Shown here: positions 1-64,000 of the stretch, piece by piece
Position numbering within the stretch: the first letter of the stretch is position 1
How the letters are laid out: every line of letters starts with the position of its first letter
From: Sulfurospirillum barnesii SES-3
GTDB lineage: Bacteria > Campylobacterota > Campylobacteria > Campylobacterales > Sulfurospirillaceae
Assembly: GCF_000265295.1 (NCBI RefSeq)
Contig: NC_018002.1
Location: 868,001-932,000 of the forward strand
Length of the DNA stretch: 64,000 nucleotides
Reading direction: 5' to 3'
Made by a program: the position numbers and the translations under genes
The notes under the pieces: generated by a model
What the model was told of the DNA's origin: nothing
What the model saw: only the letters and a program-made list of their open reading frames with translations
The model's database searches: none

Positions 1-303
1 TAAAGAGACATGAATGGCTGCTTTATAGCCACCGTTTCGAATGACAGTAGGGATGAAAATAGGCACAGGTTTTGCCCATCCAAACATAAAAGGGGCACCG
101 CTAAAAAAAAGCACAGCAGGAACAATGATGGTGCCCACTAAATCAACGTGAACCAAAGGATTAATGCTCAGACGTCCTTGAGAACGAGCGGTGTTGTCGC
201 CGTAACGGTATGCAACATAGCCGTGCATAATTTCATGCCCAATAATGGCTACCATTAAGGCTAAAATGGTAGCGGTTATTTCAAGGAGCGAAAGCGTATT
301 CAT
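1..303 (-). CDS. Site-2 protease-like membrane metallopeptidase (M50), partial
   Basis: Only the first 101 codons are present; the gene continues beyond base 1. The reading frame from the ATG at 303 is open to the edge. A first hydrophobic segment carries HEIMH (about residues 23-27), the zinc-binding HExxH of peptidase family M50, followed by an NPLVHVD segment and a second hydrophobic stretch, as in short site-2 proteases that cut substrates within the membrane. The ATG overlaps the last base of the lepB stop codon, so the two are probably translated together downstream of folD and lepB. The substrate cannot be told from this fragment. Confidence 0.85.
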   Translation of the reverse strand, partial: MNTLSLLEITATILALMVAIIGHEIMHGYVAYRYGDNTARSQGRLSINPLVHVDLVGTIIVPAVLFFSGAPFMFGWAKPVPIFIPTVIRNGGYKAAIHVSL

Positions 304-1130
304 TAGAAAAAACGCTCATCATGTTGCATGGAATCAATAAAACGCCCCAGACGATTCCATCTTATTTTATAGTCATCATCCCATGAAAAATAGATAAACC
401 ATGGCTTTCCGACAATAAGACTGTAGGGAACACTACCCCAAAAACGGCTGTCATTGGAGTGGTCACGATTATCACCCATCATAAAAAAATGATCTTTTTC
501 CACTTTGGTATAAAATGCATTGAAAGGTAAACCTGATACAAGGGGTAATTCATCTACAAGGGCTGGTTTCATCGCCAATTGATTGGCACCAAGATGCAAG
601 GTCATTTGTTCAAATAATGCTACATTCTCATCGTACCCAATCCCATGGAATTGTTCCATATAGGGGTTGTTAACCCACAATTTTCCAGCAATGCTCACAA
701 CCTTTTCAGCAGGATACGTGGCTTTAATGTACTCATTGCCTTCTGCAAAGTGAATATAGAGGTTTTTTTCTTGATACAAAATTTCATCATTTTCAGTGGC
801 AACGCAACGTTTAACATAGTGTACTTTTTCATCTTTTGGATAACGAAAAACCACAATATCCCCACGTTTAGGTCTGTTCCCTTCTATAAGATGACCATTG
901 CCATTAAAATCAGGCAATACGGGAATTTCAAGCCATGGAAGGTGTGGCGTTGCAATGCCATAAGAGAATTTTTTAACAAAAAGGTGGTCGCCAATGAGCA
1001 AGGTTCTTTTCATCGAACCACTCGGAATCACAAAAGCTTGAGCAACAAAAAAAATGACGAATAAAACAATAATAATAGTACCTGTCCAGCTATTGGAAAA
1101 GTGATAAAAACGGTTCAGTAAATTTTTCAT
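303..1130 (-). CDS. lepB: Signal peptidase I
   Basis: Inner-membrane serine protease that removes signal peptides from exported proteins. After an N-terminal membrane anchor (about residues 17-34) comes PSGSM with the nucleophile Ser39, then the KRGDIVVF box, the VKRCV segment with the probable general base Lys107, and the MGDNRDHSNDSR box near residue 218. The length of 275 residues suits the family, with an insertion between the Ser and Lys boxes that is common in proteobacterial enzymes. It starts 7 bases after folD ends and runs into the M50 protease gene, so folD, lepB and the protease look like one operon. Confidence 0.95.
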   Translation of the reverse strand: MKNLLNRFYHFSNSWTGTIIIVLFVIFFVAQAFVIPSGSMKRTLLIGDHLFVKKFSYGIATPHLPWLEIPVLPDFNGNGHLIEGNRPKRGDIVVFRYPKDEKVHYVKRCVATENDEILYQEKNLYIHFAEGNEYIKATYPAEKVVSIAGKLWVNNPYMEQFHGIGYDENVALFEQMTLHLGANQLAMKPALVDELPLVSGLPFNAFYTKVEKDHFFMMGDNRDHSNDSRFWGSVPYSLIVGKPWFIYFSWDDDYKIRWNRLGRFIDSMQHDERFF

Positions 1131-1137
1131 GCGTATC

Positions 1138-1983
1138 CTATACTAAGCGATTGTGTGCGGCTTTGATGGTGTTTTCCAACAGCATCGCAATGGTCATAGG
1201 TCCCACACCCCCTGGAACAGGCGTAATATAAGTGCATTTAGGTGCGACATTTTCATAATCAACATCCCCAACAATACGTCCTTCAGCGGTTTTGTTAATG
1301 CCAATATCTATGACAATCGCCCCTTCTTTGACCATATCTTCGGTGATAAGATTTTGTTTACCCACGCCCACGATAACAAGGTCAGCTTTTTTGGTATGTT
1401 CTTTTAAATCTTTGGTAAAAATATGGCAAATATCGACCGTTGCACCTGCATTTAAAAGCAAGTTCATCATCGGTTTTCCCACAATGTTACTAGCACCTAC
1501 CACGCACGCATCTAAACCTTTGACATCAATGGTGTAATGAGAAAGCAGACGCATGACTCCTAGAGGGGTGCAAGGAACAAAGCCATCCAGTCCTGCGACT
1601 AAACGACCCACATTAAAAGGATGAAAGCCATCGACATCTTTTTTAGGGTCAATCGCCTCAATGATTTTTGTGGTATCAATGTGTTTTGGAAGGGGAAGTT
1701 GCACCAAAACGCCATCAATGTTTGGGTTAGTGTTAATCATCGTGATGGTTTCTAAAATTTTTTCTTGCGAAATGGTGCTGGGCATTTTGTGAATAATGGA
1801 GTAAATGCCCGCACTATCACATGCTTTTTCTTTCATTTTGACATAGGTTTGGCTTGCGGCGTCATCACCGACTAAAATCACCGCAAGACCTGGGGTGATA
1901 CCGCTTAATCCTAAGACGTCGCTTTGTTTTTTGAGTTCAATTTTGATTGTATCTGAGAGTGCTTTACCATCAAGGATTTGCAT
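1138..1983 (-). CDS. folD: Methylenetetrahydrofolate dehydrogenase/cyclohydrolase
   Basis: Bifunctional cytosolic enzyme interconverting 5,10-methylene-, 5,10-methenyl- and 10-formyl-tetrahydrofolate, supplying one-carbon units. Family signatures are clear: YVKMKEKACDSAGI around the catalytic lysine region (about residue 48), VQLPLPKHI, and PVPGGVGPMTIAMLLENT near the C-terminus. The length, 281 residues, is standard. The start at 1983 has a ribosome binding site AAAGGA seven bases upstream. It is the first gene of a leftward operon with lepB and the M50 protease. Another folate gene, ygfA, lies at 44.2 kb. Confidence 0.97.
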   Translation of the reverse strand: MQILDGKALSDTIKIELKKQSDVLGLSGITPGLAVILVGDDAASQTYVKMKEKACDSAGIYSIIHKMPSTISQEKILETITMINTNPNIDGVLVQLPLPKHIDTTKIIEAIDPKKDVDGFHPFNVGRLVAGLDGFVPCTPLGVMRLLSHYTIDVKGLDACVVGASNIVGKPMMNLLLNAGATVDICHIFTKDLKEHTKKADLVIVGVGKQNLITEDMVKEGAIVIDIGINKTAEGRIVGDVDYENVAPKCTYITPVPGGVGPMTIAMLLENTIKAAHNRLV

Positions 1984-2003
1984 TCAAACATCCTTTAATT
2001 CAT

Positions 2004-2038
2004 ATTGTTTAGAAACAATGTTATTTTTGGCAATTATA
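2004..2038 (-). promoter_or_regulatory. Probable folD promoter and inverted repeat
   Basis: A TATAAT hexamer reads leftward at 2038-2033. Between it and folD lies a 7-bp inverted repeat with a 2-base centre (ATTGTTT at 2004-2010 and AAACAAT at 2013-2019), inside the predicted leader. It could be an operator or a short hairpin. The hexamer is seen; the function is inferred. Confidence 0.5.
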
Positions 2039-2083
2039 TCTTTTTACTATTAATCTTTCCTAGTAGGGGAGTTTCAAGAGGGT

Positions 2084-2114
2084 TTTACATGTAAAGAAAA
2101 TCTTTACATGTAAA
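2084..2114. repeat. Two copies of the TTTACATGTAAA palindrome
   Basis: Perfect copies lie at 2084-2095 and 2103-2114, separated by 7 bases, just after the stop of the TorD-type chaperone. Each copy is self-complementary and the pair can also fold on itself, so it may help end dms transcription, but there is no clear T-run. See the finding on this repeat family. Confidence 0.8.
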
Positions 2115-2119
2115 AGGGT

Positions 2120-2758
2120 TTAGGAGGCTGTTTTGTAGATTTTTCGAGGCTCTGCTTGCAGTGTAAAGGTGTGCATTAAAGCGTCAATACACACAGGCAA
2201 TAAGCACCCCAACCCTTGATAAAAAGCGCTATTTGCATTGCTTTGAATGTCACGGGCATGCGCATAAATCCAAGGAGCGACATGTGTGCTTAGAAAGGCT
2301 TTGAGCACAGGCTCAAATGCACCATCTCTCTCATAGTTTTGCACCAAAAGCGCTAAAAATTCAAGTTCAATCGCACCATGATCGGCTGGTTCTGTTTGCA
2401 ATAGCTTCGTATGAAATGAAAACTGTTTGTAAAGCGCTAAAACAGTATCGCTCTCCCTCGTGTACATTTCCCCGCTTTGGTCTAAATAAAAAGAGGCATA
2501 CGGAGGCGCTTTGAGCGATACTTCATCACACAAAAACAAACGTGTAAAATCAGACGCAACCGCTTCGTAAGATTCTCTTTCGTGCGCTTGAAGCCAAAGC
2601 GATACGCCTTTAAGATGTAAATCGCTGTTGGAGTGGATAAACCACTCCTTTAAAATTTCTTGCTCTTTCATGGATTGCCATGTTGTTTGGCTAGGAGCAT
2701 CGCTTAAAAACTGTGCAAAAATACGCAGTGCCATGCTGAGCGCTTCTATCTCTTTCAT
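2120..2758 (-). CDS. TorD/DmsD-type molybdoenzyme maturation chaperone
   Basis: Predicted cytoplasmic chaperone that binds the twin-arginine leader of the molybdoenzyme catalytic subunit and holds it until cofactor insertion and export. It is 212 residues, mostly alpha-helical, with the TorD-family features PYASFYLDQSGEMYTRES around residue 85 and a helical segment ending FLSTHVAPWI near residue 160. It begins 4 bases after the membrane anchor gene ends and closes the dms operon, which supports a DmsA-dedicated role. Sequence divergence within this family is large, so the name dmsD is not assigned. The start at 2758 is the only plausible ATG. Confidence 0.85.
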   Translation of the reverse strand: MKEIEALSMALRIFAQFLSDAPSQTTWQSMKEQEILKEWFIHSNSDLHLKGVSLWLQAHERESYEAVASDFTRLFLCDEVSLKAPPYASFYLDQSGEMYTRESDTVLALYKQFSFHTKLLQTEPADHGAIELEFLALLVQNYERDGAFEPVLKAFLSTHVAPWIYAHARDIQSNANSAFYQGLGCLLPVCIDALMHTFTLQAEPRKIYKTAS

Positions 2759-2762
2759 GGGA

Positions 2763-3602
2763 TTATCCTAAGAAAAGATGGTTGGTAATCAACCCATAAA
2801 AAGCAATACGTGTCAAGGCTAAACCGACCATACATAGGGCAAAAGAAGTGGCAATTTGTCCTTTACATGTAAAGCGTGTTTTGACACTATCGTTATAAAA
2901 TATCAGTGCTAATCCTAGACCCATAAGAAGCAATCCTCCGCCTGTAAAAAAGCCGTAGTATCCATGCATCATCTCAAACACATTTTCAATGCCCTCAATT
3001 CTCACAGAGCCAATGTGAATGGTATAAAGCACTAAGCTCATGGCAAAAAAGATAAATCCAAGGAGGCTTATAAAAAAGGCTTGATTGATTTTATGGGCAT
3101 CATTGGCACAAAAAAGACGGTAACAAACGCCTCCCAATACAAGAGCCGAGGAGGCAAAAAGAAAAAAGGTTAATCCAAAATCCCATGTTGGAAGGGTGTT
3201 AGACATAGAACCATAGATACCGCTCATCGCAAAAAGGGTTAAGATACCAAAAAAAGGTAACGCATAGAGGAGGGAGGGTATCTTTTTTAAAAGGTATAAA
3301 AATGCCAATGCCATCACACTTCCTACGCCTAAAATTTCCAAAGGAAGCCATGCAATCGTAGTGCTTTGGAAAAGATGTACCATCATATAAGGCGCATGAA
3401 ACGGGTCTCCTAGGTGAAACAAAGAGGCAACAACACTCAGTCCCATGAAGACCAAAAAGAGTTTGCTAAAGTAGGCATGCTCTAAAGCGGTGTGTTGGGT
3501 GTAATGTAGCGCATATATGAGAGAAAAACCAACACTTGCTTGTGCCATCACCGTAAAAATAACCAGCGGTAATTCGCTTACAATAAGATTAGACAATGTC
3601 AT
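2763..3602 (-). CDS. dmsC: DMSO reductase membrane anchor subunit (DmsC-type)
   Basis: Inner-membrane quinol-oxidising anchor that feeds electrons to the iron-sulfur subunit. The protein of 279 residues is almost entirely hydrophobic, with about eight predicted membrane helices starting with ELPLVIFTVMAQASVGFSL, as in DmsC. I chose the ATG at 3602 because it has a strong GGAGG 6 bases upstream and the DmsC family begins there; the frame stays open to an ATG at 3809, but that extension overlaps dmsB and is charged, not membrane-like. The start overlaps the end of dmsB by 14 bases. One TTTACATGTAAA copy (2862-2873) lies inside the gene and encodes FTCK. Confidence 0.9.
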   Translation of the reverse strand: MTLSNLIVSELPLVIFTVMAQASVGFSLIYALHYTQHTALEHAYFSKLFLVFMGLSVVASLFHLGDPFHAPYMMVHLFQSTTIAWLPLEILGVGSVMALAFLYLLKKIPSLLYALPFFGILTLFAMSGIYGSMSNTLPTWDFGLTFFLFASSALVLGGVCYRLFCANDAHKINQAFFISLLGFIFFAMSLVLYTIHIGSVRIEGIENVFEMMHGYYGFFTGGGLLLMGLGLALIFYNDSVKTRFTCKGQIATSFALCMVGLALTRIAFYGLITNHLFLG

Positions 3603-4242
3603 AGCTGACCTCCGAATGGTTTTGAGGAAGATGAAAGGTGCCATCTCCTTTACCTGAATGGCGTGCATTTTTTTCAGGTTTAATGCACAAATTTGGACGG
3701 GTGAGTTCATAACGAGGTAAAGGTGCAATGCTTGCTTCATGCCCATGCTTCTCACGCAGTTCACTGATAGCACCCGCTTCAATGGCACGAAAAGGACACG
3801 CTTCAACACAGATAGGCTTTAAGCCCTCATCCAAACGCTCCATACAGCCGTTGCATTTGTTCATGTGACCGCTTTGTTCATTAAACTGAGGCGCACCATA
3901 CGGGCATGCCATCGCACACGATTTACAGCCGATGCATTTACTCTCATCCACGCTGATAATGCCATAATCGCTTCTGTGCATCGCCCCAGTGGGACACACT
4001 TTCGTACACGCAGGGTCATCACAATGGTTGCAAGAAATGGAGCTAAAGTAGGCAAAAACATTAAAGGGTTCAAAAAAATCTCCTTTTTTCTTTGTCCAAC
4101 TTCCTCCTTCATACTCAAAAACACGTCTATAACTCACACCTATGGGTGTATCTTTATAATCTTTACATGCCAGCTGACAGGTACGACAACCAACACAACG
4201 GGTTTGATCCAGATAAAATCCAAAATGTCTATTTTTTTCCAT
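3589..4242 (-). CDS. dmsB: DMSO reductase iron-sulfur subunit
   Basis: Electron-transfer subunit with four [4Fe-4S] clusters linking the membrane anchor to the molybdenum subunit. Cysteine groups typical of DmsB/NrfC ferredoxins are visible: CVGCRTCQLAC (residues 16-26), CNHCDDPACTKVC, CIGCKSCAMAC and CNGC with a final CVEAC. The start at 4242 has AGGAG spaced 6 bases upstream and lies 10 bases after the dmsA stop; an ATG at 4278 in the same frame would overlap dmsA and lacks a good site. The length, 217 residues, matches the family. There is no signal peptide, so it is presumably exported as a complex with the Tat-bearing subunit. Confidence 0.95.
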   Translation of the reverse strand: MEKNRHFGFYLDQTRCVGCRTCQLACKDYKDTPIGVSYRRVFEYEGGSWTKKKGDFFEPFNVFAYFSSISCNHCDDPACTKVCPTGAMHRSDYGIISVDESKCIGCKSCAMACPYGAPQFNEQSGHMNKCNGCMERLDEGLKPICVEACPFRAIEAGAISELREKHGHEASIAPLPRYELTRPNLCIKPEKNARHSGKGDGTFHLPQNHSEVSYDIV

Positions 4243-4252
4243 TTTTTCTCCT

Positions 4253-6664
4253 TTACCCTCTGTATTTTTCAATTTCAACTAAGATAGAATGTTGAGGATT
4301 GGCTTTAGCAATTGCTGTTGGCTCTAGGTTGGTCAGGGTGTTAATGCATCCTCCCACATCAATGCCATTTTTATTTTTATACCATCCACCCTGTGGGCAA
4401 GTGGTAACATGAGGCATGATTTTTGGAGTCACTTTGGCTTTGAGTAAGATTTTTCCATAGCCATTAAACACCAAAACATCATCCCCCGTTTGAATGCCTC
4501 TTTCTTTCGCATCAATCGGATTCATCCAAAGCTCATTTGGATTGATTTCTCGAATGGCAGCACTCTCCCAAAAACTTGAGTGGGTTCTCCCTTTGTAGTG
4601 GTAGCCAAAGAGTTGAAGAGGGTATGTTTTGCGAAGCGGATCAAGCGGTCCTTCTTTGGCTTCTGTAAATTCAGGAAGTGGCGTAATTTTTTGACCCTCT
4701 TTTAAAATCCATGTTTGTGCCATTTTAGCTAACGTGGTGCTGTAAATCTCAATTTTCCCTGTAGGGGTTTTAAGAGGATTCTCTTCTGGATTTTGAATAA
4801 ATTTTTCATGAGCAATAAACGATTTTTTGACCTGTGGTAGTCGATACAGTCCCATCTCTTTCATCTGTGCAAAGCTTGGCATGTTCTCTTTGTCTTTAAA
4901 TTTAAGATTCCAAAGATGCTCAAGCCATTCTACTTGAGTACGTCCTTCTGTAAAGCTCTGTTTGAACGATTCTCCACCTAGTTTTTCCGCCAGTTTGGTA
5001 CACATATCATAAACACTCATACATTCACCCACAGGCTCAATCGCCTTTTGAGAATAGATGATGTAAGGCATGTCGTTGGAGTAGCCCGCACTAGAGCGCA
5101 CAAAATCCTCTTGTTCAAGCGGTGTGGCATCGGGTAGGATGATGTCTGCAAAGCTGTTACTTGAAGTGCGTGTGACATTGACATCCACGATAAACTCGCA
5201 TAAACTCTCATCTTCTAAGATTTTAGAGGTCGCATGAATATCACTGTGCTGATTTAACAGACAGTTGCCTCCTGTGTTTAAGATGAATTTGACATTTTGT
5301 TTGAGTTGTTGGGTGTTGCGAATCCCATCGGTAATATCTTTCATCTCTTTACCTCGAACAATAGCATCCGTCCACAAAAAGCAAGGAACCGAGTCTTTTA
5401 TAGGATTTTTAAACGGCAAATGCGCAGGCTCAACCCATCCTGAAGAGTGTTCTCTTCCGCCTGTACTGGTTCCCTCAATACCAATGTTTCCACTCATAAT
5501 GGCAAGCATGGCAATGGCACGCGCGGCTTGTTCGCCATTGGAGTGACGTTGTGCGCCCCAGCCTTGAGCAATGTAGCAGGGTTTTGTGGTGGCTATTTCT
5601 CTGGCTAAATCGATAATCGTCTGTGCAGGAATTTGGGTAATAGTTTCAGCCCATGCAGGCGTTTTTGCAATGCCATCGTCCCCTTTGCCCATCACATAAT
5701 CTTCATACGAGCCGTTTTTAGGCGCACCTTCTGGAAGTGTGTCAGCGCTAAATCCGATACAGTATTTTTTCAAAAAGGCTTCATCGTGTAGGTTTTCGCT
5801 GATCATGACATACGCCATAGCCGCAACCAAAGCCCCATCCGTTCCTGGCACAATCGGAATCCACTGATCACAGGCTCCAACCAAACTGTCAGAGTACCTA
5901 GGGTCAATGTGAATAATTTTTGCCCCACTTTTCTCGAGTGCTACTTTGTAGGCATAGCCTGTTCCACCACCACTCATACGGGTTTCAACAGGATTGTTTC
6001 CAAACATGACGACCAATTTGGCATGTTCAATTTGCATAATATCACTGCCCACATGCGTACCGTAAAAGTGTTTAAGACCATTGGCAATTTGACCTGTGGA
6101 GTAAGAGTTGTGGTAATTGAGGTAGCCTCCAAATTGCGAAAAAAGACGCATCCAAGGACCACTCGTACAGCGGTTCATAATCGCCCCTGTCGTTCCTGTG
6201 GCATAAGGAATTAAGATGGCTTCATTGCCATATTTTTCTTTGATTTCTTTCATTTTTGTAGCGATACTCTCAAGCGCTTCATCCCATGAAATACGAACAA
6301 ATTTTCCCTCACCTCTTTTACCAACACGCTTTAGAGGATAGAGTAAGCGGTTGGGGTTGTAGACACGAAAACGGTTAGAACGCCCTCGTAAACAGGCTCT
6401 AATTTGGTGCGAGCCATAGACATCATCGCCTGTATTGTCCGATTCGATGTGGTCAATTTTTCCGTTTTTAACAAAAACACGCACAGGACATTTACTCCCA
6501 CAATTAATGGTACATCCTGCCCATTTCACATGGTCATAGGTTTTAGAAGGGAGGGAGGGTTTACTTTCTGCCATCGAAGGTAAGGGAAGAAGGGTGGCGG
6601 TTGCTACGCTTCCTCCTAGAGCACTACTCCATTGCAAAAACTGTCGCCGACTGATTGAATGCAT
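4253..6664 (-). CDS. dmsA: Anaerobic DMSO reductase catalytic subunit
   Basis: Molybdopterin-guanine-dinucleotide oxidoreductase reducing dimethyl sulfoxide (and perhaps other S- or N-oxides) in anaerobic respiration. The 803-residue protein starts with a twin-arginine leader (SRRQFLQ, residues 5-11), then the [4Fe-4S] ligands Cys51, Cys55, Cys59 and Cys91. The order and wording of blocks (GGYLNY..YST, LVVMFGNNPVETRMSGGG, TDGALVAAMAYVMI, AQGWGAQRHSNGE, GGNCLLNQHSDI) closely follow E. coli DmsA as I recall it. Ser189 in the YST segment is the likely molybdenum ligand. It leads the operon dmsA-dmsB-dmsC-chaperone. Regulation probably involves the tandem repeats just upstream and the divergent two-component pair. 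Confidence 0.95.
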   Translation of the reverse strand: MHSISRRQFLQWSSALGGSVATATLLPLPSMAESKPSLPSKTYDHVKWAGCTINCGSKCPVRVFVKNGKIDHIESDNTGDDVYGSHQIRACLRGRSNRFRVYNPNRLLYPLKRVGKRGEGKFVRISWDEALESIATKMKEIKEKYGNEAILIPYATGTTGAIMNRCTSGPWMRLFSQFGGYLNYHNSYSTGQIANGLKHFYGTHVGSDIMQIEHAKLVVMFGNNPVETRMSGGGTGYAYKVALEKSGAKIIHIDPRYSDSLVGACDQWIPIVPGTDGALVAAMAYVMISENLHDEAFLKKYCIGFSADTLPEGAPKNGSYEDYVMGKGDDGIAKTPAWAETITQIPAQTIIDLAREIATTKPCYIAQGWGAQRHSNGEQAARAIAMLAIMSGNIGIEGTSTGGREHSSGWVEPAHLPFKNPIKDSVPCFLWTDAIVRGKEMKDITDGIRNTQQLKQNVKFILNTGGNCLLNQHSDIHATSKILEDESLCEFIVDVNVTRTSSNSFADIILPDATPLEQEDFVRSSAGYSNDMPYIIYSQKAIEPVGECMSVYDMCTKLAEKLGGESFKQSFTEGRTQVEWLEHLWNLKFKDKENMPSFAQMKEMGLYRLPQVKKSFIAHEKFIQNPEENPLKTPTGKIEIYSTTLAKMAQTWILKEGQKITPLPEFTEAKEGPLDPLRKTYPLQLFGYHYKGRTHSSFWESAAIREINPNELWMNPIDAKERGIQTGDDVLVFNGYGKILLKAKVTPKIMPHVTTCPQGGWYKNKNGIDVGGCINTLTNLEPTAIAKANPQHSILVEIEKYRG

Positions 6665-6685
6665 GGTTTCTCCTTGTGTAAAAAT

Positions 6686-6734
6686 AGTATATGAAAAAAA
6701 TAATATAAAAATAAGGTGTCAAAAAGGTGTCAAA
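6686..6734 (-). promoter_or_regulatory. dmsA promoter with tandem 11-bp repeats
   Basis: Leftward TATACT at 6691-6686 is a candidate -10 box for dmsA. Upstream, the 11-mer AAGGTGTCAAA (plus-strand reading) occurs twice back to back at 6713-6723 and 6724-6734, one helical turn apart. Relative to a start point near 6679 the repeats cover roughly -34 to -55, where OmpR-family activators bind. They could also act on the divergent kinase promoter. The repeats are seen; the regulator is inferred. Confidence 0.6.
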
Positions 6735-6766
6735 AAAAAGAGGGAATGTGTGAGAATTATTTTGGT

Positions 6767-6772
6767 TATAAT
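6767..6772 (+). promoter_or_regulatory. Probable -10 box of the two-component operon
   Basis: TATAAT, 20 bases upstream of the GTG start of the kinase gene. Campylobacterota promoters usually have a strong -10 and weak -35, which fits here. Confidence 0.5.
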
Positions 6773-6792
6773 GCACTCAAAAAGGTTGGATT

Positions 6793-8976
6793 GTGTTAAT
6801 TTTTAGAGCGATTTTGCTCTTAATTTTTGGAACATCTCTTTTTCTGCATGCTTCAAGTAAGCATATTTTGTTGCTCCAGTCTTATAACAAAGGGCTTATG
6901 TGGAGCGATGATATATCCAAAGGGGTTGAGGATGTTTTTAAACCCTATCAAAATTATGAACTTACCACAGAATATATGGATACAAAAAAAAATGAAGACA
7001 AAGAGTATTTGCAGCATTTGTATGAACTTTTTGCAACGAAGTTAAAACATCAAACCTTTGATGTCATTATTGCTGCAGATAACGATGCGGTCAATTTTGT
7101 TTTCACACATAAAGAGACCTTATTTAAAAACACTCCCTTCGTTTTTTGTGGTATTGATAAACGAGACCCTGGTCTTGATATTCAAAAAATTTTAGATGCA
7201 GAGATTAGTCTTATTTTAGAGAGTAAAGAGATTAAAAGAAATATCGATTTTATTCTCTCTTTATTGCCTGAGTTAGAGCATCTGTATATTATTAACGATA
7301 GAAGTGGCGCATCGCTATTGGTCAATCACATTTATGAACGTGAAGCAAAAGCGTTAGAAGAAAAAGGTATCAAAACAACCTTTAATTGCGATGGCAACAT
7401 TTCACAGATTAAAGAAGATTTAGACAAACTTCCTAAAAAGAGTGCCATTTTATTTGGTAGTTTGTTTCGTGATGCCCTAGACAGGTACATTCCTTATTAT
7501 AAGGTGAATGATTTACTTAAATCTGCCCCTGTGCCTCTTTTTTCGGTGAGTGATTCGCACCTTTCAAAAGGGGTGATTGGGGGCTATTTATTGCGTGGGT
7601 ATACGCAAGGAAGTCATGCTGCAAAGAGGGCTTTGGAAATTTTACAACACACTGTCATTGATACTTCAAAACCCATTGTTGTTCCCTCTGAGTGGATGTT
7701 TGATTATGAAGTGGCGCAAAAATACCAGATACCTTTGTCTAAACTTCCAAAGGGCTCTACCATGATTCATTTGCCTCAAAGTTTTTTTGATAAGCATCGA
7801 AAAGTGGTCGAGTATGCGTTTGTACTGTTTCCTTTTATTCTCTTTTTTTTAGTGATTGCTCTTTTTAACATTTATCAACGCCATAAAATTGAAAAAAGGC
7901 TTATTGCGCAGAGTTACCGTGAACAGGTTCTTTTGAACAATATTCGAAGTTCTATCTTTTGGATAGATAGGCAAGGTTTGATTAAAGGGTGCAATCAATC
8001 GTTTTGCGATATGGTAGGCTGGTCGTACGAGCGTATTGTGGGGCGAAATATTGATGATGTGTTTACGATTTTGTGTGATATGCCAAAGAAAGAAGCACTT
8101 TTTGCATTGGGTGAGATAGAGTTTATGCGCAATGAAAACGTGTTTATGGCTAAAAGCAAACTCTTTTTGGATGAGGATGGAAAAAACGGAGGCATTGTTA
8201 CTATTATCACAGATATGACGGAGAAAAAACAGCTTGAAATCAATAAGCAATTTATCATTCAGCAATCTAAACTTGCAGAAATTGGAGAGATGCTCTCTGC
8301 TATTGTTCATCAATGGAAAGTGCCTCTTGTTGAGCTTTCTGCTGTTGCGCATAAAATGCACTATTATGACCAAAAAGGGAAACTCACGCATCAAGAGATT
8401 CAAAATTTTTACGATGTCATCATGACGCAAACAATTTATATGAGTGATACCATTGATGGCTTTAGAGACTTTATTCGCCCCTCAACCAAGCCCAGTTTGT
8501 TTTGCATTGATAAAGGGCTTAAAGAGGTGTTGGATATTCTTTCTTATTCGATGAAATACAATACTATTACTCTTGTCTATAAAAATGCGTTGCATAAAGG
8601 ACACACTCTTTTTGGCTATCCCAACGAATTTAAACAGGTCATCTTAAACATTATCAATAATGCCAAAGATGCGATTTTAGAAGCTCGAAAAAGCACGCAC
8701 GAAAAGCGAGGTGTGATTAAAATCATGCTCTACGAATTAGACGATGCTATAGGACTGAGCATTGAAGATGATGGCATAGGCATTGCGTTGGATAGTGAAA
8801 AAAATCTCTTTAAACCTTTTTTTACCACGAAAGAAAAAGGGGATGGTTTTGGGCTTTATATGGCAAAGCTCATCATTGAGAATAAAATGCATGGAAAAAT
8901 CAGCATTGAGCCTTTAGAAAAGGGAACACAGGTTTTAATCATGCTTCCACGTTCACAAGAGGAGGGATGTTTGTGA
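6793..8976 (+). CDS. Membrane sensor histidine kinase with periplasmic ABC-type binding domain
   Basis: Predicted sensor of 727 residues. A signal/anchor segment (1-20) is followed by a periplasmic region starting KHILLLQSYNKG, typical of the ABC-substrate-binding-like sensor domain (Pfam PF04392 type), to about residue 330. A membrane helix (about 338-358), a PAS domain (about 382-480), a dimerisation box with the phospho-acceptor His506 in HQWKVPL, and an ATPase domain (NIINNAKDAI, EDDGIGI, GFGLYMAK) follow. The start is GTG with a weak AAAGG upstream. It overlaps the response-regulator gene and lies divergent to dmsABC, so it may sense S- or N-oxides or a related ligand; that is inference. 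Confidence 0.88.
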   Translation: MLIFRAILLLIFGTSLFLHASSKHILLLQSYNKGLMWSDDISKGVEDVFKPYQNYELTTEYMDTKKNEDKEYLQHLYELFATKLKHQTFDVIIAADNDAVNFVFTHKETLFKNTPFVFCGIDKRDPGLDIQKILDAEISLILESKEIKRNIDFILSLLPELEHLYIINDRSGASLLVNHIYEREAKALEEKGIKTTFNCDGNISQIKEDLDKLPKKSAILFGSLFRDALDRYIPYYKVNDLLKSAPVPLFSVSDSHLSKGVIGGYLLRGYTQGSHAAKRALEILQHTVIDTSKPIVVPSEWMFDYEVAQKYQIPLSKLPKGSTMIHLPQSFFDKHRKVVEYAFVLFPFILFFLVIALFNIYQRHKIEKRLIAQSYREQVLLNNIRSSIFWIDRQGLIKGCNQSFCDMVGWSYERIVGRNIDDVFTILCDMPKKEALFALGEIEFMRNENVFMAKSKLFLDEDGKNGGIVTIITDMTEKKQLEINKQFIIQQSKLAEIGEMLSAIVHQWKVPLVELSAVAHKMHYYDQKGKLTHQEIQNFYDVIMTQTIYMSDTIDGFRDFIRPSTKPSLFCIDKGLKEVLDILSYSMKYNTITLVYKNALHKGHTLFGYPNEFKQVILNIINNAKDAILEARKSTHEKRGVIKIMLYELDDAIGLSIEDDGIGIALDSEKNLFKPFFTTKEKGDGFGLYMAKLIIENKMHGKISIEPLEKGTQVLIMLPRSQEEGCL

Positions 8977-9614
8977 AGATATTACTTTTAGAAGATAATG
9001 TTAGTTTGGCAGAGATTATTCAAGAGATGCTAGAAGAAAAAGGGTATAAAATTGATTGGTTTGAAGAGGGTGAGGAGGCTTTGTTTCACAGTGCCAATGG
9101 GTATGACTGTTTTATTTTAGATATCAATGTTCCCAATGTGAATGGGCTAGAATTGCTCAAAGAGATACGCTCACGGGAGAAAAAGACGCCTGCTATTATT
9201 ATCAGTGCAAACATTGAACTTGAAACGATTCAAAAAGCGTACGGCATGGGGTGCAATGATTTTTTAAAGAAACCTTTTTACATGTACGAATTGGAGCGTA
9301 AAATAGAACTTTTGTGTTCTGGTTTGGAACTTATGTTATTAGCCGATGGATTTTCTTATGAATTACAAGAGGAACTTTTGTATGACGCAAAGAAAAATGT
9401 TGTGAAATTAACACCCAAAGAGTCTCGTTTTATGAGGCTTTTAGCCAAAACTCCCAATAAACTTGTCACAATAGATGCGATTGAGCAGTACGTATGGGAA
9501 GGAGATGAGGTAAGCCTTTCGGGTATTCGTTCATTGGTGAAGCGCTTGCGTACAAAACTTTCCGAAAAGAGCATTGAAACACAATCCTATGGGTATGCAT
9601 TGCTAACACTTTAG
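8973..9614 (+). CDS. OmpR-family response regulator
   Basis: Receiver domain (about residues 1-115) with an acidic pocket near residues 7-8 (LLLEDN), the phosphorylatable Asp50 in FILDINVPN, and a lysine in FLKKPF near residue 101; then a winged-helix DNA-binding domain (LTPKESRFMRLLAKTP to the end). The start is decided by the ribosome binding site: GGAGGG at 8961-8966 abuts an in-frame ATG at 8967 but is well spaced from the GTG at 8973, which also gives the usual family start. The GTG overlaps the kinase stop (GTGA), so the pair is translationally coupled. It is the obvious candidate to bind the tandem repeats upstream of dmsA. Confidence 0.9.
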   Translation: MKILLLEDNVSLAEIIQEMLEEKGYKIDWFEEGEEALFHSANGYDCFILDINVPNVNGLELLKEIRSREKKTPAIIISANIELETIQKAYGMGCNDFLKKPFYMYELERKIELLCSGLELMLLADGFSYELQEELLYDAKKNVVKLTPKESRFMRLLAKTPNKLVTIDAIEQYVWEGDEVSLSGIRSLVKRLRTKLSEKSIETQSYGYALLTL

Positions 9615-9620
9615 TTTTTT

Positions 9621-9643
9621 ATCTTTTACATGTAAAGATTTTT
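9621..9643 (+). terminator. Palindrome-based terminator after the response regulator
   Basis: A TTTACATGTAAA copy (9625-9636) sits in a slightly longer near-perfect stem (ATCTTT...AAAGAT) followed by five T residues (9639-9643), directly after the stop codon at 9614. This is the clearest case of the repeat acting as an intrinsic terminator. Confidence 0.6.
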
Positions 9644-9700
9644 AGCTCTCTTTGGATACCATAATGCTCTTATATTATCAATGAGGTCAACGTATTTACA

Positions 9701-10045
9701 ATGAGGTATCTTCTTATAGGCTCTTTGCTTTTTTTTCTCTCTTGGACACATCTTTTGGGTGAAGATTTTATTAGTAAAATGGAGTATGCCAAAATGCTCT
9801 ATTCTAACCCACGAGGTATTGGATGTAACAAGTGTCATGGCGAAAAAGGTGAGGGCAGTATTATTGCTGAGTACATGCATAAAAATAAAAAAGTAAGACT
9901 CGAAGCCCCTACTATCACCAACCTTTCCAAAGAGCGTTTTTTTCATGCCCTAACCACACAGCACAAGGTGATGCCAACGTATTTTTTAACATGGCAAGAG
10001 ATTGATAGCTTGTATTATTACGTTTCTAGTGAAGTGAAAAAGTAG
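9701..10045 (+). CDS. Small periplasmic cytochrome c
   Basis: Protein of 114 residues with an N-terminal signal peptide (about residues 1-19, rich in Leu and Phe) and a single haem-c site, CNKCH, near residue 44. A methionine in KVMPTYFLTWQEIDSLYYYV toward the C-terminus is in the place of the usual axial ligand, so it is a class-I type mono-haem carrier. The ribosome binding site is weak (GAGGT, 12 bases upstream). It lies between the dms two-component genes and hemL on the same strand but is separated from the former by a terminator. Its partner is unknown; a role in shuttling electrons to a periplasmic reductase or oxidase is only a guess. Confidence 0.82.
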   Translation: MRYLLIGSLLFFLSWTHLLGEDFISKMEYAKMLYSNPRGIGCNKCHGEKGEGSIIAEYMHKNKKVRLEAPTITNLSKERFFHALTTQHKVMPTYFLTWQEIDSLYYYVSSEVKK

Positions 10046-10093
10046 TTTATTTAGAAACATTGAGTAAAATTTCAAAAAAATTGAGGATAGAAA

Positions 10094-11380
10094 ATGCAGT
10101 ATGACAAAAGTATAAAAGCCTACGAAAAAGCACGAAATGTCATTCCAGGAGGCGTTGATTCACCTGTCCGTGCGTTTAAAAGCGTGGGTGGAACGCCTTT
10201 GTTTATTAAAAAAGGTAAAGGTGCGTATCTGGTCGATGTCGATGGCAATGCGTATGTGGATTTTGTGCAAAGTTGGGGACCTCTTATCTTTGGGCATACC
10301 AACAAAGTGATTGAAAAAGCAGTGATTAAAGCGGTTAAAAAGGGTCTTAGTTTTGGTGCACCTACCAAATCTGAAACGAAATTAGCAGGTATCATTTGTG
10401 GCTTGTATGCATGCATCGATAAAGTACGTTTTGTTAGCAGTGGAACCGAAGCGGTGATGAGTGCGATTCGTCTTGCGCGAGGCTTTACATGTAAAGATGA
10501 TATTGTAAAATTTGAGGGATGCTATCATGGGCATAGTGACTCTTTACTGGTTCAAGCAGGCAGTGGTGCGGTGACGTTTGGAAACCCAAGTTCTCCAGGG
10601 GTTCCCTCGGATGTGACCAAGCATACTCTCCTTGCAAAATACAATGATATTGAGAGTGTCAAAAAATGTTTTGAAAGTTCTTCCAATATTGCGTGTGTCA
10701 TCATTGAGCCTATTGCTGGAAATATGGGTTTTGTTCCAGCAGACGCTGCCTTTTTGGAAGAACTACGTAGCGTGTGTGATGAACACGGTGCGCTTTTGAT
10801 TTTTGATGAAGTCATGAGTGGCTTTAGAGCTTCTTTAAAAGGTGCACAAGGGGTCTATAAAACCGTTCCTGATTTGGTCACGTTTGGTAAGGTGATTGGT
10901 GGGGGTATGCCTGTGGGTGCCTTTGGTGGACGTGTTGAAATTATGGATAAACTCTCTCCTGATGGTCCTGTGTATCAAGCAGGAACGCTGAGTGGAAACC
11001 CTGTCGCAATGGCAGCGGGGCTTGCTTCTTTAGAACAAATTTTAGAGGATGAAGAGTTATACGTAAGGTTAGAGAAAAAAGCGAAACGATTGGTTAAGGG
11101 TTTGAGTGAAGAAGCCCAAAAAGCAGGCATTGCACTTCAAGTGGACTCCATTGGTTCGATGTTTGGCTTTTTCTTTAATGATGCGCCTGTGAAAAATTTT
11201 GAGGATGCCTTAAGATCTGACACCAAACGCTTTGCAGCCTTTCACCAAGGAATGCTTCAAGAAGGGTTTTACTTTGCATGTTCACAGTTTGAGACAGGTT
11301 TTATTTGTGATGCTATGGACGATGAAATGATCGATGAATGCCTTGAAGCAGCTGCTAAAGTCTTTAAAGAGATGGCATGA
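10094..11380 (+). CDS. hemL: Glutamate-1-semialdehyde 2,1-aminomutase
   Basis: PLP-dependent cytosolic enzyme converting glutamate-1-semialdehyde to 5-aminolevulinate, the committed precursor of haem in the C5 pathway. The sequence starts [26 protein letters not shown], a hallmark of HemL, has the cofactor lysine Lys266 in [12 protein letters not shown], and the family length (428 residues). A GAGGA ribosome binding site precedes the ATG. A TTTACATGTAAA copy (10484-10495) is embedded in frame and encodes FTCK near residue 132. The stop overlaps the start of the AtpZ-like gene by four bases (ATGA), beginning a run of tightly packed genes through recG. Confidence 0.97.
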
Positions 11381-11670
11381 GTGAAAAACCAAAATACGGT
11401 AAATTAATCGAAGGAGCAGATAATCTCTCCTTAGGTGTTTCTATGGTCGTTGCCATTTTAATGGGGATTGGCTTAGGATGGTTAATGCGTGATTGGTTTG
11501 GGTATGAATGGCTCTTTTGGCTAGGCGTTTTTTGGGGTGTGGGTGGTGCGATTTTAAACATCTACAAAGCGTATAAAAAAAATGTCCAATCTTTTGATGA
11601 ATTAAAAGAGGATGTGCGTTATAAAAAATACCAAAAGCAAACAAAGAATGATGAAACAAACCGCCCTTAA
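11377..11670 (+). CDS. AtpZ/AtpI-family small membrane protein
   Basis: Protein of 97 residues with two membrane helices: [21 protein letters not shown] (about 18-38) and [19 protein letters not shown] (about 47-66), followed by a basic tail. The Gly-rich first helix, the [11 protein letters not shown] turn and the second helix match the AtpI/AtpZ family, assembly or ion-supply factors of F-type ATP synthase. No atp genes are nearby, so a direct role in ATP synthase assembly rests on the family alone. It overlaps hemL by 4 bases, and the following membrane-protein gene starts inside it. Confidence 0.75.
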
Positions 11671-12166
11671 GCTTTTACGTGTTTATCTTTTAGGAGATGT
11701 TGGGGTTGTCGTGCTTTCCCTTTTTATGGGAGGAGATTGGTTACTCAATAGCCAATTAGCCTTTGTGTGTTCGCTCATCATTACTTTTGCCTCCTTTTAT
11801 TCGTATCAAAAAATGGTTCAAAATTCTCTTGATACAGGGGATATTCCAAAAGATAGGTTTGAGCATTTGTATCACGAAGAAGATGACGATAGGGACGATG
11901 AAGAGGATGAACAAAGTCCAGAAGAGCACACAAAAGCCCCATCGAATATCAAGATAAGTTTTAAAAATTTTGCACGCAGCTATAAGAGTGCCTTTTCGCT
12001 TTATCGTATGATGGGGTATGGTTTTTTATTTTTAGTGGTTCTTTTTTTAATACGCCATAACGCTTTAGACGCCATTGCCTTTTTTACAGGGCTGAGTCTG
12101 GTTCCTCTAAGTAGTTTTATGGGTGCAGTAATGGGGAAAAAGGGTGAAAATGAAACGAATAAGTAA
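11648..12166 (+). CDS. Membrane protein of unknown function with acidic loop
   Basis: I do not recognise a named family. The protein of about 172 residues has four predicted membrane helices: two near the N-terminus (LLRVYLLGDVGVVVLSLF; LAFVCSLIITFASFYSY) and two near the C-terminus (MGYGFLFLVVLFLI; AIAFFTGLSLVPLSSFMGAV). Between them is a long, strongly acidic soluble stretch (about residues 67-95, many Asp and Glu). The start is one of two adjacent ATG codons at 11648/11651, inside the 3' end of the AtpZ-like gene. Its position after an AtpZ-like gene makes an ATP-synthase subunit-I-like accessory role conceivable, but that is inference. Confidence 0.7.
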   Translation: MMKQTALKLLRVYLLGDVGVVVLSLFMGGDWLLNSQLAFVCSLIITFASFYSYQKMVQNSLDTGDIPKDRFEHLYHEEDDDRDDEEDEQSPEEHTKAPSNIKISFKNFARSYKSAFSLYRMMGYGFLFLVVLFLIRHNALDAIAFFTGLSLVPLSSFMGAVMGKKGENETNK

Positions 12167-13202
12167 TGAAGAAGCATTGCATCTCATTCGTGAGGTGGAT
12201 TTGAATACTTTAGGGAAAATGGCGTATGAGCGTAAGATGGAACTTCATCCTGAAAACATTACGACGTTTGTGGTGGATAGAAACATTAACTACACCAATG
12301 TGTGTTGGGTGGATTGTAAATTTTGTGCCTTTTACCGTCATGCAAACGATGAAAACGAGGCATATGTGCTCTCTTACGAAGAGATTGGTGCGAAAATAGA
12401 AGAACTTTTGGCGATTGGTGGAACGCAAATTTTATTTCAAGGTGGAGTGCATCCTAAGCTAAAAATTGAGTGGTATGAGGATTTGGTGGCGTGGATTAGT
12501 ACCAATTATCCTACGGTTACGATTCATGGCTTTTCTTCTATTGAGATTGACTACATTGCTAAAATTTCTAAAATCAGTTATAAAGAAGTTCTCGTGCGCC
12601 TTCAAAAAAAAGGACTCTTTAGCATTCCTGGTGCAGGCGCTGAGATACTAAGCGATAGGGTGCGAGATATTATTGCGCCTAAAAAATTGAGCAGTCAAGC
12701 ATGGCTTGATGTGCATAAAGCCGCACATCAAATCGGGATGAAATCCACCGCTACCATGATGTTTGGAACCGTGGAGAGTGATGAAGAAATTGTAGCGCAT
12801 TGGGAAAAAATTCGTACTCTTCAAGACGAGACAGAGGGCTTTCGGGCGTTTATTATGTGGAGTTTTCAAAGTGCCTTTACAAAGCTTAAAGAAGAGCACC
12901 CTGAGATTAAAAAACAATCCGCCAATCGCTACTTAAGGCTTTTAGCGGTGAGCCGTTTGTACTTAGATAACTTTAAAAACATTCAAAGTTCATGGGTGAC
13001 ACAAGGCAGTTACATTGGGCAGTTAGCCCTACTGTTTGGTGCCAATGATTTGGGCAGTACGATGATGGAAGAAAATGTGGTAAAAGCTGCAGGTGCAGCC
13101 AATTCAATGAATCAAGCGGAGATGATTACGCTCATCAAGGATATAGGTTCTCTTCCTGCCAAAAGAGATACTGCCTACACCATTTTGGAGAGGTTCGCAT
13201 GA
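12150..13202 (+). CDS. mqnC: Dehypoxanthine futalosine cyclase
   Basis: Radical-SAM enzyme of the futalosine route to menaquinone, cyclising dehypoxanthine futalosine. The cluster motif CWVDCKFCAF (CxxxCxxC) lies near residue 50, followed by the Gly-rich SAM region GGTQILFQGGVHP, then TIHGFSSIEIDY and PGAGAEILSDRVR, all typical of MqnC rather than MqnE. The length is 350 residues. I prefer the ATG at 12150 to an in-frame GTG at 12144 because GGG at 12142-12144 is then correctly spaced. It overlaps the preceding membrane gene by 17 bases and the M16-like gene by 4. Menaquinone is the expected quinone for the Dms system. Confidence 0.95.
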   Translation: MKRISNEEALHLIREVDLNTLGKMAYERKMELHPENITTFVVDRNINYTNVCWVDCKFCAFYRHANDENEAYVLSYEEIGAKIEELLAIGGTQILFQGGVHPKLKIEWYEDLVAWISTNYPTVTIHGFSSIEIDYIAKISKISYKEVLVRLQKKGLFSIPGAGAEILSDRVRDIIAPKKLSSQAWLDVHKAAHQIGMKSTATMMFGTVESDEEIVAHWEKIRTLQDETEGFRAFIMWSFQSAFTKLKEEHPEIKKQSANRYLRLLAVSRLYLDNFKNIQSSWVTQGSYIGQLALLFGANDLGSTMMEENVVKAAGAANSMNQAEMITLIKDIGSLPAKRDTAYTILERFA

Positions 13203-14497
13203 AACATTTATGGTTAGTGATAATGATTTTTTTACAAGGAGTAGGTGTGGCACAAGAAGTAAGTCAAATAAATGTGAGGGGTGTGAATATCCCTGTGGTG
13301 TTTGAAAAAGAGAGCTCCTTACCTTTGGTTTCAGTACAATTGGTCGTGAAAAATGCCGGCAGTATGGAAGATGGCAGCAACGCTGGTATTGCAAAGTTTA
13401 CAGCAGGCATGTTGGGCGAGGGAACCAAAGAGATGGGCGCAACTGCTTTTGCAGAAGCGTTGGAGTTTCGAGCTATTTCCTTAGGAGCGCATGCGGGTGT
13501 TGAAACGCTTGTTTTTGAAGTCTCAGCCTTAAAAGAGCAATTTTCTTATGGTGTTGAGATGCTGCATAAATTAATGAAAAGCCCCAATTTTTCAAAAGAG
13601 AGTTTTGAAAAAATCAAGCGTCTGACCCTAGGAATGCTCTCAAGCAAAGAGAGCGATTTTGATTACATCGCAAACCTCAATCTTCAAAAGCTTATTTTTG
13701 AAAACACCCCTTTTGCACACGCTTACAGCGGTGATGCAAAAAGCATTAAAGCCTTAAAACTCAAAGATGTGGAGCATTTTTACAAAGAGCGTTTGAATTT
13801 GGAAAACTTGATTATTGTTGCAGGGGGCGATATTGAGCTTGAGGAGTTAAAAAAACTTTTGATGCCATTGCTTTTAGACATGAGCCATGGAAAAGTTAAA
13901 AACCTACCGTATTTTGATGCCAATAAAAATGCAAAAGAGCTTATCATTGATAAAGAGAGCGAACAAGCCTATATCTATTTTGGAGCACCTTTTTATATGA
14001 AAAGTGGCGATGTTGAGGCGTATAAAGCCAAAGTGGCAAGTTTTATTTTAGGAGAGAGCGGTTTTGGAAGCCGTTTGATGGAAGAGATTCGTGTGAAGAG
14101 GGGACTGGCGTATTCTAGTTACAGCAGAACGTCCATTGGAAAATCGCACAGCAGTTTTACAGGGCATCTTCAAACTAAAAATGAGAATTTAGACGAAGCA
14201 AAAAAAATTGTAGCCGCTGAAATTAAGCGTTTCGTGGAAGAGGGCGTGAGTGCTGAAGAGTTAGCCCAAGCCAAACGCTTTTTATTAGGTAGCGAGCCTT
14301 TGCGTAATGAAACACTCTCCCAAAGACTCTCTCGTGCCTTTTTTGAGTATTACAATGGGTATGAGCTAGGACATTCTAAAAAACAGCTTGAGAAAATTGA
14401 AGCGCTAAGCCTTGAAGAACTCAATCAATTTATTAAAAAACACGACGAAATCACCGCTCTTAGCTTTTCCATAGTGACAAAGCGTGATAAAAAGTGA
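13199..14497 (+). CDS. M16-family peptidase homologue lacking the zinc motif
   Basis: Secreted or periplasmic protein of 432 residues with a signal peptide (about 1-18). It has the two-lobed M16 (pitrilysin/PqqL-type) layout, including GVEMLHKLMKSPNF, YSGDAKSIKALKLKDVEHFYKERL and the C-lobe motif RGLAYSSYSRTS. However, the place where active subunits carry HxxEH reads GIAKFTAGMLGEGT, with no His or Glu zinc ligands. In established M16B systems such subunits pair with an active partner; I see none in this window. It may be a structural or binding subunit. It overlaps mqnC by 4 bases and recG by 14 bases. Confidence 0.85.
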   Translation: MKHLWLVIMIFLQGVGVAQEVSQINVRGVNIPVVFEKESSLPLVSVQLVVKNAGSMEDGSNAGIAKFTAGMLGEGTKEMGATAFAEALEFRAISLGAHAGVETLVFEVSALKEQFSYGVEMLHKLMKSPNFSKESFEKIKRLTLGMLSSKESDFDYIANLNLQKLIFENTPFAHAYSGDAKSIKALKLKDVEHFYKERLNLENLIIVAGGDIELEELKKLLMPLLLDMSHGKVKNLPYFDANKNAKELIIDKESEQAYIYFGAPFYMKSGDVEAYKAKVASFILGESGFGSRLMEEIRVKRGLAYSSYSRTSIGKSHSSFTGHLQTKNENLDEAKKIVAAEIKRFVEEGVSAEELAQAKRFLLGSEPLRNETLSQRLSRAFFEYYNGYELGHSKKQLEKIEALSLEELNQFIKKHDEITALSFSIVTKRDKK

Positions 14498-16304
14498 AGG
14501 TGACACGGTAGAAGCGGAGCGTTTAAACAAGCTAGGGGTTGAAACCCTGCTTGATTTAGCGCTGCTTTTGCCCCATTCGTATGACAATACCTACCTTTCC
14601 TCTGTGCCGCTTTTGGAGCAGAATAATACCTTACATGTAACGATACTTTCCATCAAACAAAGCCCCAAAGTGTTGCAGATGCTTCTTTTTTGCGAGGCAT
14701 GGAATATGCAATTTGATGGGGTGATTTTTGCGCCAAAACCCTATCAAAAAGCGCTTTTTAAACAAGGTGTTGAAGCTTATATAAGCGGAAAAATAAGCTA
14801 TAAAAATGGGCGTTTACAGATGCTCCAACCCCGCAATATTACACAGATTAACCAACTCATTCCAAAGTACAAAACTCCGCTTCAAAATAAAACCGTTTTA
14901 GAGCTGATGAAACGCCATCTAAGCCTTGAATCTCTCTTAAACGAGGGCTTACATGTAAACGAAGCGAAGAGTCTTTTAAGCTTGCATTTTCCTACTCCAA
15001 AAGAGGTGAGTTCCTTTGAAAAAGAGGGATATTCACCTCAGATACAAAAGTGTTTAAAATTTGCAGAGATTTACAATTACCTCAAAAAACTCTCACGCAA
15101 AAAAGTGAGCTTTCCTTCGTGTGCGAAGCTTGATGGTGATGAAACGCCTTTTATCGCCTCGCTTCCTTTTTCTCTTACCCAAGACCAGCAAAAAGTTATT
15201 GGTGAAATTAAACATGATTTTTTGGGTGAAAATGCCACAAAACGTGTGGTGATGGGCGATGTTGGATGCGGAAAAACCATGGTGATTTTAAGTTCTGTGA
15301 TGATGGCATACCCTAAAAAAGCAGTGCTTATGGCTCCTACAACGGTTTTAGCACGTCAGCTTTTTGAAGAAGCGCAGAAATTTTTGCCTTTACATGTAAA
15401 GACGATTTTAGTGACGCAAGAAACAGATGTTAAAGAAGATTTGGAGGCGTTTGATTTTATGATTGGAACTCATGCTTTGTTGTATAAAGAGCTTCCTCAA
15501 TGTGCACTTGTGATGGTGGATGAACAGCACCGTTTTGGCACCAAACAACGCTCATTGCTTGCAACATTGGTCTCTAAAAAAGCATGGCATCCGCATTATA
15601 TTCAGTTCTCAGCCACACCGATTCCTAGGACACTCAGCATGATTCAATCGTCATTGGTTGATTTTTCCTTTATTAAAATGCTTCCTTTTCCAAAAGACAT
15701 TACCACAACAGTAATTGCTAAGCAGGATTTTAAAGCGCTGATTGGGCATATACAAGATGAAATTGCAAAAAAGCATCAGTGCATTATTGTCTACCCGTTG
15801 GTAGAGGAGAGTGAGGTCATCAACTACCAATCCATCGAAGAGGGACGTGGTTTTTGGGAAAAGCATTTTGAGGGTGTTTATGTCACGTACGGTAAAGATA
15901 AAAACAAAGAGGCAATTTTAGATACTTTCAAAGAAAAAGGCAATCTGCTGATTTCTACCACGGTGGTGGAGGTGGGCATTTCACTGCCAAGACTTTCTAC
16001 GATTGTGATTGTGGGGGCTGAGCGTCTAGGGCTTGCGAGTTTGCATCAACTCAGAGGAAGGGTCAGCCGTAATGGACTGAAGGGTTATTGTTATCTTTAC
16101 ACGAATCTTGCCAAAAGTGAGCGTTTAGAGAAGTTTTCTCAAACATTGGATGGTTTTGAAATTGCAGAGCTTGATTTGGAGTATCGTCAAGGCGGAGATG
16201 TGGTAGGTGGTGTGATTCAAAGTGGTAAAAAATTGGTCTGGTTTGATATAAGCAGCGATGAAGCAATATTAAAAGAGGCAAAAAGCAGGGTTGAGGGAAC
16301 ATAA
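14484..16304 (+). CDS. recG: ATP-dependent DNA helicase RecG
   Basis: Branch-migration helicase acting on stalled replication forks and Holliday junctions. Superfamily-2 motifs are clear: Walker A GDVGCGKT near residue 259, motif Ia APTTVLARQLFEEA, DEQH box near residue 346, FSATPIPRTL, TTVVEVGISLP and QLRGRVSRNG. The length (606) is typical of the shorter epsilonproteobacterial enzymes. The start is GTG at 14484, inside the previous gene. Three copies of the TTACATGTAA palindrome (14631, 14949, 15389) lie in the gene and always encode Leu-His-Val, an unusual concentration. Confidence 0.95.
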   Translation: MIKSEGDTVEAERLNKLGVETLLDLALLLPHSYDNTYLSSVPLLEQNNTLHVTILSIKQSPKVLQMLLFCEAWNMQFDGVIFAPKPYQKALFKQGVEAYISGKISYKNGRLQMLQPRNITQINQLIPKYKTPLQNKTVLELMKRHLSLESLLNEGLHVNEAKSLLSLHFPTPKEVSSFEKEGYSPQIQKCLKFAEIYNYLKKLSRKKVSFPSCAKLDGDETPFIASLPFSLTQDQQKVIGEIKHDFLGENATKRVVMGDVGCGKTMVILSSVMMAYPKKAVLMAPTTVLARQLFEEAQKFLPLHVKTILVTQETDVKEDLEAFDFMIGTHALLYKELPQCALVMVDEQHRFGTKQRSLLATLVSKKAWHPHYIQFSATPIPRTLSMIQSSLVDFSFIKMLPFPKDITTTVIAKQDFKALIGHIQDEIAKKHQCIIVYPLVEESEVINYQSIEEGRGFWEKHFEGVYVTYGKDKNKEAILDTFKEKGNLLISTTVVEVGISLPRLSTIVIVGAERLGLASLHQLRGRVSRNGLKGYCYLYTNLAKSERLEKFSQTLDGFEIAELDLEYRQGGDVVGGVIQSGKKLVWFDISSDEAILKEAKSRVEGT

Positions 16305-16314
16305 AGTTCCCTCA
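16292..16314. terminator. Bidirectional hairpin between recG and hpf
   Basis: A 9-bp perfect stem (TGAGGGAAC at 16292-16300 and GTTCCCTCA at 16306-16314) with loop ATAAA that contains the recG stop codon. It lies between convergent recG and hpf. There is no strong T-run, so termination may be modest. Confidence 0.6.
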
Positions 16315-16324
16315 CGACACGTTC

Positions 16325-16840
16325 CTAATAGAGACCAAAACGTCCGTCTGTTTTTTTATACATGACTCTAAATTTGTCTTCCATGTCATGGAAAACGATA
16401 AATTGTTTATCAGATTCTTTAAGTTCATTCATAGCATCTTCCACTTCCATGGGTTTGAAGTAATCAGGACGCATTGGAACGATTTCATCATCACTTCCCT
16501 CACTGTTTTCAACCACTTCAAGTGTTTCTTCCACTTTTTTCTGACTGTTAAGTTTGTCGTGGTGACGACGGAGGACTTTTTTCGCTCTCTCAATCGCTAA
16601 ATCAACCGCAGCATAGACATCTTTGTCTTTTTGTTGGATCACAACGGTATTTTTATGCGCCATGTTAATAGCAAATTCAACACTAAAGCCTTTTTTGCCA
16701 TTTTTTTCATCTGCTGAGACCACCGTTCGCACAGAGATAATATCCAAATTGTATTTGCCAAGAGCATTAATCGCTCCATCAATATAAGCCTTAATGGGCT
16801 CAGTCAAATCAAATTGTTTACCTACGATACTCGTGTTCAT
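16325..16840 (-). CDS. hpf: Ribosome hibernation promoting factor, long form
   Basis: Protein of 171 residues that silences ribosomes in stationary phase by forming 100S dimers. The N-terminal S30AE domain (about 1-100) runs from MNTSIVGKQFDLTEPIKAYI through the basic ERAKKVLRRHHDKL helix; a linker with acidic residues leads to the C-terminal dimerisation domain (about 118-171, MRPDYFKPMEVEDAMNEL to RVMYKKTDGRFGLY). The two-domain build marks it as the long HPF, which dimerises ribosomes without RMF. AGGAG sits 5 bases before the ATG. A short hairpin and a candidate promoter lie immediately upstream. Confidence 0.95.
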   Translation of the reverse strand: MNTSIVGKQFDLTEPIKAYIDGAINALGKYNLDIISVRTVVSADEKNGKKGFSVEFAINMAHKNTVVIQQKDKDVYAAVDLAIERAKKVLRRHHDKLNSQKKVEETLEVVENSEGSDDEIVPMRPDYFKPMEVEDAMNELKESDKQFIVFHDMEDKFRVMYKKTDGRFGLY

Positions 16841-16857
16841 CTTATCTCCTTTTCCTG

Positions 16858-16889
16858 CCCCTAATTTAGGGGTTGATGGAACAAGTATA
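16858..16889 (-). promoter_or_regulatory. hpf promoter and leader hairpin
   Basis: Leftward TATACT at 16889-16884 suggests a transcript starting near 16877. Its first bases contain a GC-rich hairpin, CCCCTA at 16858-16863 and TAGGGG at 16867-16872 around ATT, lying just before the AGGAG site. It could stabilise the transcript end or modulate translation. Motifs are seen; function is inferred. Confidence 0.45.
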
Positions 16890-16932
16890 ACAAATGAAAC
16901 CTTAAAGCAAAAGAGGCTTGTAACGCCTAAAT

Positions 16933-17391
16933 TTAAGGCTTTTGAATCGTACGACGATGCAACCGAATGGGCTCTGTGGAGATGTCGTTTGCGGTAGAAA
17001 CAATTGTATCAATGATAACGGTGACATTAGAATCCGTAGTCGCAATATCGGTATCACTGAATCTTTGGCAAGGGTTTGGATCATTTGTTAATGGTAACCC
17101 CATACCTAGGTAGTAAATGGAGATATTAATATCAAAAAGTGGGGTATTTGCATTGGGAAATTGTGCATTGATCGTATTTAAACAACCATTGCTTGCATTA
17201 ATTTCATGTCCAGAAATCGCTAGTAGTGCGTATTCAGTAGCACTTTGGACTAACAGTTCGGCTTGTTCTCTCAAATACGTGTCACTTGTTTGCTTTACAC
17301 TCAAAGAAGAAAAAGAGAGTGCCAAAGCACTTAAGGTTGCAATAAGTACTATAAAAACAATAGCAGTAATAAGTGAAAATCCTCTGCGCAT
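16933..17391 (-). CDS. Minor pilin/pseudopilin, PilX/GspK-like
   Basis: Protein of 152 residues with a type IV prepilin leader: MRRG followed by FSLITAIVFIVLIATLSALALSF. The residue at mature position 5 is Thr instead of the usual Glu, a trait known from tip minor pilins such as GspK. After the helix the rest is a small globular domain without a family I recognise. It is the last gene of the four-gene pilin operon, its start overlapping the preceding stop by one base. No prepilin peptidase, ATPase or secretin gene is in this window. Confidence 0.75.
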   Translation of the reverse strand: MRRGFSLITAIVFIVLIATLSALALSFSSLSVKQTSDTYLREQAELLVQSATEYALLAISGHEINASNGCLNTINAQFPNANTPLFDINISIYYLGMGLPLTNDPNPCQRFSDTDIATTDSNVTVIIDTIVSTANDISTEPIRLHRRTIQKP

Positions 17392-18290
17392 TAGTACACA
17401 ACCTTCTCTTTACAAATAGCAATGCGATCACCTGTTCCTGTTTCATTGTTGTCATGGATACAGAGCTTTAAACGAATGAGCGTGTCATCTTGTTTAAATT
17501 GGAAGAGGCTTACATGTTCGGCAAGTGTTGCAGTACTTCCTAACGCATAATTATTTCTAGCAGCTATCCATGGCTGATAGTTATAATGAAGTGTTAAATT
17601 AAAATCGGTTCCTGTGATATTTCCTTCTGGAACAATAGCATAAGCAGAATGGGCTAAAACATAATGTTCATAAATATCATTTGGAACATCTGTAGCATTA
17701 ATGATTAGTATGTCATCATCAGTGTTGTTCTTTGTTACTCTTAGAGTGGCAACGCCAAGTGTATTAACATTACCATTTCCCCAACCAAAATTTTCAGCAT
17801 TATAAGGAGTTCTAAAAATAAGAGCCGCTTCTTTCCCCTCCACCGTTAAATTTATATCACCATCGGTTAAGGCACTCATCGTCTCGGATGCAAAGGAGAG
17901 ATTGCTATCGTGTGTTTTAAGATTTGGTCGTGTTGTATTGCCATCATTTAAGTCTATAAATCCACTCCATCCTGGAGGATTGGATAAAAGGCTTTCATTG
18001 CTATAGCTTATCCATTCTATAATCGAATAAGTCGAATCGCTTCCTGCGAGTGCTCTATAACTTCCATCGGCTTTTCGAGCTATGGTGCTATCTTTAATGC
18101 GATACTGCAGGCGCTTTGCAATCTGTTCTAACACAATTTCCGTTTTACTTTCTAAGGTGTTAATTGTCCGTGAGCGAAGGTAATTATTGTACAAAGAGAG
18201 CACAATATCAGAGCCTATACTGGCTACAATACCTAAAATAACAATGACCATCACCAATTCTATCATCGTAAAGGCTTTTTTGCTTACCAT
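17391..18290 (-). CDS. Minor pilin, PilW/GspJ-like
   Basis: Protein of 299 residues starting with a class III prepilin leader: KKA, then FTMIELVMVIVILGIVASIGSDIV, with Glu at position 5 of the mature protein. The helix continues into YNNYLRSRTINTLESKTEIVLEQIAKRLQYRI, as in PilW/GspJ minor pilins, followed by a Ser/Thr/Asn-rich beta domain. It overlaps the PilV-like gene by 7 bases. Most likely part of the initiating tip complex of a type IV pilus or type II-like secretion pseudopilus. Confidence 0.8.
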   Translation of the reverse strand: MVSKKAFTMIELVMVIVILGIVASIGSDIVLSLYNNYLRSRTINTLESKTEIVLEQIAKRLQYRIKDSTIARKADGSYRALAGSDSTYSIIEWISYSNESLLSNPPGWSGFIDLNDGNTTRPNLKTHDSNLSFASETMSALTDGDINLTVEGKEAALIFRTPYNAENFGWGNGNVNTLGVATLRVTKNNTDDDILIINATDVPNDIYEHYVLAHSAYAIVPEGNITGTDFNLTLHYNYQPWIAARNNYALGSTATLAEHVSLFQFKQDDTLIRLKLCIHDNNETGTGDRIAICKEKVVY

Positions 18291-18961
18291 GTTCTTTTCG
18301 CTACCTTGCTTTGTCCAATATTAGAGGAAAAAGCGTACATTGAGATGGGATTTTCTAGACCATTGGCGGTTGCACTCACTTTAATCATTTTAATATTGGT
18401 TCTGTTTTGCGAAGGATTAGTGGTATTAAATATAAAATCAATTGATTGATTGGTTTCATAATTTCCACTGGATGGACGATCCGATATGTAAAAGACATGT
18501 GTAGCTAGCGTGACATTGAAAATAAAATCATCGAGGTTCGTTATATTTTTTGTTTCGGGAGTTATCCCATCAAAATCATCAATGTCTAAAGGAATACCAA
18601 CCGTACCAAAATCTATTTTAGTGGTAGATTCATTGACATCATCCCTAAAGCGTCTTCTTCCATCGGCTAGCACATGTCCCTTTCGTCGTAAGCCACTTCT
18701 ATTAAAATCAGCATCGGTAACATTGGAATTAGGAATGTCTAAAAACCTTTCCATATTGGACTCACTATCGTAGGTGTTTTCATCCCAAGGGTACGCCATA
18801 ATATAGGATAATTTTGTTTTAAGAGATAAAATGACTTCTTGACGTAAGGCAAAGCTATTGCTATTTTGAACCTGTGTCAAAATCAGTGGTAAACTCATCA
18901 CGGCAATGCCCATGATGACAATAGCAAAAACAAGTTCTATCATAGCCATTGCTTTTTTCAT
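18284..18961 (-). CDS. Minor pilin, PilV/GspI-like
   Basis: Protein of 225 residues with prepilin leader MKKA, then MAMIELVFAIVIMGIAVMSLPLIL; Glu5 is present. The conserved VFAIVIMGI and helix ending QVQNSNSFALRQEVILSLKTKLS are typical for PilV-type minor pilins. It follows the large MshQ-like gene by two bases and is followed by the PilW-like gene with overlap, so all four genes form one transcription unit. Confidence 0.8.
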   Translation of the reverse strand: MKKAMAMIELVFAIVIMGIAVMSLPLILTQVQNSNSFALRQEVILSLKTKLSYIMAYPWDENTYDSESNMERFLDIPNSNVTDADFNRSGLRRKGHVLADGRRRFRDDVNESTTKIDFGTVGIPLDIDDFDGITPETKNITNLDDFIFNVTLATHVFYISDRPSSGNYETNQSIDFIFNTTNPSQNRTNIKMIKVSATANGLENPISMYAFSSNIGQSKVAKRTW

Positions 18962-18963
18962 AC

Positions 18964-21900
18964 TTACCAGTTCATCTTTCTGTGGCTTCGTGTTATGTTT
19001 TGATCGTTTGTAACAGCACCTTCTTTATGAGACGAGGCATTTCTATCCACACTTCCTGAACCTGCCCAATCGCCACTTTTTATAAATTCAACCATGAAAT
19101 CATTGCTTGAGGCATTAGGGTTATAAGGGTTATGCAAAAGCCAAGAAGAGGGTTGCATTTGGATACGGTCGGTATACGGGGCATTATTATTGCTCAGTTG
19201 ATGTGTTGTGTCTTTTCCACTGGTAATCGTGCTGGTTGTTGAATTTGAAATGCTTGTTGCTTTTGTTCCTGTTGTAGCAGACGTAAACATGCTAACATTT
19301 CCATCTGTCGTTACATGTAAAGGATTTTGATACCAACGAATGGACGTTGGGCTTTGTTGTGTTAAATTGAAATTTCCGCAATTTTGCGTACAATAGACTT
19401 CATAACGAATGGTTGTTGGAATTGGGCTGCTCTTAGTATAATCAGTTGAGTAGACCCGACCATAGTAAAAAGTGGCGTTTTGGTCAGTACTTCGGTTAAA
19501 GTCAGAGCCACTTGTTCCGTTAGTATCGACAACACTGGTAATATTAAAATCATTTTTTGCTACGCGAAAAGGCTCATCAGGGCTTGAAATATTTCTATCA
19601 AAATTAAACAACATCTCTAAGTTTGATGCAATTCCATTGGTAAAATTACCTTCTCTTGTGCTAAATGTTGCCCTTGCTGTCGTAGCATTATTTTCTAATT
19701 TAGACGTTGTGGTGTCTTTTTGAAAATAGCGAATACGATTGCGTTTATCTTGCGTGCTACCATTGAGCTGAATGGTGTAATTAATATCTTCCGCAAAACA
19801 ATCAGCTGTGTAGTTGCTCGCTGTTGTATTGTCTTCTAAGAGAGCAGTGGTTGTTAGAAAAAGTTTTGCACTCATATTTCCATCATTAGAGAGATAGGTA
19901 AAGGTAGTGTTGAAATTTTGTAAGGCTAATTCGTTTGTGAATTTTTTTGGGCTAAAGGTGAAAGGTTGGGTATTTTTAATGACACATCCAACTTTACCTG
20001 AACCATTTGGAACGGTTGTCGCATTGTTCTCTATACAATCTTTATTGTCGTTTTGATCGATGGCTGTCCACTCATTGTCTACGATGGTGACATTAACATC
20101 TCCAATATTATTGTAGGTAAAGGTAGAATGTGTTGCCGTGCCATTGATAAATGAGAGGACCATGCGTGTACTGTTTGCATCAAGAGCGCATCCTGTGGGG
20201 ATATTTAAATCAATGGTTGCATTTTTATCGGTTGATGTGGTCGTAATGCTTTGGTTGTAATTTGTTGTTACATTTAAATCCGCCTTTAACGCTTTGGCTG
20301 TCAAGGTATACGCTTTGCCACCAATAAGATGATTATTGTTGGTACTTAATGAATACGTTGCAGGACGAATGGCAAAGCTATCACGAGAGCAGATATACTT
20401 TGTTGCATTGTTTTCAGTGTATGCCATTTTAAATGCAACCGATGGATATGCCGTAGAAAAATTAAAGGTTTCAATTTTTTTATCTTCATTGGCAAATCTG
20501 ACCGTATGTGGAGATGTCAAAGAGGTGGCATTATTGCATTTAATTTGTTTTGCTTCTTCTGTCTCTGAAGCAAGGTAATGGGGTGTCGTAATTAACGTTA
20601 CATTCACATCACCCGTATAAGCTTTTAATGTTGTCTTGTCAGATTCGAGGGCTAAGATAGAAACATTAAAGTTTTGCCCTGCTATTTGTGTGTAAAGTGC
20701 ATTATCGCTGCTGGTACTCACTTTAGAATTGGTGCTACCTGAGAAGTTTTGATTGACAGCATTAAAAATACCCAGAGGGGCTTGTACGACAAGAGAGGTG
20801 TTAAAGTCACTGCATATACCAATATTGACAGGGGATTCATCGCCAATGCGAAGCCCCATGCCTGAATTTTCATAAGAAACTTTGTAGATGTTTGCAATCG
20901 TAATATCGCCTGATTGCAGTAATTTTGTTTTATAGGAGATATAGACTTTATTTTCGGGGTCATTGTCTGTATTCGGGCGTAGATAGCCACCATCTGTACC
21001 ACTAGCACCTACACCAACACGCCATGTTGACGTGTTGGTCTCTGCAATGTATGTTGCTGTATCATCTAGGGGCGCATCGGTTTTTACTTCGTAGAGAGTT
21101 TGTCCTATATTTTTAATGGCTGTAGATTCACGTTGGTATTCAAGATTTTCTTTATCGTGCTCTACGGTAATTTCAACTTTTTGCGCTGTTTCTAAGTTAC
21201 CATCACTGGCATCTTTTTTCATATTGGCTATCCACGATTTAACCAAAATCACATCATCTTTATTGGCTTTGGTAATGGTTTCATTGCCATCGGCATTGTA
21301 ATACGCTTCTGCATAACAGACCCGAGGTTCATAGAGTTCTGTGGTAAACGCAACCATACTAGGAAAATAAGTATCTTGATCGGAAGTCAGGGTAATGGAA
21401 GCGCTAGTGGCTCCATTACCAATAATTTGTGGATGCGAGGTATCGCCATCTTTTCCAATGTTATGGTTTTGAATGTCAATGCCTTGAGTATTACTGTAAC
21501 TAGGATTTGCAGTAAATCCGTTAATGGTTGAATAAAAGGCATTGGTGTTATTAATAGCTACATTATTGACATAGAGCTGATCTCCATCAATATTTTTATC
21601 GCCTTCTCCTACAAATAAGGAGATCGTTGATTTCACATCACCGCTGGTTGGGGTTAAAAAGCCTGAGGGGACAATGGTGACATTGTTATGGCCATCTTCT
21701 TTTGCAACGTATTTATACCCATCAAAAACAGAGATATTTTTGAGTGTTTCACTGGTATCTTCATAGACAACCACTAAAACCCATGCGCCAAAATTACCTA
21801 AACCACTACCACTAGACCACCAATATGAATTATCATCATCCCCTTCATACGCTTTAATATTAGCGCCTGTCACCCAACCATTAATTTCTGAGCCTTTTTT

Positions 21901-23178
21901 TCCTATTAAGCTTGAAATCGGTGCATAGGTATTATAGGTATACCCATAGGTTGTATATCCTGAAGTATTTGGATAAATATCAATCACCTCAGGTTTAGAT
22001 GCTAGAGTCCCTAGTGATGGAAGGGTGATATAGCTTGCTTCTTGTAAAATAGTATTGATAGTGTTGGTATTGGTCACAGACTTTAAATACCCTTGCGTGT
22101 AAAGCCCAGCCCATTTGATGGTTGCTGAGGTAGGAATGCTAAGTTGGGCTTGTGAAGAGTTATTAAAGGTACGTTGAATTCCATCAACATCAATGTATTG
22201 TAGATTTAATTGAGCATTGCTTGAGTTTCCTGTGTAATTAATACATTGCCCGCTATTATTTTTCACGCACAAAACCGTGTTTCCAATAACTTTCATGTTA
22301 CCTTTAATATTGCGTGTGGTAATTGGATTGCGAAGTAGAAATTCTCTTTCTCCCGTATGAAGGGTTGCTTTATCGCATCCTGGAATAAGTGCTGAATTGA
22401 TAGCCGAAGCATCAAAATAGACTGTGCCATTGAGCATAATTGAAGAAGACGTAATCGCACCGTGGATAACACCTGCTCCATTAATAGTCGCACTACCAGA
22501 GGTATAAATGATAGCATTTACAGAAGAATTAATTGCAGCTGTCCCTGATGCTAGAATAACGATTTTATCATTTGCCCCGTTGGTATTGGTTTTTGCATTC
22601 GCATTGAAAGTTATATTACCATTACTAATAACCGTGAGGCTTCCTGAATTGATATTAATAATTCCATCAAAAATAAAATTTTGTGCATAAATAGTAACAT
22701 TTCCATTGATATTTAAAATACCTGTAGAATTTAATGTAAAATCTCCCATAACATTATTTCGTTTAACATTGAAATATATCTCACCATTTAAATTTAACGT
22801 TCCACTAATGTTAGCGCTTCTAACCGATGTATCCGCACTATACGATTGTACGTTACCAGAATTTATGGTTAAATGTGATGTACTACCAGCTGAAGGAGAG
22901 GAAGGTAATGTCATCGTAGAAGCTCTACTGGTTGCTATACATGTAGCTGTTCCCCCTTGGCATATCTTTGTGACACCTGTTATGGTTCCAACAGAGAGTT
23001 TATTCAAATTGTATTCAGTGTTGTACAAGAGTGCTGAACCATTAGCATTAAGATTGCCGCTGGTGGTAGAGACAGCATTACTAAAAACATTTTGGCACAA
23101 AGGGTCTGCCCCATACAATGAAGAGTAGCCAAAGATAGCTATCGTGAAGAAAAAGAGCATTCTTAAATAGTTTTTCAT
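18964..23178 (-). CDS. Very large secreted MshQ-like protein of the pilin operon
   Basis: Protein of 1404 residues with a signal peptide (about 1-23). Residues roughly 100-260 repeat short hydrophobic/Asn-Gly units (NLNGEIYF, LNINGNV, NINSGSLTV), a beta-solenoid pattern like polymer-forming adhesin segments. Roughly 290-600 contains WVLVVVYED and a DGYKYV segment resembling DUF3344-type domains. The C-terminal half, with GIFNAVNQNF near residue 820 and FYYGRVYS near 1236, resembles the DUF6701 region of MSHA biogenesis protein MshQ. It probably caps or is carried by the pilus encoded downstream. Composition is rich in Asn, Thr and Ser. A palindrome copy at 19311 encodes LHV. Confidence 0.75.
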   Translation of the reverse strand: MKNYLRMLFFFTIAIFGYSSLYGADPLCQNVFSNAVSTTSGNLNANGSALLYNTEYNLNKLSVGTITGVTKICQGGTATCIATSRASTMTLPSSPSAGSTSHLTINSGNVQSYSADTSVRSANISGTLNLNGEIYFNVKRNNVMGDFTLNSTGILNINGNVTIYAQNFIFDGIININSGSLTVISNGNITFNANAKTNTNGANDKIVILASGTAAINSSVNAIIYTSGSATINGAGVIHGAITSSSIMLNGTVYFDASAINSALIPGCDKATLHTGEREFLLRNPITTRNIKGNMKVIGNTVLCVKNNSGQCINYTGNSSNAQLNLQYIDVDGIQRTFNNSSQAQLSIPTSATIKWAGLYTQGYLKSVTNTNTINTILQEASYITLPSLGTLASKPEVIDIYPNTSGYTTYGYTYNTYAPISSLIGKKGSEINGWVTGANIKAYEGDDDNSYWWSSGSGLGNFGAWVLVVVYEDTSETLKNISVFDGYKYVAKEDGHNNVTIVPSGFLTPTSGDVKSTISLFVGEGDKNIDGDQLYVNNVAINNTNAFYSTINGFTANPSYSNTQGIDIQNHNIGKDGDTSHPQIIGNGATSASITLTSDQDTYFPSMVAFTTELYEPRVCYAEAYYNADGNETITKANKDDVILVKSWIANMKKDASDGNLETAQKVEITVEHDKENLEYQRESTAIKNIGQTLYEVKTDAPLDDTATYIAETNTSTWRVGVGASGTDGGYLRPNTDNDPENKVYISYKTKLLQSGDITIANIYKVSYENSGMGLRIGDESPVNIGICSDFNTSLVVQAPLGIFNAVNQNFSGSTNSKVSTSSDNALYTQIAGQNFNVSILALESDKTTLKAYTGDVNVTLITTPHYLASETEEAKQIKCNNATSLTSPHTVRFANEDKKIETFNFSTAYPSVAFKMAYTENNATKYICSRDSFAIRPATYSLSTNNNHLIGGKAYTLTAKALKADLNVTTNYNQSITTTSTDKNATIDLNIPTGCALDANSTRMVLSFINGTATHSTFTYNNIGDVNVTIVDNEWTAIDQNDNKDCIENNATTVPNGSGKVGCVIKNTQPFTFSPKKFTNELALQNFNTTFTYLSNDGNMSAKLFLTTTALLEDNTTASNYTADCFAEDINYTIQLNGSTQDKRNRIRYFQKDTTTSKLENNATTARATFSTREGNFTNGIASNLEMLFNFDRNISSPDEPFRVAKNDFNITSVVDTNGTSGSDFNRSTDQNATFYYGRVYSTDYTKSSPIPTTIRYEVYCTQNCGNFNLTQQSPTSIRWYQNPLHVTTDGNVSMFTSATTGTKATSISNSTTSTITSGKDTTHQLSNNNAPYTDRIQMQPSSWLLHNPYNPNASSNDFMVEFIKSGDWAGSGSVDRNASSHKEGAVTNDQNITRSHRKMNW

Positions 23179-23212
23179 TGTTTATTCCTCAATTTGCATG
23201 TTTAATACAGCG

Positions 23213-23223
23213 TTACATGTAAA
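23213..23223. repeat. TTACATGTAAA palindrome copy
   Basis: Eleven bases of the repeat between the start of the MshQ-like gene and the stop of fliW. No T-run follows, so termination is not supported. Confidence 0.75.
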
Positions 23224-23234
23224 AATTAAAAAGC

Positions 23235-23621
23235 TTACGCCTTATTTAAATAGCGTGAAATACTTTCCATTAACCCAAAGTGTGGGTATTGGTTGGCATC
23301 AAGGATGACTTGTGCGACACTTTTGTTGTCCACATTAAAGACCAGTGGGGCGATAAAATTAATGGTTGATGTTTCAATAGGGGTGGCAATAATCATGATG
23401 TTAAGAATAAGCACATTGGACGTTTCATTAATCTCTAAAAGTGTTCGAAAATACTCAGGAATTTCAAATTCATAGGGGCGAAGCATCAATGGATTGATTA
23501 AGGTAAAGGTTGTTGTGTCTGATTTTGAAATGAATTTAAGAAAAAATTCATCAATTTTCTCAAGTTCAACTTCTTGGATGGCTTCAAATCCTGGGATGGG
23601 TGCTTTAACAGAAAAAATCAT
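23235..23621 (-). CDS. fliW: Flagellar assembly factor FliW
   Basis: Protein of 128 residues that binds flagellin and antagonises the RNA-binding regulator CsrA, coupling flagellin level to its translation. Recognised by FSVKAPIPGFEAIQEVELEKIDEFF at the start, LINPLMLRPYEFEIPEY and NFIAPLVFNVDNKSVAQVILD. I chose the ATG at 23621, with AAGGA 8 bases upstream, because family members begin there; the frame extends to an ATG at 23654 but without support. The order fliW, bamD, lon matches C. jejuni. Confidence 0.92.
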   Translation of the reverse strand: MIFSVKAPIPGFEAIQEVELEKIDEFFLKFISKSDTTTFTLINPLMLRPYEFEIPEYFRTLLEINETSNVLILNIMIIATPIETSTINFIAPLVFNVDNKSVAQVILDANQYPHFGLMESISRYLNKA

Positions 23622-23751
23622 ACGCAATTCCTTTAAACAATATTTGCATTTCATTGTAGCATGTTGTCAATTAAATGTCTCAAAACAGAGGGAAAAAATA
23701 GGGCAAAGTGATAAAAGAAACGCTTTAATTTTAAGATAACAAAAAAGAAGA

Positions 23752-23757
23752 TACAAT
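23752..23757 (+). promoter_or_regulatory. Probable -10 box of bamD
   Basis: TACAAT 29 bases upstream of the bamD ATG; AAGGA (23774-23778) serves as ribosome binding site. Confidence 0.4.
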
Positions 23758-23786
23758 ATTTCTTTTCAACATAAAGGATAGCAGGT

Positions 23787-24434
23787 ATGAAGATAGCAAA
23801 TGTTCTTATTGCAACCTCATTAGTAGCGTTTATGAGTGGTTGTGCTTCTAAAGACAAAGAAGTGTTTAATATGCCAGCGATCTACTGGTATGAGCAAATA
23901 GCCAAAGAAATTAAGAGTCAAGATTTGGAAAAAGCAGATTCGATGTATACCTCTTTAGCGAGTGAACATGTAGAATCACCTCTTTTGCCTGAAGCCATGC
24001 TTATGTTAGCCAATGCACATTCCCAAGATGAAGAGTATATTCTTGCAAATTTTTACCTCGATGAATATTTAAGACGTTATGGCAATAAAGAAAATGCTGA
24101 TCATGTACGCTACATGAAAATTAAAGCAAACTACGAGGCATTTCCCAATCCCAATCGCAATCAGCAATTATTGTTAGATACAATTACGCAAACCAAAGAG
24201 TTTTTAGTACGGTATCCAAATTCAAAATTTGCGCCTTTAGCACAGAGCATATTGGTTCGCTTACAAATGGGTGAATACTTTTTAAATGAAAATATTCATT
24301 CGCTTTATACCCGTATTGATAAGCCTGAAGTGGCAAAAATTTATGAAGAAAAACTGAATACTTCTTCGGTCAAAGAAGCAAAAATTGTTGAGCCTACCAT
24401 ACCTTGGTATCGTTCATGGTTTGAAAAGCAGTAA
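23787..24434 (+). CDS. bamD: Outer-membrane assembly lipoprotein BamD
   Basis: Lipoprotein subunit of the BAM complex that inserts beta-barrel proteins in the outer membrane. The N-terminus carries a lipobox FMSGC with the lipidated Cys19. The mature protein is made of helical TPR-like repeats (YWYEQIAKEIKSQDLEKADSMYTSLASEHVES, PEAMLMLANAHSQDEEYILANFYLDEYLRRYG, FLVRYPNSKFAPLAQSILVR), as in BamD. The length is 215 residues. Its place between fliW and lon is conserved in Campylobacterota. Confidence 0.93.
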   Translation: MKIANVLIATSLVAFMSGCASKDKEVFNMPAIYWYEQIAKEIKSQDLEKADSMYTSLASEHVESPLLPEAMLMLANAHSQDEEYILANFYLDEYLRRYGNKENADHVRYMKIKANYEAFPNPNRNQQLLLDTITQTKEFLVRYPNSKFAPLAQSILVRLQMGEYFLNENIHSLYTRIDKPEVAKIYEEKLNTSSVKEAKIVEPTIPWYRSWFEKQ

Positions 24435-24460
24435 GCATACAATTTTATTTTCTTCTTTAC

Positions 24461-24513
24461 TATAAAATCTAACCCTTGCATAAGAGCCTAGCTCTTATGC
24501 GCTTACATGTAAA
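24461..24513 (+). promoter_or_regulatory. lon promoter and 5'-leader hairpin
   Basis: TATAAA at 24461-24466 would start a transcript near 24473. A perfect 10-bp stem (GCATAAGAGC at 24478-24487, GCTCTTATGC at 24491-24500, loop CTA) follows almost at once, then a TTACATGTAAA copy at 24503-24513. The hairpin could end bamD transcription, act as an operator, or protect the lon mRNA end. No T-run follows, which argues against a plain terminator. Confidence 0.5.
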
Positions 24514-24544
24514 ATAATTAAATAATACTATAACGGAGACAAAG

Positions 24545-26968
24545 ATGAAATTAAGTGATTACACGGCATTTCCTACAGATATTCCTATTATTGTGGAAGA
24601 TAATCTTTTTTTATATCCTTTTATGATTTCCCCTCTTTTTTTAGCCGATGAAGAAAATATTAAAGCTGCCAATGAAGCATTAGATCATAACTCTTTAGTG
24701 ATGGTTTGTACCGCAAAAGTAGGGGATGAGCACAGACGTGATTTTAATGCCATCTATCCTGCAGGTGTCATTGGCTCTATCATGCGCAAAGTTGATTTGC
24801 CCGATGGACGGGTAAAAATATTGTTTCAAGGTATGCAAAAAGGAACGATTTTAAAAGAACTCTCAACAGCGCCTCTTCGTGCAAAGGTTGATGTGCTTCG
24901 TACCCAACCAGCCGATGCCATTAAAATTGAGGCAACGCTTTCAGTGCTGAGAGAAAAAGTAACGCTTTTAGGCTCTTTGGGTGGGCAATTTCCTCCTGAT
25001 TTAATTAAAACCATTGAAGAGAACAATGATGTACATCGTATTTGTGATCTTGTTGCAAGCAGCATGCGCTTAAAAAAAGAGCAAGCATTTTCTTTGTTTA
25101 CTGAAACCAATGATGAAGCGCATTTATTAAAGTTGATTGATTATGTGATTGAAGAGATTGAATCAAGTAGGCTTAAAAAAGAGATTAAAACCAAAGTACA
25201 TTCACAAATTGAAAAGGTGAATAAAGAGTATTTTTTAAAAGAACAACTCAAACAGATTCAAAAAGAGCTAGGAACAGATAACCAGCGAGAAGAAGAGATT
25301 GAAGAGTACCGTAAAAAGCTTGAAGCAAAAAAAGATCATATGGAAGAAGATGCCTATAAAGAGATTAAAAAACAAATCGATAAGCTCTCACGTATGCACC
25401 CAGATTCTGCTGATGCTAATTTGATTCAGAGCTATTTGGATTGGGTGATTGAGATTCCTTACGGTAAGCTCTCAAAAAAAGCCCTTGATGTTTTAGAGGT
25501 AAAATCCCAACTAGACAAAGATCACTATTCACTTGAAAAACCCAAAGAGCGCATTGAAGAGTATTTTGCGGTGCGCGAACTTTTAGATAAGCGTGGTATT
25601 GGTGAAAAAGCTGCCAATGGGGCTATTTTGTGTTTTTCAGGCCCTCCAGGGGTTGGTAAAACCTCTTTAGCAAACTCTATTGCCAAAGCTTTGAAACGTA
25701 AGCTTGTCCGTATCGCCTTAGGTGGTTTAGAAGATGTGAATGAATTAAGAGGGCATAGACGTACCTACATAGGTGCCATGCCAGGACGCATTGTGCAAGG
25801 CATCATTGAAGCAGGAGAGATGAATCCTGTGGTCGTACTTGATGAAATCGATAAAGTCGCTCGTAGTTTTAGAGGTGACCCAACAGCGGTACTTTTAGAA
25901 GTGTTAGACCCTGAGCAAAATAACAAATTTAGAGATTATTATCTTAATTTCAACATTGATTTGAGCAAGGTTATTTTTATTGCAACGGCAAATGAAGTGG
26001 GCTCCATACCTGCACCGCTTCGAGATAGAATGGAGTTTATTTTCGTCAGTTCCTATACGCCACAAGAGAAGTATGAGATAGCAAAAAAATATTTGATTCC
26101 TCAAGAATTGAAAAAACACGGTTTGAAAAACAGTGAAGTTTCTATTTCGAAACCGACATTGCAATTGATTATTTCAAACTATACCAGAGAGTCAGGTGTT
26201 CGAAATTTACGTCGTAGGATTGCCGATATTTTACGAAAAGTAGCAAAACAACTCTTAATGGATACCTCCTTAGAAAAGCTCAATATCAGCAATACAAATC
26301 TTAAAGAGTACTTACCAAAGACGGTTTTTGAGATTGATGAAGTTGATAAAGAGAACAGTGTGGGCATCGTTAATGGACTGGCATGGACAAGTGTTGGTGG
26401 TGATGTTCTCAAAGTTGAAGCGATTCGTATTCAAGGTAAAGGGGGCATTCAAATTACAGGTTCTTTGGGTGATGTTATGAAAGAGTCTGCCAAAATTGCT
26501 TTGAGCGTTGTTAAAGTCTTGATTGATAATCAAAAAATCAATGTGCCACTTTCTATTATTCCTACCACAGGGCTTGATAAAGAAGAGAGTGCTCGAAAAA
26601 TAGAGCCAAGCGATGTTTACAGACGCTATGATTTGCATATTCACGTACCTGAGGGTGCTACGCCAAAAGACGGTCCTAGTGCGGGTATTACCATGGCAAC
26701 GGCGATTGCATCAATTCTTTGCAATAAAAAAGTTAAAAGTGACGTGGCTATGACGGGTGAGCTTACCTTAACAGGTAAAGTTTTACCTATTGGCGGATTG
26801 AAAGAGAAACTCATTGCAGCGTATAAAGCGAAAATTAAAACAGCATTGATTCCAAAGAAAAACTATGAGAAAGATTTGGATGAGATTCCTGATGAAGTGA
26901 AAGAAAAGATGACGATTATTCCTGTTTCAAGAATTGAAGAAGTTTTGGAGTTTGCGTTAGTAAAATAA
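24545..26968 (+). CDS. lon: ATP-dependent protease Lon
   Basis: Cytosolic hexameric protease degrading misfolded and regulatory proteins. The N-terminal LAN domain ([30 protein letters not shown]) is followed by a coiled region ([12 protein letters not shown]), Walker [10 protein letters not shown] near residue 366, Walker [10 protein letters not shown], and the proteolytic domain with catalytic Ser in PKDGPSAG near residue 704 and the lysine of the dyad further on. The length, 807, is standard. CGGAG precedes the ATG. A leader hairpin is described separately. Confidence 0.97.
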
Positions 26969-26976
26969 AAAGAGAG

Positions 26977-27012
26977 AAGCTAGATGGTAACCCATCTAGC
27001 TTTACATGTAAA
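26977..27012. terminator. Bidirectional terminator between lon and rpsR
   Basis: An 11-bp stem, AAGCTAGATGG at 26977-26987 with CCATCTAGCTT at 26992-27002 and loop TAAC, merges into a TTTACATGTAAA copy at 27001-27012. It lies between convergent lon and rpsR and can serve both. Confidence 0.75.
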
Positions 27013-27014
27013 GA

Positions 27015-27281
27015 CTATTGTTGCAATTGCTCGAAAGGAACCGCTACAACTTTTTGTGTGTCAATGATGTAAGGAATCACTGCCGTCGCACGTGCACGTT
27101 TGATTGCTAGTTCTACCATCTCTTGATGTCTTTTGCAGTTACCTGTCAAACGACGTGGCATAATTTTGTATCTCTCTGAAAGGGAGTGTCTCAAAATTTT
27201 TGCGTCTTTATAGTCAATGTATTCTACTTTTGCTTCACAGTATTTGCAGTATTTACGTGCAAATTTTCTTTTCTCTGCCAT
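27015..27281 (-). CDS. rpsR: 30S ribosomal protein S18
   Basis: Ribosomal protein of 88 residues in the small-subunit platform. The family core [30 protein letters not shown] is unmistakable. Cys12, Cys15, Cys49 and His52 form a zinc-binding set, so this is the zinc-type (C+) S18. It ends the rpsF-ssb-rpsR operon, a classic bacterial arrangement. Confidence 0.97.
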
Positions 27282-27334
27282 TTTTTATCCTTTACTTATT
27301 TTTATAACAACACTTAGACAAGGCCTAATTGTCA

Positions 27335-27835
27335 CTAAAATGGTATTTCATCATCGTTAATATCGATGTCTGGAATGTCATGACCACTGTATTCAGGAGC
27401 CGATTGTTTTGGATAGGGTGCTGATTTTTGTTGATTTGGATTGTAGCCTACAGGCGATGAAGTATCCCCATAGCTACCACCCATATCTGAACCACCACTC
27501 TCTTGTCCTCCACGTGAATCAATCATTTGAAGGGTTTCTACGGTAATGGAGTGTTTGCTTCGTTTTGCACCACTTTGGTCTGTCCATTGATCGAGTTTTA
27601 AACGACCCTCAACCAATACTTTTTTACCACGGCTTAGGTATTGATTGGCAATTTCTGCGGTACGTCCAAAAAACGTAATATCTATAAAACAGACTTCTTC
27701 ACCTTGACTACCATCTTGTTTTTTAAACTTTCGATTGGTTGCAAGACCTGTTGTGCAAACTGCACCACCATTAGGCAGATACCGAAGTTCACAATCACGT
27801 GTGAGGTTGCCAAGCATAACGACTCTATTGAACAT
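27335..27835 (-). CDS. ssb: Single-stranded DNA-binding protein
   Basis: Protein of 166 residues: an OB-fold (about 1-107, MFNRVVMLGNLTRDCELRYLPNG through VETLQMI), a flexible Gly/Ser/Pro/Gln-rich linker, and the acidic tip DIDINDDEIPF that recruits replication and repair partners. Located between rpsF and rpsR with 13 and 53 base gaps. Confidence 0.97.
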   Translation of the reverse strand: MFNRVVMLGNLTRDCELRYLPNGGAVCTTGLATNRKFKKQDGSQGEEVCFIDITFFGRTAEIANQYLSRGKKVLVEGRLKLDQWTDQSGAKRSKHSITVETLQMIDSRGGQESGGSDMGGSYGDTSSPVGYNPNQQKSAPYPKQSAPEYSGHDIPDIDINDDEIPF

Positions 27836-27848
27836 AGTGGCTCCTTAA

Positions 27849-28253
27849 TTAGGCTTCAGTGCTAACAGTTTCTTCTACAATCTCTTTAGCTTCAACAACA
27901 GGGGCTGGTGCATCACTTTTTTTAGTGATTTTTTCAACTTGCTTGTTCCAAAATCTAAGTTCTTTTTGATTTTCAAATTTTACCGTCATAAAGCGGATAA
28001 ACTCTTCTGTAATTCTGATAAGTCTTTCAACTTCAGCAATAGCAGCGGTAGGGGCAGTAAAGTAGAATACTACGTAAGTGCCACGTTCAAATTTATCGAT
28101 TTGATACGCAAGTTTACGTGTTCCCATCTCTAATGTCGCAGTAATAACTGCACCATTTTTCTCTAAAATTTCTTTTAGATAGGTTAGTTTTGCTTGTAGT
28201 TCTTCTACAGTTAGTGTAGGTTTTACTACAACAAGCAACTCATAATGTCGCAT
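27849..28253 (-). CDS. rpsF: 30S ribosomal protein S6
   Basis: Ribosomal protein of 134 residues; [33 protein letters not shown] and IRFMTVKFE are S6 signatures. The C-terminus has an Ala/Val/Glu-rich extension (about 108-134) typical for many proteobacteria. First gene of the rpsF-ssb-rpsR operon; S6 and S18 are neighbours in the ribosome. Confidence 0.96.
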
Positions 28254-28326
28254 AATTTCTCCTTCTGGATTTCACCCAAATAGATTCGTATTTGAGTAAG
28301 GATTTTTAGAATAGGGCAGGATTATA

Positions 28327-29313
28327 CTATAAATAACTTTGAAGTTTTATTAAGGTTGAAAGAAGATAACTTGCTTTATCCAGGTTGCTTGTTTTTTTAA
28401 GACGGTATTCTGCTTCACTTAAGAGGGTTAAAAGAAGCTTGTAGGTGTACACATCAATTTTAATAGAGTGCTGTGAACGCTGTGCCGCAATGTGTGGGGG
28501 AAGAGGGTAGCCCAAAATAGCTTTGGCATCAAAACTTCCATGCAACTTAATGTAGGCATGAAATAAAAAGAGTTGAACCACATGGGCTTCAATGGCATTA
28601 ATCATTCGAATTTCTTCCATCCCATCTCCTTCAATGAGACGCTCAAACTCCTCTTTAATATCTTTTTTTTCTAACAGTTTTGTAAGAAAATGTTCCATAG
28701 ATACATTACCTAAGCCATAAACCAGTGCATCAATATCTTTAATGTGTATCTCTTTATTTAACACTAAGAGCTTCTCACACTCATTGATACACAAGGAGAG
28801 CTCTTCCATGTGAATCATGTAGAGATGTTGAAGGGCATAGCGATCAATGTTAAGACCAACCAAACGTGCATGATTTTGTAACAGTTGCATGGCTTCATTA
28901 AATTCAGCCTTAAAAAGGCGAACAAAGGCAGCTTGTGTTTTTTTATCAAAGCATTTTGTGAGGGGTGTGGCTTTTTTATCTTCACCAAAATATTGGTAAA
29001 TAAAATAGCTTGAGTCATTTTTTGCACAGAGCTCAACCAGCGTTTCGAGTTCTTTTGCGGGAATAGTTTTATCACTTTTGATAATTAAAATATTTCGATC
29101 ACCAAAAAGAGAGGACTGAGAGAGAAAATTTTTAGCGGTGGAAAAATGATACTCATCATAATACATCATCACTTTTTCATCATTGTTTGCTTGAAGCAAA
29201 GAGAGAAGTTGTTCACAAAGAGCGTTGTTTTGATAGCTACACGCACCATATAAAAAGGTAGATTTTGGTGTGTTCCCTGTTTTGAGCGTTGCCTCAAACT
29301 CTCGTTTATACAT
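28327..29313 (-). CDS. holA: DNA polymerase III delta subunit
   Basis: Clamp-loader subunit that opens the beta clamp. The protein (328 residues) starts MYKREFEATLKTGNTPKSTFLYG, with the HolA-type Rossmann-like first domain (STFLYGACSYQNNALCEQLL), SSLFGDRNILIIKSDK, and a helical C-terminus ending EAEYRLKKTSNLDKASYLLSTLIKL. Divergent, as usual for this family in Campylobacterota. It overlaps rnr by 8 bases, so holA and rnr are co-translated. Confidence 0.88.
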   Translation of the reverse strand: MYKREFEATLKTGNTPKSTFLYGACSYQNNALCEQLLSLLQANNDEKVMMYYDEYHFSTAKNFLSQSSLFGDRNILIIKSDKTIPAKELETLVELCAKNDSSYFIYQYFGEDKKATPLTKCFDKKTQAAFVRLFKAEFNEAMQLLQNHARLVGLNIDRYALQHLYMIHMEELSLCINECEKLLVLNKEIHIKDIDALVYGLGNVSMEHFLTKLLEKKDIKEEFERLIEGDGMEEIRMINAIEAHVVQLFLFHAYIKLHGSFDAKAILGYPLPPHIAAQRSQHSIKIDVYTYKLLLTLLSEAEYRLKKTSNLDKASYLLSTLIKLQSYL

Positions 29314-31252
29314 CTAAACTCCTGCTAACACGTGCATAAATACGTGCTGTTGCAATGTTGCTTTCAACGATTTTTACTTCAATGCGTTGAAGTAAATGCA
29401 CATCGCTATCCAGTAAAAAGATACGAGCACCTTTTAGTGTATCATCAAGCTTTGCAATAGGATTTTGCTCCGTTTCCACCACAATGGCTTTGAAATTATC
29501 GCCTACATGTAACGCCATATAACGGGCAAATTTACGATCCATATAATCCCACGCAACCTTGTCGCTTTCACGTTCCAATAGGCTTATTTTTTCGCACAGT
29601 GGATCAATATCTTTCAGTAAAAAAGCCAGTTTTTTCTCATCGTTTGCCATCTTAGCTTTTAAAAGACGGTGCAAAGTAAGGTCACTGTAACGACGAATTG
29701 GAGAGGTAAAATGAGTATACATGTCAAAACCCAAACCAAAATGCCCTTTGTTTTCAGGTTCATAAATGGCTTTTTTTTGACTTTTAATAATCAGTTTATC
29801 GACCTCTTCTCGAAGATTCAGTGCATCTGCTTTTTGTTGAATTTCTTGAATCATTTTAGGAAGATCCACACGTAGTTTCACATGAATTCCAATCAGTGCT
29901 AAATCGTTTAAAAGAGCTTCCATGCGTTCAAATGAGGGACTTTCATGGGTTCGAAAAATGCCAAAGCCGAGTTTTTTAGCCGCTGCTTTATTGGCAAGAA
30001 GCATACAATCTTCAATAAGTCCGTGCGAGGGAGTCTCCTCTTCAATGGTGGTTGCAAGGAGATTTTGCGCTTCATCCACACGCATTCTGACTTCTGAGGA
30101 GCGAAATGAAAAGGCATTTTCAAGTCGAATATCTCTTAGCTTTTGTGTGAGTGCATGTAAGGGTAAGAGGTAGGCTAAAATGGTATGATCCGCTGCATCA
30201 GCTTCTTCAATATTGCCTTTTAAAAAGAGATCAATGGTTTCATACGTGTAGCGTTTGGCTGAGTGAATAATGCTCTCAAAAAGCTCTTCTTTTAGAGGTT
30301 TACATGTAAGCGGATCGAGAGTGATTTTAAAGGTATACGCAAGACGGTCAACATTAGGTTTTAACGAACAGATATTTTCACTTAAGGCACGAGGCAGCAT
30401 CGGAATGGATTTGTGCGGAAAATAGATGGAAAACCCTCTCTCAACGGCTTCTTTATCAATGTGCCCCATGGGATAAACGTATTCACTAACATCCGCAATA
30501 GCAACATATAAAATGTGGTTTTCCACATCAAAATAAATAGCATCGTCAAAATCTTTGGCATCCACAGGATCAATGGTACAAAAAGGAAGATGGCTTAAGT
30601 CAACACGCTGTGGGTAGTAACTTTTGTCAACATAATCCCCATGACTTTTTGCTTCTATTTCGGCTTCATTGCTAAAAAACTCTTTTTTATCAAAGAGGGC
30701 TAGAGAGATTTTTTCATCGATACGTGCATCATCCAGTGTGCCTAAAACCTCTTCAATGGTGTTGCTAAGATTGTCAATTTTAAGCACCGTGCCTAAGGGA
30801 AGTTGTTTGAGTGATTTTTGGCTAGCCGTAATATCAAAAATGGATTCATTTTTGATATTTAACCCAACCACTTTCCCTTTGCTCATTTTGGTATACACAA
30901 TACTCTTCGCAAACGCTCTGCTTGCAATGTAGACCACAATAGCTTTGGCACGACGGCTTTTTTTATTGGGAATGCGTTTGGCTACAACGACATCACCTCG
31001 CATACCTCCATGCAGTCCTGAAGCTTCCACAACAATATCTTTACTTGTAGTTGAAAGAAGAGGCGTAAGATACCCCGTACCACTAAAAGAGACATCTAGC
31101 TTTCCTGCAAAATAGTTCTCTTCAAAAACGTAAAGAGCATGTTTTAAAACGATGGCTTTTAGGGCTAAGAGGGCATTAAAATGGGGTAAAAAAACGGAAG
31201 GGACATCTTCTTTTGCTATCCCCTCATTAAGGCTTAAAAGGAAATTCTTCAC
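29306..31252 (-). CDS. rnr: Ribonuclease R-family 3'-5' exoribonuclease
   Basis: RNase II/R-type enzyme degrading structured RNA. The catalytic core is marked by FCTIDPVDAKDFDDAIYFD near residue 225 with its acidic metal ligands, HTILAYLLPLHALTQKLR, and GHFGLGFDMYTHFTSPIRRYSDLTLHRLL. At 648 residues it is much shorter than E. coli RNase R (about 800) but similar to other Campylobacterota proteins; the C-terminal S1 region is short. It overlaps both neighbours (holA, HDOD gene). Palindrome copy 30299-30309 lies in the gene; a degenerate one is at 29504. Confidence 0.92.
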   Translation of the reverse strand: MKNFLLSLNEGIAKEDVPSVFLPHFNALLALKAIVLKHALYVFEENYFAGKLDVSFSGTGYLTPLLSTTSKDIVVEASGLHGGMRGDVVVAKRIPNKKSRRAKAIVVYIASRAFAKSIVYTKMSKGKVVGLNIKNESIFDITASQKSLKQLPLGTVLKIDNLSNTIEEVLGTLDDARIDEKISLALFDKKEFFSNEAEIEAKSHGDYVDKSYYPQRVDLSHLPFCTIDPVDAKDFDDAIYFDVENHILYVAIADVSEYVYPMGHIDKEAVERGFSIYFPHKSIPMLPRALSENICSLKPNVDRLAYTFKITLDPLTCKPLKEELFESIIHSAKRYTYETIDLFLKGNIEEADAADHTILAYLLPLHALTQKLRDIRLENAFSFRSSEVRMRVDEAQNLLATTIEEETPSHGLIEDCMLLANKAAAKKLGFGIFRTHESPSFERMEALLNDLALIGIHVKLRVDLPKMIQEIQQKADALNLREEVDKLIIKSQKKAIYEPENKGHFGLGFDMYTHFTSPIRRYSDLTLHRLLKAKMANDEKKLAFLLKDIDPLCEKISLLERESDKVAWDYMDRKFARYMALHVGDNFKAIVVETEQNPIAKLDDTLKGARIFLLDSDVHLLQRIEVKIVESNIATARIYARVSRSLDV

Positions 31253-32061
31253 TGCTCAAATTGCTCAATGGTTTCTATAAAAGGTTCTCGTTCTAGGTGG
31301 TATTCGTGTAAAAGCATGAGGGCTTTTTCTACAAAATCTTCTCGAAAATGCCCAAAAATATTAATGCTTTGTTTGACAACATTAAGGGCAGCGGCATAGG
31401 GTTGAATGGATTCATCTGCAAGGAATGGTTCGTTTGAAAATTTAATAGATTCAACCAGCTCTCCCTCTAAGTTCCATTGTTCAAAAATTTTAGCGGTTAC
31501 TTCTTCATTTGAAAAACCTACAGACTCTTTCTCTAAAGCAGAGAGTTCCTCAGGTGTTTTAATGTGCATAAGAGCATGTTTAAAAGCACTCTCTTTATTT
31601 TGTTCAGCCAGTTCGTGCGCAATAATAATTTTACCTACTTCCATCATGAAAGCTGCAGGTTGGAGAATGTCAAGCATGGACTTGTTGACTTTAGAGTACC
31701 ATTTAAACATAAAGGTACTTTGTAGGGTACTGATTTCTAAAAAGTCGTTGTTACCAATATTATAGGGATCTAGGTTAATTTTAATATTTTGCTTAATAGC
31801 ACTTGAGAGCGCAAAGCCACGGACCGTTGCCATTCCAAATAAGGAGACAGCATGTGCAATATTTTTAATTTCCCTGCTAAAGCCATACAGTGGAGAATTT
31901 GAAGATTTTAAAATATTAGCCGTAAGCATTGGGTCACTTTCAACCACTTTGACAAGATCATTTAAAGAGCTGTTTTTATCGACACAAATACGTTGGATTT
32001 TTAAAACCGTGTCATCAAGAGGCGGAAGTGATTTAATTTTTTTTAAAATGTTTTCATCCAT
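31249..32061 (-). CDS. HDOD-domain protein
   Basis: Protein of 270 residues with an HDOD domain (about 5-200): LPPLDDTVLKIQRICVDKNSSLNDLVKVVESDPMLTANILKSSNSPLYG, then FGMATVRGFALSSAI. HDOD proteins are HD-fold relatives usually without catalytic metal ligands that serve as signalling scaffolds, often linked to motility or cyclic-nucleotide control. The substrate or partner is unknown. Overlaps rnr by 4 bases and heads the HDOD-rnr-holA operon. Confidence 0.9.
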   Translation of the reverse strand: MDENILKKIKSLPPLDDTVLKIQRICVDKNSSLNDLVKVVESDPMLTANILKSSNSPLYGFSREIKNIAHAVSLFGMATVRGFALSSAIKQNIKINLDPYNIGNNDFLEISTLQSTFMFKWYSKVNKSMLDILQPAAFMMEVGKIIIAHELAEQNKESAFKHALMHIKTPEELSALEKESVGFSNEEVTAKIFEQWNLEGELVESIKFSNEPFLADESIQPYAAALNVVKQSINIFGHFREDFVEKALMLLHEYHLEREPFIETIEQFEQ

Positions 32062-32129
32062 GGTTTTTTCCTACTAATTTGTTATTAGCTCTATTCTATC
32101 TCGTGTTGGTTTATAGTTTGCTTTACACT

Positions 32130-32192
32130 TTTACATGTAACGTTTTTAAGTAACTCTTTTGTACAATGGCGCTATTTCATATTTACATGTAA
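32130..32192 (+). promoter_or_regulatory. ilvC upstream region with two palindromes
   Basis: A -10-like TACAAT lies at 32162-32167. Palindrome copies sit at 32130-32140 and 32182-32192; the second runs into the ribosome binding site TAAGGA of ilvC, so folding of the repeat could hide that site. The overlap is seen; regulation is inferred. Confidence 0.5.
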
Positions 32193-32199
32193 GGATTGA

Positions 32200-33225
<1,026 letters not shown>

Positions 33226-33241
33226 ATCTATAACGTGGCAT

Positions 33242-33267
33242 ACGAAAGAAGTCTTTGCTTCTTTCGT
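33242..33267 (+). terminator. Hairpin after ilvC
   Basis: Perfect 10-bp stem, ACGAAAGAAG at 33242-33251 and CTTCTTTCGT at 33258-33267 with loop TCTTTG, 16 bases after the ilvC stop. Lacks a T-run; may be a weak terminator or mRNA-stabilising end. Confidence 0.6.
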
Positions 33268-33312
33268 GTCGTCATACGTGTCATTAAATCGTAGAAATAT
33301 AAAAGAGGTTAC

Positions 33313-34122
33313 ATGGGTATAGTTATCACGGTCACATCAGGTAAAGGTGGCGTTGGAAAATCAACGACGACTGCAAACCTAGCTGTTGGACTTGCAAATT
33401 TAGGACAAAAAGTTGTTGCTATTGATTTTGATATAGGGCTTAGAAATCTTGATATGATTTTAGGTCTTGAAAATCGTATTGTATACGATGTGGTTGATGT
33501 GATGGAGGGGCGTTGTAATTTAGCGCAAGCCTTAATTAATGACAAAAAATCCAAATCACTCTACTTTTTACCTGCGAGTCAAACCAAAGATAAAGATATT
33601 TTAAATAAAGAGAAAGTCAAAGCCTTAATTGAGACGCTCAAAGAGAGTTTTGATATTGTTATGTTAGATTCTCCAGCAGGTATTGAAAGTGGTTTTGAGC
33701 ACTCTATTTTCTTAGCAGACCGAGCCCTCATTGTCTCAACACCTGATGTGAGTTCTGTGCGTGATGCCGATAGGGTTATTGGTATTATTGATGCGAAGAG
33801 TGAGCGTGCTAAAAATGGACAAGAGGTTGAAAAACACATTATTATTAACCGTATTAAACCAGAGATGGTTGAAGCAGGAAATATGCTCAGTGTTGAAGAT
33901 GTGTTAAGTATTTTAGCGCTTCCACTCATTGGTATTGTGCCAGATGATGAAGATATTATCACTTCTACCAATACAGGAACGCCTATTGTGACAAAAGAGA
34001 AATCACTCTCAGCAGAAGCGTATCGTAATATTGCTCGTCGTATTTTAGGTGAAGAGGTAGAATTTTTAGATATAAAGTCAAAAAAAGGCTTTCTCTCTAC
34101 ACTGAAAGGAATCTTCAAATGA
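33313..34122 (+). CDS. minD: Septum site-determining ATPase MinD
   Basis: Membrane-associated ParA-type ATPase that, with MinE and usually MinC, keeps division at mid-cell. Deviant Walker [12 protein letters not shown] near residue 8, [26 protein letters not shown], and MLDSPAGIE identify it. The C-terminal [10 protein letters not shown] is the amphipathic membrane-targeting helix. Overlaps minE by 4 bases. minC is not nearby. Confidence 0.97.
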
Positions 34123-34358
34123 GCCTCTTTGATACTTTTTTTGGAAAGAAAAAAAGCACTGCAGATGTGGCCAAAAATCGATTAACCATTATGCTCTCTC
34201 ATGAGAGAGCAAGTTGTAAGTTACCCTATTTGGATGATTTACGCAATGATTTGATTAATGTCATTAAAAAATATACCAAAGTTGAAGATGTAAAGATTAC
34301 CTCACACAATAATCAAAATCTTGAACTCCTTGAAGTTGAAGTGATTTTAGGAAAGTAG
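34119..34358 (+). CDS. minE: Cell division topological specificity factor MinE
   Basis: Protein of 79 residues with the N-terminal membrane/anti-MinCD region [31 protein letters not shown] and the C-terminal dimerisation part ([23 protein letters not shown]). It stimulates MinD ATPase. ATGA overlap with minD. Confidence 0.96.
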
Positions 34359-34370
34359 TGATACGCATTT

Positions 34371-35531
34371 ATGGTCAAAAAAACAAAGAAAAAACAGAGT
34401 AAACCTACCGTAACTCAACACAAACACACAGAAGTGTCACATCTTAAACGCTATAGTATTTGGTTTATGCTATTTATTACCTTACTTGTGGTTGCATTAA
34501 GTGGCTATTGGTATTTCTATAATGCATCGACCCATACAAAAGCTCTACAACAAATACAAGCGCAAAATACTGTATCTACCGATGCTTTGATGTCTAAGAT
34601 GAAAAAAATGCTTGAAGATGAAAAAGAACGTCAAGCTTCTTTACCTCCTGTCGCACAAAACAATGTAACAGTTGCTCCTTTGGAAGTACCAACAGAAGTT
34701 CTTCCAGAAGTGACACTCCCTATTGAGCCTAGGGTTTATGAAGAGCATAATACCACGGCTCTTGTTCCTGAGGAGCATCCTTCTAAAACGAGTGAGCTCT
34801 CTGAGGTACATGAGTATCAAGAGAGCCTTAAAGAGAGTGGGCATACGTATAAACCAAACGAAGTCATTCGTAAAAAATACCCAGCAGGAACGATACCTAA
34901 ACTAGCCATTATCATTGATGATGTCTCTTTCCCATGGCAAGTACGTATGATGAAAGAGATTCCCTATAAAGTCACACCTGCTTTTTTCCCACCTACCAAA
35001 CGTCATCCTGAAACGGTACGCTTGTCGCATGAGTTTCCCTTTGCAATGGTGCATCTTCCTTTAGAGGCGAAGTATTATTCTAGGCCTGAGGAAGATACCC
35101 TCAATACCACCGATTCTCTTGAAGTGATTGAGCAAAGAATTAAGCGCATTAAGGCATGGTTCCCGCATATTGTTTATTATAATAATCATACAGGTGGGTA
35201 CTTTACAGCAGATTATCAGGCGATGGATCGTTTGATTAAGGTGATGAAAGCCCATGAACTTGTTTTCGTTGATAGCCGTACCATTGGTAATTCAAAAGCC
35301 CCTGAAGTGACAAAAAAGTATGATATGTTTTTATATTCTCGGGATGTTTTTTTGGATAATTCTTTAGAAAAACATGCCATCATAACGCAGCTCAAAGAGG
35401 CCGTTACCAAAGCTAAAAAAAATGGTTATGCCATTGCTATTGGTCATCCACACAAAAATACATTAGAGGTATTAAGAGACTCAAAAGCACTGCTAGAGGG
35501 CGTGGAATTGGTCTATCTTAAAGAACTATAA
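34371..35531 (+). CDS. Divergent polysaccharide deacetylase family protein
   Basis: Protein of 386 residues with an N-terminal membrane helix (about 30-48), a Pro/Glu-rich spacer to about 165, and a C-terminal NodB-like fold (about 178-386): LAIIIDDVSFPWQVR, AMVHLPLEAKYY, YYNNHTGGYFTADYQAMDRLIKVMK, FVDSRT, AIAIGHPHKNTLEVL. This is the YibQ/DUF610 group, believed to act on periplasmic polysaccharide, though activity is not firmly known. It lies between minE and dprA and its stop overlaps the dprA start by one base. Confidence 0.88.
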   Translation: MVKKTKKKQSKPTVTQHKHTEVSHLKRYSIWFMLFITLLVVALSGYWYFYNASTHTKALQQIQAQNTVSTDALMSKMKKMLEDEKERQASLPPVAQNNVTVAPLEVPTEVLPEVTLPIEPRVYEEHNTTALVPEEHPSKTSELSEVHEYQESLKESGHTYKPNEVIRKKYPAGTIPKLAIIIDDVSFPWQVRMMKEIPYKVTPAFFPPTKRHPETVRLSHEFPFAMVHLPLEAKYYSRPEEDTLNTTDSLEVIEQRIKRIKAWFPHIVYYNNHTGGYFTADYQAMDRLIKVMKAHELVFVDSRTIGNSKAPEVTKKYDMFLYSRDVFLDNSLEKHAIITQLKEAVTKAKKNGYAIAIGHPHKNTLEVLRDSKALLEGVELVYLKEL

Positions 35532-36301
35532 TGATTAAGGAGGTAGACTTTCTTGTTCCTGAATTACAGAGCATGAAAGCCTATCCTGATGCCTTGTACT
35601 ATAAGGGAAATCTTTCTTTATTGCAACGTCCTAAGATTTCGATAGTTGGAACACGCCATCCCATCTCATACACAAAACTGTTTACGCAGCTTTTAGCACG
35701 TAAACTCTCTGTCGCTGGGGTATGCATTGTCAGTGGCGGTGCACAGGGGGTAGATGCCATTGCACACCAAGGGGCTGGCTTTAGTAATACCATTATGGTC
35801 GCAGGTACAGGGCTTGACATTCGCTATCCTGCTTTGCATGCAAAAATGATTGAAAGTATCGAAAATGAGGGATTGGTTTTGAGCCAATTTGAAGCAGGAA
35901 AACCCTCTACTAAATGGAATTTTCCCAAACGAAATGAGTTAGTAGTCGCCCTTGGAGATGCGCTCATTGTAACGCAAGCCGATCCAAAAAGTGGCAGTAT
36001 GCACAGTGTAGAATTTGCTTTAAAAATGAACAAACCCATTTACGTGCTACCGCATCGTTTAGGCGAGTCTGAGGGAACCTCTATGTTGCTTGCAAAAGGC
36101 TTAGCAACACCACTGTATGATATAGATGCTTTTGTGATGAAATTGGGTTTAAACACGTTTACATGTAACGATGAATTTTTAGCGTATTGCAGTAATCAAC
36201 CCTTATACCATGAGGCTGTAGAAAAGTTTGCAAACAAAGTATTTGAGTACGAATGTTTAGGAAAAATTACCATTGATAATGGTCGCATTAAATGCACATA
36301 G
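35531..36301 (+). CDS. dprA: DNA-processing protein DprA
   Basis: Cytosolic single-strand DNA-binding protein that hands incoming DNA to RecA during natural transformation. Rossmann-like core motifs: ISIVGTRHPISYT (about 35-47), IVSGGAQGVDAIAHQGA, GTGLDIRYPALHAKM, FPKRNELVVALGDALIVTQA. The 256-residue length is the short DprA of Campylobacterota, lacking the C-terminal DML1-like domain. It suggests competence, relevant to the idea that the TTTACATGTAAA repeat could be an uptake signal. One copy (36158) lies in the gene and encodes FTCN. Confidence 0.93.
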   Translation: MIKEVDFLVPELQSMKAYPDALYYKGNLSLLQRPKISIVGTRHPISYTKLFTQLLARKLSVAGVCIVSGGAQGVDAIAHQGAGFSNTIMVAGTGLDIRYPALHAKMIESIENEGLVLSQFEAGKPSTKWNFPKRNELVVALGDALIVTQADPKSGSMHSVEFALKMNKPIYVLPHRLGESEGTSMLLAKGLATPLYDIDAFVMKLGLNTFTCNDEFLAYCSNQPLYHEAVEKFANKVFEYECLGKITIDNGRIKCT

Positions 36302-36310
36302 GAGTATAAA

Positions 36311-37114
36311 ATGGGTTTTGAATGGGTCGTTGCTTTTTTAGTTTTAGGGTGCGTGGTTGGCTTTATGGCAGGACTTTTAGGCATTGGTGGTGGAGGCATT
36401 ATGGTGCCTGTGCTTACATCCATTTTTTTAGCGCAAGGTATTCCTGTTGAGCATGTTGTGCATATGGCACTTGGAACCTCTATGGCGTCTATTGTGGTGA
36501 CCTCTTTTGCCAGTATGAGAGCACATCATAAAAAAGGTGCGGTATTGTGGGGTGTCGTAAAATATATGGCAGGAGGAGTGATTATTGGAACTTTTCTCGC
36601 AACCTTTCTTGCCTCTTCCTTAAAATCTGCGCATTTAGCCATTTTCTTTGCACTCTTCATGGCATACGTCTCCATTCAAATGGCAATCGATAAAAAACCA
36701 AAACCCACCCGTGAACTTTCAACACCTGCTTCTTTGTTTGGTGCAGGCTCGTTTATTGGGATGATTTCAGCATTGGTCTCCATTGGGGGTGGCTCTTTAA
36801 CCGTACCGTATTTAATTTGGCAAAATGTGGATGTGAAAAAAGCCATTGCGACTTCTGCTGCTATAGGATTCCCCCTCTCTATTGCAGGAACCTTAGGGTA
36901 TATCGTGAATGGTGTATTGCATGCTTCTAATGGGCAGAGCATGATGCTAGGGTTTGTTTATCTTCCCGCAGTGATTCTGATTTCTATGCCGAGTTATTTT
37001 ATAGCGCCCTTAGGTGCTAAAATGGCACACAGCTTACCTGTTTCAAAACTCAAAAAAATCTTTGCAGTCCTTCTTATGGTGCTTAGCCTTAAGATGCTAA
37101 CATCCGTGCTTTAA
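36311..37114 (+). CDS. TauE/SafE-family membrane transporter
   Basis: Protein of 267 residues with about eight membrane helices and the duplicated family motif: GLLGIGGGGIMVPVL near residue 22 and SIGGGSLTVPYL near residue 157. The family exports or imports sulfur-containing anions such as sulfite, sulfoacetate or thiosulfate; substrate unknown here. Begins nine bases after dprA. Confidence 0.88.
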   Translation: MGFEWVVAFLVLGCVVGFMAGLLGIGGGGIMVPVLTSIFLAQGIPVEHVVHMALGTSMASIVVTSFASMRAHHKKGAVLWGVVKYMAGGVIIGTFLATFLASSLKSAHLAIFFALFMAYVSIQMAIDKKPKPTRELSTPASLFGAGSFIGMISALVSIGGGSLTVPYLIWQNVDVKKAIATSAAIGFPLSIAGTLGYIVNGVLHASNGQSMMLGFVYLPAVILISMPSYFIAPLGAKMAHSLPVSKLKKIFAVLLMVLSLKMLTSVL

Positions 37115-37116
37115 TC

Positions 37117-37128
37117 TTTACATGTAAA
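37117..37128. repeat. TTTACATGTAAA between the TauE gene and ruvX
   Basis: Perfect palindrome filling the gap between stop (37114) and the ruvX start; its last bases merge with the AAAGAG ribosome binding site of ruvX. Confidence 0.8.
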
Positions 37129-37136
37129 GAGTGTGC

Positions 37137-37541
37137 ATGAAAAAAATAGCCAGTATTGATATCGGATTGAAGCGTATAGGTGTGGCTTTATGTTTGATGG
37201 AGGGTATTGTTAATCCTCAAGAAGCAATTTTACGTAAAAATCGTGATCAAGCCGCACGTGATGTGGATACTTTTTTAAAAGAGTGGAGCATCGAGTTTTT
37301 GGTTGTAGGACTTCCAAAAGGTGGCAGTAGCAGTGAAGAGATGGAGCGGCGTATTAAACACTTTGTGAGTTTACTAAGCTTTGAGGGTGAGATAGTCTAT
37401 CAAGATGAGTACGGCTCAAGCAATGAAGCCAAAGAGATGATGCAAGGCATTATTACGCAAAAACGAGATGGTAGAATTGATTCTATTGCAGCAAAAGTGA
37501 TTTTGGAGCGTTATTTAGATGCAAAAAAAGGAATGGAATGA
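37137..37541 (+). CDS. ruvX: Putative pre-16S rRNA nuclease / Holliday junction resolvase-like YqgF
   Basis: RNase H-fold protein (134 residues) of the YqgF/RuvX family, implicated in 16S rRNA 5'-end maturation. Start IASIDIGLKRIGVAL with the first catalytic Asp, VVGLPKGGSSSEEM, and YQDEYGSSNEAKEMM with conserved acidic residues, ending IDSIAAKVILERYL. The ATG at 37137 follows AAAGAG; an in-frame GTG at 37131 is less likely. Confidence 0.93.
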   Translation: MKKIASIDIGLKRIGVALCLMEGIVNPQEAILRKNRDQAARDVDTFLKEWSIEFLVVGLPKGGSSSEEMERRIKHFVSLLSFEGEIVYQDEYGSSNEAKEMMQGIITQKRDGRIDSIAAKVILERYLDAKKGME

Positions 37542-38146
37542 TTGAGTTAATGGTGGCTGAAATTATTGGCACATTGGCATTTGCGCTCAGTGGTTTTTAT
37601 GTAGCAGTCAAAGAAAAACTTGATTTGCTTGGCGTTTTTATTGCCTCATTTTTAACAGCTCTTGGGGGTGGTTTGGTGCGAGATATGCTCTCCGATAGAG
37701 CGCCGTATACCTTTACCAATTTAATGCCAACCTTATTGGTTTTAGGGGTTGTCTTTTTTAGCATTGTTTTAAAATTGCACAAAAAAGATGAGATTGAAAA
37801 AAAGTTCTATTTTATTGTGAGTGACACCTTGGGTCTGGTCTCTTTTTCTATCTCAGGAGCATTGATTGGCTTACAAGCAGACTTTAACGTTTTTGGTGTG
37901 ATTTTGTTAGCGCTCATTACTGCTGTGGGCGGAGGCGTGGTACGCGATATTTTACTTAACCGTGTTCCTTTACTTTTGACCAGTGAGTTTTATGGTACGG
38001 TTTCCCTGTTGGTAGGGCTTATTTTATACTTGTTTGCACAATGGGATGTGAGTGGCTATTTGCCCTTGATGGCTGTCTTTGTTTTTGGTGTTGGCTTGAG
38101 GCTTTTGGCCTACTATAAACAGTGGAATTTACCTAAAATTGGGTAA
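37538..38146 (+). CDS. TRIC-family cation channel-like membrane protein
   Basis: Protein of 202 residues with about seven helices in two similar halves: LTALGGGLVRDMLSDRAP near residue 40 and LITAVGGGVVRDILLNRVP near residue 130. This repeated GGG-VRD signature defines UPF0126/TRIC-type channels. Physiological role unknown in this group. Overlaps ruvX by four bases. Confidence 0.9.
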   Translation: MIELMVAEIIGTLAFALSGFYVAVKEKLDLLGVFIASFLTALGGGLVRDMLSDRAPYTFTNLMPTLLVLGVVFFSIVLKLHKKDEIEKKFYFIVSDTLGLVSFSISGALIGLQADFNVFGVILLALITAVGGGVVRDILLNRVPLLLTSEFYGTVSLLVGLILYLFAQWDVSGYLPLMAVFVFGVGLRLLAYYKQWNLPKIG

Positions 38147-38158
38147 ATCTTTTTTCGC

Positions 38159-38164
38159 TATAAT
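38159..38164 (+). promoter_or_regulatory. Probable -10 box of argD
   Basis: TATAAT 22 bases upstream of the argD ATG; GAAGGAG (38174-38180) is the ribosome binding site. Confidence 0.55.
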
Positions 38165-38186
38165 TGCATTTTTGAAGGAGTAATCA

Positions 38187-39374
38187 ATGGATTTTGAATG
38201 TATGGATAAAGAGTATGTGTTGCAAACGTATGCACGTAATTATGTCAATTTTAAACACGGTGTGAATGCCACTCTTTTTGATGATAAGGGCAGGGATTAT
38301 ATTGATTTTACCAGTGGTATTGGTGTGGTGAGTGTGGGACATGGCAATCAACGATTGGCCGATGCAATTAGCGATCAAGCTCGAAATCTAATACATACCT
38401 CGAATATTTATTTGATTGAGCCACAAGCCAAACTCGCCAAAAAAATCAATGAACTCACAGGTTTTGATGTCGCTGTTTTCTTTGGCAATTCAGGGGCTGA
38501 AGCCAATGAGGGAGCCATTAAATTAGCCCGTAAATACGGTGAAAAAAAATTTGCTAAAAAACGCTATAAAGTCTTAACCTTAGAGCACTCTTTTCATGGA
38601 AGAACCATTACAACGGTAAAGGCTACGGGTCAAGAGAAGTTTCAACAAAGTGCTTTTGCTCCTTATCCTGAAGGATTCTCCTATACCAAAGCCATTGCTG
38701 ATTTATACCACAGCATTGATGATGAAACCGTAGCGGTGATGATAGAATTGGTTCAAGGCGAGGGTGGTGTAAAAGCATTTCCAAAAGCGGAAATTCAAGC
38801 CTTAGCTGCTTTTTTAAAAGAGAGAGAAATTTTACTCATCATTGATGAAGTGCAAACAGGTATTTTTAGAAGCGGTGAGTTTTTAGCCACCTCTTTGTAT
38901 GAGATTGAGCCTGATATTATCACCCTTGCCAAAGGTTTAGCAGGCGGTGTGCCTATTGGTGCGGTAGTCACCAAACACAAAGATATTTTTGAAGCGGGTG
39001 ATCATGGCAGCACCTTTGGAGGTAATTTTCTCTCAACCCGAGCAGGGCTTGAAGCTTTGACGATTTTAGATGAGTACAAGCAAAGTGGTATGCTAGATGA
39101 AGCACTCATTTATTTTGATGCTAAACTCAAAGCTTTAGCACAGGCGTTTCCTTTGTTATTTGAGAGCGTTGAGGGCTTGGGCTTAATGCGTGGAATTCGT
39201 TGTGCAAATGGGGATATTTTAGCTTCTATCGTTAAAAAGGCTTTTGAAAATGGTGTTTTGGTCTTAAAAGCAGGGAACAATACCCTCCGTTTTCTTCCTC
39301 CACTTACTATCTCTAAAGAGGAGATGAATGAGGGCTTTAAGCGTTTAGAAAGTGCGTGTAAAACGCTTGGCTAA
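38187..39374 (+). CDS. argD: Acetylornithine aminotransferase
   Basis: PLP-dependent class III aminotransferase of arginine synthesis (and possibly succinyl-diaminopimelate transamination). Motifs: VLQTYARNYVNFKHG, FGNSGAEANEGAIKLARKYG, LTLEHSFHGRT, LLIIDEVQTGIFRSGEF and the cofactor lysine in TLAKGLAGGVPIGA. The 395-residue length is standard. The MidA-like gene follows after three bases. Confidence 0.95.
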   Translation: MDFECMDKEYVLQTYARNYVNFKHGVNATLFDDKGRDYIDFTSGIGVVSVGHGNQRLADAISDQARNLIHTSNIYLIEPQAKLAKKINELTGFDVAVFFGNSGAEANEGAIKLARKYGEKKFAKKRYKVLTLEHSFHGRTITTVKATGQEKFQQSAFAPYPEGFSYTKAIADLYHSIDDETVAVMIELVQGEGGVKAFPKAEIQALAAFLKEREILLIIDEVQTGIFRSGEFLATSLYEIEPDIITLAKGLAGGVPIGAVVTKHKDIFEAGDHGSTFGGNFLSTRAGLEALTILDEYKQSGMLDEALIYFDAKLKALAQAFPLLFESVEGLGLMRGIRCANGDILASIVKKAFENGVLVLKAGNNTLRFLPPLTISKEEMNEGFKRLESACKTLG

Positions 39375-39377
39375 GCT

Positions 39378-40403
39378 TTGAAATTTAGTGACTATATGCA
39401 TGAGTGGCTCTATGGAAAAGAGGGCTACTACAGCAATATGCGAACCATCGGAAAAGAGGGCGATTTTTACACCGCTGTGAGTACGAGTATGTTCTTTGGT
39501 GGAAGCATTGCAAAACGTCTTCTTTCAAGCATTGAAGAGGGATTTTTAACATCAAAGACGTATGTGGTTGAAATTGGTGCGCATAAAGGGTATTTGTTAG
39601 CCGATATGATTCAGTTTATCTATACCCTCAAACCTGAATGGCTCAAAACATTGACGTTCGTTATTGTTGAGCCATTCTCTGCCAATCAAATCATGCAAAA
39701 AAAGTATTTTGAAGAGGCGTTTGGGGATGCAATAGAGCTTTTACATGTAAAGAACTTAGAAGAGCTTACATGTAAAGAAGCTTTTTTTGTTGCCAATGAG
39801 ATTTTTGATGCGTTTACGTGTGAAGTGATTTATGGAAATGAGATGCTTTTTATCGAAGAGGGAAAAGCGTTTTTTGCCGCTATGGATTCGTTTACATGTA
39901 AAAAAGCAGAAGCGTATGGTGTGAGCAAAGGAGAGCTTTGTTTAGGTTATGAATCTTTTGCAAAGGCTATGGCAAAGAGCGCAGAGCGTTTTGAATTTAT
40001 CACGTTTGATTATGGGGATAAAGAAGCAAGAGGAGATTTTTCTCTGAGAGTCTATGCCAAACATCAAACCTATCCTTTTTTTGGATTAACCAATTTGGTA
40101 GAGGAAAAACTTCGAGAACCACTCCTTTTTGATGCCCTGTTTCAAAAGAGCGATATAACGTATGATGTCACTTTTAGCCATCTTTTTCAAGCATTTGAAA
40201 GCTCTGGTATGAGGCTTTGTGCGTACAGTACACAGATGAAAGCTTTGGTTGATTTTGGACTCATTGAACTTTTAGAGCTTTTTGCCGACAAGGTATCGCC
40301 AAAGGTCTATGAGCAAGAAATGAATCGTATTAAAACACTGATAGATCCTTCCTTTATGGGCGAACGTTTTAAGATGGCCTGTTTTCGAAAAGAAAAAGCG
40401 TAA
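39378..40403 (+). CDS. SAM-dependent methyltransferase, MidA/NDUFAF7-like
   Basis: Protein of 341 residues of the MidA (DUF185) family, methyltransferases known in mitochondria as complex I assembly factor NDUFAF7. Motifs: MRTIGKEGDFYTAVSTSMFFG, VVEIGAHKGYLLADMI, FVIVEPFSANQ, FFVANEIFDAFTCEV. The likely start is TTG at 39378. Remarkably, three palindrome copies (39740, 39766, 39891) fall within 165 bases and encode LHVK, LTCK and FTCK. Target in this organism unknown; NuoD-like subunit is a guess. Confidence 0.85.
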   Translation: MKFSDYMHEWLYGKEGYYSNMRTIGKEGDFYTAVSTSMFFGGSIAKRLLSSIEEGFLTSKTYVVEIGAHKGYLLADMIQFIYTLKPEWLKTLTFVIVEPFSANQIMQKKYFEEAFGDAIELLHVKNLEELTCKEAFFVANEIFDAFTCEVIYGNEMLFIEEGKAFFAAMDSFTCKKAEAYGVSKGELCLGYESFAKAMAKSAERFEFITFDYGDKEARGDFSLRVYAKHQTYPFFGLTNLVEEKLREPLLFDALFQKSDITYDVTFSHLFQAFESSGMRLCAYSTQMKALVDFGLIELLELFADKVSPKVYEQEMNRIKTLIDPSFMGERFKMACFRKEKA

Positions 40404-40428
40404 CGCACACTTTAAGATTAGGTCGGTA

Positions 40429-40803
40429 TTAATGCCAAAGTTTTTGTGCTTTTTTTTGACCTTCAATGACTGCAACAGCAATAGCAAAACCATGATCGTG
40501 CGTGATAGAAAGTGCCATATCTGTAATGCCATAGGTTTCAATTAAATGGCGTGAAAGGGTAAACGAAGGTGCATTCTTTGCATCTTTATAGAGCTGTATA
40601 TCCATAAATCCACACGTTTCGCTAATGCCAATGCCTAAAGCTTTAGAAATGGCTTCTTTGGCTGCATAAAATCCAGCTGCCGTGGCATCGCTTTTAACTA
40701 AAGTAAGTTCTTGTGGAGATAAAAATTTTAAAAGCGCCTTGTCTCCAAAGCGCTCTTTGAGTTTAGAAATACGCTCAATGCTGACAATATCAACACCAAT
40801 CAT
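40429..40803 (-). CDS. acpS: Holo-[acyl-carrier-protein] synthase
   Basis: Transfers the phosphopantetheine arm from CoA to acyl carrier protein. Start MIGVDIVSIERISKL with catalytic Asp5, AGFYAAKEAISKALG with the metal-binding Glu, and SITHDHGFAIAVAV. Length 124. Its start overlaps the fliL stop by 4 bases. Confidence 0.95.
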   Translation of the reverse strand: MIGVDIVSIERISKLKERFGDKALLKFLSPQELTLVKSDATAAGFYAAKEAISKALGIGISETCGFMDIQLYKDAKNAPSFTLSRHLIETYGITDMALSITHDHGFAIAVAVIEGQKKAQKLWH

Positions 40804-41339
40804 TGAACGACAAAATCTGTAAAATAGATATTTTTAATGTAGCCATCGGAGAGGTTTTCATTAATTTTATCGAGCACTTCATCTTTGAGTTTATCTTTAC
40901 CTTTTATGGTGCTAATCTCTTCAAAGGTTTTTGATGAAAAAGTACGAATGATAATATCACGAATCAAAGATTTTTTATGGTCAATTTCGGGTTGTAATTT
41001 TGCATCACTGAGTTCTAAATCAATGGCTACTTTTAAAAAGCGGTTACCGCTTTCACTAAGCAAATTCACAACAAACTGTGCCATAGGGTACATAGGACCA
41101 ATCACCAAATGATCCGTTGAACGCTTGGGTGTCTTTTTTTTCTCGGTAGAAGTTGATTGTGTTTGTGGTGCAGCTGTTGTTACTTCTTCTTCATGACCAC
41201 CACTGAGCATTAAAAATGCCGCAGCACCACCACCAATCAACACAACAACCAAAAGAACGATGACAATGATAAGAACCATATTCCCTTTTGGTTTTTTTTC
41301 TACTGTTCCATCATTTTCTTCAGGTTTTTTACCAGCCAT
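40800..41339 (-). CDS. fliL: Flagellar basal-body protein FliL
   Basis: Inner-membrane protein (179 residues) associated with the flagellar stator. A short cytoplasmic charged N-terminus, one membrane helix (about 20-45, VLIIVIVLLVVVLIGGGAAAFLML), and a periplasmic stomatin-like domain with VIGPMYPMAQFVVNLLSESGNRFLKVAIDLELSD and IRDIIIRTFSSKTFEEI. AAGGA precedes the start; the TTTACATGTAAA copy at 41350-41361 lies directly upstream. Confidence 0.93.
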   Translation of the reverse strand: MAGKKPEENDGTVEKKPKGNMVLIIVIVLLVVVLIGGGAAAFLMLSGGHEEEVTTAAPQTQSTSTEKKKTPKRSTDHLVIGPMYPMAQFVVNLLSESGNRFLKVAIDLELSDAKLQPEIDHKKSLIRDIIIRTFSSKTFEEISTIKGKDKLKDEVLDKINENLSDGYIKNIYFTDFVVQ

Positions 41340-41349
41340 TTGTTATCCT

Positions 41350-41361
41350 TTTACATGTAAA
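41350..41361. repeat. TTTACATGTAAA upstream of fliL
   Basis: Perfect copy whose left end touches the AAGGA ribosome binding site of fliL (leftward reading), in the 62-base gap between radA and fliL. Confidence 0.8.
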
Positions 41362-41401
41362 TAGTCTATTTGGGTGTATATCGTTCAATTGGTTGAAAAA
41401 T

Positions 41402-42754
41402 TTACATCCATTCAATTAATTTGGAGACTTCATCAATAGCATAGCATTTTAAGTCATGAATTGTTTCAAGAGGCAGTGAGGGAACAACGGCTTTTTCAAA
41501 CTGCTGTGATTTTGCCTCTTTAAGGCGTAAATCAAGATTGAAAATATCTCGTACATCCCCAATCAAAGAGACTTCACCAATAAACACCGTATCTTTGCTA
41601 ATAGGACGATTTCGGTACGAGCTAATAATGGCAGCAATAATCGCTAAATCAGCCGATGTTTCGCTAATTTTAATGCCTCCTGCAATGTTGATAAAAACAT
41701 CGTATTGGTTAAAAGGAAGATCAAGTTTTCGCTCAAGAAGTGCTAAAAGCATGGTAAGACGGTTGAGTTCATATCCTGTAGCACTACGTTTTGGGTTAGG
41801 ATAGCCACTATCACTCACCAATGCTTGTACTTCCAACACAATAGGACGACTTCCTTCCATTAAAACCGTAATAGCCGAGCCTGCTTGTGCTTTGCCACGG
41901 GTAAAAAACTTTTTAGAAATATCTTTTGCACTTACCAGTCCTACTTTTGTCATTTCAAAAATGCCCACTTCGCTGGTAGTTCCAAAACGGTTTTTAAAGC
42001 CACGAAGCAGACGAAGTTCTCTTGAAGAGTCTCCTTCAAAATAAAGCACCGTATCGACCATGTGTTCAAGCACGCGAGGCCCTGCAATAGAGCCTTCTTT
42101 GGTAATGTGCCCAATGATAAAGGTAGCGATGTTTTTTTCTTTACCAAAACGCATGAGTTCAAACGTAATCTCTCTTACCTGTGAGACACTTCCAGGAGCT
42201 GAGGCAATTTTTTCACTGTAAATGGTTTGAATAGAGTCAATAATAAGGACTTCAAAGGCATGTTTTTCTAGCTCTTTAAAGATGGTATCAAGTCTGATTT
42301 CAGAGAGGAGATAAAGGTTGGGATAATTGCTATCGACACGGTTTGCACGCATTTTGATTTGGCTAGAGGACTCTTCGCCACTTACATAAAGAACTTTTTT
42401 CCCCTCACGAGCCAAATTACCCGCAATCTTAAGAAGCAAGGTTGATTTACCTACCCCTGGGCTTCCACCAATCAGCGTAAGGCTACCTTGAACAATACCT
42501 CCACCTAAAACGAGGTCTAATTCTGTATCTCCTGAGCTGAAACGCTCAATCTGTTCAAAACTCACTTCCGTAATAGGAATTGCGCTACCCTGCGTCGATG
42601 AGGGCTTAGAATTAATCTCTTTTAAAACCTCAATTTGGTTTTGTGAAAGCTCTATATATTCATCCCATGCACCACAATTTGGGCATTTTCCAAGCCATTT
42701 AGCACTTTGGTGTCCACAGGCTTGACACTCAAATAAAATCTGTTTTTTAGCCAT
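41402..42754 (-). CDS. radA: DNA repair protein RadA
   Basis: RecA-like branch-migration helicase in recombination. N-terminal zinc finger CQACGH...CPNC (residues 10-27), Walker [11 protein letters not shown] near residue 92, the RadA-specific KNRFG segment near 252, and a Lon-like C-terminal domain ([29 protein letters not shown]). Length 450. Overlaps ftsY by 8 bases; the radA-ftsY pair is conserved in C. jejuni. Confidence 0.96.
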
Positions 42755-43631
42755 TGACGTTGGTAAAAATGGAATCTAGTATGGTATCAATATAATCATC
42801 AGCATTAAAAACGATTAAATCATCGCGTCCTTCACCGACACCCACATACAAAATAGGCAGTTGTAAAGCTTTTGCAATGCCAAAAAGTGAACCACCTTTC
42901 GCGGTGCCATCCAGTTTGGTAATAATAATGCCATCAATGTTTATCATTTCATGAAAGGCTTTGGCTTGATTAATCGCAGAGCTTCCTTGTGTGCCATCTA
43001 AGATAAGAATCTTACGATGCGGTGCTCCACTGAGCGCTTTATCGCAAATGCGGACAATTTTTTTCAATTCATTGGAGAGATTGACTTGATTGTGCAATCG
43101 TCCTGCGGTGTCAATAATCACATGGTCAATTTTTTTAGCGACAGCTGAACTAATCGTATCGTAAGCAACCGCAGAGGGATCATGCCCTTGTTGGGTATAA
43201 ATGATACCCACATCAATTTTTTCAGCCCAGCTTTTTAGTTGCTCAATCGCTGCTGCTCTAAAGGTATCTGCAGCACCTAAAAGGACACTTTGATGCTCTT
43301 TTTTATAGGTCTGTGCCAGTTTGGCAATCGTTGTGGTTTTTCCTGCTCCATTAACACCAATAATAAGCTCAACAAATGGTTTTTGTGATGAAAGGATAGG
43401 CGCATTTTCATACATAAAGTACGATTGAAGGACACGTTTAACATCAGAACGCACAAGCATTTGGGAGGGAGGCAAGTAATAAATAATTTCCTCAACCAAT
43501 TCGTAAGGAATATCTGATTCAATCAGAATCTCTTCTAAAAGGGTTTTGTCAATTTTTTCAACCTTTTCAGGCAAAATCTCTTTAATAGCCCCTAAGGTTT
43601 TACCCAGTCCTTTTTTAATAAAACTAAACAT
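42747..43631 (-). CDS. ftsY: Signal recognition particle receptor FtsY
   Basis: SRP-type GTPase docking ribosome-nascent chains at the membrane. NG-domain motifs: [15 protein letters not shown] (G1), [33 protein letters not shown] and [12 protein letters not shown]. The 294-residue protein lacks a long acidic A domain, common in this phylum. Its start base overlaps the stop of the upstream thioredoxin gene. Confidence 0.96.
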
Positions 43632-44182
43632 TAGAGCACTTTTTTAATGTCAGCATCAATCATCTCTTCAGGAATTGCACCAACATAATGCGTCGAATAG
43701 TTGCCATTTCTATCATAAAGAAACATAAAAGGAATATTTTTAACGCCACCCACATTTTTTGCAAATTCGAAGTTTTCAGGACCATTGGTAATGATGTAAT
43801 TAATCGCATTAAATTTGATAAAACTTTGAATTTCTTCATTGGATTTATTCTCTTCTAAAAGAACACTAATGATGACAAAATGCTCTTTGTATTTTTCTTG
43901 AAGATTAATGAGGTGTGGAATTTCAGCTTTGCATGGTGGGCACCACGTGGTAAAAAAATTGACTAAAACAACTTTATTTTCAAAACCTGAAAAGGTAAAT
44001 CCTTTTTCTGTGGGATTGGCTTGAATACTCTTTCCATAAACGTCTTGAAGTGTTATTTTCTCACGTTTAAGTGTTTGAGGTGAGCTCATATTTTTATCTT
44101 CATCTTTTCTTTTTTTGTCGGAAGAACATCCTTGAAAAAAGAGGATGGAGCATGAGACAAACAGTGTGAGCCAAAACTTCAT
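43631..44182 (-). CDS. TlpA/ResA-like thioredoxin lipoprotein
   Basis: Lipoprotein of 183 residues with lipobox FFQGC (lipidated Cys19) and a periplasmic thioredoxin fold with the redox motif WCPPC (about residue 80) inside [21 protein letters not shown], and a cis-Pro region [13 protein letters not shown]. Likely reduces disulfides, for instance for cytochrome c maturation; the partner is not evident. RBS AAGGA; an apparent promoter lies in the 54-base divergent gap to ygfA. Confidence 0.9.
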
Positions 44183-44236
44183 TATAATCCTTTTTTATAG
44201 TAAAATAAGTATGATTGTATTCAAAGAAGGCTTAAA

Positions 44237-44905
44237 ATGACAACAATGAAAAAAATTAAGTTTGAAACAAAATCAGAATTTCGGGCATTTGCTAGGGAAA
44301 AATTAGCCTCTCTTCCTCCTGCTTATGCACGTGATAAAAAGATGCAACGTATGCTTTTTGATTTGATTTGTCACACAAAAGTTCGCTCACTTTTACTCTA
44401 TGTTTCATTGCCTATAGAAGTCTCTACAAACGGACTTATCGCTACATGTAGACGTAAAAAACTGAAGGTCTATGTTCCATTTATGGAAGGTATTAGTTTC
44501 AAGATGGTAGAATGGAGATTGCCTTTAGAAAAAAAAAGATTTAACATTAAAGAGCCTAAAAACTCTTTGGCTGTTAAACCAAAAATTGATTTTGCCATAG
44601 TGCCTGTCATTGGGGTTGATGGGGCACTTAAGAGAATTGGTTTTGGAAAAGGGATGTATGATCGTTTTTTTGCATCACTCAAACCAAAACCTCCAGTAGC
44701 CTTTGTTCAAAAGGAGTTTTGCATGACACCAACTCATTTGTCTGAAGCGCACGATATTGGAGCAGATATTTATTTAACCCCAAATAAAACTATTATTAAA
44801 AGAGGGAAAAATGGTTCTAGAGTCATTAGCCGTTGGAGGAGCCGCCGTAGTGAGCGGCGTTGCGGGGTTTTTTATCGCAAAAAAGATGGAAGTTGCCAAC
44901 TATGA
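44237..44905 (+). CDS. 5-formyltetrahydrofolate cyclo-ligase, with overlapping C-terminal tail
   Basis: ATP-dependent enzyme turning 5-formyl- into 5,10-methenyl-tetrahydrofolate. Recognised by KSEFRAFAREKLASLPP, LLLYVSLPIEVSTNGLI, VPVIGVDGALKRIGFGKGMYDRFFA. Relatives usually end soon after the YLTPNKTII segment (about 190-195 residues), but here the frame continues for about 28 more codons into rny, giving an Arg/Ser-rich tail (residues about 192-222). The 95-base overlap is long; the tail may be incidental to the rny start. Confidence 0.88.
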   Translation: MTTMKKIKFETKSEFRAFAREKLASLPPAYARDKKMQRMLFDLICHTKVRSLLLYVSLPIEVSTNGLIATCRRKKLKVYVPFMEGISFKMVEWRLPLEKKRFNIKEPKNSLAVKPKIDFAIVPVIGVDGALKRIGFGKGMYDRFFASLKPKPPVAFVQKEFCMTPTHLSEAHDIGADIYLTPNKTIIKRGKNGSRVISRWRSRRSERRCGVFYRKKDGSCQL

Positions 44906-46367
44906 AATTCATATAGCACAAGCCAAAGCCAAAGCCAAAGCCATTGAGCATGAAGCAGAGTTGGTCTTAAGTAACAGCAATATTAAAATTAAAGAAGCGG
45001 AGCTTGAAGCCAAGCGTAAATACGAAGACAGGACGATTGCTCTTAAAAAAGAGCATTCAGAGAAGATGCTTGAGCTTGAGAAAAAAGAGCGTGGATATAA
45101 GGATGAGTTGAAGAAAATCACCAAAGAGCGTGAAGAGATTCAAACCATACAAAACAGTGCTAATTCCTTATTTGAAGAGGGTAGAAATCTGCAAGAGATG
45201 TATCGTGCAAAAGTGGACGAGGCGCTTTTAGTGCTTGAACGCTCTTCTGGTTTAACACAAAATGAAGCCAAAGAGATTGTTTTAGCCAAAGTAGAAGAGC
45301 AATCACGTGCGGAAATTGCCCATACGGTAAGACGTTTAGAAGAAGAAGCCAAACAGGATATTAAACGCCGTGTTAACTACATTTTAGCACAGGCGACAAC
45401 TCGTTTTGCAGGTGAGTTTGCTGCTGAGCGTTTGATTAATGTGGTCAATATTAAAGATGATGAGCTTAAGGGTCGTATTATCGGGAAAGAGGGTCGAAAC
45501 ATTAAGACCTTAGAGATGCTTTTGGGCGTTGATATTATTATTGACGATACGCCAAATGCCATTATTTTAAGTAGCTTTAACCTTTACCGTCGTGCGATTG
45601 CAACCAAAGTCATTGAGCTTTTGGTGCAAGATGGAAGAATTCAGCCAGCACGCATTGAGGGAATTTATGAGAAAGTTAAAGATGAGTTTGACCATAGTTT
45701 AATGGAAGAGGGTGAGAATATCGTTATTGATTTGGGGCTGACTAAGGTTCATCCAGAGCTTGTGAAGTTGATTGGTCGTCTAAAATTTCGTGCCAGTTAT
45801 GGTCAAAATGCACTGGGACACTCTTTGGAAGTGGCGCATCTTGCAGGCATTATTGCGGCTGAAACAGGAGGCGATGTCCTTTTAGCCAGACGAGCAGGTA
45901 TTTTACATGATATTGGTAAAGCCTTGACGCATGAAACAGCGGGGAGTCACGTTGATTTGGGGGCAGAAATTTGCCGTCGATACAAAGAACATGATGTGGT
46001 TATTAACGCTATTTATGCGCACCATGGGCATGAAGAGCCAACCTCTGTTGAATCTGCTGCTGTGTGTGCTGCTGATACACTCTCAGCTGCTCGTCCAGGA
46101 GCTCGTCGAGAGGTTTTAGAGAGCTTTTTAAAACGGGTTCAAGATATTGAAGATATTGCGAAAAGCAAGCCAGGTATTAAACAAGTGTATGCCATTAATG
46201 CAGGTCGAGAGATTCGCGTGATTGCGAATGCTAAGCTTATCAATGATGATGAAGCCGTCTTGCTTGCCAAAGAGATTGCTCAGGAGATTGAGAGTAAAGT
46301 ACAATATCCTGGTGAAATCAAGGTAAATGTCATTCGAGAGCTTCGTGCTATTGATTTTGCACGCTAA
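44811..46367 (+). CDS. rny: Ribonuclease Y
   Basis: Membrane-anchored endoribonuclease initiating mRNA decay. A membrane helix (about 5-25, VGGAAVVSGVAGFFIAKKM), a long coiled coil (about 30-200, rich in Glu/Lys/Ala), a KH domain (GRIIGKEGRNIKTLEMLLGVDIIIDDTP) and an HD domain with HDIGKAL near residue 370. Length 518. GAGGG precedes the ATG, which lies inside the 3' end of ygfA in another frame. The gene ends in a strong terminator. Confidence 0.96.
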   Translation: MVLESLAVGGAAVVSGVAGFFIAKKMEVANYEIHIAQAKAKAKAIEHEAELVLSNSNIKIKEAELEAKRKYEDRTIALKKEHSEKMLELEKKERGYKDELKKITKEREEIQTIQNSANSLFEEGRNLQEMYRAKVDEALLVLERSSGLTQNEAKEIVLAKVEEQSRAEIAHTVRRLEEEAKQDIKRRVNYILAQATTRFAGEFAAERLINVVNIKDDELKGRIIGKEGRNIKTLEMLLGVDIIIDDTPNAIILSSFNLYRRAIATKVIELLVQDGRIQPARIEGIYEKVKDEFDHSLMEEGENIVIDLGLTKVHPELVKLIGRLKFRASYGQNALGHSLEVAHLAGIIAAETGGDVLLARRAGILHDIGKALTHETAGSHVDLGAEICRRYKEHDVVINAIYAHHGHEEPTSVESAAVCAADTLSAARPGARREVLESFLKRVQDIEDIAKSKPGIKQVYAINAGREIRVIANAKLINDDEAVLLAKEIAQEIESKVQYPGEIKVNVIRELRAIDFAR

Positions 46368-46375
46368 TTGTTTTT

Positions 46376-46412
46376 ACATGTAGAGGGTTATCCCTCTACA
46401 TGACTGCTTTTT
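46376..46412 (+). terminator. rny terminator
   Basis: Stem ACATGTAGAGGG at 46376-46387 with CCCTCTACATG at 46392-46402, loop TTAT, then a T-rich run to 46412. The 5' arm begins with a near-copy of the palindrome (TTTACATGTAGA). Confidence 0.85.
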
Positions 46413-46425
46413 TGATGGAAATTTA

Positions 46426-48198
46426 ATGCACACACACTACACCTTTAAAACCCTCTTTCATGCCATAAAACAGTATCAAAAAGAGTTGATTCTTGCCAAT
46501 ATGATCGCACTCTTTGCTGTGATGATTCACACTCCTGTCCCTTTGCTTATGCCAATGCTTGTTGATGAAGTCTTGCTAAAGCAGAGCGGTTTTTTAACCA
46601 CACATATTGATGCACTTTTTGGACAAGCAAGCCCTGCTTATGTTTATATTATGATTGTATTGGTCATCGTCATTGCTTTAAGAGTTTGTTTCTTTTTACT
46701 CAATTATATGCAAACAAAACTTTTTACCATTGTTTCTAAAAACATTGCCTTTAAAATGCGTGAGCATGTTTTAGCACATCTAAGCAAGGTGGCTATGAAT
46801 CAGTTTGAGTTTTTTGGTTCGGGTAAAGTCGCTTCATTGATGGTGACGGATATTGAAACGATTGATAATTTTCTAGGCGTTTTTGTTAGCCGTTTAATTA
46901 TTTCCTTATTAAGTATCATAGGGGTTGGTGCGGTGCTTTTGATGATTCATTGGCAACTGGCACTTTTTATTTTAATTTTAAATCCTATCGTCATTCTTCT
47001 TACGACTAAAATGGCTAAAAAGGTAGCAAAGCTTAAAAAAGAGCAAAACAGTGCGTTTGAGCTTTTTCAAGAATCTCTCTTAGAAGCACTGGAGATGTTT
47101 GTTCAAATTCGAGCGACCAATAAAGAAAAACTCTTTTTTGATAGGGTACAAGAGAGTGCACGGCGTATTAAAGAGCGTTCCATTATTTTTGGCTATAAAA
47201 GCGATGGTGCAAACCGACTCTCTTTTTTGATTTTTCTCTCAGGTTTTGAGCTTTTTAGAGCGGCGAGTATTTTTGTGGTTGCCTACAGTGATTTGAGTAT
47301 TGGTTCGATGTTGGCAATTTTTGGCTACCTTTGGGTGATGATGCCCTCCATTCAAGATATTTTAAATATCCAATATTCGTATCATAATGCGCAAAAAGCA
47401 TTGGATAGAATTAACGAAATTTTATCATTAAAAGCAGAAGAAAAAGGGTTACATGTAAAGAACCCTTTTGCGCAAAATAAGACCAATGCTATTGAGCTAA
47501 AAGGCGTTAGTTTTAGCTATGATGATAGCAAGCAAATTTTAGAGGACATTAATATGTCAATCCCTCGGGGAGCTAAAATTGCCATTATTGGTGCAAGTGG
47601 CAGTGGAAAGACAACATTGGCGCATTTATTGGTAGGGCTTTATCCTCTTACTCAGGGTGATATTTTAATTGATGGGATTTCAACACAAGAGATTGGTTTG
47701 GATGTGGTGCGAGACCATGTTTTTCTGGTTTTGCAAAATCCTCAACTTTTTAATGCCTCGTTAGCCCAGAATTTGATGATTGATGAAAAAACGGATAAGG
47801 CGTTGGTTCAAAAAGCCTTGCACATTGCCCAGTTAGAGAGCTTTATTGAAGAGCTTCCTTTCGGACTAGATACACAGATTGGGAAGCATGGTCTTAAACT
47901 CTCAGGAGGGCAAAGGCAACGCTTAAGTATCGCACGGATGGTATTGCAAAATCCTAATATTGTGGTTTTAGATGAATCAACATCCGCTTTAGATGTTCAC
48001 ACAGAGGCAAAGCTTTTTGGTGCCCTTGAAGCGTATTTGGAAAGTAAAACGACCATTATTATTGCCCACAGGTTAAGTACCATTAAAAAGGCGGATTATA
48101 TTTATGTGCTGGATAAAGGTAAAATTTTAGAATCAGGAACACACGAGCAGTTAATGCGTGAAGAAGGCGCATTTTTTAACTATAAACGTTTATCGTAA
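46426..48198 (+). CDS. ABC exporter, MsbA-like half-transporter
   Basis: Protein of 590 residues: six membrane helices (about 20-320) fused to an ATPase with Walker A GASGSGKTT near residue 393, signature LSGGQRQR, Walker B NIVVLDEST and the H-loop IIAHRLS. Substrate could be lipid A, drugs or peptides; undecidable by sequence alone. One palindrome copy (47449) encodes LHVK at the domain linker. Confidence 0.9.
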   Translation: MHTHYTFKTLFHAIKQYQKELILANMIALFAVMIHTPVPLLMPMLVDEVLLKQSGFLTTHIDALFGQASPAYVYIMIVLVIVIALRVCFFLLNYMQTKLFTIVSKNIAFKMREHVLAHLSKVAMNQFEFFGSGKVASLMVTDIETIDNFLGVFVSRLIISLLSIIGVGAVLLMIHWQLALFILILNPIVILLTTKMAKKVAKLKKEQNSAFELFQESLLEALEMFVQIRATNKEKLFFDRVQESARRIKERSIIFGYKSDGANRLSFLIFLSGFELFRAASIFVVAYSDLSIGSMLAIFGYLWVMMPSIQDILNIQYSYHNAQKALDRINEILSLKAEEKGLHVKNPFAQNKTNAIELKGVSFSYDDSKQILEDINMSIPRGAKIAIIGASGSGKTTLAHLLVGLYPLTQGDILIDGISTQEIGLDVVRDHVFLVLQNPQLFNASLAQNLMIDEKTDKALVQKALHIAQLESFIEELPFGLDTQIGKHGLKLSGGQRQRLSIARMVLQNPNIVVLDESTSALDVHTEAKLFGALEAYLESKTTIIIAHRLSTIKKADYIYVLDKGKILESGTHEQLMREEGAFFNYKRLS

Positions 48199-48213
48199 AG
48201 AAGGAGAAAGAAA

Positions 48214-48879
48214 ATGAAAAAAATAGGAATGAGTTTTTTATTAAGTATGATGATGCTGTCAGGCCTTTATGGTTCAGCAGAAGAGCAATTATTGGATGCC
48301 TCCAATGTGCTTAAAAATATGATACGTGACTCTAAAGTCAACATCCCACCACGGGTGCTCTCCAGTACACAAGCGATTGCCATCTTTCCTGCTACGATAG
48401 AGATTAGTTTCTTTCTAGGGGGAAAAACAGGCAACGGGGTTATGGTGGTGCGTCAAAGTGATGGTTCATGGAGCCATCCATTTTTTGTAAAATTAGGGGG
48501 TGCAGGGCTTGGATTTCAAATTGGGGTAGAGAAAAAAGATATTTTGATGCTCTTTAAAAGCCGTGACATCGTCCAAAAACTTGCCAACAATAAAATGACA
48601 CTAGGGGTCGATGCTTCTGTAGCAGCTGGACCTGCGGGGGATAGTATTGGAAGAGGAAGCGAAGTTGATTTTTCTTCAGAAGTGTATACGTACACCAAAA
48701 CACAAGGGGCGTTTGTGGGTGTTTCGTTTGATGGTTCCGTGATGAATCATGATTACGATAAAAACATCGAACTGTATGGCAATAATGTGATGCCAGAGCA
48801 GATTGTACAATCAGATGGCTTGCTTTCATCGTATGCGATAGAAGAGTTTCTAAAAAGTATCCAGCAGTTGACTCATTAA
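48214..48879 (+). CDS. SYLF-domain lipid-binding protein
   Basis: Secreted protein of 221 residues with signal peptide (about 1-21) and a SYLF/Ysc84 domain: LSSTQAIAIFPATIEISFFLGGKTGNGVMVVRQSDGSWSHPFFVKLGGAGLGFQIGVEKKD, then DASVAAGPAGDS. The family binds phosphoinositides in eukaryotes; bacterial members are envelope proteins of unclear function. Lies 15 bases after the ABC gene. Confidence 0.9.
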   Translation: MKKIGMSFLLSMMMLSGLYGSAEEQLLDASNVLKNMIRDSKVNIPPRVLSSTQAIAIFPATIEISFFLGGKTGNGVMVVRQSDGSWSHPFFVKLGGAGLGFQIGVEKKDILMLFKSRDIVQKLANNKMTLGVDASVAAGPAGDSIGRGSEVDFSSEVYTYTKTQGAFVGVSFDGSVMNHDYDKNIELYGNNVMPEQIVQSDGLLSSYAIEEFLKSIQQLTH

Positions 48880-48887
48880 GGATTGTT

Positions 48888-49451
48888 GTGGAAGATATTT
48901 TTAACGCATTAATCACCTATGGATATATTATTTTATTTTTCTACTCGTTTGGGGGTGGCATGGTTGCTATTATTGCAGCGGGTGTCCTCTCTTACGCAGG
49001 AAAAATGGATTTGAGTACCTCTATTGTCGTTGCAGGTACTGCTAATGTCATTGGAAGTGCCTTTTTATTTTACATGGGGCGCTACAATAAAAAAGCATTT
49101 ATGCCCTACATCAAAGCGCACCGCAGAAAATTAGCGCTGAGCCATCTTTTAATGAAAAAGTATGGTGATAAAATTATTTTTTTCCAAAAGTTTATTTATG
49201 GGCTTAAAACACTGGTGCCTCTTACGATTGGATTAACCAAATATTCACAAGTGAAATTTCATACGCTCAACACCATTTCAGCTTTTTTATGGGCATTTAT
49301 TTTAGGATTAGGTAGTTATTTAGCAGGTGAGCTTTTAATGCGCATTGCCGCATATTTTTCGGACAATACGTTTATGGCACCCCTCATTCTTCTCTCAATT
49401 CTTGGACTGATTTGGTTTTACTTTCAAAAGGCGACACAAAAGAAGCGCTAA
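48888..49451 (+). CDS. DedA-family membrane protein
   Basis: Protein of 187 residues with the DedA signature: helix YIILFFYSFGGGMVAIIAAGVLSYAG, FYMGRYNKKAFMPYIK, KYGDKIIFFQKFIYGLKTLVPLTIGLTKYS and a C-terminal helix pair. Several DedA proteins are undecaprenyl-phosphate or phospholipid flippases. The start is GTG at 48888 with AAGGA (48877-48881) well spaced. A hairpin terminator spans its stop codon. Confidence 0.88.
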   Translation: MEDIFNALITYGYIILFFYSFGGGMVAIIAAGVLSYAGKMDLSTSIVVAGTANVIGSAFLFYMGRYNKKAFMPYIKAHRRKLALSHLLMKKYGDKIIFFQKFIYGLKTLVPLTIGLTKYSQVKFHTLNTISAFLWAFILGLGSYLAGELLMRIAAYFSDNTFMAPLILLSILGLIWFYFQKATQKKR

Positions 49452-49462
49452 AGCGCTTCTTT
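49439..49462 (+). terminator. Terminator of the DedA gene
   Basis: Perfect 10-bp stem AAAGAAGCGC (49439-49448) and GCGCTTCTTT (49453-49462) with a TAAA loop that includes the stop codon. Bidirectional; also lies after the 34-codon ORF on the other strand. Confidence 0.75.
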
Positions 49463-49474
49463 GCTCGTATAAAC

Positions 49475-49579
49475 TTAGAAAATTTTATTGCTTATGATGA
49501 GCATTTTTTGCTCAAAACGACTCATGAATTCATCGTAGGCTTTTTTCGTTTCACTTAGGGTACAAATTAAACTTTTCAT
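49475..49579 (-). CDS. Small 34-residue ORF, divergent to the regulator
   Basis: Short frame encoding 34 residues, starting MKSLICTLSETKKAYDE and ending IISNKIF. Support: GAGGTG 6 bases before the ATG, a candidate -10 (TACAAT, leftward at 49612-49607), and a terminator hairpin beyond its stop. I recognise no family. The predicted peptide is amphipathic and near neutral. Its placement divergent to a CI/LexA-type repressor resembles phage-like control regions, where such small proteins are common. Coding status is plausible, not proven. Confidence 0.5.
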   Translation of the reverse strand: MKSLICTLSETKKAYDEFMSRFEQKMLIISNKIF

Positions 49580-49606
49580 GGCGCACCTCTGTTTTAAATT
49601 TTCCAT

Positions 49607-49612
49607 ATTGTA
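49607..49612 (-). promoter_or_regulatory. Candidate -10 box of the small ORF
   Basis: TACAAT on the minus strand, 27 bases upstream of the ATG. Confidence 0.4.
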
Positions 49613-49631
49613 ATAAAAAAATTATTTATGC

Positions 49632-49658
49632 TATAATTTTATTTCAAAATGAAATATT
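49632..49658 (+). promoter_or_regulatory. Promoter and presumed operator of the S24 regulator
   Basis: TATAAT at 49632-49637. Immediately downstream lies the inverted repeat ATTTCA / TGAAAT (49641-49646 and 49650-49655, spacer AAA), overlapping the expected transcription start. The 15-mer TCAAAATGAAATATT (49644-49658) recurs exactly upstream of cas6 (57268-57282). Location suggests autoregulation. Confidence 0.6.
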
Positions 49659-49668
49659 AGGAGAAAAA

Positions 49669-50328
49669 ATGCCAGATATTTTAAGTGTCTTCCATAAAAT
49701 TAAAGATATTCTCTCCGAAGAGCTGGGCGAGCGAAAAGTGTTTGATAAAGATGTTGCTGAAGCCTTAGGCATCAATCAACTCACTTTGGCCACCATGAAA
49801 AATCGTGCAAAACTTCCTTATAAAGAGATTTTAGAGTTTTGTGCGAAACGTAAAATTTCGATTAATTGGCTTTTATTTGACCAATTTGTTGAGAGCCTAC
49901 AAGCCCAGACCGATAAATTTGCAAGGGTGCATTATTTTAAAGACATTTACGCCTCAGCAGGTGGTGGTGCTTTGAATGAGGAAGAAGAAGGTGAAATGAT
50001 GTACTTGGATGAAGAAATTGTTCAAAAACTAGGTGGGCTTGGGATGATTAAGCATATTCAAGCGATTAATGTTTTAGGCGATTCCATGGAACCAACCCTT
50101 TTTAGCGGTGATGTTGTTTTTATTCACAAAGAGTATACCAATGCTCGAAAAGCAGGCATTTATGTGGTTTCAACCCCTGCGGGGCTTTTTATTAAACGTT
50201 TGCACGTGCATGCCAATGGTACGGTTGCTTTGGTTTCAGACAACGAAGCGTATACCCCTGAAGTGATGCAAGCAGATGATGTGAAAGTCTTAGGAAAAGT
50301 GGTTGGTAAACTCTCTACCAATGTGTAG
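49669..50328 (+). CDS. LexA/CI-type transcriptional regulator with S24 peptidase domain
   Basis: Protein of 219 residues. N-terminal helix-turn-helix of the phage CI kind (about 20-65, KDVAEALGINQLTLATMKNRAKLPYKEILEFC), a linker with Ala97-Gly98 (a possible self-cleavage site), and a C-terminal S24 domain with the Ser-Lys dyad: Ser139 in GDSMEPT and Lys176 in FIKRL. The 37-residue spacing equals that of E. coli LexA (Ser119, Lys156). It is likely inactivated through RecA-stimulated self-cleavage during DNA damage. An operator candidate overlaps its promoter and is shared with cas6. No classical prophage genes are near. Confidence 0.88.
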   Translation: MPDILSVFHKIKDILSEELGERKVFDKDVAEALGINQLTLATMKNRAKLPYKEILEFCAKRKISINWLLFDQFVESLQAQTDKFARVHYFKDIYASAGGGALNEEEEGEMMYLDEEIVQKLGGLGMIKHIQAINVLGDSMEPTLFSGDVVFIHKEYTNARKAGIYVVSTPAGLFIKRLHVHANGTVALVSDNEAYTPEVMQADDVKVLGKVVGKLSTNV

Positions 50329-50364
50329 CGTCTGCAAAACGCTACACGCATTTAGAGCTTAAAA

Positions 50365-51273
50365 CTATTTTTGGCGAGACCAATACCCCGCAAGCAGAGC
50401 CCCTGAAATATTGTGCCAAACACTAAAAATTGCACCAGGTAACGCACTAAGAGGGGTAAAATATTTCATAGCAAGAGCAACCGCAAGTCCTGAATTTTGC
50501 ATCCCCACTTCAATGGCAATGGTTTTACAAATTTTATGCTCAAATCCCATAAAGCGTGCTATCCAATAGCCACTAAAGAGTCCTGTAAGGTTATGTAACA
50601 TAATTCCCACAATGACCATGAGCCCAATACTAGCAATTCTTCCTTGATTAAGTGCAACGACAATGGCGATAATCAAGACAATGGCTAGCATTGAAAGTGT
50701 CGCCAAATAGGGCTCATAGCGTTTAATGAAGCGATGAAGAAAATAGTTTACAATCACTCCTACAAACACAGGTGCTAAAACCAGTTGCAAAATGCTAATG
50801 AGCATATCGCTTGCTGGGACAGGAACCGTCTGCCCCACATACAAAAGGCTTAAAAAAGGTGTTGCCACAATAGAAAGCAAGGTTGATGTGATGGTCATCG
50901 TAATGGAAAGGGCTACATCACCTTTGGCTAAATAGGTAATGACATTGGACGCCGTACCACCTGATACCGCTCCTACGAGTACCATTCCAATGAGTAGCTC
51001 TGTTGAAAACCCTAAGGCTTTGGAAAGCAAGAGAGCTGCAAGAGGCATGATGGTAAATTGCAAGAGTATGGTTAAAATAATCGGTTTTGGTTTTTTCAAA
51101 ACACGTGCAAAATCTTCTAAACGTAAGGTGACACCCATAAAAAACATAATGGCGACCAACAAGGGGGTGATATAGGCCTTGTACGGCACAATGTGCTCAG
51201 GTACACTGTACGCCAGAATGGAAAAAAGCAGTGCCCATAAGGGGAAAAGGGTGTTAATGCGTGCAATCATCAT
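50365..51273 (-). CDS. Bile acid:sodium symporter (BASS) family transporter
   Basis: Protein of 302 residues with nine or ten membrane helices; YITPLLVAIMFFMGVTLRLEDF, VGAVSGGTASNVITYLAKGDVALSITMT and EVGMQNSGLAVALAMKYF match the BASS family, Na+-coupled carriers of organic anions. The substrate in bacteria is usually unknown (pantoate or similar acids have been proposed). I start at 51273, the first of two ATG codons after AAAGGA; the frame runs further upstream to 51498 but that part is basic, includes the palindromes and is not family-like. Confidence 0.88.
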   Translation of the reverse strand: MMIARINTLFPLWALLFSILAYSVPEHIVPYKAYITPLLVAIMFFMGVTLRLEDFARVLKKPKPIILTILLQFTIMPLAALLLSKALGFSTELLIGMVLVGAVSGGTASNVITYLAKGDVALSITMTITSTLLSIVATPFLSLLYVGQTVPVPASDMLISILQLVLAPVFVGVIVNYFLHRFIKRYEPYLATLSMLAIVLIIAIVVALNQGRIASIGLMVIVGIMLHNLTGLFSGYWIARFMGFEHKICKTIAIEVGMQNSGLAVALAMKYFTPLSALPGAIFSVWHNISGALLAGYWSRQK

Positions 51274-51339
51274 AAAAATCCTTTGTGAAAGTAACGTGAA
51301 ACAAAAGAGGAAATTATAGCAGAAGTGGGTAAAAGAGGG

Positions 51340-51372
51340 TTTACATGTAAAGCATGGAAGCTTTACATGTAA
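51340..51372. repeat. Pair of palindromes upstream of the BASS gene
   Basis: TTTACATGTAAA at 51340-51351 and TTTACATGTAA at 51362-51372, 10 bases apart, in the 106-base gap between the cyclophilin stop and the BASS start. The pair can fold as one long hairpin and may terminate the cyclophilin transcript. Confidence 0.8.
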
Positions 51373-51379
51373 GGCACGA

Positions 51380-51874
51380 TTAGAGTGTGTCTTTGATTTC
51401 GATGGTGAGCATTTTATCGTCTTGAGTGATGCTGTCAAGCACTTTAAAGCTCTCTTTATCCTCTTTATCAATTGCACCAAAAACGGTGTGAACGCCATCT
51501 AAGTGAGGGCAGTCTACAAAGCAGATAAAAAATTGGCTTCCACCTGTGTTGGGACCTGCGTGTGCCATCGAGAGACTTCCTCGTTTGTGTTTACTTTTTT
51601 GACCACGGCATTCGCACGCAATATTCCAGCCAGGACCTCCTGTACCTCTACCGCTTGGACATCCGCCTTGTGCCATAAAATTTTTAATCACACGGTGGAA
51701 AATAAGCCCATCGTAGAATTTATCGTTGGCAAGGGTCGCAAAGTTTGCTACAGCAATGGGTGTCTCTTCAGGGTTTAGTTTAATGACAATATCGCCTTTT
51801 TCGGTTTTAATGATGGCATATTGAAACGCTAAGAGTTGCTCTTTGGTGTAGTCGTATGTTTTGAGTTTACTCAT
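51380..51874 (-). CDS. Cyclophilin-type peptidyl-prolyl isomerase
   Basis: Protein of 164 residues catalysing Pro cis-trans isomerisation. Motifs: [31 protein letters not shown] with the catalytic Arg, [21 protein letters not shown], and [11 protein letters not shown]. No signal peptide, so cytosolic. The start at 51874 follows AAAGG and fits the family; the frame extends to 51919 in a hydrophobic stretch I think is untranslated. Confidence 0.93.
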
Positions 51875-51973
51875 GAATGAAACCTTTAAAATGTTAAATA
51901 AAAACGCCATTATAACCATCTATTCCTATAAGCGGGATTAACCTTTTTGTGTAGTATTTGTCAAGGAATTTGC

Positions 51974-51979
51974 TATACT
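51974..51979 (+). promoter_or_regulatory. Probable -10 box of the response regulator
   Basis: TATACT 27 bases upstream of the ATG at 52007; AAGGA is the ribosome binding site. Confidence 0.5.
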
Positions 51980-52006
51980 TTTTGAAGATAAAAATAAGGA
52001 TGAGAG

Positions 52007-52702
52007 ATGCATCAGCCTTTAAGTTTATTGCTCATTGAAGATGACAGTGCTTTGCGCACAGAATTAGAGGCATTTTTGAGTGATTTTTTCGATGAAATTA
52101 TCTCGTGTGACTCTGCAGAAAATGCTTATACGTATTATGAAAAAAAGCGTTTTGATGTTGTGGTCAGCGATATTGAATTGCCTGCACAAAACGGTTTAGC
52201 ATTTATTGAAAAAATCAAGAAAAAAAATCCTTCTCAAATGGTGCTTGTCATCTCTGCGTATAAAGAGGTGGACTATTTTCTAAAAAGCATTGAGCTTGGT
52301 ATTTTTAGTTTTTTAACCAAACCCTTTGATAGCCAACATCTTATCAATACTTTTTTTAAAGTCACCGCACTTTTACGTAAAGAACACAATCATGATTGCT
52401 CTCATCATCGGCTTGTTTTAAGCGAGGGTGTTGTCTTTGATAGGCAAGAACATACGTTACATGTAAAGGGTGTTTTGCAAGAGTTAACCGCAAAAGAAGA
52501 GCTTTTACTCTCTCTCTTAGCCAAACATGTCAATCAATTTGTCCGCAATGAACATTTGTGTCACGCAGTCTGGAAGAGCGAGGAGGTCAATAGCTCAACA
52601 CTGCGAGCTTTGGTGAAGCGTTTACGAGATAAATTGGGGTATGATGAGAGCATTATCAATTTAAAAAACAGGGGCTATAAATTACGAATGAATCATCTTT
52701 AA
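52007..52702 (+). CDS. OmpR-family response regulator, convergent to the FIST operon
   Basis: Protein of 231 residues: receiver (about 5-120) with LLIEDD, phospho-acceptor Asp in VVVSDIELPAQNG near residue 57, and a lysine in FLTKPFD; then a winged-helix effector (about 140-231) ending VKRLRDKLGYDESIINLKNRGYKL. No kinase lies in its operon; the soluble kinase on the opposite strand is a possible partner. Its last 21 bases overlap the REC-GGDEF-EAL gene on the other strand, a convergent overlap of coding ends. A palindrome copy (52457) encodes LHVK. Confidence 0.9.
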   Translation: MHQPLSLLLIEDDSALRTELEAFLSDFFDEIISCDSAENAYTYYEKKRFDVVVSDIELPAQNGLAFIEKIKKKNPSQMVLVISAYKEVDYFLKSIELGIFSFLTKPFDSQHLINTFFKVTALLRKEHNHDCSHHRLVLSEGVVFDRQEHTLHVKGVLQELTAKEELLLSLLAKHVNQFVRNEHLCHAVWKSEEVNSSTLRALVKRLRDKLGYDESIINLKNRGYKLRMNHL

Positions 52703-54400
52703 GAGATGATTTTCAGGAATTCCAAGAAAGTAGCCTTGCGCATAATCAATGCCTAGTTTTTGAACCATTTTAAGCTCCTCATCACTTGATACATACTCCG
52801 CAACAACCTTGATGTTCATTTTATGCGCCATTTCGGTAATGGACTCAACAATGCTTTGGCTTTTAAAATTATTTGCAATGCCTTTAATAAATTGCCCATC
52901 AATTTTCAAAAGGTCAATACCTAAGGCTTGTAGGCGGTTGAGATTTGATCGATCACTCCCAAAATCATCAAGCGCTAAATGGTACCCCATCTCTTTGATG
53001 CGCTTTAGGTTTGCAAGCGTATGGGTATCGGTATCGCTTAAAATAATATTTTCCAAAATTTCAAACGTCACACACGCAGGGTCAATACTAAAATAATGTT
53101 GTTTTGCCAATACAAAATCAAGAAACGAATCTGAAAGCAGGTCTTCACTGGTAAGGTTGATAGAAAAATGAATCTTTGTTCCTGAGAATGTTTTAAAGAC
53201 TTTATGGATCATCATACGGGTGATACTGCTCATCAGTCCACTACGACGTGCGGCTTCTAAAAAATAAGCAGGGGGAATAATGTCATCTTTATCTTCAATG
53301 CGTGCGAGGCATTCGTACTTTTCAATGGTGAGGGTTTTGGTATCCACAATGGGTTGAAAATATGGAATTAAACGGTCTGCTTCAAGCGCACTGCGTAATT
53401 TTTGAATCCACAGCGTGTCTGATTGTGATTTTTGAATGGATGTATTTTCCGTGTTGTAAATGCTGATTTGATTGGGGAGCCCTTTTAAACGAGCTTCTCT
53501 TAATGCTGTTCTTGCGTTAGAAAGCAGTACAGATGCATGCGTAGATGTGGCAATGCCACATGAGAGGGTGAGGTAAGTAGGGCTTTCATCATCATTCTCA
53601 CACACAGGTGTTTCTCTGAAAAAGGCTTGTACTTGAATGGCAAATGCGTTGGGGTCGTTCAGGCTTGGATTGAAGACGATGACAAATTCATCGGAGTTGT
53701 AACGGTAAAGGTGTGCTTCTTCGGAGAGGTTATAGCTTAGATATTCAGCCACTTTTTTGAGCACTTCATCGGCAAAGGCACTGCCATACATTTGGTTTAT
53801 CAAACTAAAATCATCGATATTATAAAGCATAAGTGTCAGCGGGTGTTGGGACTCATACTGCTCTAAAAAATCGTACAAGACTGAGGCATTATGCAGCTGG
53901 GTTAAGGGGTCAATCGTTAGAAAATCTTGCATAATTTTGTGTTGTTTAAAGAGCTTTTGATTAAGCTGTGTTTGACACAAGGACTCATTTTTACGCTCTT
54001 CTACGAGGGTACTTGCCGTAAAAAGTGTTTCAATGAGTTGGTCAAAATCAATGGGTTTTAAAATGTAACCATTCACATTATTGCGAATACTCTCTAAAAA
54101 ATACTCGGTTTCATTATGGGCTGAGACAATAATAATCACTTGCTTTGAATTGAGAAGTTTAATTTGCTTGATCAGCTCAATGCCGTTCATATGGGGCATA
54201 TTAAGATCTGTGATGACTATATCGTAAGCCATTGGGGATGCTTTGTATTTTTCCAGAGCATCAATGCCATTATTTGCCTCATCAATATGGTCAAAAAGAT
54301 CGTTTAAAAGGGCAACGGTGTTTTCCCGCAACACAAGGTCATCTTCAACATACAAAACGTGTAAAGATGCGGTACGTTGAATGAGCTCATTGAGATTCAT
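52682..54400 (-). CDS. Response regulator with degenerate GGDEF and intact EAL domain
   Basis: Protein of 572 residues: receiver (about 10-130, Asp near residue 61 in DIVITDLNMPHMNG), a GGDEF-fold domain (about 160-310) whose signature is NSDEF instead of GGDEF, and an EAL domain (about 330-565) that keeps the key residues: Glu in YECLARIE, Asn in SINLTSEDL, Glu in VTFEILEN, DDFGSDRSN, Lys in LLKIDGQF and Gln in YAQGYFLGIP. Prediction: a phosphorylation-controlled cyclic-di-GMP phosphodiesterase, cyclase part regulatory. Overlaps the kinase gene by 4 bases; last of a three-gene operon. Confidence 0.92.
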   Translation of the reverse strand: MNLNELIQRTASLHVLYVEDDLVLRENTVALLNDLFDHIDEANNGIDALEKYKASPMAYDIVITDLNMPHMNGIELIKQIKLLNSKQVIIIVSAHNETEYFLESIRNNVNGYILKPIDFDQLIETLFTASTLVEERKNESLCQTQLNQKLFKQHKIMQDFLTIDPLTQLHNASVLYDFLEQYESQHPLTLMLYNIDDFSLINQMYGSAFADEVLKKVAEYLSYNLSEEAHLYRYNSDEFVIVFNPSLNDPNAFAIQVQAFFRETPVCENDDESPTYLTLSCGIATSTHASVLLSNARTALREARLKGLPNQISIYNTENTSIQKSQSDTLWIQKLRSALEADRLIPYFQPIVDTKTLTIEKYECLARIEDKDDIIPPAYFLEAARRSGLMSSITRMMIHKVFKTFSGTKIHFSINLTSEDLLSDSFLDFVLAKQHYFSIDPACVTFEILENIILSDTDTHTLANLKRIKEMGYHLALDDFGSDRSNLNRLQALGIDLLKIDGQFIKGIANNFKSQSIVESITEMAHKMNIKVVAEYVSSDEELKMVQKLGIDYAQGYFLGIPENHLLKMIHS

Positions 54401-55614
54401 TGGTGAGACTCTCCATCAAGTTTGATGATAAATTGTGCTCCCATACTACCATTATTTGCAAGAATTTTACCTTTGCAATGCTCTTCAATAATAATTTTTG
54501 ACATATAAAGCCCTAAGCCAGATCCATTTTTTTCACTTTTAGTAGAAAAATAAGGTTCAAACATATGCTCTAAGACTTCAGGGCTCATGCCTCCAGCATT
54601 ATCTTCAATATAAATACACTGCCAAGCATCCTCTTGCTTAATGGTAATATAAATATGTGGATTTTGAATAGAACGCTCTTTAATAACATCTTCCGCATTT
54701 TTAAGAATATTTAAAATCACCTGTGTGACCTCATTGGCATAGGTGTAAATGGCTTTGGTTTCGTAGACTTGAACATTGATGGCGATGCCATTGACTTCCA
54801 ATGCTTTACCAATAATCTCAAGGGTTTTACTGATAAGTTGCGGTAGGCTCACCCGCTCTTGTTGTTTATTGGGTTTAAAAAAATTACGAAAATCATCAAT
54901 GGTATGCGTGAGAAATTGCACATACGACTCGATGCGATTCATAGACTCTTCTAAAAAAACTTTACTGGCTTCTTGCTCTTCTTTACTGCTTCCTAGAAGG
55001 CGATTGAGTGTAAGTTTAAGTCTAATGGAAGCCGCAATCGTTGAGATAGAACCTAAAGGTTGCCTCCACTGATGGGCAATCATACTAATCATTTCACCCA
55101 TTTGAGCTAGGCGTGATTGTTGTAAAATGTGTTTGTCTTTTTCTCTGTTTTTATGCACTTCTTCTTCAATTAAACGCTCTAGCGTCTGGTTGATTTCTCG
55201 TAATTCAAGGTGATTTTTACACGCGCGAATAGCATTTTCAAGTTTGTCATGAAAGGAATCAATAATGGCCTCAATGTGGGTTAATTCCTCTTCTTTAACT
55301 TCTAATAAAAAAGCAATCCAATCTTCTGCAATCTTTACATGTAAAAGTTTTTTACCACTTTTGTGTTCACGTTTCATCGTAGTTTTATCGTTGTATGAGG
55401 GGGGAGAAAAAAGTGGGATAAAGGCTTTTTTTCCGTAAAAACAGACACGGGTAAAGCCCTGTGTATCGGCTTTCCAATAAATAGCAGCCAGAGCACCCGT
55501 TTTGCGTGAAAAGGTTTTTAAAAAATGTGTCATCATCTCTTCAAGGTGAAGTGAAACACCAATGGCACTCACGCATTCATAGGAGATGAGCAGTTGTTGA
55601 CTAAATGGGTTCAT
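54397..55614 (-). CDS. Soluble sensor histidine kinase
   Basis: Protein of 405 residues without membrane helices. A GAF-like N-terminal part (about 1-125), a coiled coil, then the H-box LAQMGEMISMIAHQWRQPLGS with the phospho-acceptor His, and the ATPase domain (QVILNILKNAEDVI, EDNAGGM, GSGLGLYMSKIII). Located between a FIST-domain gene and a REC-GGDEF-EAL gene, with 4-base overlaps on both sides. Likely phosphorylates the REC-GGDEF-EAL protein; the input is probably set by the FIST protein. A palindrome copy (55334) encodes LHVK. Confidence 0.92.
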   Translation of the reverse strand: MNPFSQQLLISYECVSAIGVSLHLEEMMTHFLKTFSRKTGALAAIYWKADTQGFTRVCFYGKKAFIPLFSPPSYNDKTTMKREHKSGKKLLHVKIAEDWIAFLLEVKEEELTHIEAIIDSFHDKLENAIRACKNHLELREINQTLERLIEEEVHKNREKDKHILQQSRLAQMGEMISMIAHQWRQPLGSISTIAASIRLKLTLNRLLGSSKEEQEASKVFLEESMNRIESYVQFLTHTIDDFRNFFKPNKQQERVSLPQLISKTLEIIGKALEVNGIAINVQVYETKAIYTYANEVTQVILNILKNAEDVIKERSIQNPHIYITIKQEDAWQCIYIEDNAGGMSPEVLEHMFEPYFSTKSEKNGSGLGLYMSKIIIEEHCKGKILANNGSMGAQFIIKLDGESHQ

Positions 55615-56660
55615 GGTAAAACTCCAATCACACAGGTGTTGTTGTAAAAGGCAATGCCCTCTTGATTGTCATTGGCAAGTTCACCAAGGCTTAAGGCTCC
55701 CCATAATGGCATAGCAGGAGGATAGAGCGATAGAATAGTCTCTAGTTCTTGATTAAAATCATCCCCTAAAAAAAGAAAACGGGCATGGCAGCTAATGAGT
55801 AGCACGGAAGAAGGAGCATTGTTTTCAAAGTTATTTAGAGCATTTTGGGAGGCTTCTTTGGCGGCTTCTATGAGTTTTGTTTTAGTCCCTTGAAGAATCG
55901 CAATCACAGAATTTTCATCCAAACTGCCTGCGAGACTCAGGGATGAACCATCGGTTTGAATCGGCGCTCTTACAATAAAATCTTTTTTATAGCGAACAAT
56001 GCCCAAAGGGTACTTCTGGGCTATTTCCTCGAAATCCATGGTATGAAAACGTAAAGAGGAGTACTTTTCAATGGCATCTTTATAGACGCTAAAGGCATCT
56101 TTAAAATTGATTTTTTCAACCATTCTTCCTTTACACGAATTGGCAATAAAGGGAGAGACCAGAGGTTCCCAACCATGTTTGACCCCTAAACCAATTTTTT
56201 GAGTTGAGGCAAGAACCAATGCACACTCTCCCCAACAAGCCTCTTTGTGACAGCTCTTTTCATAACTAAAAATATTTTTCCCAGCACCACCGATAAGTTT
56301 TGCATGTTCGGGTAAGAAAGAGTAGAGGGTTTCTAAAAAAGGTTCCATGTGCGATGAATCACTGTTGGCAAGAGTGAAAATAGAATGACTTTGAGCAGGA
56401 AAAGGAATGATGCTTAAATGTTCCATGCACACGCTATACACACGGGTTAAATCAGAGAGTTTAGCTGCAATAATCCCCTCGTTGTAATGCTCTTTACCAA
56501 AAAGGACAGAAGGGAAAAACCCTCCTATAAAACGGGTATTTTCCGTGAAGAAAGAGTCAGGAATAGGCGTATTCTCCGCAATCAGTAACAAATAAAAACC
56601 CGTTTGAATGTTTACATGTAAATCGTCTACACTTGCATAAAACGAGACTTTTTCAAACAT
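55611..56660 (-). CDS. FIST-domain sensory protein, NosP-like context
   Basis: Protein of 349 residues with a FIST N part (about 20-190; FIGGFFPSVLFG, LIGGAGKNIFSYEK) and a FIST C part (about 200-340; FNQELETILSLYP, PLWGALSLGELA). FIST proteins bind small ligands; the NosP branch binds haem and nitric oxide and controls a neighbouring kinase. The gene order FIST, soluble kinase, REC-GGDEF-EAL recalls the Legionella NosP set (from memory). Whether it binds haem is unknown. A palindrome copy (56611) lies near the 5' end and encodes LHVN. Confidence 0.88.
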   Translation of the reverse strand: MFEKVSFYASVDDLHVNIQTGFYLLLIAENTPIPDSFFTENTRFIGGFFPSVLFGKEHYNEGIIAAKLSDLTRVYSVCMEHLSIIPFPAQSHSIFTLANSDSSHMEPFLETLYSFLPEHAKLIGGAGKNIFSYEKSCHKEACWGECALVLASTQKIGLGVKHGWEPLVSPFIANSCKGRMVEKINFKDAFSVYKDAIEKYSSLRFHTMDFEEIAQKYPLGIVRYKKDFIVRAPIQTDGSSLSLAGSLDENSVIAILQGTKTKLIEAAKEASQNALNNFENNAPSSVLLISCHARFLFLGDDFNQELETILSLYPPAMPLWGALSLGELANDNQEGIAFYNNTCVIGVLP

Positions 56661-56740
56661 TCAGTGCTCCAAAAAAAAGATGCTTCATTGTAGCCAACAA
56701 ACGTGACAAACGCGTTGCAAAATCTTTATATGTAAGGATT

Positions 56741-57220
56741 TTAGAGTTTTACAAGAGGTTCACACACCGCTTTGGAAGCTTCAATCAATACCGAAGGTGA
56801 AAGGCAAAGCTGAACCCCACGAAGTCCTGCGCTGACGTAGATTTTTTCATGCTGATGGATGCTTTCATCGATAAATGTAGGAAAATGTTTCTTCATCGCA
56901 AGCGGTGAACACCCACCACGAATGTAGCCCGTAAGCCCTAAAAGCTCTTTCACCGCCACTAGTTCACACCGCTTAGCGTTTGCCACTTTCGCTAAAGCCT
57001 TCAGGTCGATCTCTTCTGCTGCAGGAATACACGCCACCAAAATGCGCTTAGCATCATCCCTCGCCACCAGCGTTTTAAACACACACGAAGCATCCACCCC
57101 AAGCGATGCTGCCGCATGTGTCGCACTCAAGTCCTCTTCGTCTACCTCATACGAACTCATCGTATAAGGCAGTTTCAACGTATCTAAAAACCGCGCCGCA
57201 TTGGTTTTTTTTAGGTTCAT
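56741..57220 (-). CDS. ybaK: Cys-tRNA(Pro)/Cys deacylase, YbaK type
   Basis: Trans-editing enzyme (159 residues) hydrolysing mischarged Cys-tRNA(Pro). Motifs: ATHAAASLGVDASCVFKTLVARDDAKRILVACIPAAEEIDLKALAK and LTGYIRGGCSPLAMKKHFPTFIDES, characteristic for YbaK. The coding sequence is clearly more GC-rich than most of the window (34 of 60 bases from 57061 are G or C by hand count), like the adjacent cas6. Confidence 0.93.
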   Translation of the reverse strand: MNLKKTNAARFLDTLKLPYTMSSYEVDEEDLSATHAAASLGVDASCVFKTLVARDDAKRILVACIPAAEEIDLKALAKVANAKRCELVAVKELLGLTGYIRGGCSPLAMKKHFPTFIDESIHQHEKIYVSAGLRGVQLCLSPSVLIEASKAVCEPLVKL

Positions 57221-57265
57221 TTTTTCTTCCTAGAAACATTTTTAAAAAGATGGTAGCACAAAATA

Positions 57266-57298
57266 TATCAAAATGAAATATTTTGAAATCACTTGATA
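57266..57298 (+). promoter_or_regulatory. Putative operator upstream of cas6
   Basis: Perfect inverted repeat TCAAAAT (57268-57274) / ATTTTGA (57280-57286) with a 5-base spacer, nested in an outer TATCAA (57266) / TTGATA (57293) pair. It includes the 15-mer TCAAAATGAAATATT shared with the S24 regulator operator. TTGATA may double as a -35 element. Sequence facts are seen; binding is inferred. Confidence 0.55.
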
Positions 57299-57327
57299 AA
57301 AATTGTAGTAAGATTATTTAATCTTAA

Positions 57328-60060
<2,733 letters not shown>

Positions 60061-60068
<8 letters not shown>

Positions 60069-61110
60069 TGAATTTAACAATAGAGTTTACGGGTGTGTGG
60101 TCGTTAAGGCAATAAATGCAAACTATAATGCAGACTTTAATGGACTTCCAAGAAGGCTTAAAAGTGACGGTAGTTTTTATGCGACGGATAAATCATTTAA
60201 ATGGTTAGTGAGGAACTATATTAAGAAAAATTATCAAGATGAAAAGATACTATTTACAAAGATGTATGATAAAGAATATAAAGATACTATGGATTTGAAA
60301 GAAGCATTTGAGATTGTTACCGAGACAGGAGATATTAAAAATTTTAAGAAAAAAGATATTCTACCAAAACTTACTAATTGTATTGATATAAGGTTGTTTG
60401 GGGCTGTTTTTTCTCCAGAAAATGCAAAAAAAGACACAAGTGATGAAAATAAAAATATCTCACTTCATGGAGTAGTTCAAGTAAATCATGCGATTGATTT
60501 ATTTGGTAAAGGTAAAGTTTACACTGATGAAATACTGGCTCCTTTTACGGCAATAGGGAGTATGAGCAAAGCTACCGAAGCTCACTATATTCATCATTTT
60601 TCAGTTAACCCTAAAAATTTATCTAGTTGGAAAAAACTATTTGAAGAAGCAACAAATAAAGAAGATTCAACTAAGAAACAGGGAGAATTACCGTTAGCAA
60701 ATAAAGAATTAAATATCAAGGTCTTATCTCAAAATGATATTGTAATTTTAAAAAATGCTTTTAACAATGCCGCAACATTTTACGATTCACATTCCAAAAG
60801 TGGTGTAGAAAATGAGCTGTCTATTTATGTAACTTTAGAAGAGAGTTCGATTTTAACACTTCCTAGTTTTGCCCAATTTATCACATTTAAAAAAGGTGAA
60901 AATGGAGAAAAAAATAGTTTTGATATAAGCAAGCTTATCAGCTATTTGACAAAAGATAATATCAAAAAAGAAATCAAATCTATAGAAATATATGCTATTA
61001 AAGAGCTAACACAAGTCATTTGTAGTATTGAAAATGAAAAAATCAAAGAATGCGATTTATTGGAACTAACAAACATTTCAGCAGAGCAAAAAAATGAAAA
61101 AGCTGATTAG
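60061..61110 (+). CDS. cas7: Cas7 backbone protein (Csh2-like)
   Basis: Protein of 349 residues forming the RNA-coating backbone of Cascade. Start NNRVYGCVVVKAINANYNADFNGLPRR and SLHGVVQVNHAIDLFGKG...FTAIGSMSKATEAHYIHHFSVNP fit Cas7 of type I-B. The start at 60061 is chosen because GAGGAG (60048-60053) is then 7 bases away; an in-frame ATG at 60055 is too close. Overlaps cas8 by 8 and cas5 by 17 bases. Confidence 0.9.
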
Positions 61111-61837
61111 TTTTACCATAAAATCTGATTTTGGTATGTTCAAAAAACCAGACATCAATGATAAAATTTTTATCACTTATAACATTATCCCAAAGACTTA
61201 TGTTTTTGGGATACTTGGTGCGATTATGGGTTACGAGGGTTATGCTCAAAATAGAGATAAAACAAAAATGCCTGAGTTTTATGAAAAGCTCAAAGACATA
61301 AGGGTAGCGATAGCTCCAAGTGATAAAAATGGTGGCATTTTAAAAAAAGAGTTTATTTTATTTAATAATACATGTAATGGTGAAACGAAAAACATTACAG
61401 AGCAAACTCTCGTCAATCCAGCATATGATATTTACATCGAAATTGATGAAGAACATGAATTACTAAAGAGATTAAAAGCCAAAGAAGCAGAGTTTCTTCC
61501 CTATATGGGAAAAAATGAATTCTCTTTATCGTGGGATAATTTTCACGAGCATGCTGTATTTGAAAAAGTTGAACAAAAGGAGCAATTTAAAGTTTTGACA
61601 ATTATTCCAAAAGATGAAAATTTTGTTTTAAAGAATAGTGGACACAAAGAAAAAACAACAAACTACTTTTATCTTTTTGAAAGATTACCTATTGATTGGA
61701 ATGACAATCCTAGGCAATATAAATATCAAGAGTTTCTATATACCAATGCGGTATTTAAGTCATCCGAGAGTTTAAAATCGATTGGTTCTGTAGGCGAACT
61801 TTTTGAATCTGATAAAGGTATTATATGCCTCTTTTAA
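61094..61837 (+). CDS. cas5: Cas5 (type I-B)
   Basis: Protein of 247 residues that caps the crRNA 5' handle. The N-terminal SFTIKSDFGMFKKPDINDKIFITYNIIPKTYVFGILGAIMGYEGYA is the typical Cas5 beta-hairpin start with its Gly-rich ILGAIMGYEG segment. The start lies inside cas7 (17-base overlap) and its end overlaps cas3 by 13 bases. Confidence 0.9.
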   Translation: MKKLISFTIKSDFGMFKKPDINDKIFITYNIIPKTYVFGILGAIMGYEGYAQNRDKTKMPEFYEKLKDIRVAIAPSDKNGGILKKEFILFNNTCNGETKNITEQTLVNPAYDIYIEIDEEHELLKRLKAKEAEFLPYMGKNEFSLSWDNFHEHAVFEKVEQKEQFKVLTIIPKDENFVLKNSGHKEKTTNYFYLFERLPIDWNDNPRQYKYQEFLYTNAVFKSSESLKSIGSVGELFESDKGIICLF

Positions 61838-64000
61838 AATTTAGTGATTTTGATATAAAGTTCAATATTGATGACAAATATAAAGCTCATTTATCACAAA
61901 ATAAGCAATATAAAGAGTCGTTAAAAGAGCATATTGATCTCGTGTATGATTACTTCTTGAAACTTATAGAGCAAAATGACTTGGAACAGCGTTTAAATTC
62001 TCTTTTTAAAAAAAGTGCCAATCTATTTGAAGAGATAGAAGTAAAAGAAGAATTTGCAAATTTCACAAAATATCTTTTTGCAAAAGCAATTTATTGGCAT
62101 GATATGGGCAAAATGAACCCCAATTTTCAAAAAGAGAAAATGCTCAATGAAATAGATGAGAAATCTGTAATTTCAGATAGTCATCATTCACCTCTTGGTG
62201 CATATTTATTTATTAATCACTCATTAGATGAACTGTATGCTAAAAAATGGCATGAAGATAACGAAGAAATTTTTGAAGCTATTATCTATTTGTTTGGATT
62301 TTTAATCTCAAAACATCATGGAGTAATTTATCAATATGAAGATTTGGATTTACAAAATGAGTTTGTTGATTTTTTAGATAAATTTCATCTTGAAACAGAA
62401 CATACAAAAAAGTTAAGAGATGAGGACAGGGTATTTTCTTCAATTTTTGATTCTATTGAAAATAATGAAGAGGTATTGTTTCTACTTTCTAAATCCCTTT
62501 TCTCACTTCTTATCATTTCAGATTACTATGCTACAGCACAATTTATGAATTATGGAAATTGTAAAGAACTAAAATATAAAAATTTTGGCTTGGTAGATGA
62601 TGATTTTAGGAAAACAATTTACAAAAGATTTTACGAAAATCAATTTGATAAAGAACTCATTAATAAAACTACTAGTGATTTTAAAGACTTTGACGAGTTG
62701 CAAGAAAAGTCAAATAGTAACTTAAATCACTTACGAAACAAGCTTTTTATAGAAGTTAGAACAAACTTACAAAATGAGCTTAAAAAGAACAAATCACAAA
62801 ACCTTTTTTATATCGAAGCTCCCACAGGTGCAGGTAAAACAAACCTATCACTCATGAGTGTCGTTGAGATTTTAAAGCTTGACACTTCAATCACTAAAGT
62901 ATTTTATATTTTTCCATTTACAACGCTGATCACTCAAACATATACTTCTATCAAAAAAATACTAGCTCTTGATAATGCTCAAATCGTGCAACTTCATTCA
63001 AAAGCAAAATATAATCAAAAGCAAGAAGAAAAAGAAGATGGCATTTATGGAGAGGATAAAAAGAATTTTTTAGATAATCAATTTATGAATTATCCTATGA
63101 CACTTCTAAGCCATGTTAAGTTTTTTGATATATTGACTGGAATTAGTAAAGATGACAATTATATTTTCCATAGATTATCGAACTCAATCGTCATCATAGA
63201 TGAGATTCAAACATACAGCCCAGATTTTTGGGCACGAATTGTTTATTTACTTGATATGTATGCTAAAAATTTCAATATTAAATTTATAGTAATGAGTGCA
63301 ACTTTGCCTAAGATTGGCAAGATTATAGATAGTCAATTTACATTTTTAGTTTCCAATAAACAACGATATTTTCAAAATCCGAATTTTGCAAAAAGAGTGA
63401 CAATAGACACAAATGTGAAAAATATAAATAAACCTGAAGAGATTTACGAGTTATTGATAAAAGGGAGTGAAAACTATCAAACCTTAGAAACCAATGATTC
63501 AAAAAAAGTAAAAACCATTATAGAATTTATCACAAAAAAAGGGGCAGATGAATTTTATAAACACGCCAAAAAATACAGTGAAATTTTTGATGAGATTTTC
63601 ATACTTAGCGGTACGATTTTGGAACCAAGACGAAAAGAGATAATCGATTTTATAAAAAATACACACGACAAAAATATTCTACTTGTGACAACTCAAGTGG
63701 TTGAAGCAGGCGTGGATATAGATATGGACATAGGATTTAAAGAAAAATCTCTCGTCGATAGTGATGAACAACTAGCAGGAAGAATCAACCGAAATAGTTC
63801 AAAAGAGGGCAATAAACTATTTTTATTTAGCATTGGCAAAGGAAATGATAAATTTGTTTACAAAAAAGATAAGAGAAACGGTCTTTCTGGAAAATATCAA
63901 GAAGACGGTAAAGAACAAAATGTTTTAAACACTAAAGATTTTGATAAATTTTATAGTCAAATTTTAGACAAGATTATTGAGAACAATACGAAAAATTTTA
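61825..64000 (+). CDS. cas3: Cas3 helicase-nuclease with N-terminal HD domain, partial
   Basis: The effector of type I interference; the first 725 codons are present and the gene leaves the window. The HD nuclease domain has His92-Asp93 in WHDMGKMNPNF, SHHS and SKHHG histidines and a later Asp in ISDYYAT. The helicase has Walker A PTGAGKT (Lys338), DEIQ at 459-462, SATLPK at 491-496, TTQVVEAGVDID and QLAGRINRN. The ATG at 61825 overlaps cas5 by 13 bases. No frameshift is seen, so an active enzyme is expected. Adaptation genes and array should lie to the right, if present. Confidence 0.93.
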   Translation, partial: MPLLKFSDFDIKFNIDDKYKAHLSQNKQYKESLKEHIDLVYDYFLKLIEQNDLEQRLNSLFKKSANLFEEIEVKEEFANFTKYLFAKAIYWHDMGKMNPNFQKEKMLNEIDEKSVISDSHHSPLGAYLFINHSLDELYAKKWHEDNEEIFEAIIYLFGFLISKHHGVIYQYEDLDLQNEFVDFLDKFHLETEHTKKLRDEDRVFSSIFDSIENNEEVLFLLSKSLFSLLIISDYYATAQFMNYGNCKELKYKNFGLVDDDFRKTIYKRFYENQFDKELINKTTSDFKDFDELQEKSNSNLNHLRNKLFIEVRTNLQNELKKNKSQNLFYIEAPTGAGKTNLSLMSVVEILKLDTSITKVFYIFPFTTLITQTYTSIKKILALDNAQIVQLHSKAKYNQKQEEKEDGIYGEDKKNFLDNQFMNYPMTLLSHVKFFDILTGISKDDNYIFHRLSNSIVIIDEIQTYSPDFWARIVYLLDMYAKNFNIKFIVMSATLPKIGKIIDSQFTFLVSNKQRYFQNPNFAKRVTIDTNVKNINKPEEIYELLIKGSENYQTLETNDSKKVKTIIEFITKKGADEFYKHAKKYSEIFDEIFILSGTILEPRRKEIIDFIKNTHDKNILLVTTQVVEAGVDIDMDIGFKEKSLVDSDEQLAGRINRNSSKEGNKLFLFSIGKGNDKFVYKKDKRNGLSGKYQEDGKEQNVLNTKDFDKFYSQILDKIIENNTKNF

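Follow-up and report, generated by a model that had tools for sequence, protein, structure and literature searches.

A methyltransferase-associated, highly iterated palindrome maintained by selection on DNA in Sulfurospirillum

In Sulfurospirillum barnesii SES-3, the stretch of DNA analyzed here (the window: 64,000 bases, positions 868001–932000 of the genome; coordinates are those of the window unless stated otherwise) contains an open reading frame (ORF) at 39378–40403 whose only Pfam match, Methyltransf_28 (PF02636), is compatible with a MidA-like protein. This gene carries three copies of a perfect ten-letter palindrome, TTACATGTAA, found mostly within TTTACATGTAAA; starting at 39740, 39765, and 39891, they span 163 bp, in line with an original prediction that had placed three copies within 165 bases of the gene. 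The same prediction had announced three copies in recG, which are indeed found in a recG-like ORF. The features of the window are listed below, the palindromes without strand.

39378..40403, plus strand: MidA-like gene (Methyltransf_28, PF02636; Pfam), carrying three palindromes
39740..39751: palindrome copy 1 of the MidA-like gene, read L-H-V-K (sequence and alignment)
39765..39776: palindrome copy 2 of the MidA-like gene, read L-T-C-K (sequence and alignment)
39891..39902: palindrome copy 3 of the MidA-like gene, read F-T-C-K (sequence and alignment)
14484..16304, plus strand: recG-like helicase ORF (DEAD, Helicase_C; named in the original prediction), with copies at 14630, 14948, and 15389
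2084..2114: intergenic palindrome pair, 19 bp apart, hairpin possible
51340..51373: palindrome pair, 22 bp apart, within ORF 50365–51498, one copy per open frame
2862..2873: single coding copy, read F-T-C-K
Starts 10484, 19310, 30299, 36158, 47448, 52456, 55334, 56611, and 57828: other single coding copies
9625..9636: single non-coding copy
Starts 23212, 24502, 27001, 32130, 32182, 37117, and 41350: other non-coding copies

Altogether, the window holds 28 perfect copies of the 10-mer, of which 10 are non-coding and 18 coding, the latter count correcting the "about 16" first announced. The coding copies are read in the TTA-CAT-GTA frame (11) or the ACA-TGT frame (7), and never in the frame that contains a stop. 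Both of the peptides initially described, LHVK and FTCK, do occur, with flanks that vary more than was claimed (LHVK/LHVN/LHVT and FTCK/LTCK/FTCN). Allowing up to two mismatches, TTTACATGTAAA is matched 46 times, against 9.3 ± 3.0 expected and a maximum of 19 over 100 shuffles. A near-copy at 39813, TTTACGTGTGAA, was considered as a fourth site of the MidA-like gene and rejected, relatives conserving just the protein pattern DAF.C there. At the end of the window, positions 57840–64000 are palindrome-free and AT-rich (28.8% G+C over the last 4 kb), and these final 6 kb are possibly a foreign island.

At the scale of the genome (2,510,109 bp, single contig), TTACATGTAA is present in 1,230 copies, that is, about 490 per Mb, when the reversed-sequence control pattern is present in 6. 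In a 464-kb sample, 247 copies were counted for 1.1 expected under an order-2 Markov model, and one-base variants inside the 10-mer were almost absent; the consensus extends weakly to CTTTACATGTAAAG, the next two positions being T in 66–75% and C in 51–54% of cases. In a 564-kb sample, 189 copies lie in ORFs and 116 outside (0.38 vs. 1.90 per kb), and the two open frames account for 187 of the 189 coding copies (LHV 121, TC 66, stop frame 2), as had been predicted. Intergenic copies are densest between convergent genes, at 4.1 per kb; tandem intervals hold 2.9 per kb, at a median distance of 21 bp past the upstream stop codon, and divergent intervals hold 1.6. Seventeen close pairs (15–36 bp apart) were also found, 12 of them non-coding, where a hairpin is possible. 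Every 20–100 kb chromosome stretch sampled contained 0.35–0.80 palindromes per kb, and neither clustering nor polarity was seen in these stretches. In the general sense of a short, dispersed, perfect palindrome occurring far above what composition predicts, TTACATGTAA is a highly iterated palindrome (HIP). A literature search on the motif itself, with most subscription journals outside its coverage, found nothing relevant, and a search by sequence for relatives of known structure found none. As a side observation on the 464-kb sample, several other palindromes are strongly avoided (observed vs. expected: CCGG 9 vs. 292, CGCG 85 vs. 704, GGCC 128 vs. 823, GATC 539 vs. 1543), as expected from past restriction–modification pressure.

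Sites from two regions, the window and genome positions 2160001–2260000, were then mapped to relatives, designated here by genome handles. In relatives that encode the methyltransferase described below, perfect sites are largely retained: 56/60 in G005 (85% nucleotide identity), 55/61 in G015 (81%), and, at about 77% nucleotide identity, 13/17 in G012, 9/11 in G013, and 17/20 in G023 (39/48 together), when same-composition control 10-mers are identical in 38% of cases in G005, 19% in G015, and 12–17% in the other three. A single site out of 33 survives in the enzyme-less G009 and G020 (P = 3e-13 vs. enzyme-bearing relatives at equal divergence). Few new palindromes appear in relatives; individual sites stay where they are instead of turning over. 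Within genes, we compared the TTA, CAT, GTA, ACA, and TGT codons whose amino acid is kept, inside and outside motifs. Motif codons are identical in 104/104 cases in G005 (71% outside motifs), 117/118 in G015 (60%), 23/25 in G012 (48%), 22/22 in G013 (46%), and 33/33 in G023 (50%), which for the pooled relatives at about 77% identity gives 78/80 against 49% elsewhere. In G009 and G020, motif codons are at background (18/32 identical vs. 54%), and motif-coded residues disappear faster than average (54% kept vs. 78%, P = 5e-5). Synonymous positions are frozen just where the methyltransferase is present, in five relatives with it and not in two without. Since sites are retained and their synonymous codons frozen, selection acts on DNA, and we hold it as nearly certain that the palindrome is maintained for its DNA rather than for the amino acids it encodes.

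The original prediction had asked whether these residues are conserved as DNA or as protein, and had proposed either sequence-level selection that proteins tolerate or an insertion of peptides. On a genome scale, the codon comparison, used in place of separate alignments of RecG, HemL, and DprA, answers in favor of DNA and strongly supports the first proposal; it refutes a conserved protein motif as a general explanation. The second proposal was rejected, relatives without the motif aligning without gaps at all three sites of the MidA-like gene, from which it follows that sites are gained and lost through substitution. Copies 1 and 3 differ in their conservation. Copy 1 is found in nearly all motif-bearing genomes, across four genera, with its synonymous positions frozen, and H-V-K is kept there through other codons in three genomes that lack the DNA motif (G009, G002, and G021), so that this site suits the protein too; conservation of residues without the DNA repeat, named beforehand as the observation that would contradict selection on DNA, is thus seen at this copy. 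It is not seen at copy 3, which is lineage-restricted and fully replaced by unrelated residues, with zero gaps, in genomes without the motif. The persistence of H-V-K at copy 1 is what speaks for a need of the proteins themselves for the LHVK/FTCK residues. However, more than a third of all copies are non-coding, two unrelated reading frames are in use, synonymous positions are frozen in motif-bearing genomes only, and the encoded residues are lost at an accelerated pace once the motif has gone, so that protein need or peptide insertion can practically be dismissed.

With regard to METHYLTRANSFERASE, a single D12-class adenine methyltransferase (PF02086, 141 bits) is encoded in the genome, outside the window:

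Genome 2225021–2225989, minus strand: orphan D12 adenine methyltransferase (PF02086)

The gene has a histidine kinase gene on one side and a transglutaminase-like gene on the other, and no nearby ORF appears to encode a restriction enzyme; the genome thus harbors an orphan D12 adenine methyltransferase, as in CtsM-type systems. Methyltransferases of the PF01555 family were considered as the cognate enzyme and rejected, being absent here and in at least seven other motif-rich genomes. Close orthologs of the D12 enzyme (59–97% identity) are found in every member of the genus with more than 860 copies of the motif, except G017, and as fragments in G006. When the comparison is restricted to genus genomes with a completeness of at least 90%, all 12 that have a close enzyme are motif-rich, and of the five lacking it, four are motif-poor and one is rich (Fisher P = 0.002, uncorrected for kinship). 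In a MidA tree, the motif-poor genomes form two sister pairs, G009 + G020, whose syntenic locus lacks the enzyme, and G010 + G011, also enzyme-less and with decayed copy numbers, while a further pair, G002 + G021, carries a diverged enzyme; this topology therefore implies about three independent events, including at least two independent enzyme losses. For each perfect copy there are about 0.2–0.34 one-mismatch copies in genomes with a close enzyme, 0.52 in G007 (enzyme 59% identical), and 1.45–5.6 in the four decayed genomes. There are exceptions: the clade of G001 (86% complete) and G017 (99% complete) is motif-rich, with no D12-type enzyme found, and the enzyme was likewise not found in the motif-rich G027 and G029, from other genera, and G184, from another family. 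Outside the family, the association is mixed, G174 having both motif and enzyme (the latter in a housekeeping context), G184 the motif alone, and G082 and G076 the enzyme alone, as a homolog about 50% identical in genomes where a TTACATGTAA-type motif is absent; homologs near this identity may have different specificities. The excess of ACATGT in G076 stems from a CRISPR-looking repeat array. On account of these exceptions inside and outside the genus, the dependence of the palindrome on the orphan D12 methyltransferase is correlative, yet it is well supported within the genus and we consider it probable.

The motif itself varies across the family around its ACATGT core, which has TT/AA, CT/AG, or relaxed flanks depending on the genus: the relaxed form T[TG]ACATGT occurs in G002 and G021, which have the diverged enzyme, and CTACATGTAG occurs in G036 and G029, of other genera. 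As in DNA uptake sequences, an over-represented motif of 9–12 bp thus shows family dialects with a fixed core, G026 being the exception with TCATGA. In that family member, whose enzyme is 48% identical, ATCATGAT is over-represented (41 vs. 9) and replaces the ACATGT palindrome. In the other family, to which G184 also belongs, G174 has 608 copies of TACATGTA, with the consensus CTTACATGTAAG; G174 and G184 independently have about 610 copies each, when their close relatives have 8–58. In two genomes of that other Campylobacterota family, dispersed non-palindromic 8-mers are over-represented on both strands, TGCGTGAG in G059 (10.5 vs. 0.4 in 40 kb) and TGGCGTTT in G082 (12.5 vs. 0.7), which could be uptake or Chi-like sequences. 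Separately, a plasmid of Sulfurospirillum diekertiae (NZ_CP059996.1, 39,868 bp, corresponding to contig 2 of G016) encodes a diverged methyltransferase copy of its own (about 51%, with an altered C-terminus), adjoining an IS21-like transposase. This plasmid has 14 TACATGTA for 0.75 expected, several of them within the methyltransferase gene itself, and 4 full 10-mers for about 18 predicted from chromosomal density.

In sum, TTACATGTAA is a genuine HIP-type DNA signal found outside cyanobacteria: it extends over the whole genome, is under strong selection, which maintains it in Sulfurospirillum and its family, and has a candidate writer enzyme. As to its role, we tentatively favor, by analogy with known systems, a methylation-linked highly iterated palindrome that would most likely serve as a self-DNA uptake signal, the whole chain up to uptake itself being given slightly less than an even chance. 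Known D12 targets are mostly 4–6 bp long when 10 bp are conserved here, which makes a writer combined with a reader of the longer palindrome the simplest scheme. Under this scheme, the D12 enzyme would methylate both strands of the ACATGT core, and the putative reader, a second factor, would recognize the methylated core together with its TT/AA flanks. The methylated palindrome might then mark self DNA, most likely in natural DNA uptake; palindromes would spread through a preference for site-bearing DNA in uptake and recombination, and would persist since variants drop out of this exchange. ComEC is present in the genome, and the dialects, the gene-end bias, and the hairpin pairs parallel Neisseria uptake sequences. 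Two observations count against uptake: ComEC does not track the motif, being retained in the motif-losing genomes, where its loss is thus not seen as a cause, and no enrichment of copies was seen in DNA common to relatives compared with unshared DNA.

The behavior of ComEC would suit a different role just as it stands, namely that the methylated palindromes are a chromosome mark read internally, for organization, replication control, repair, or gene regulation, as Dam or CcrM sites are, with no part in uptake. Such a mark would fit the methyltransferase association and the site-level selection equally well, and the density of sites is fairly even across the sampled stretches. Yet most copies are intragenic, the non-coding ones prefer gene ends to promoters, those stretches showed no clustering or polarity, and the flank dialects of the family demand a co-evolving reader under this model as under the uptake model; we therefore see an internal mark as rather unlikely, if a serious contender. 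Less plausible still is a protein binding site, for a nucleoid, segregation, or terminator factor, to which the methyltransferase would be incidental: a sharp palindrome of 10–12 bp suits a dimeric protein, and G001 and G017 retain the motif with no enzyme detectable, but the motif has decayed in two separate enzyme-less clades, the syntenic locus of G009 and G020 is cleanly devoid of the enzyme gene, and the motif is altered where the enzyme diverged.

The ratchet proposed for HIP1 by Elhai 2015 (PMC4390886), in which sites are a by-product of methylation-directed mismatch repair, shares with the present case a palindrome and an orphan methyltransferase. This MutL-dependent ratchet is rejected because MutL (PF01119) was not found in the genome, the same search being positive in 11 of 14 control genomes; moreover, sites are conserved in place with few new ones in relatives, and we give such a by-product only the slightest credence. 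The uptake signal, our preferred reading, can in turn be set against known families of dispersed sites. Chi sites are likewise scattered over a genome in about a thousand copies, under DNA-level selection; they are directional and non-palindromic, when a palindrome has no direction, and a methyltransferase link is not expected for them. HIP1 itself is GCGATCGC, GC-rich and cyanobacterial, and like it and the alternate cyanobacterial HIPs, the Sulfurospirillum motif is a perfect palindrome, extremely over-represented in genic and intergenic DNA, probably associated with an orphan DNA methyltransferase, and substituted by other palindromes in some relatives (PMC4390886). It differs from them in its phylum, in its AT-rich core (the cyanobacterial palindromes are GC-rich), in its density (about 490 copies per Mb vs. 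generally 1000–2000), in its strong non-coding bias, and in the lack of MutL.

Closer in kinship, Campylobacter jejuni belongs to the same bacterial phylum as Sulfurospirillum. Its DNA uptake requires CtsM-methylated sites (PMC8468864), and its RAATTY site, a degenerate 6-mer present about 27,000 times per genome, has an enzyme annotated as D12 adenine methyltransferase (PMC4294202). Both systems would thus combine a D12-class orphan adenine methyltransferase with a palindromic AT-rich site, and the marking of self DNA by CtsM/RAATTY is the role proposed here for TTACATGTAA by analogy, the enzymes being likened through their D12 annotation; unlike RAATTY, TTACATGTAA is a sharp 10-mer in 1,230 copies. 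The DNA uptake sequences (DUS) of Neisseriaceae resemble it in their 10–12 bp, their thousand copies or more, their genus dialects around a fixed core, their intergenic hairpin pairs at gene ends, and their tolerated coding copies (PMC3630211). In contrast to TTACATGTAA, Neisseria DUS are non-palindromic and ComP-read, with no known methyltransferase dependence.

The question of what function highly iterated palindromes serve goes back to HIP1, and this family offers a natural experiment on it, with close relatives that have or lack one methyltransferase and that display decay, dialect change, and codon release. It is a direct demonstration of a short DNA signal prevailing over protein optimization at hundreds of sites, and since the signal exists in a genome without MutL, MutL-dependent repair is not its general cause. 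With countable sites and a candidate writer enzyme, the question can be tested in strains that are non-pathogenic and can be cultured. More tentatively still than the uptake role itself, we suggest that free-living Campylobacterota may possess a methylation-dependent palindromic uptake code with species dialects, which an orphan methyltransferase would write, a second factor would read, and which would be strong enough to determine the amino acids at hundreds of positions in each genome. If this were true, iterated palindromes of the cyanobacterial type and DNA uptake sequences would become one phenomenon.
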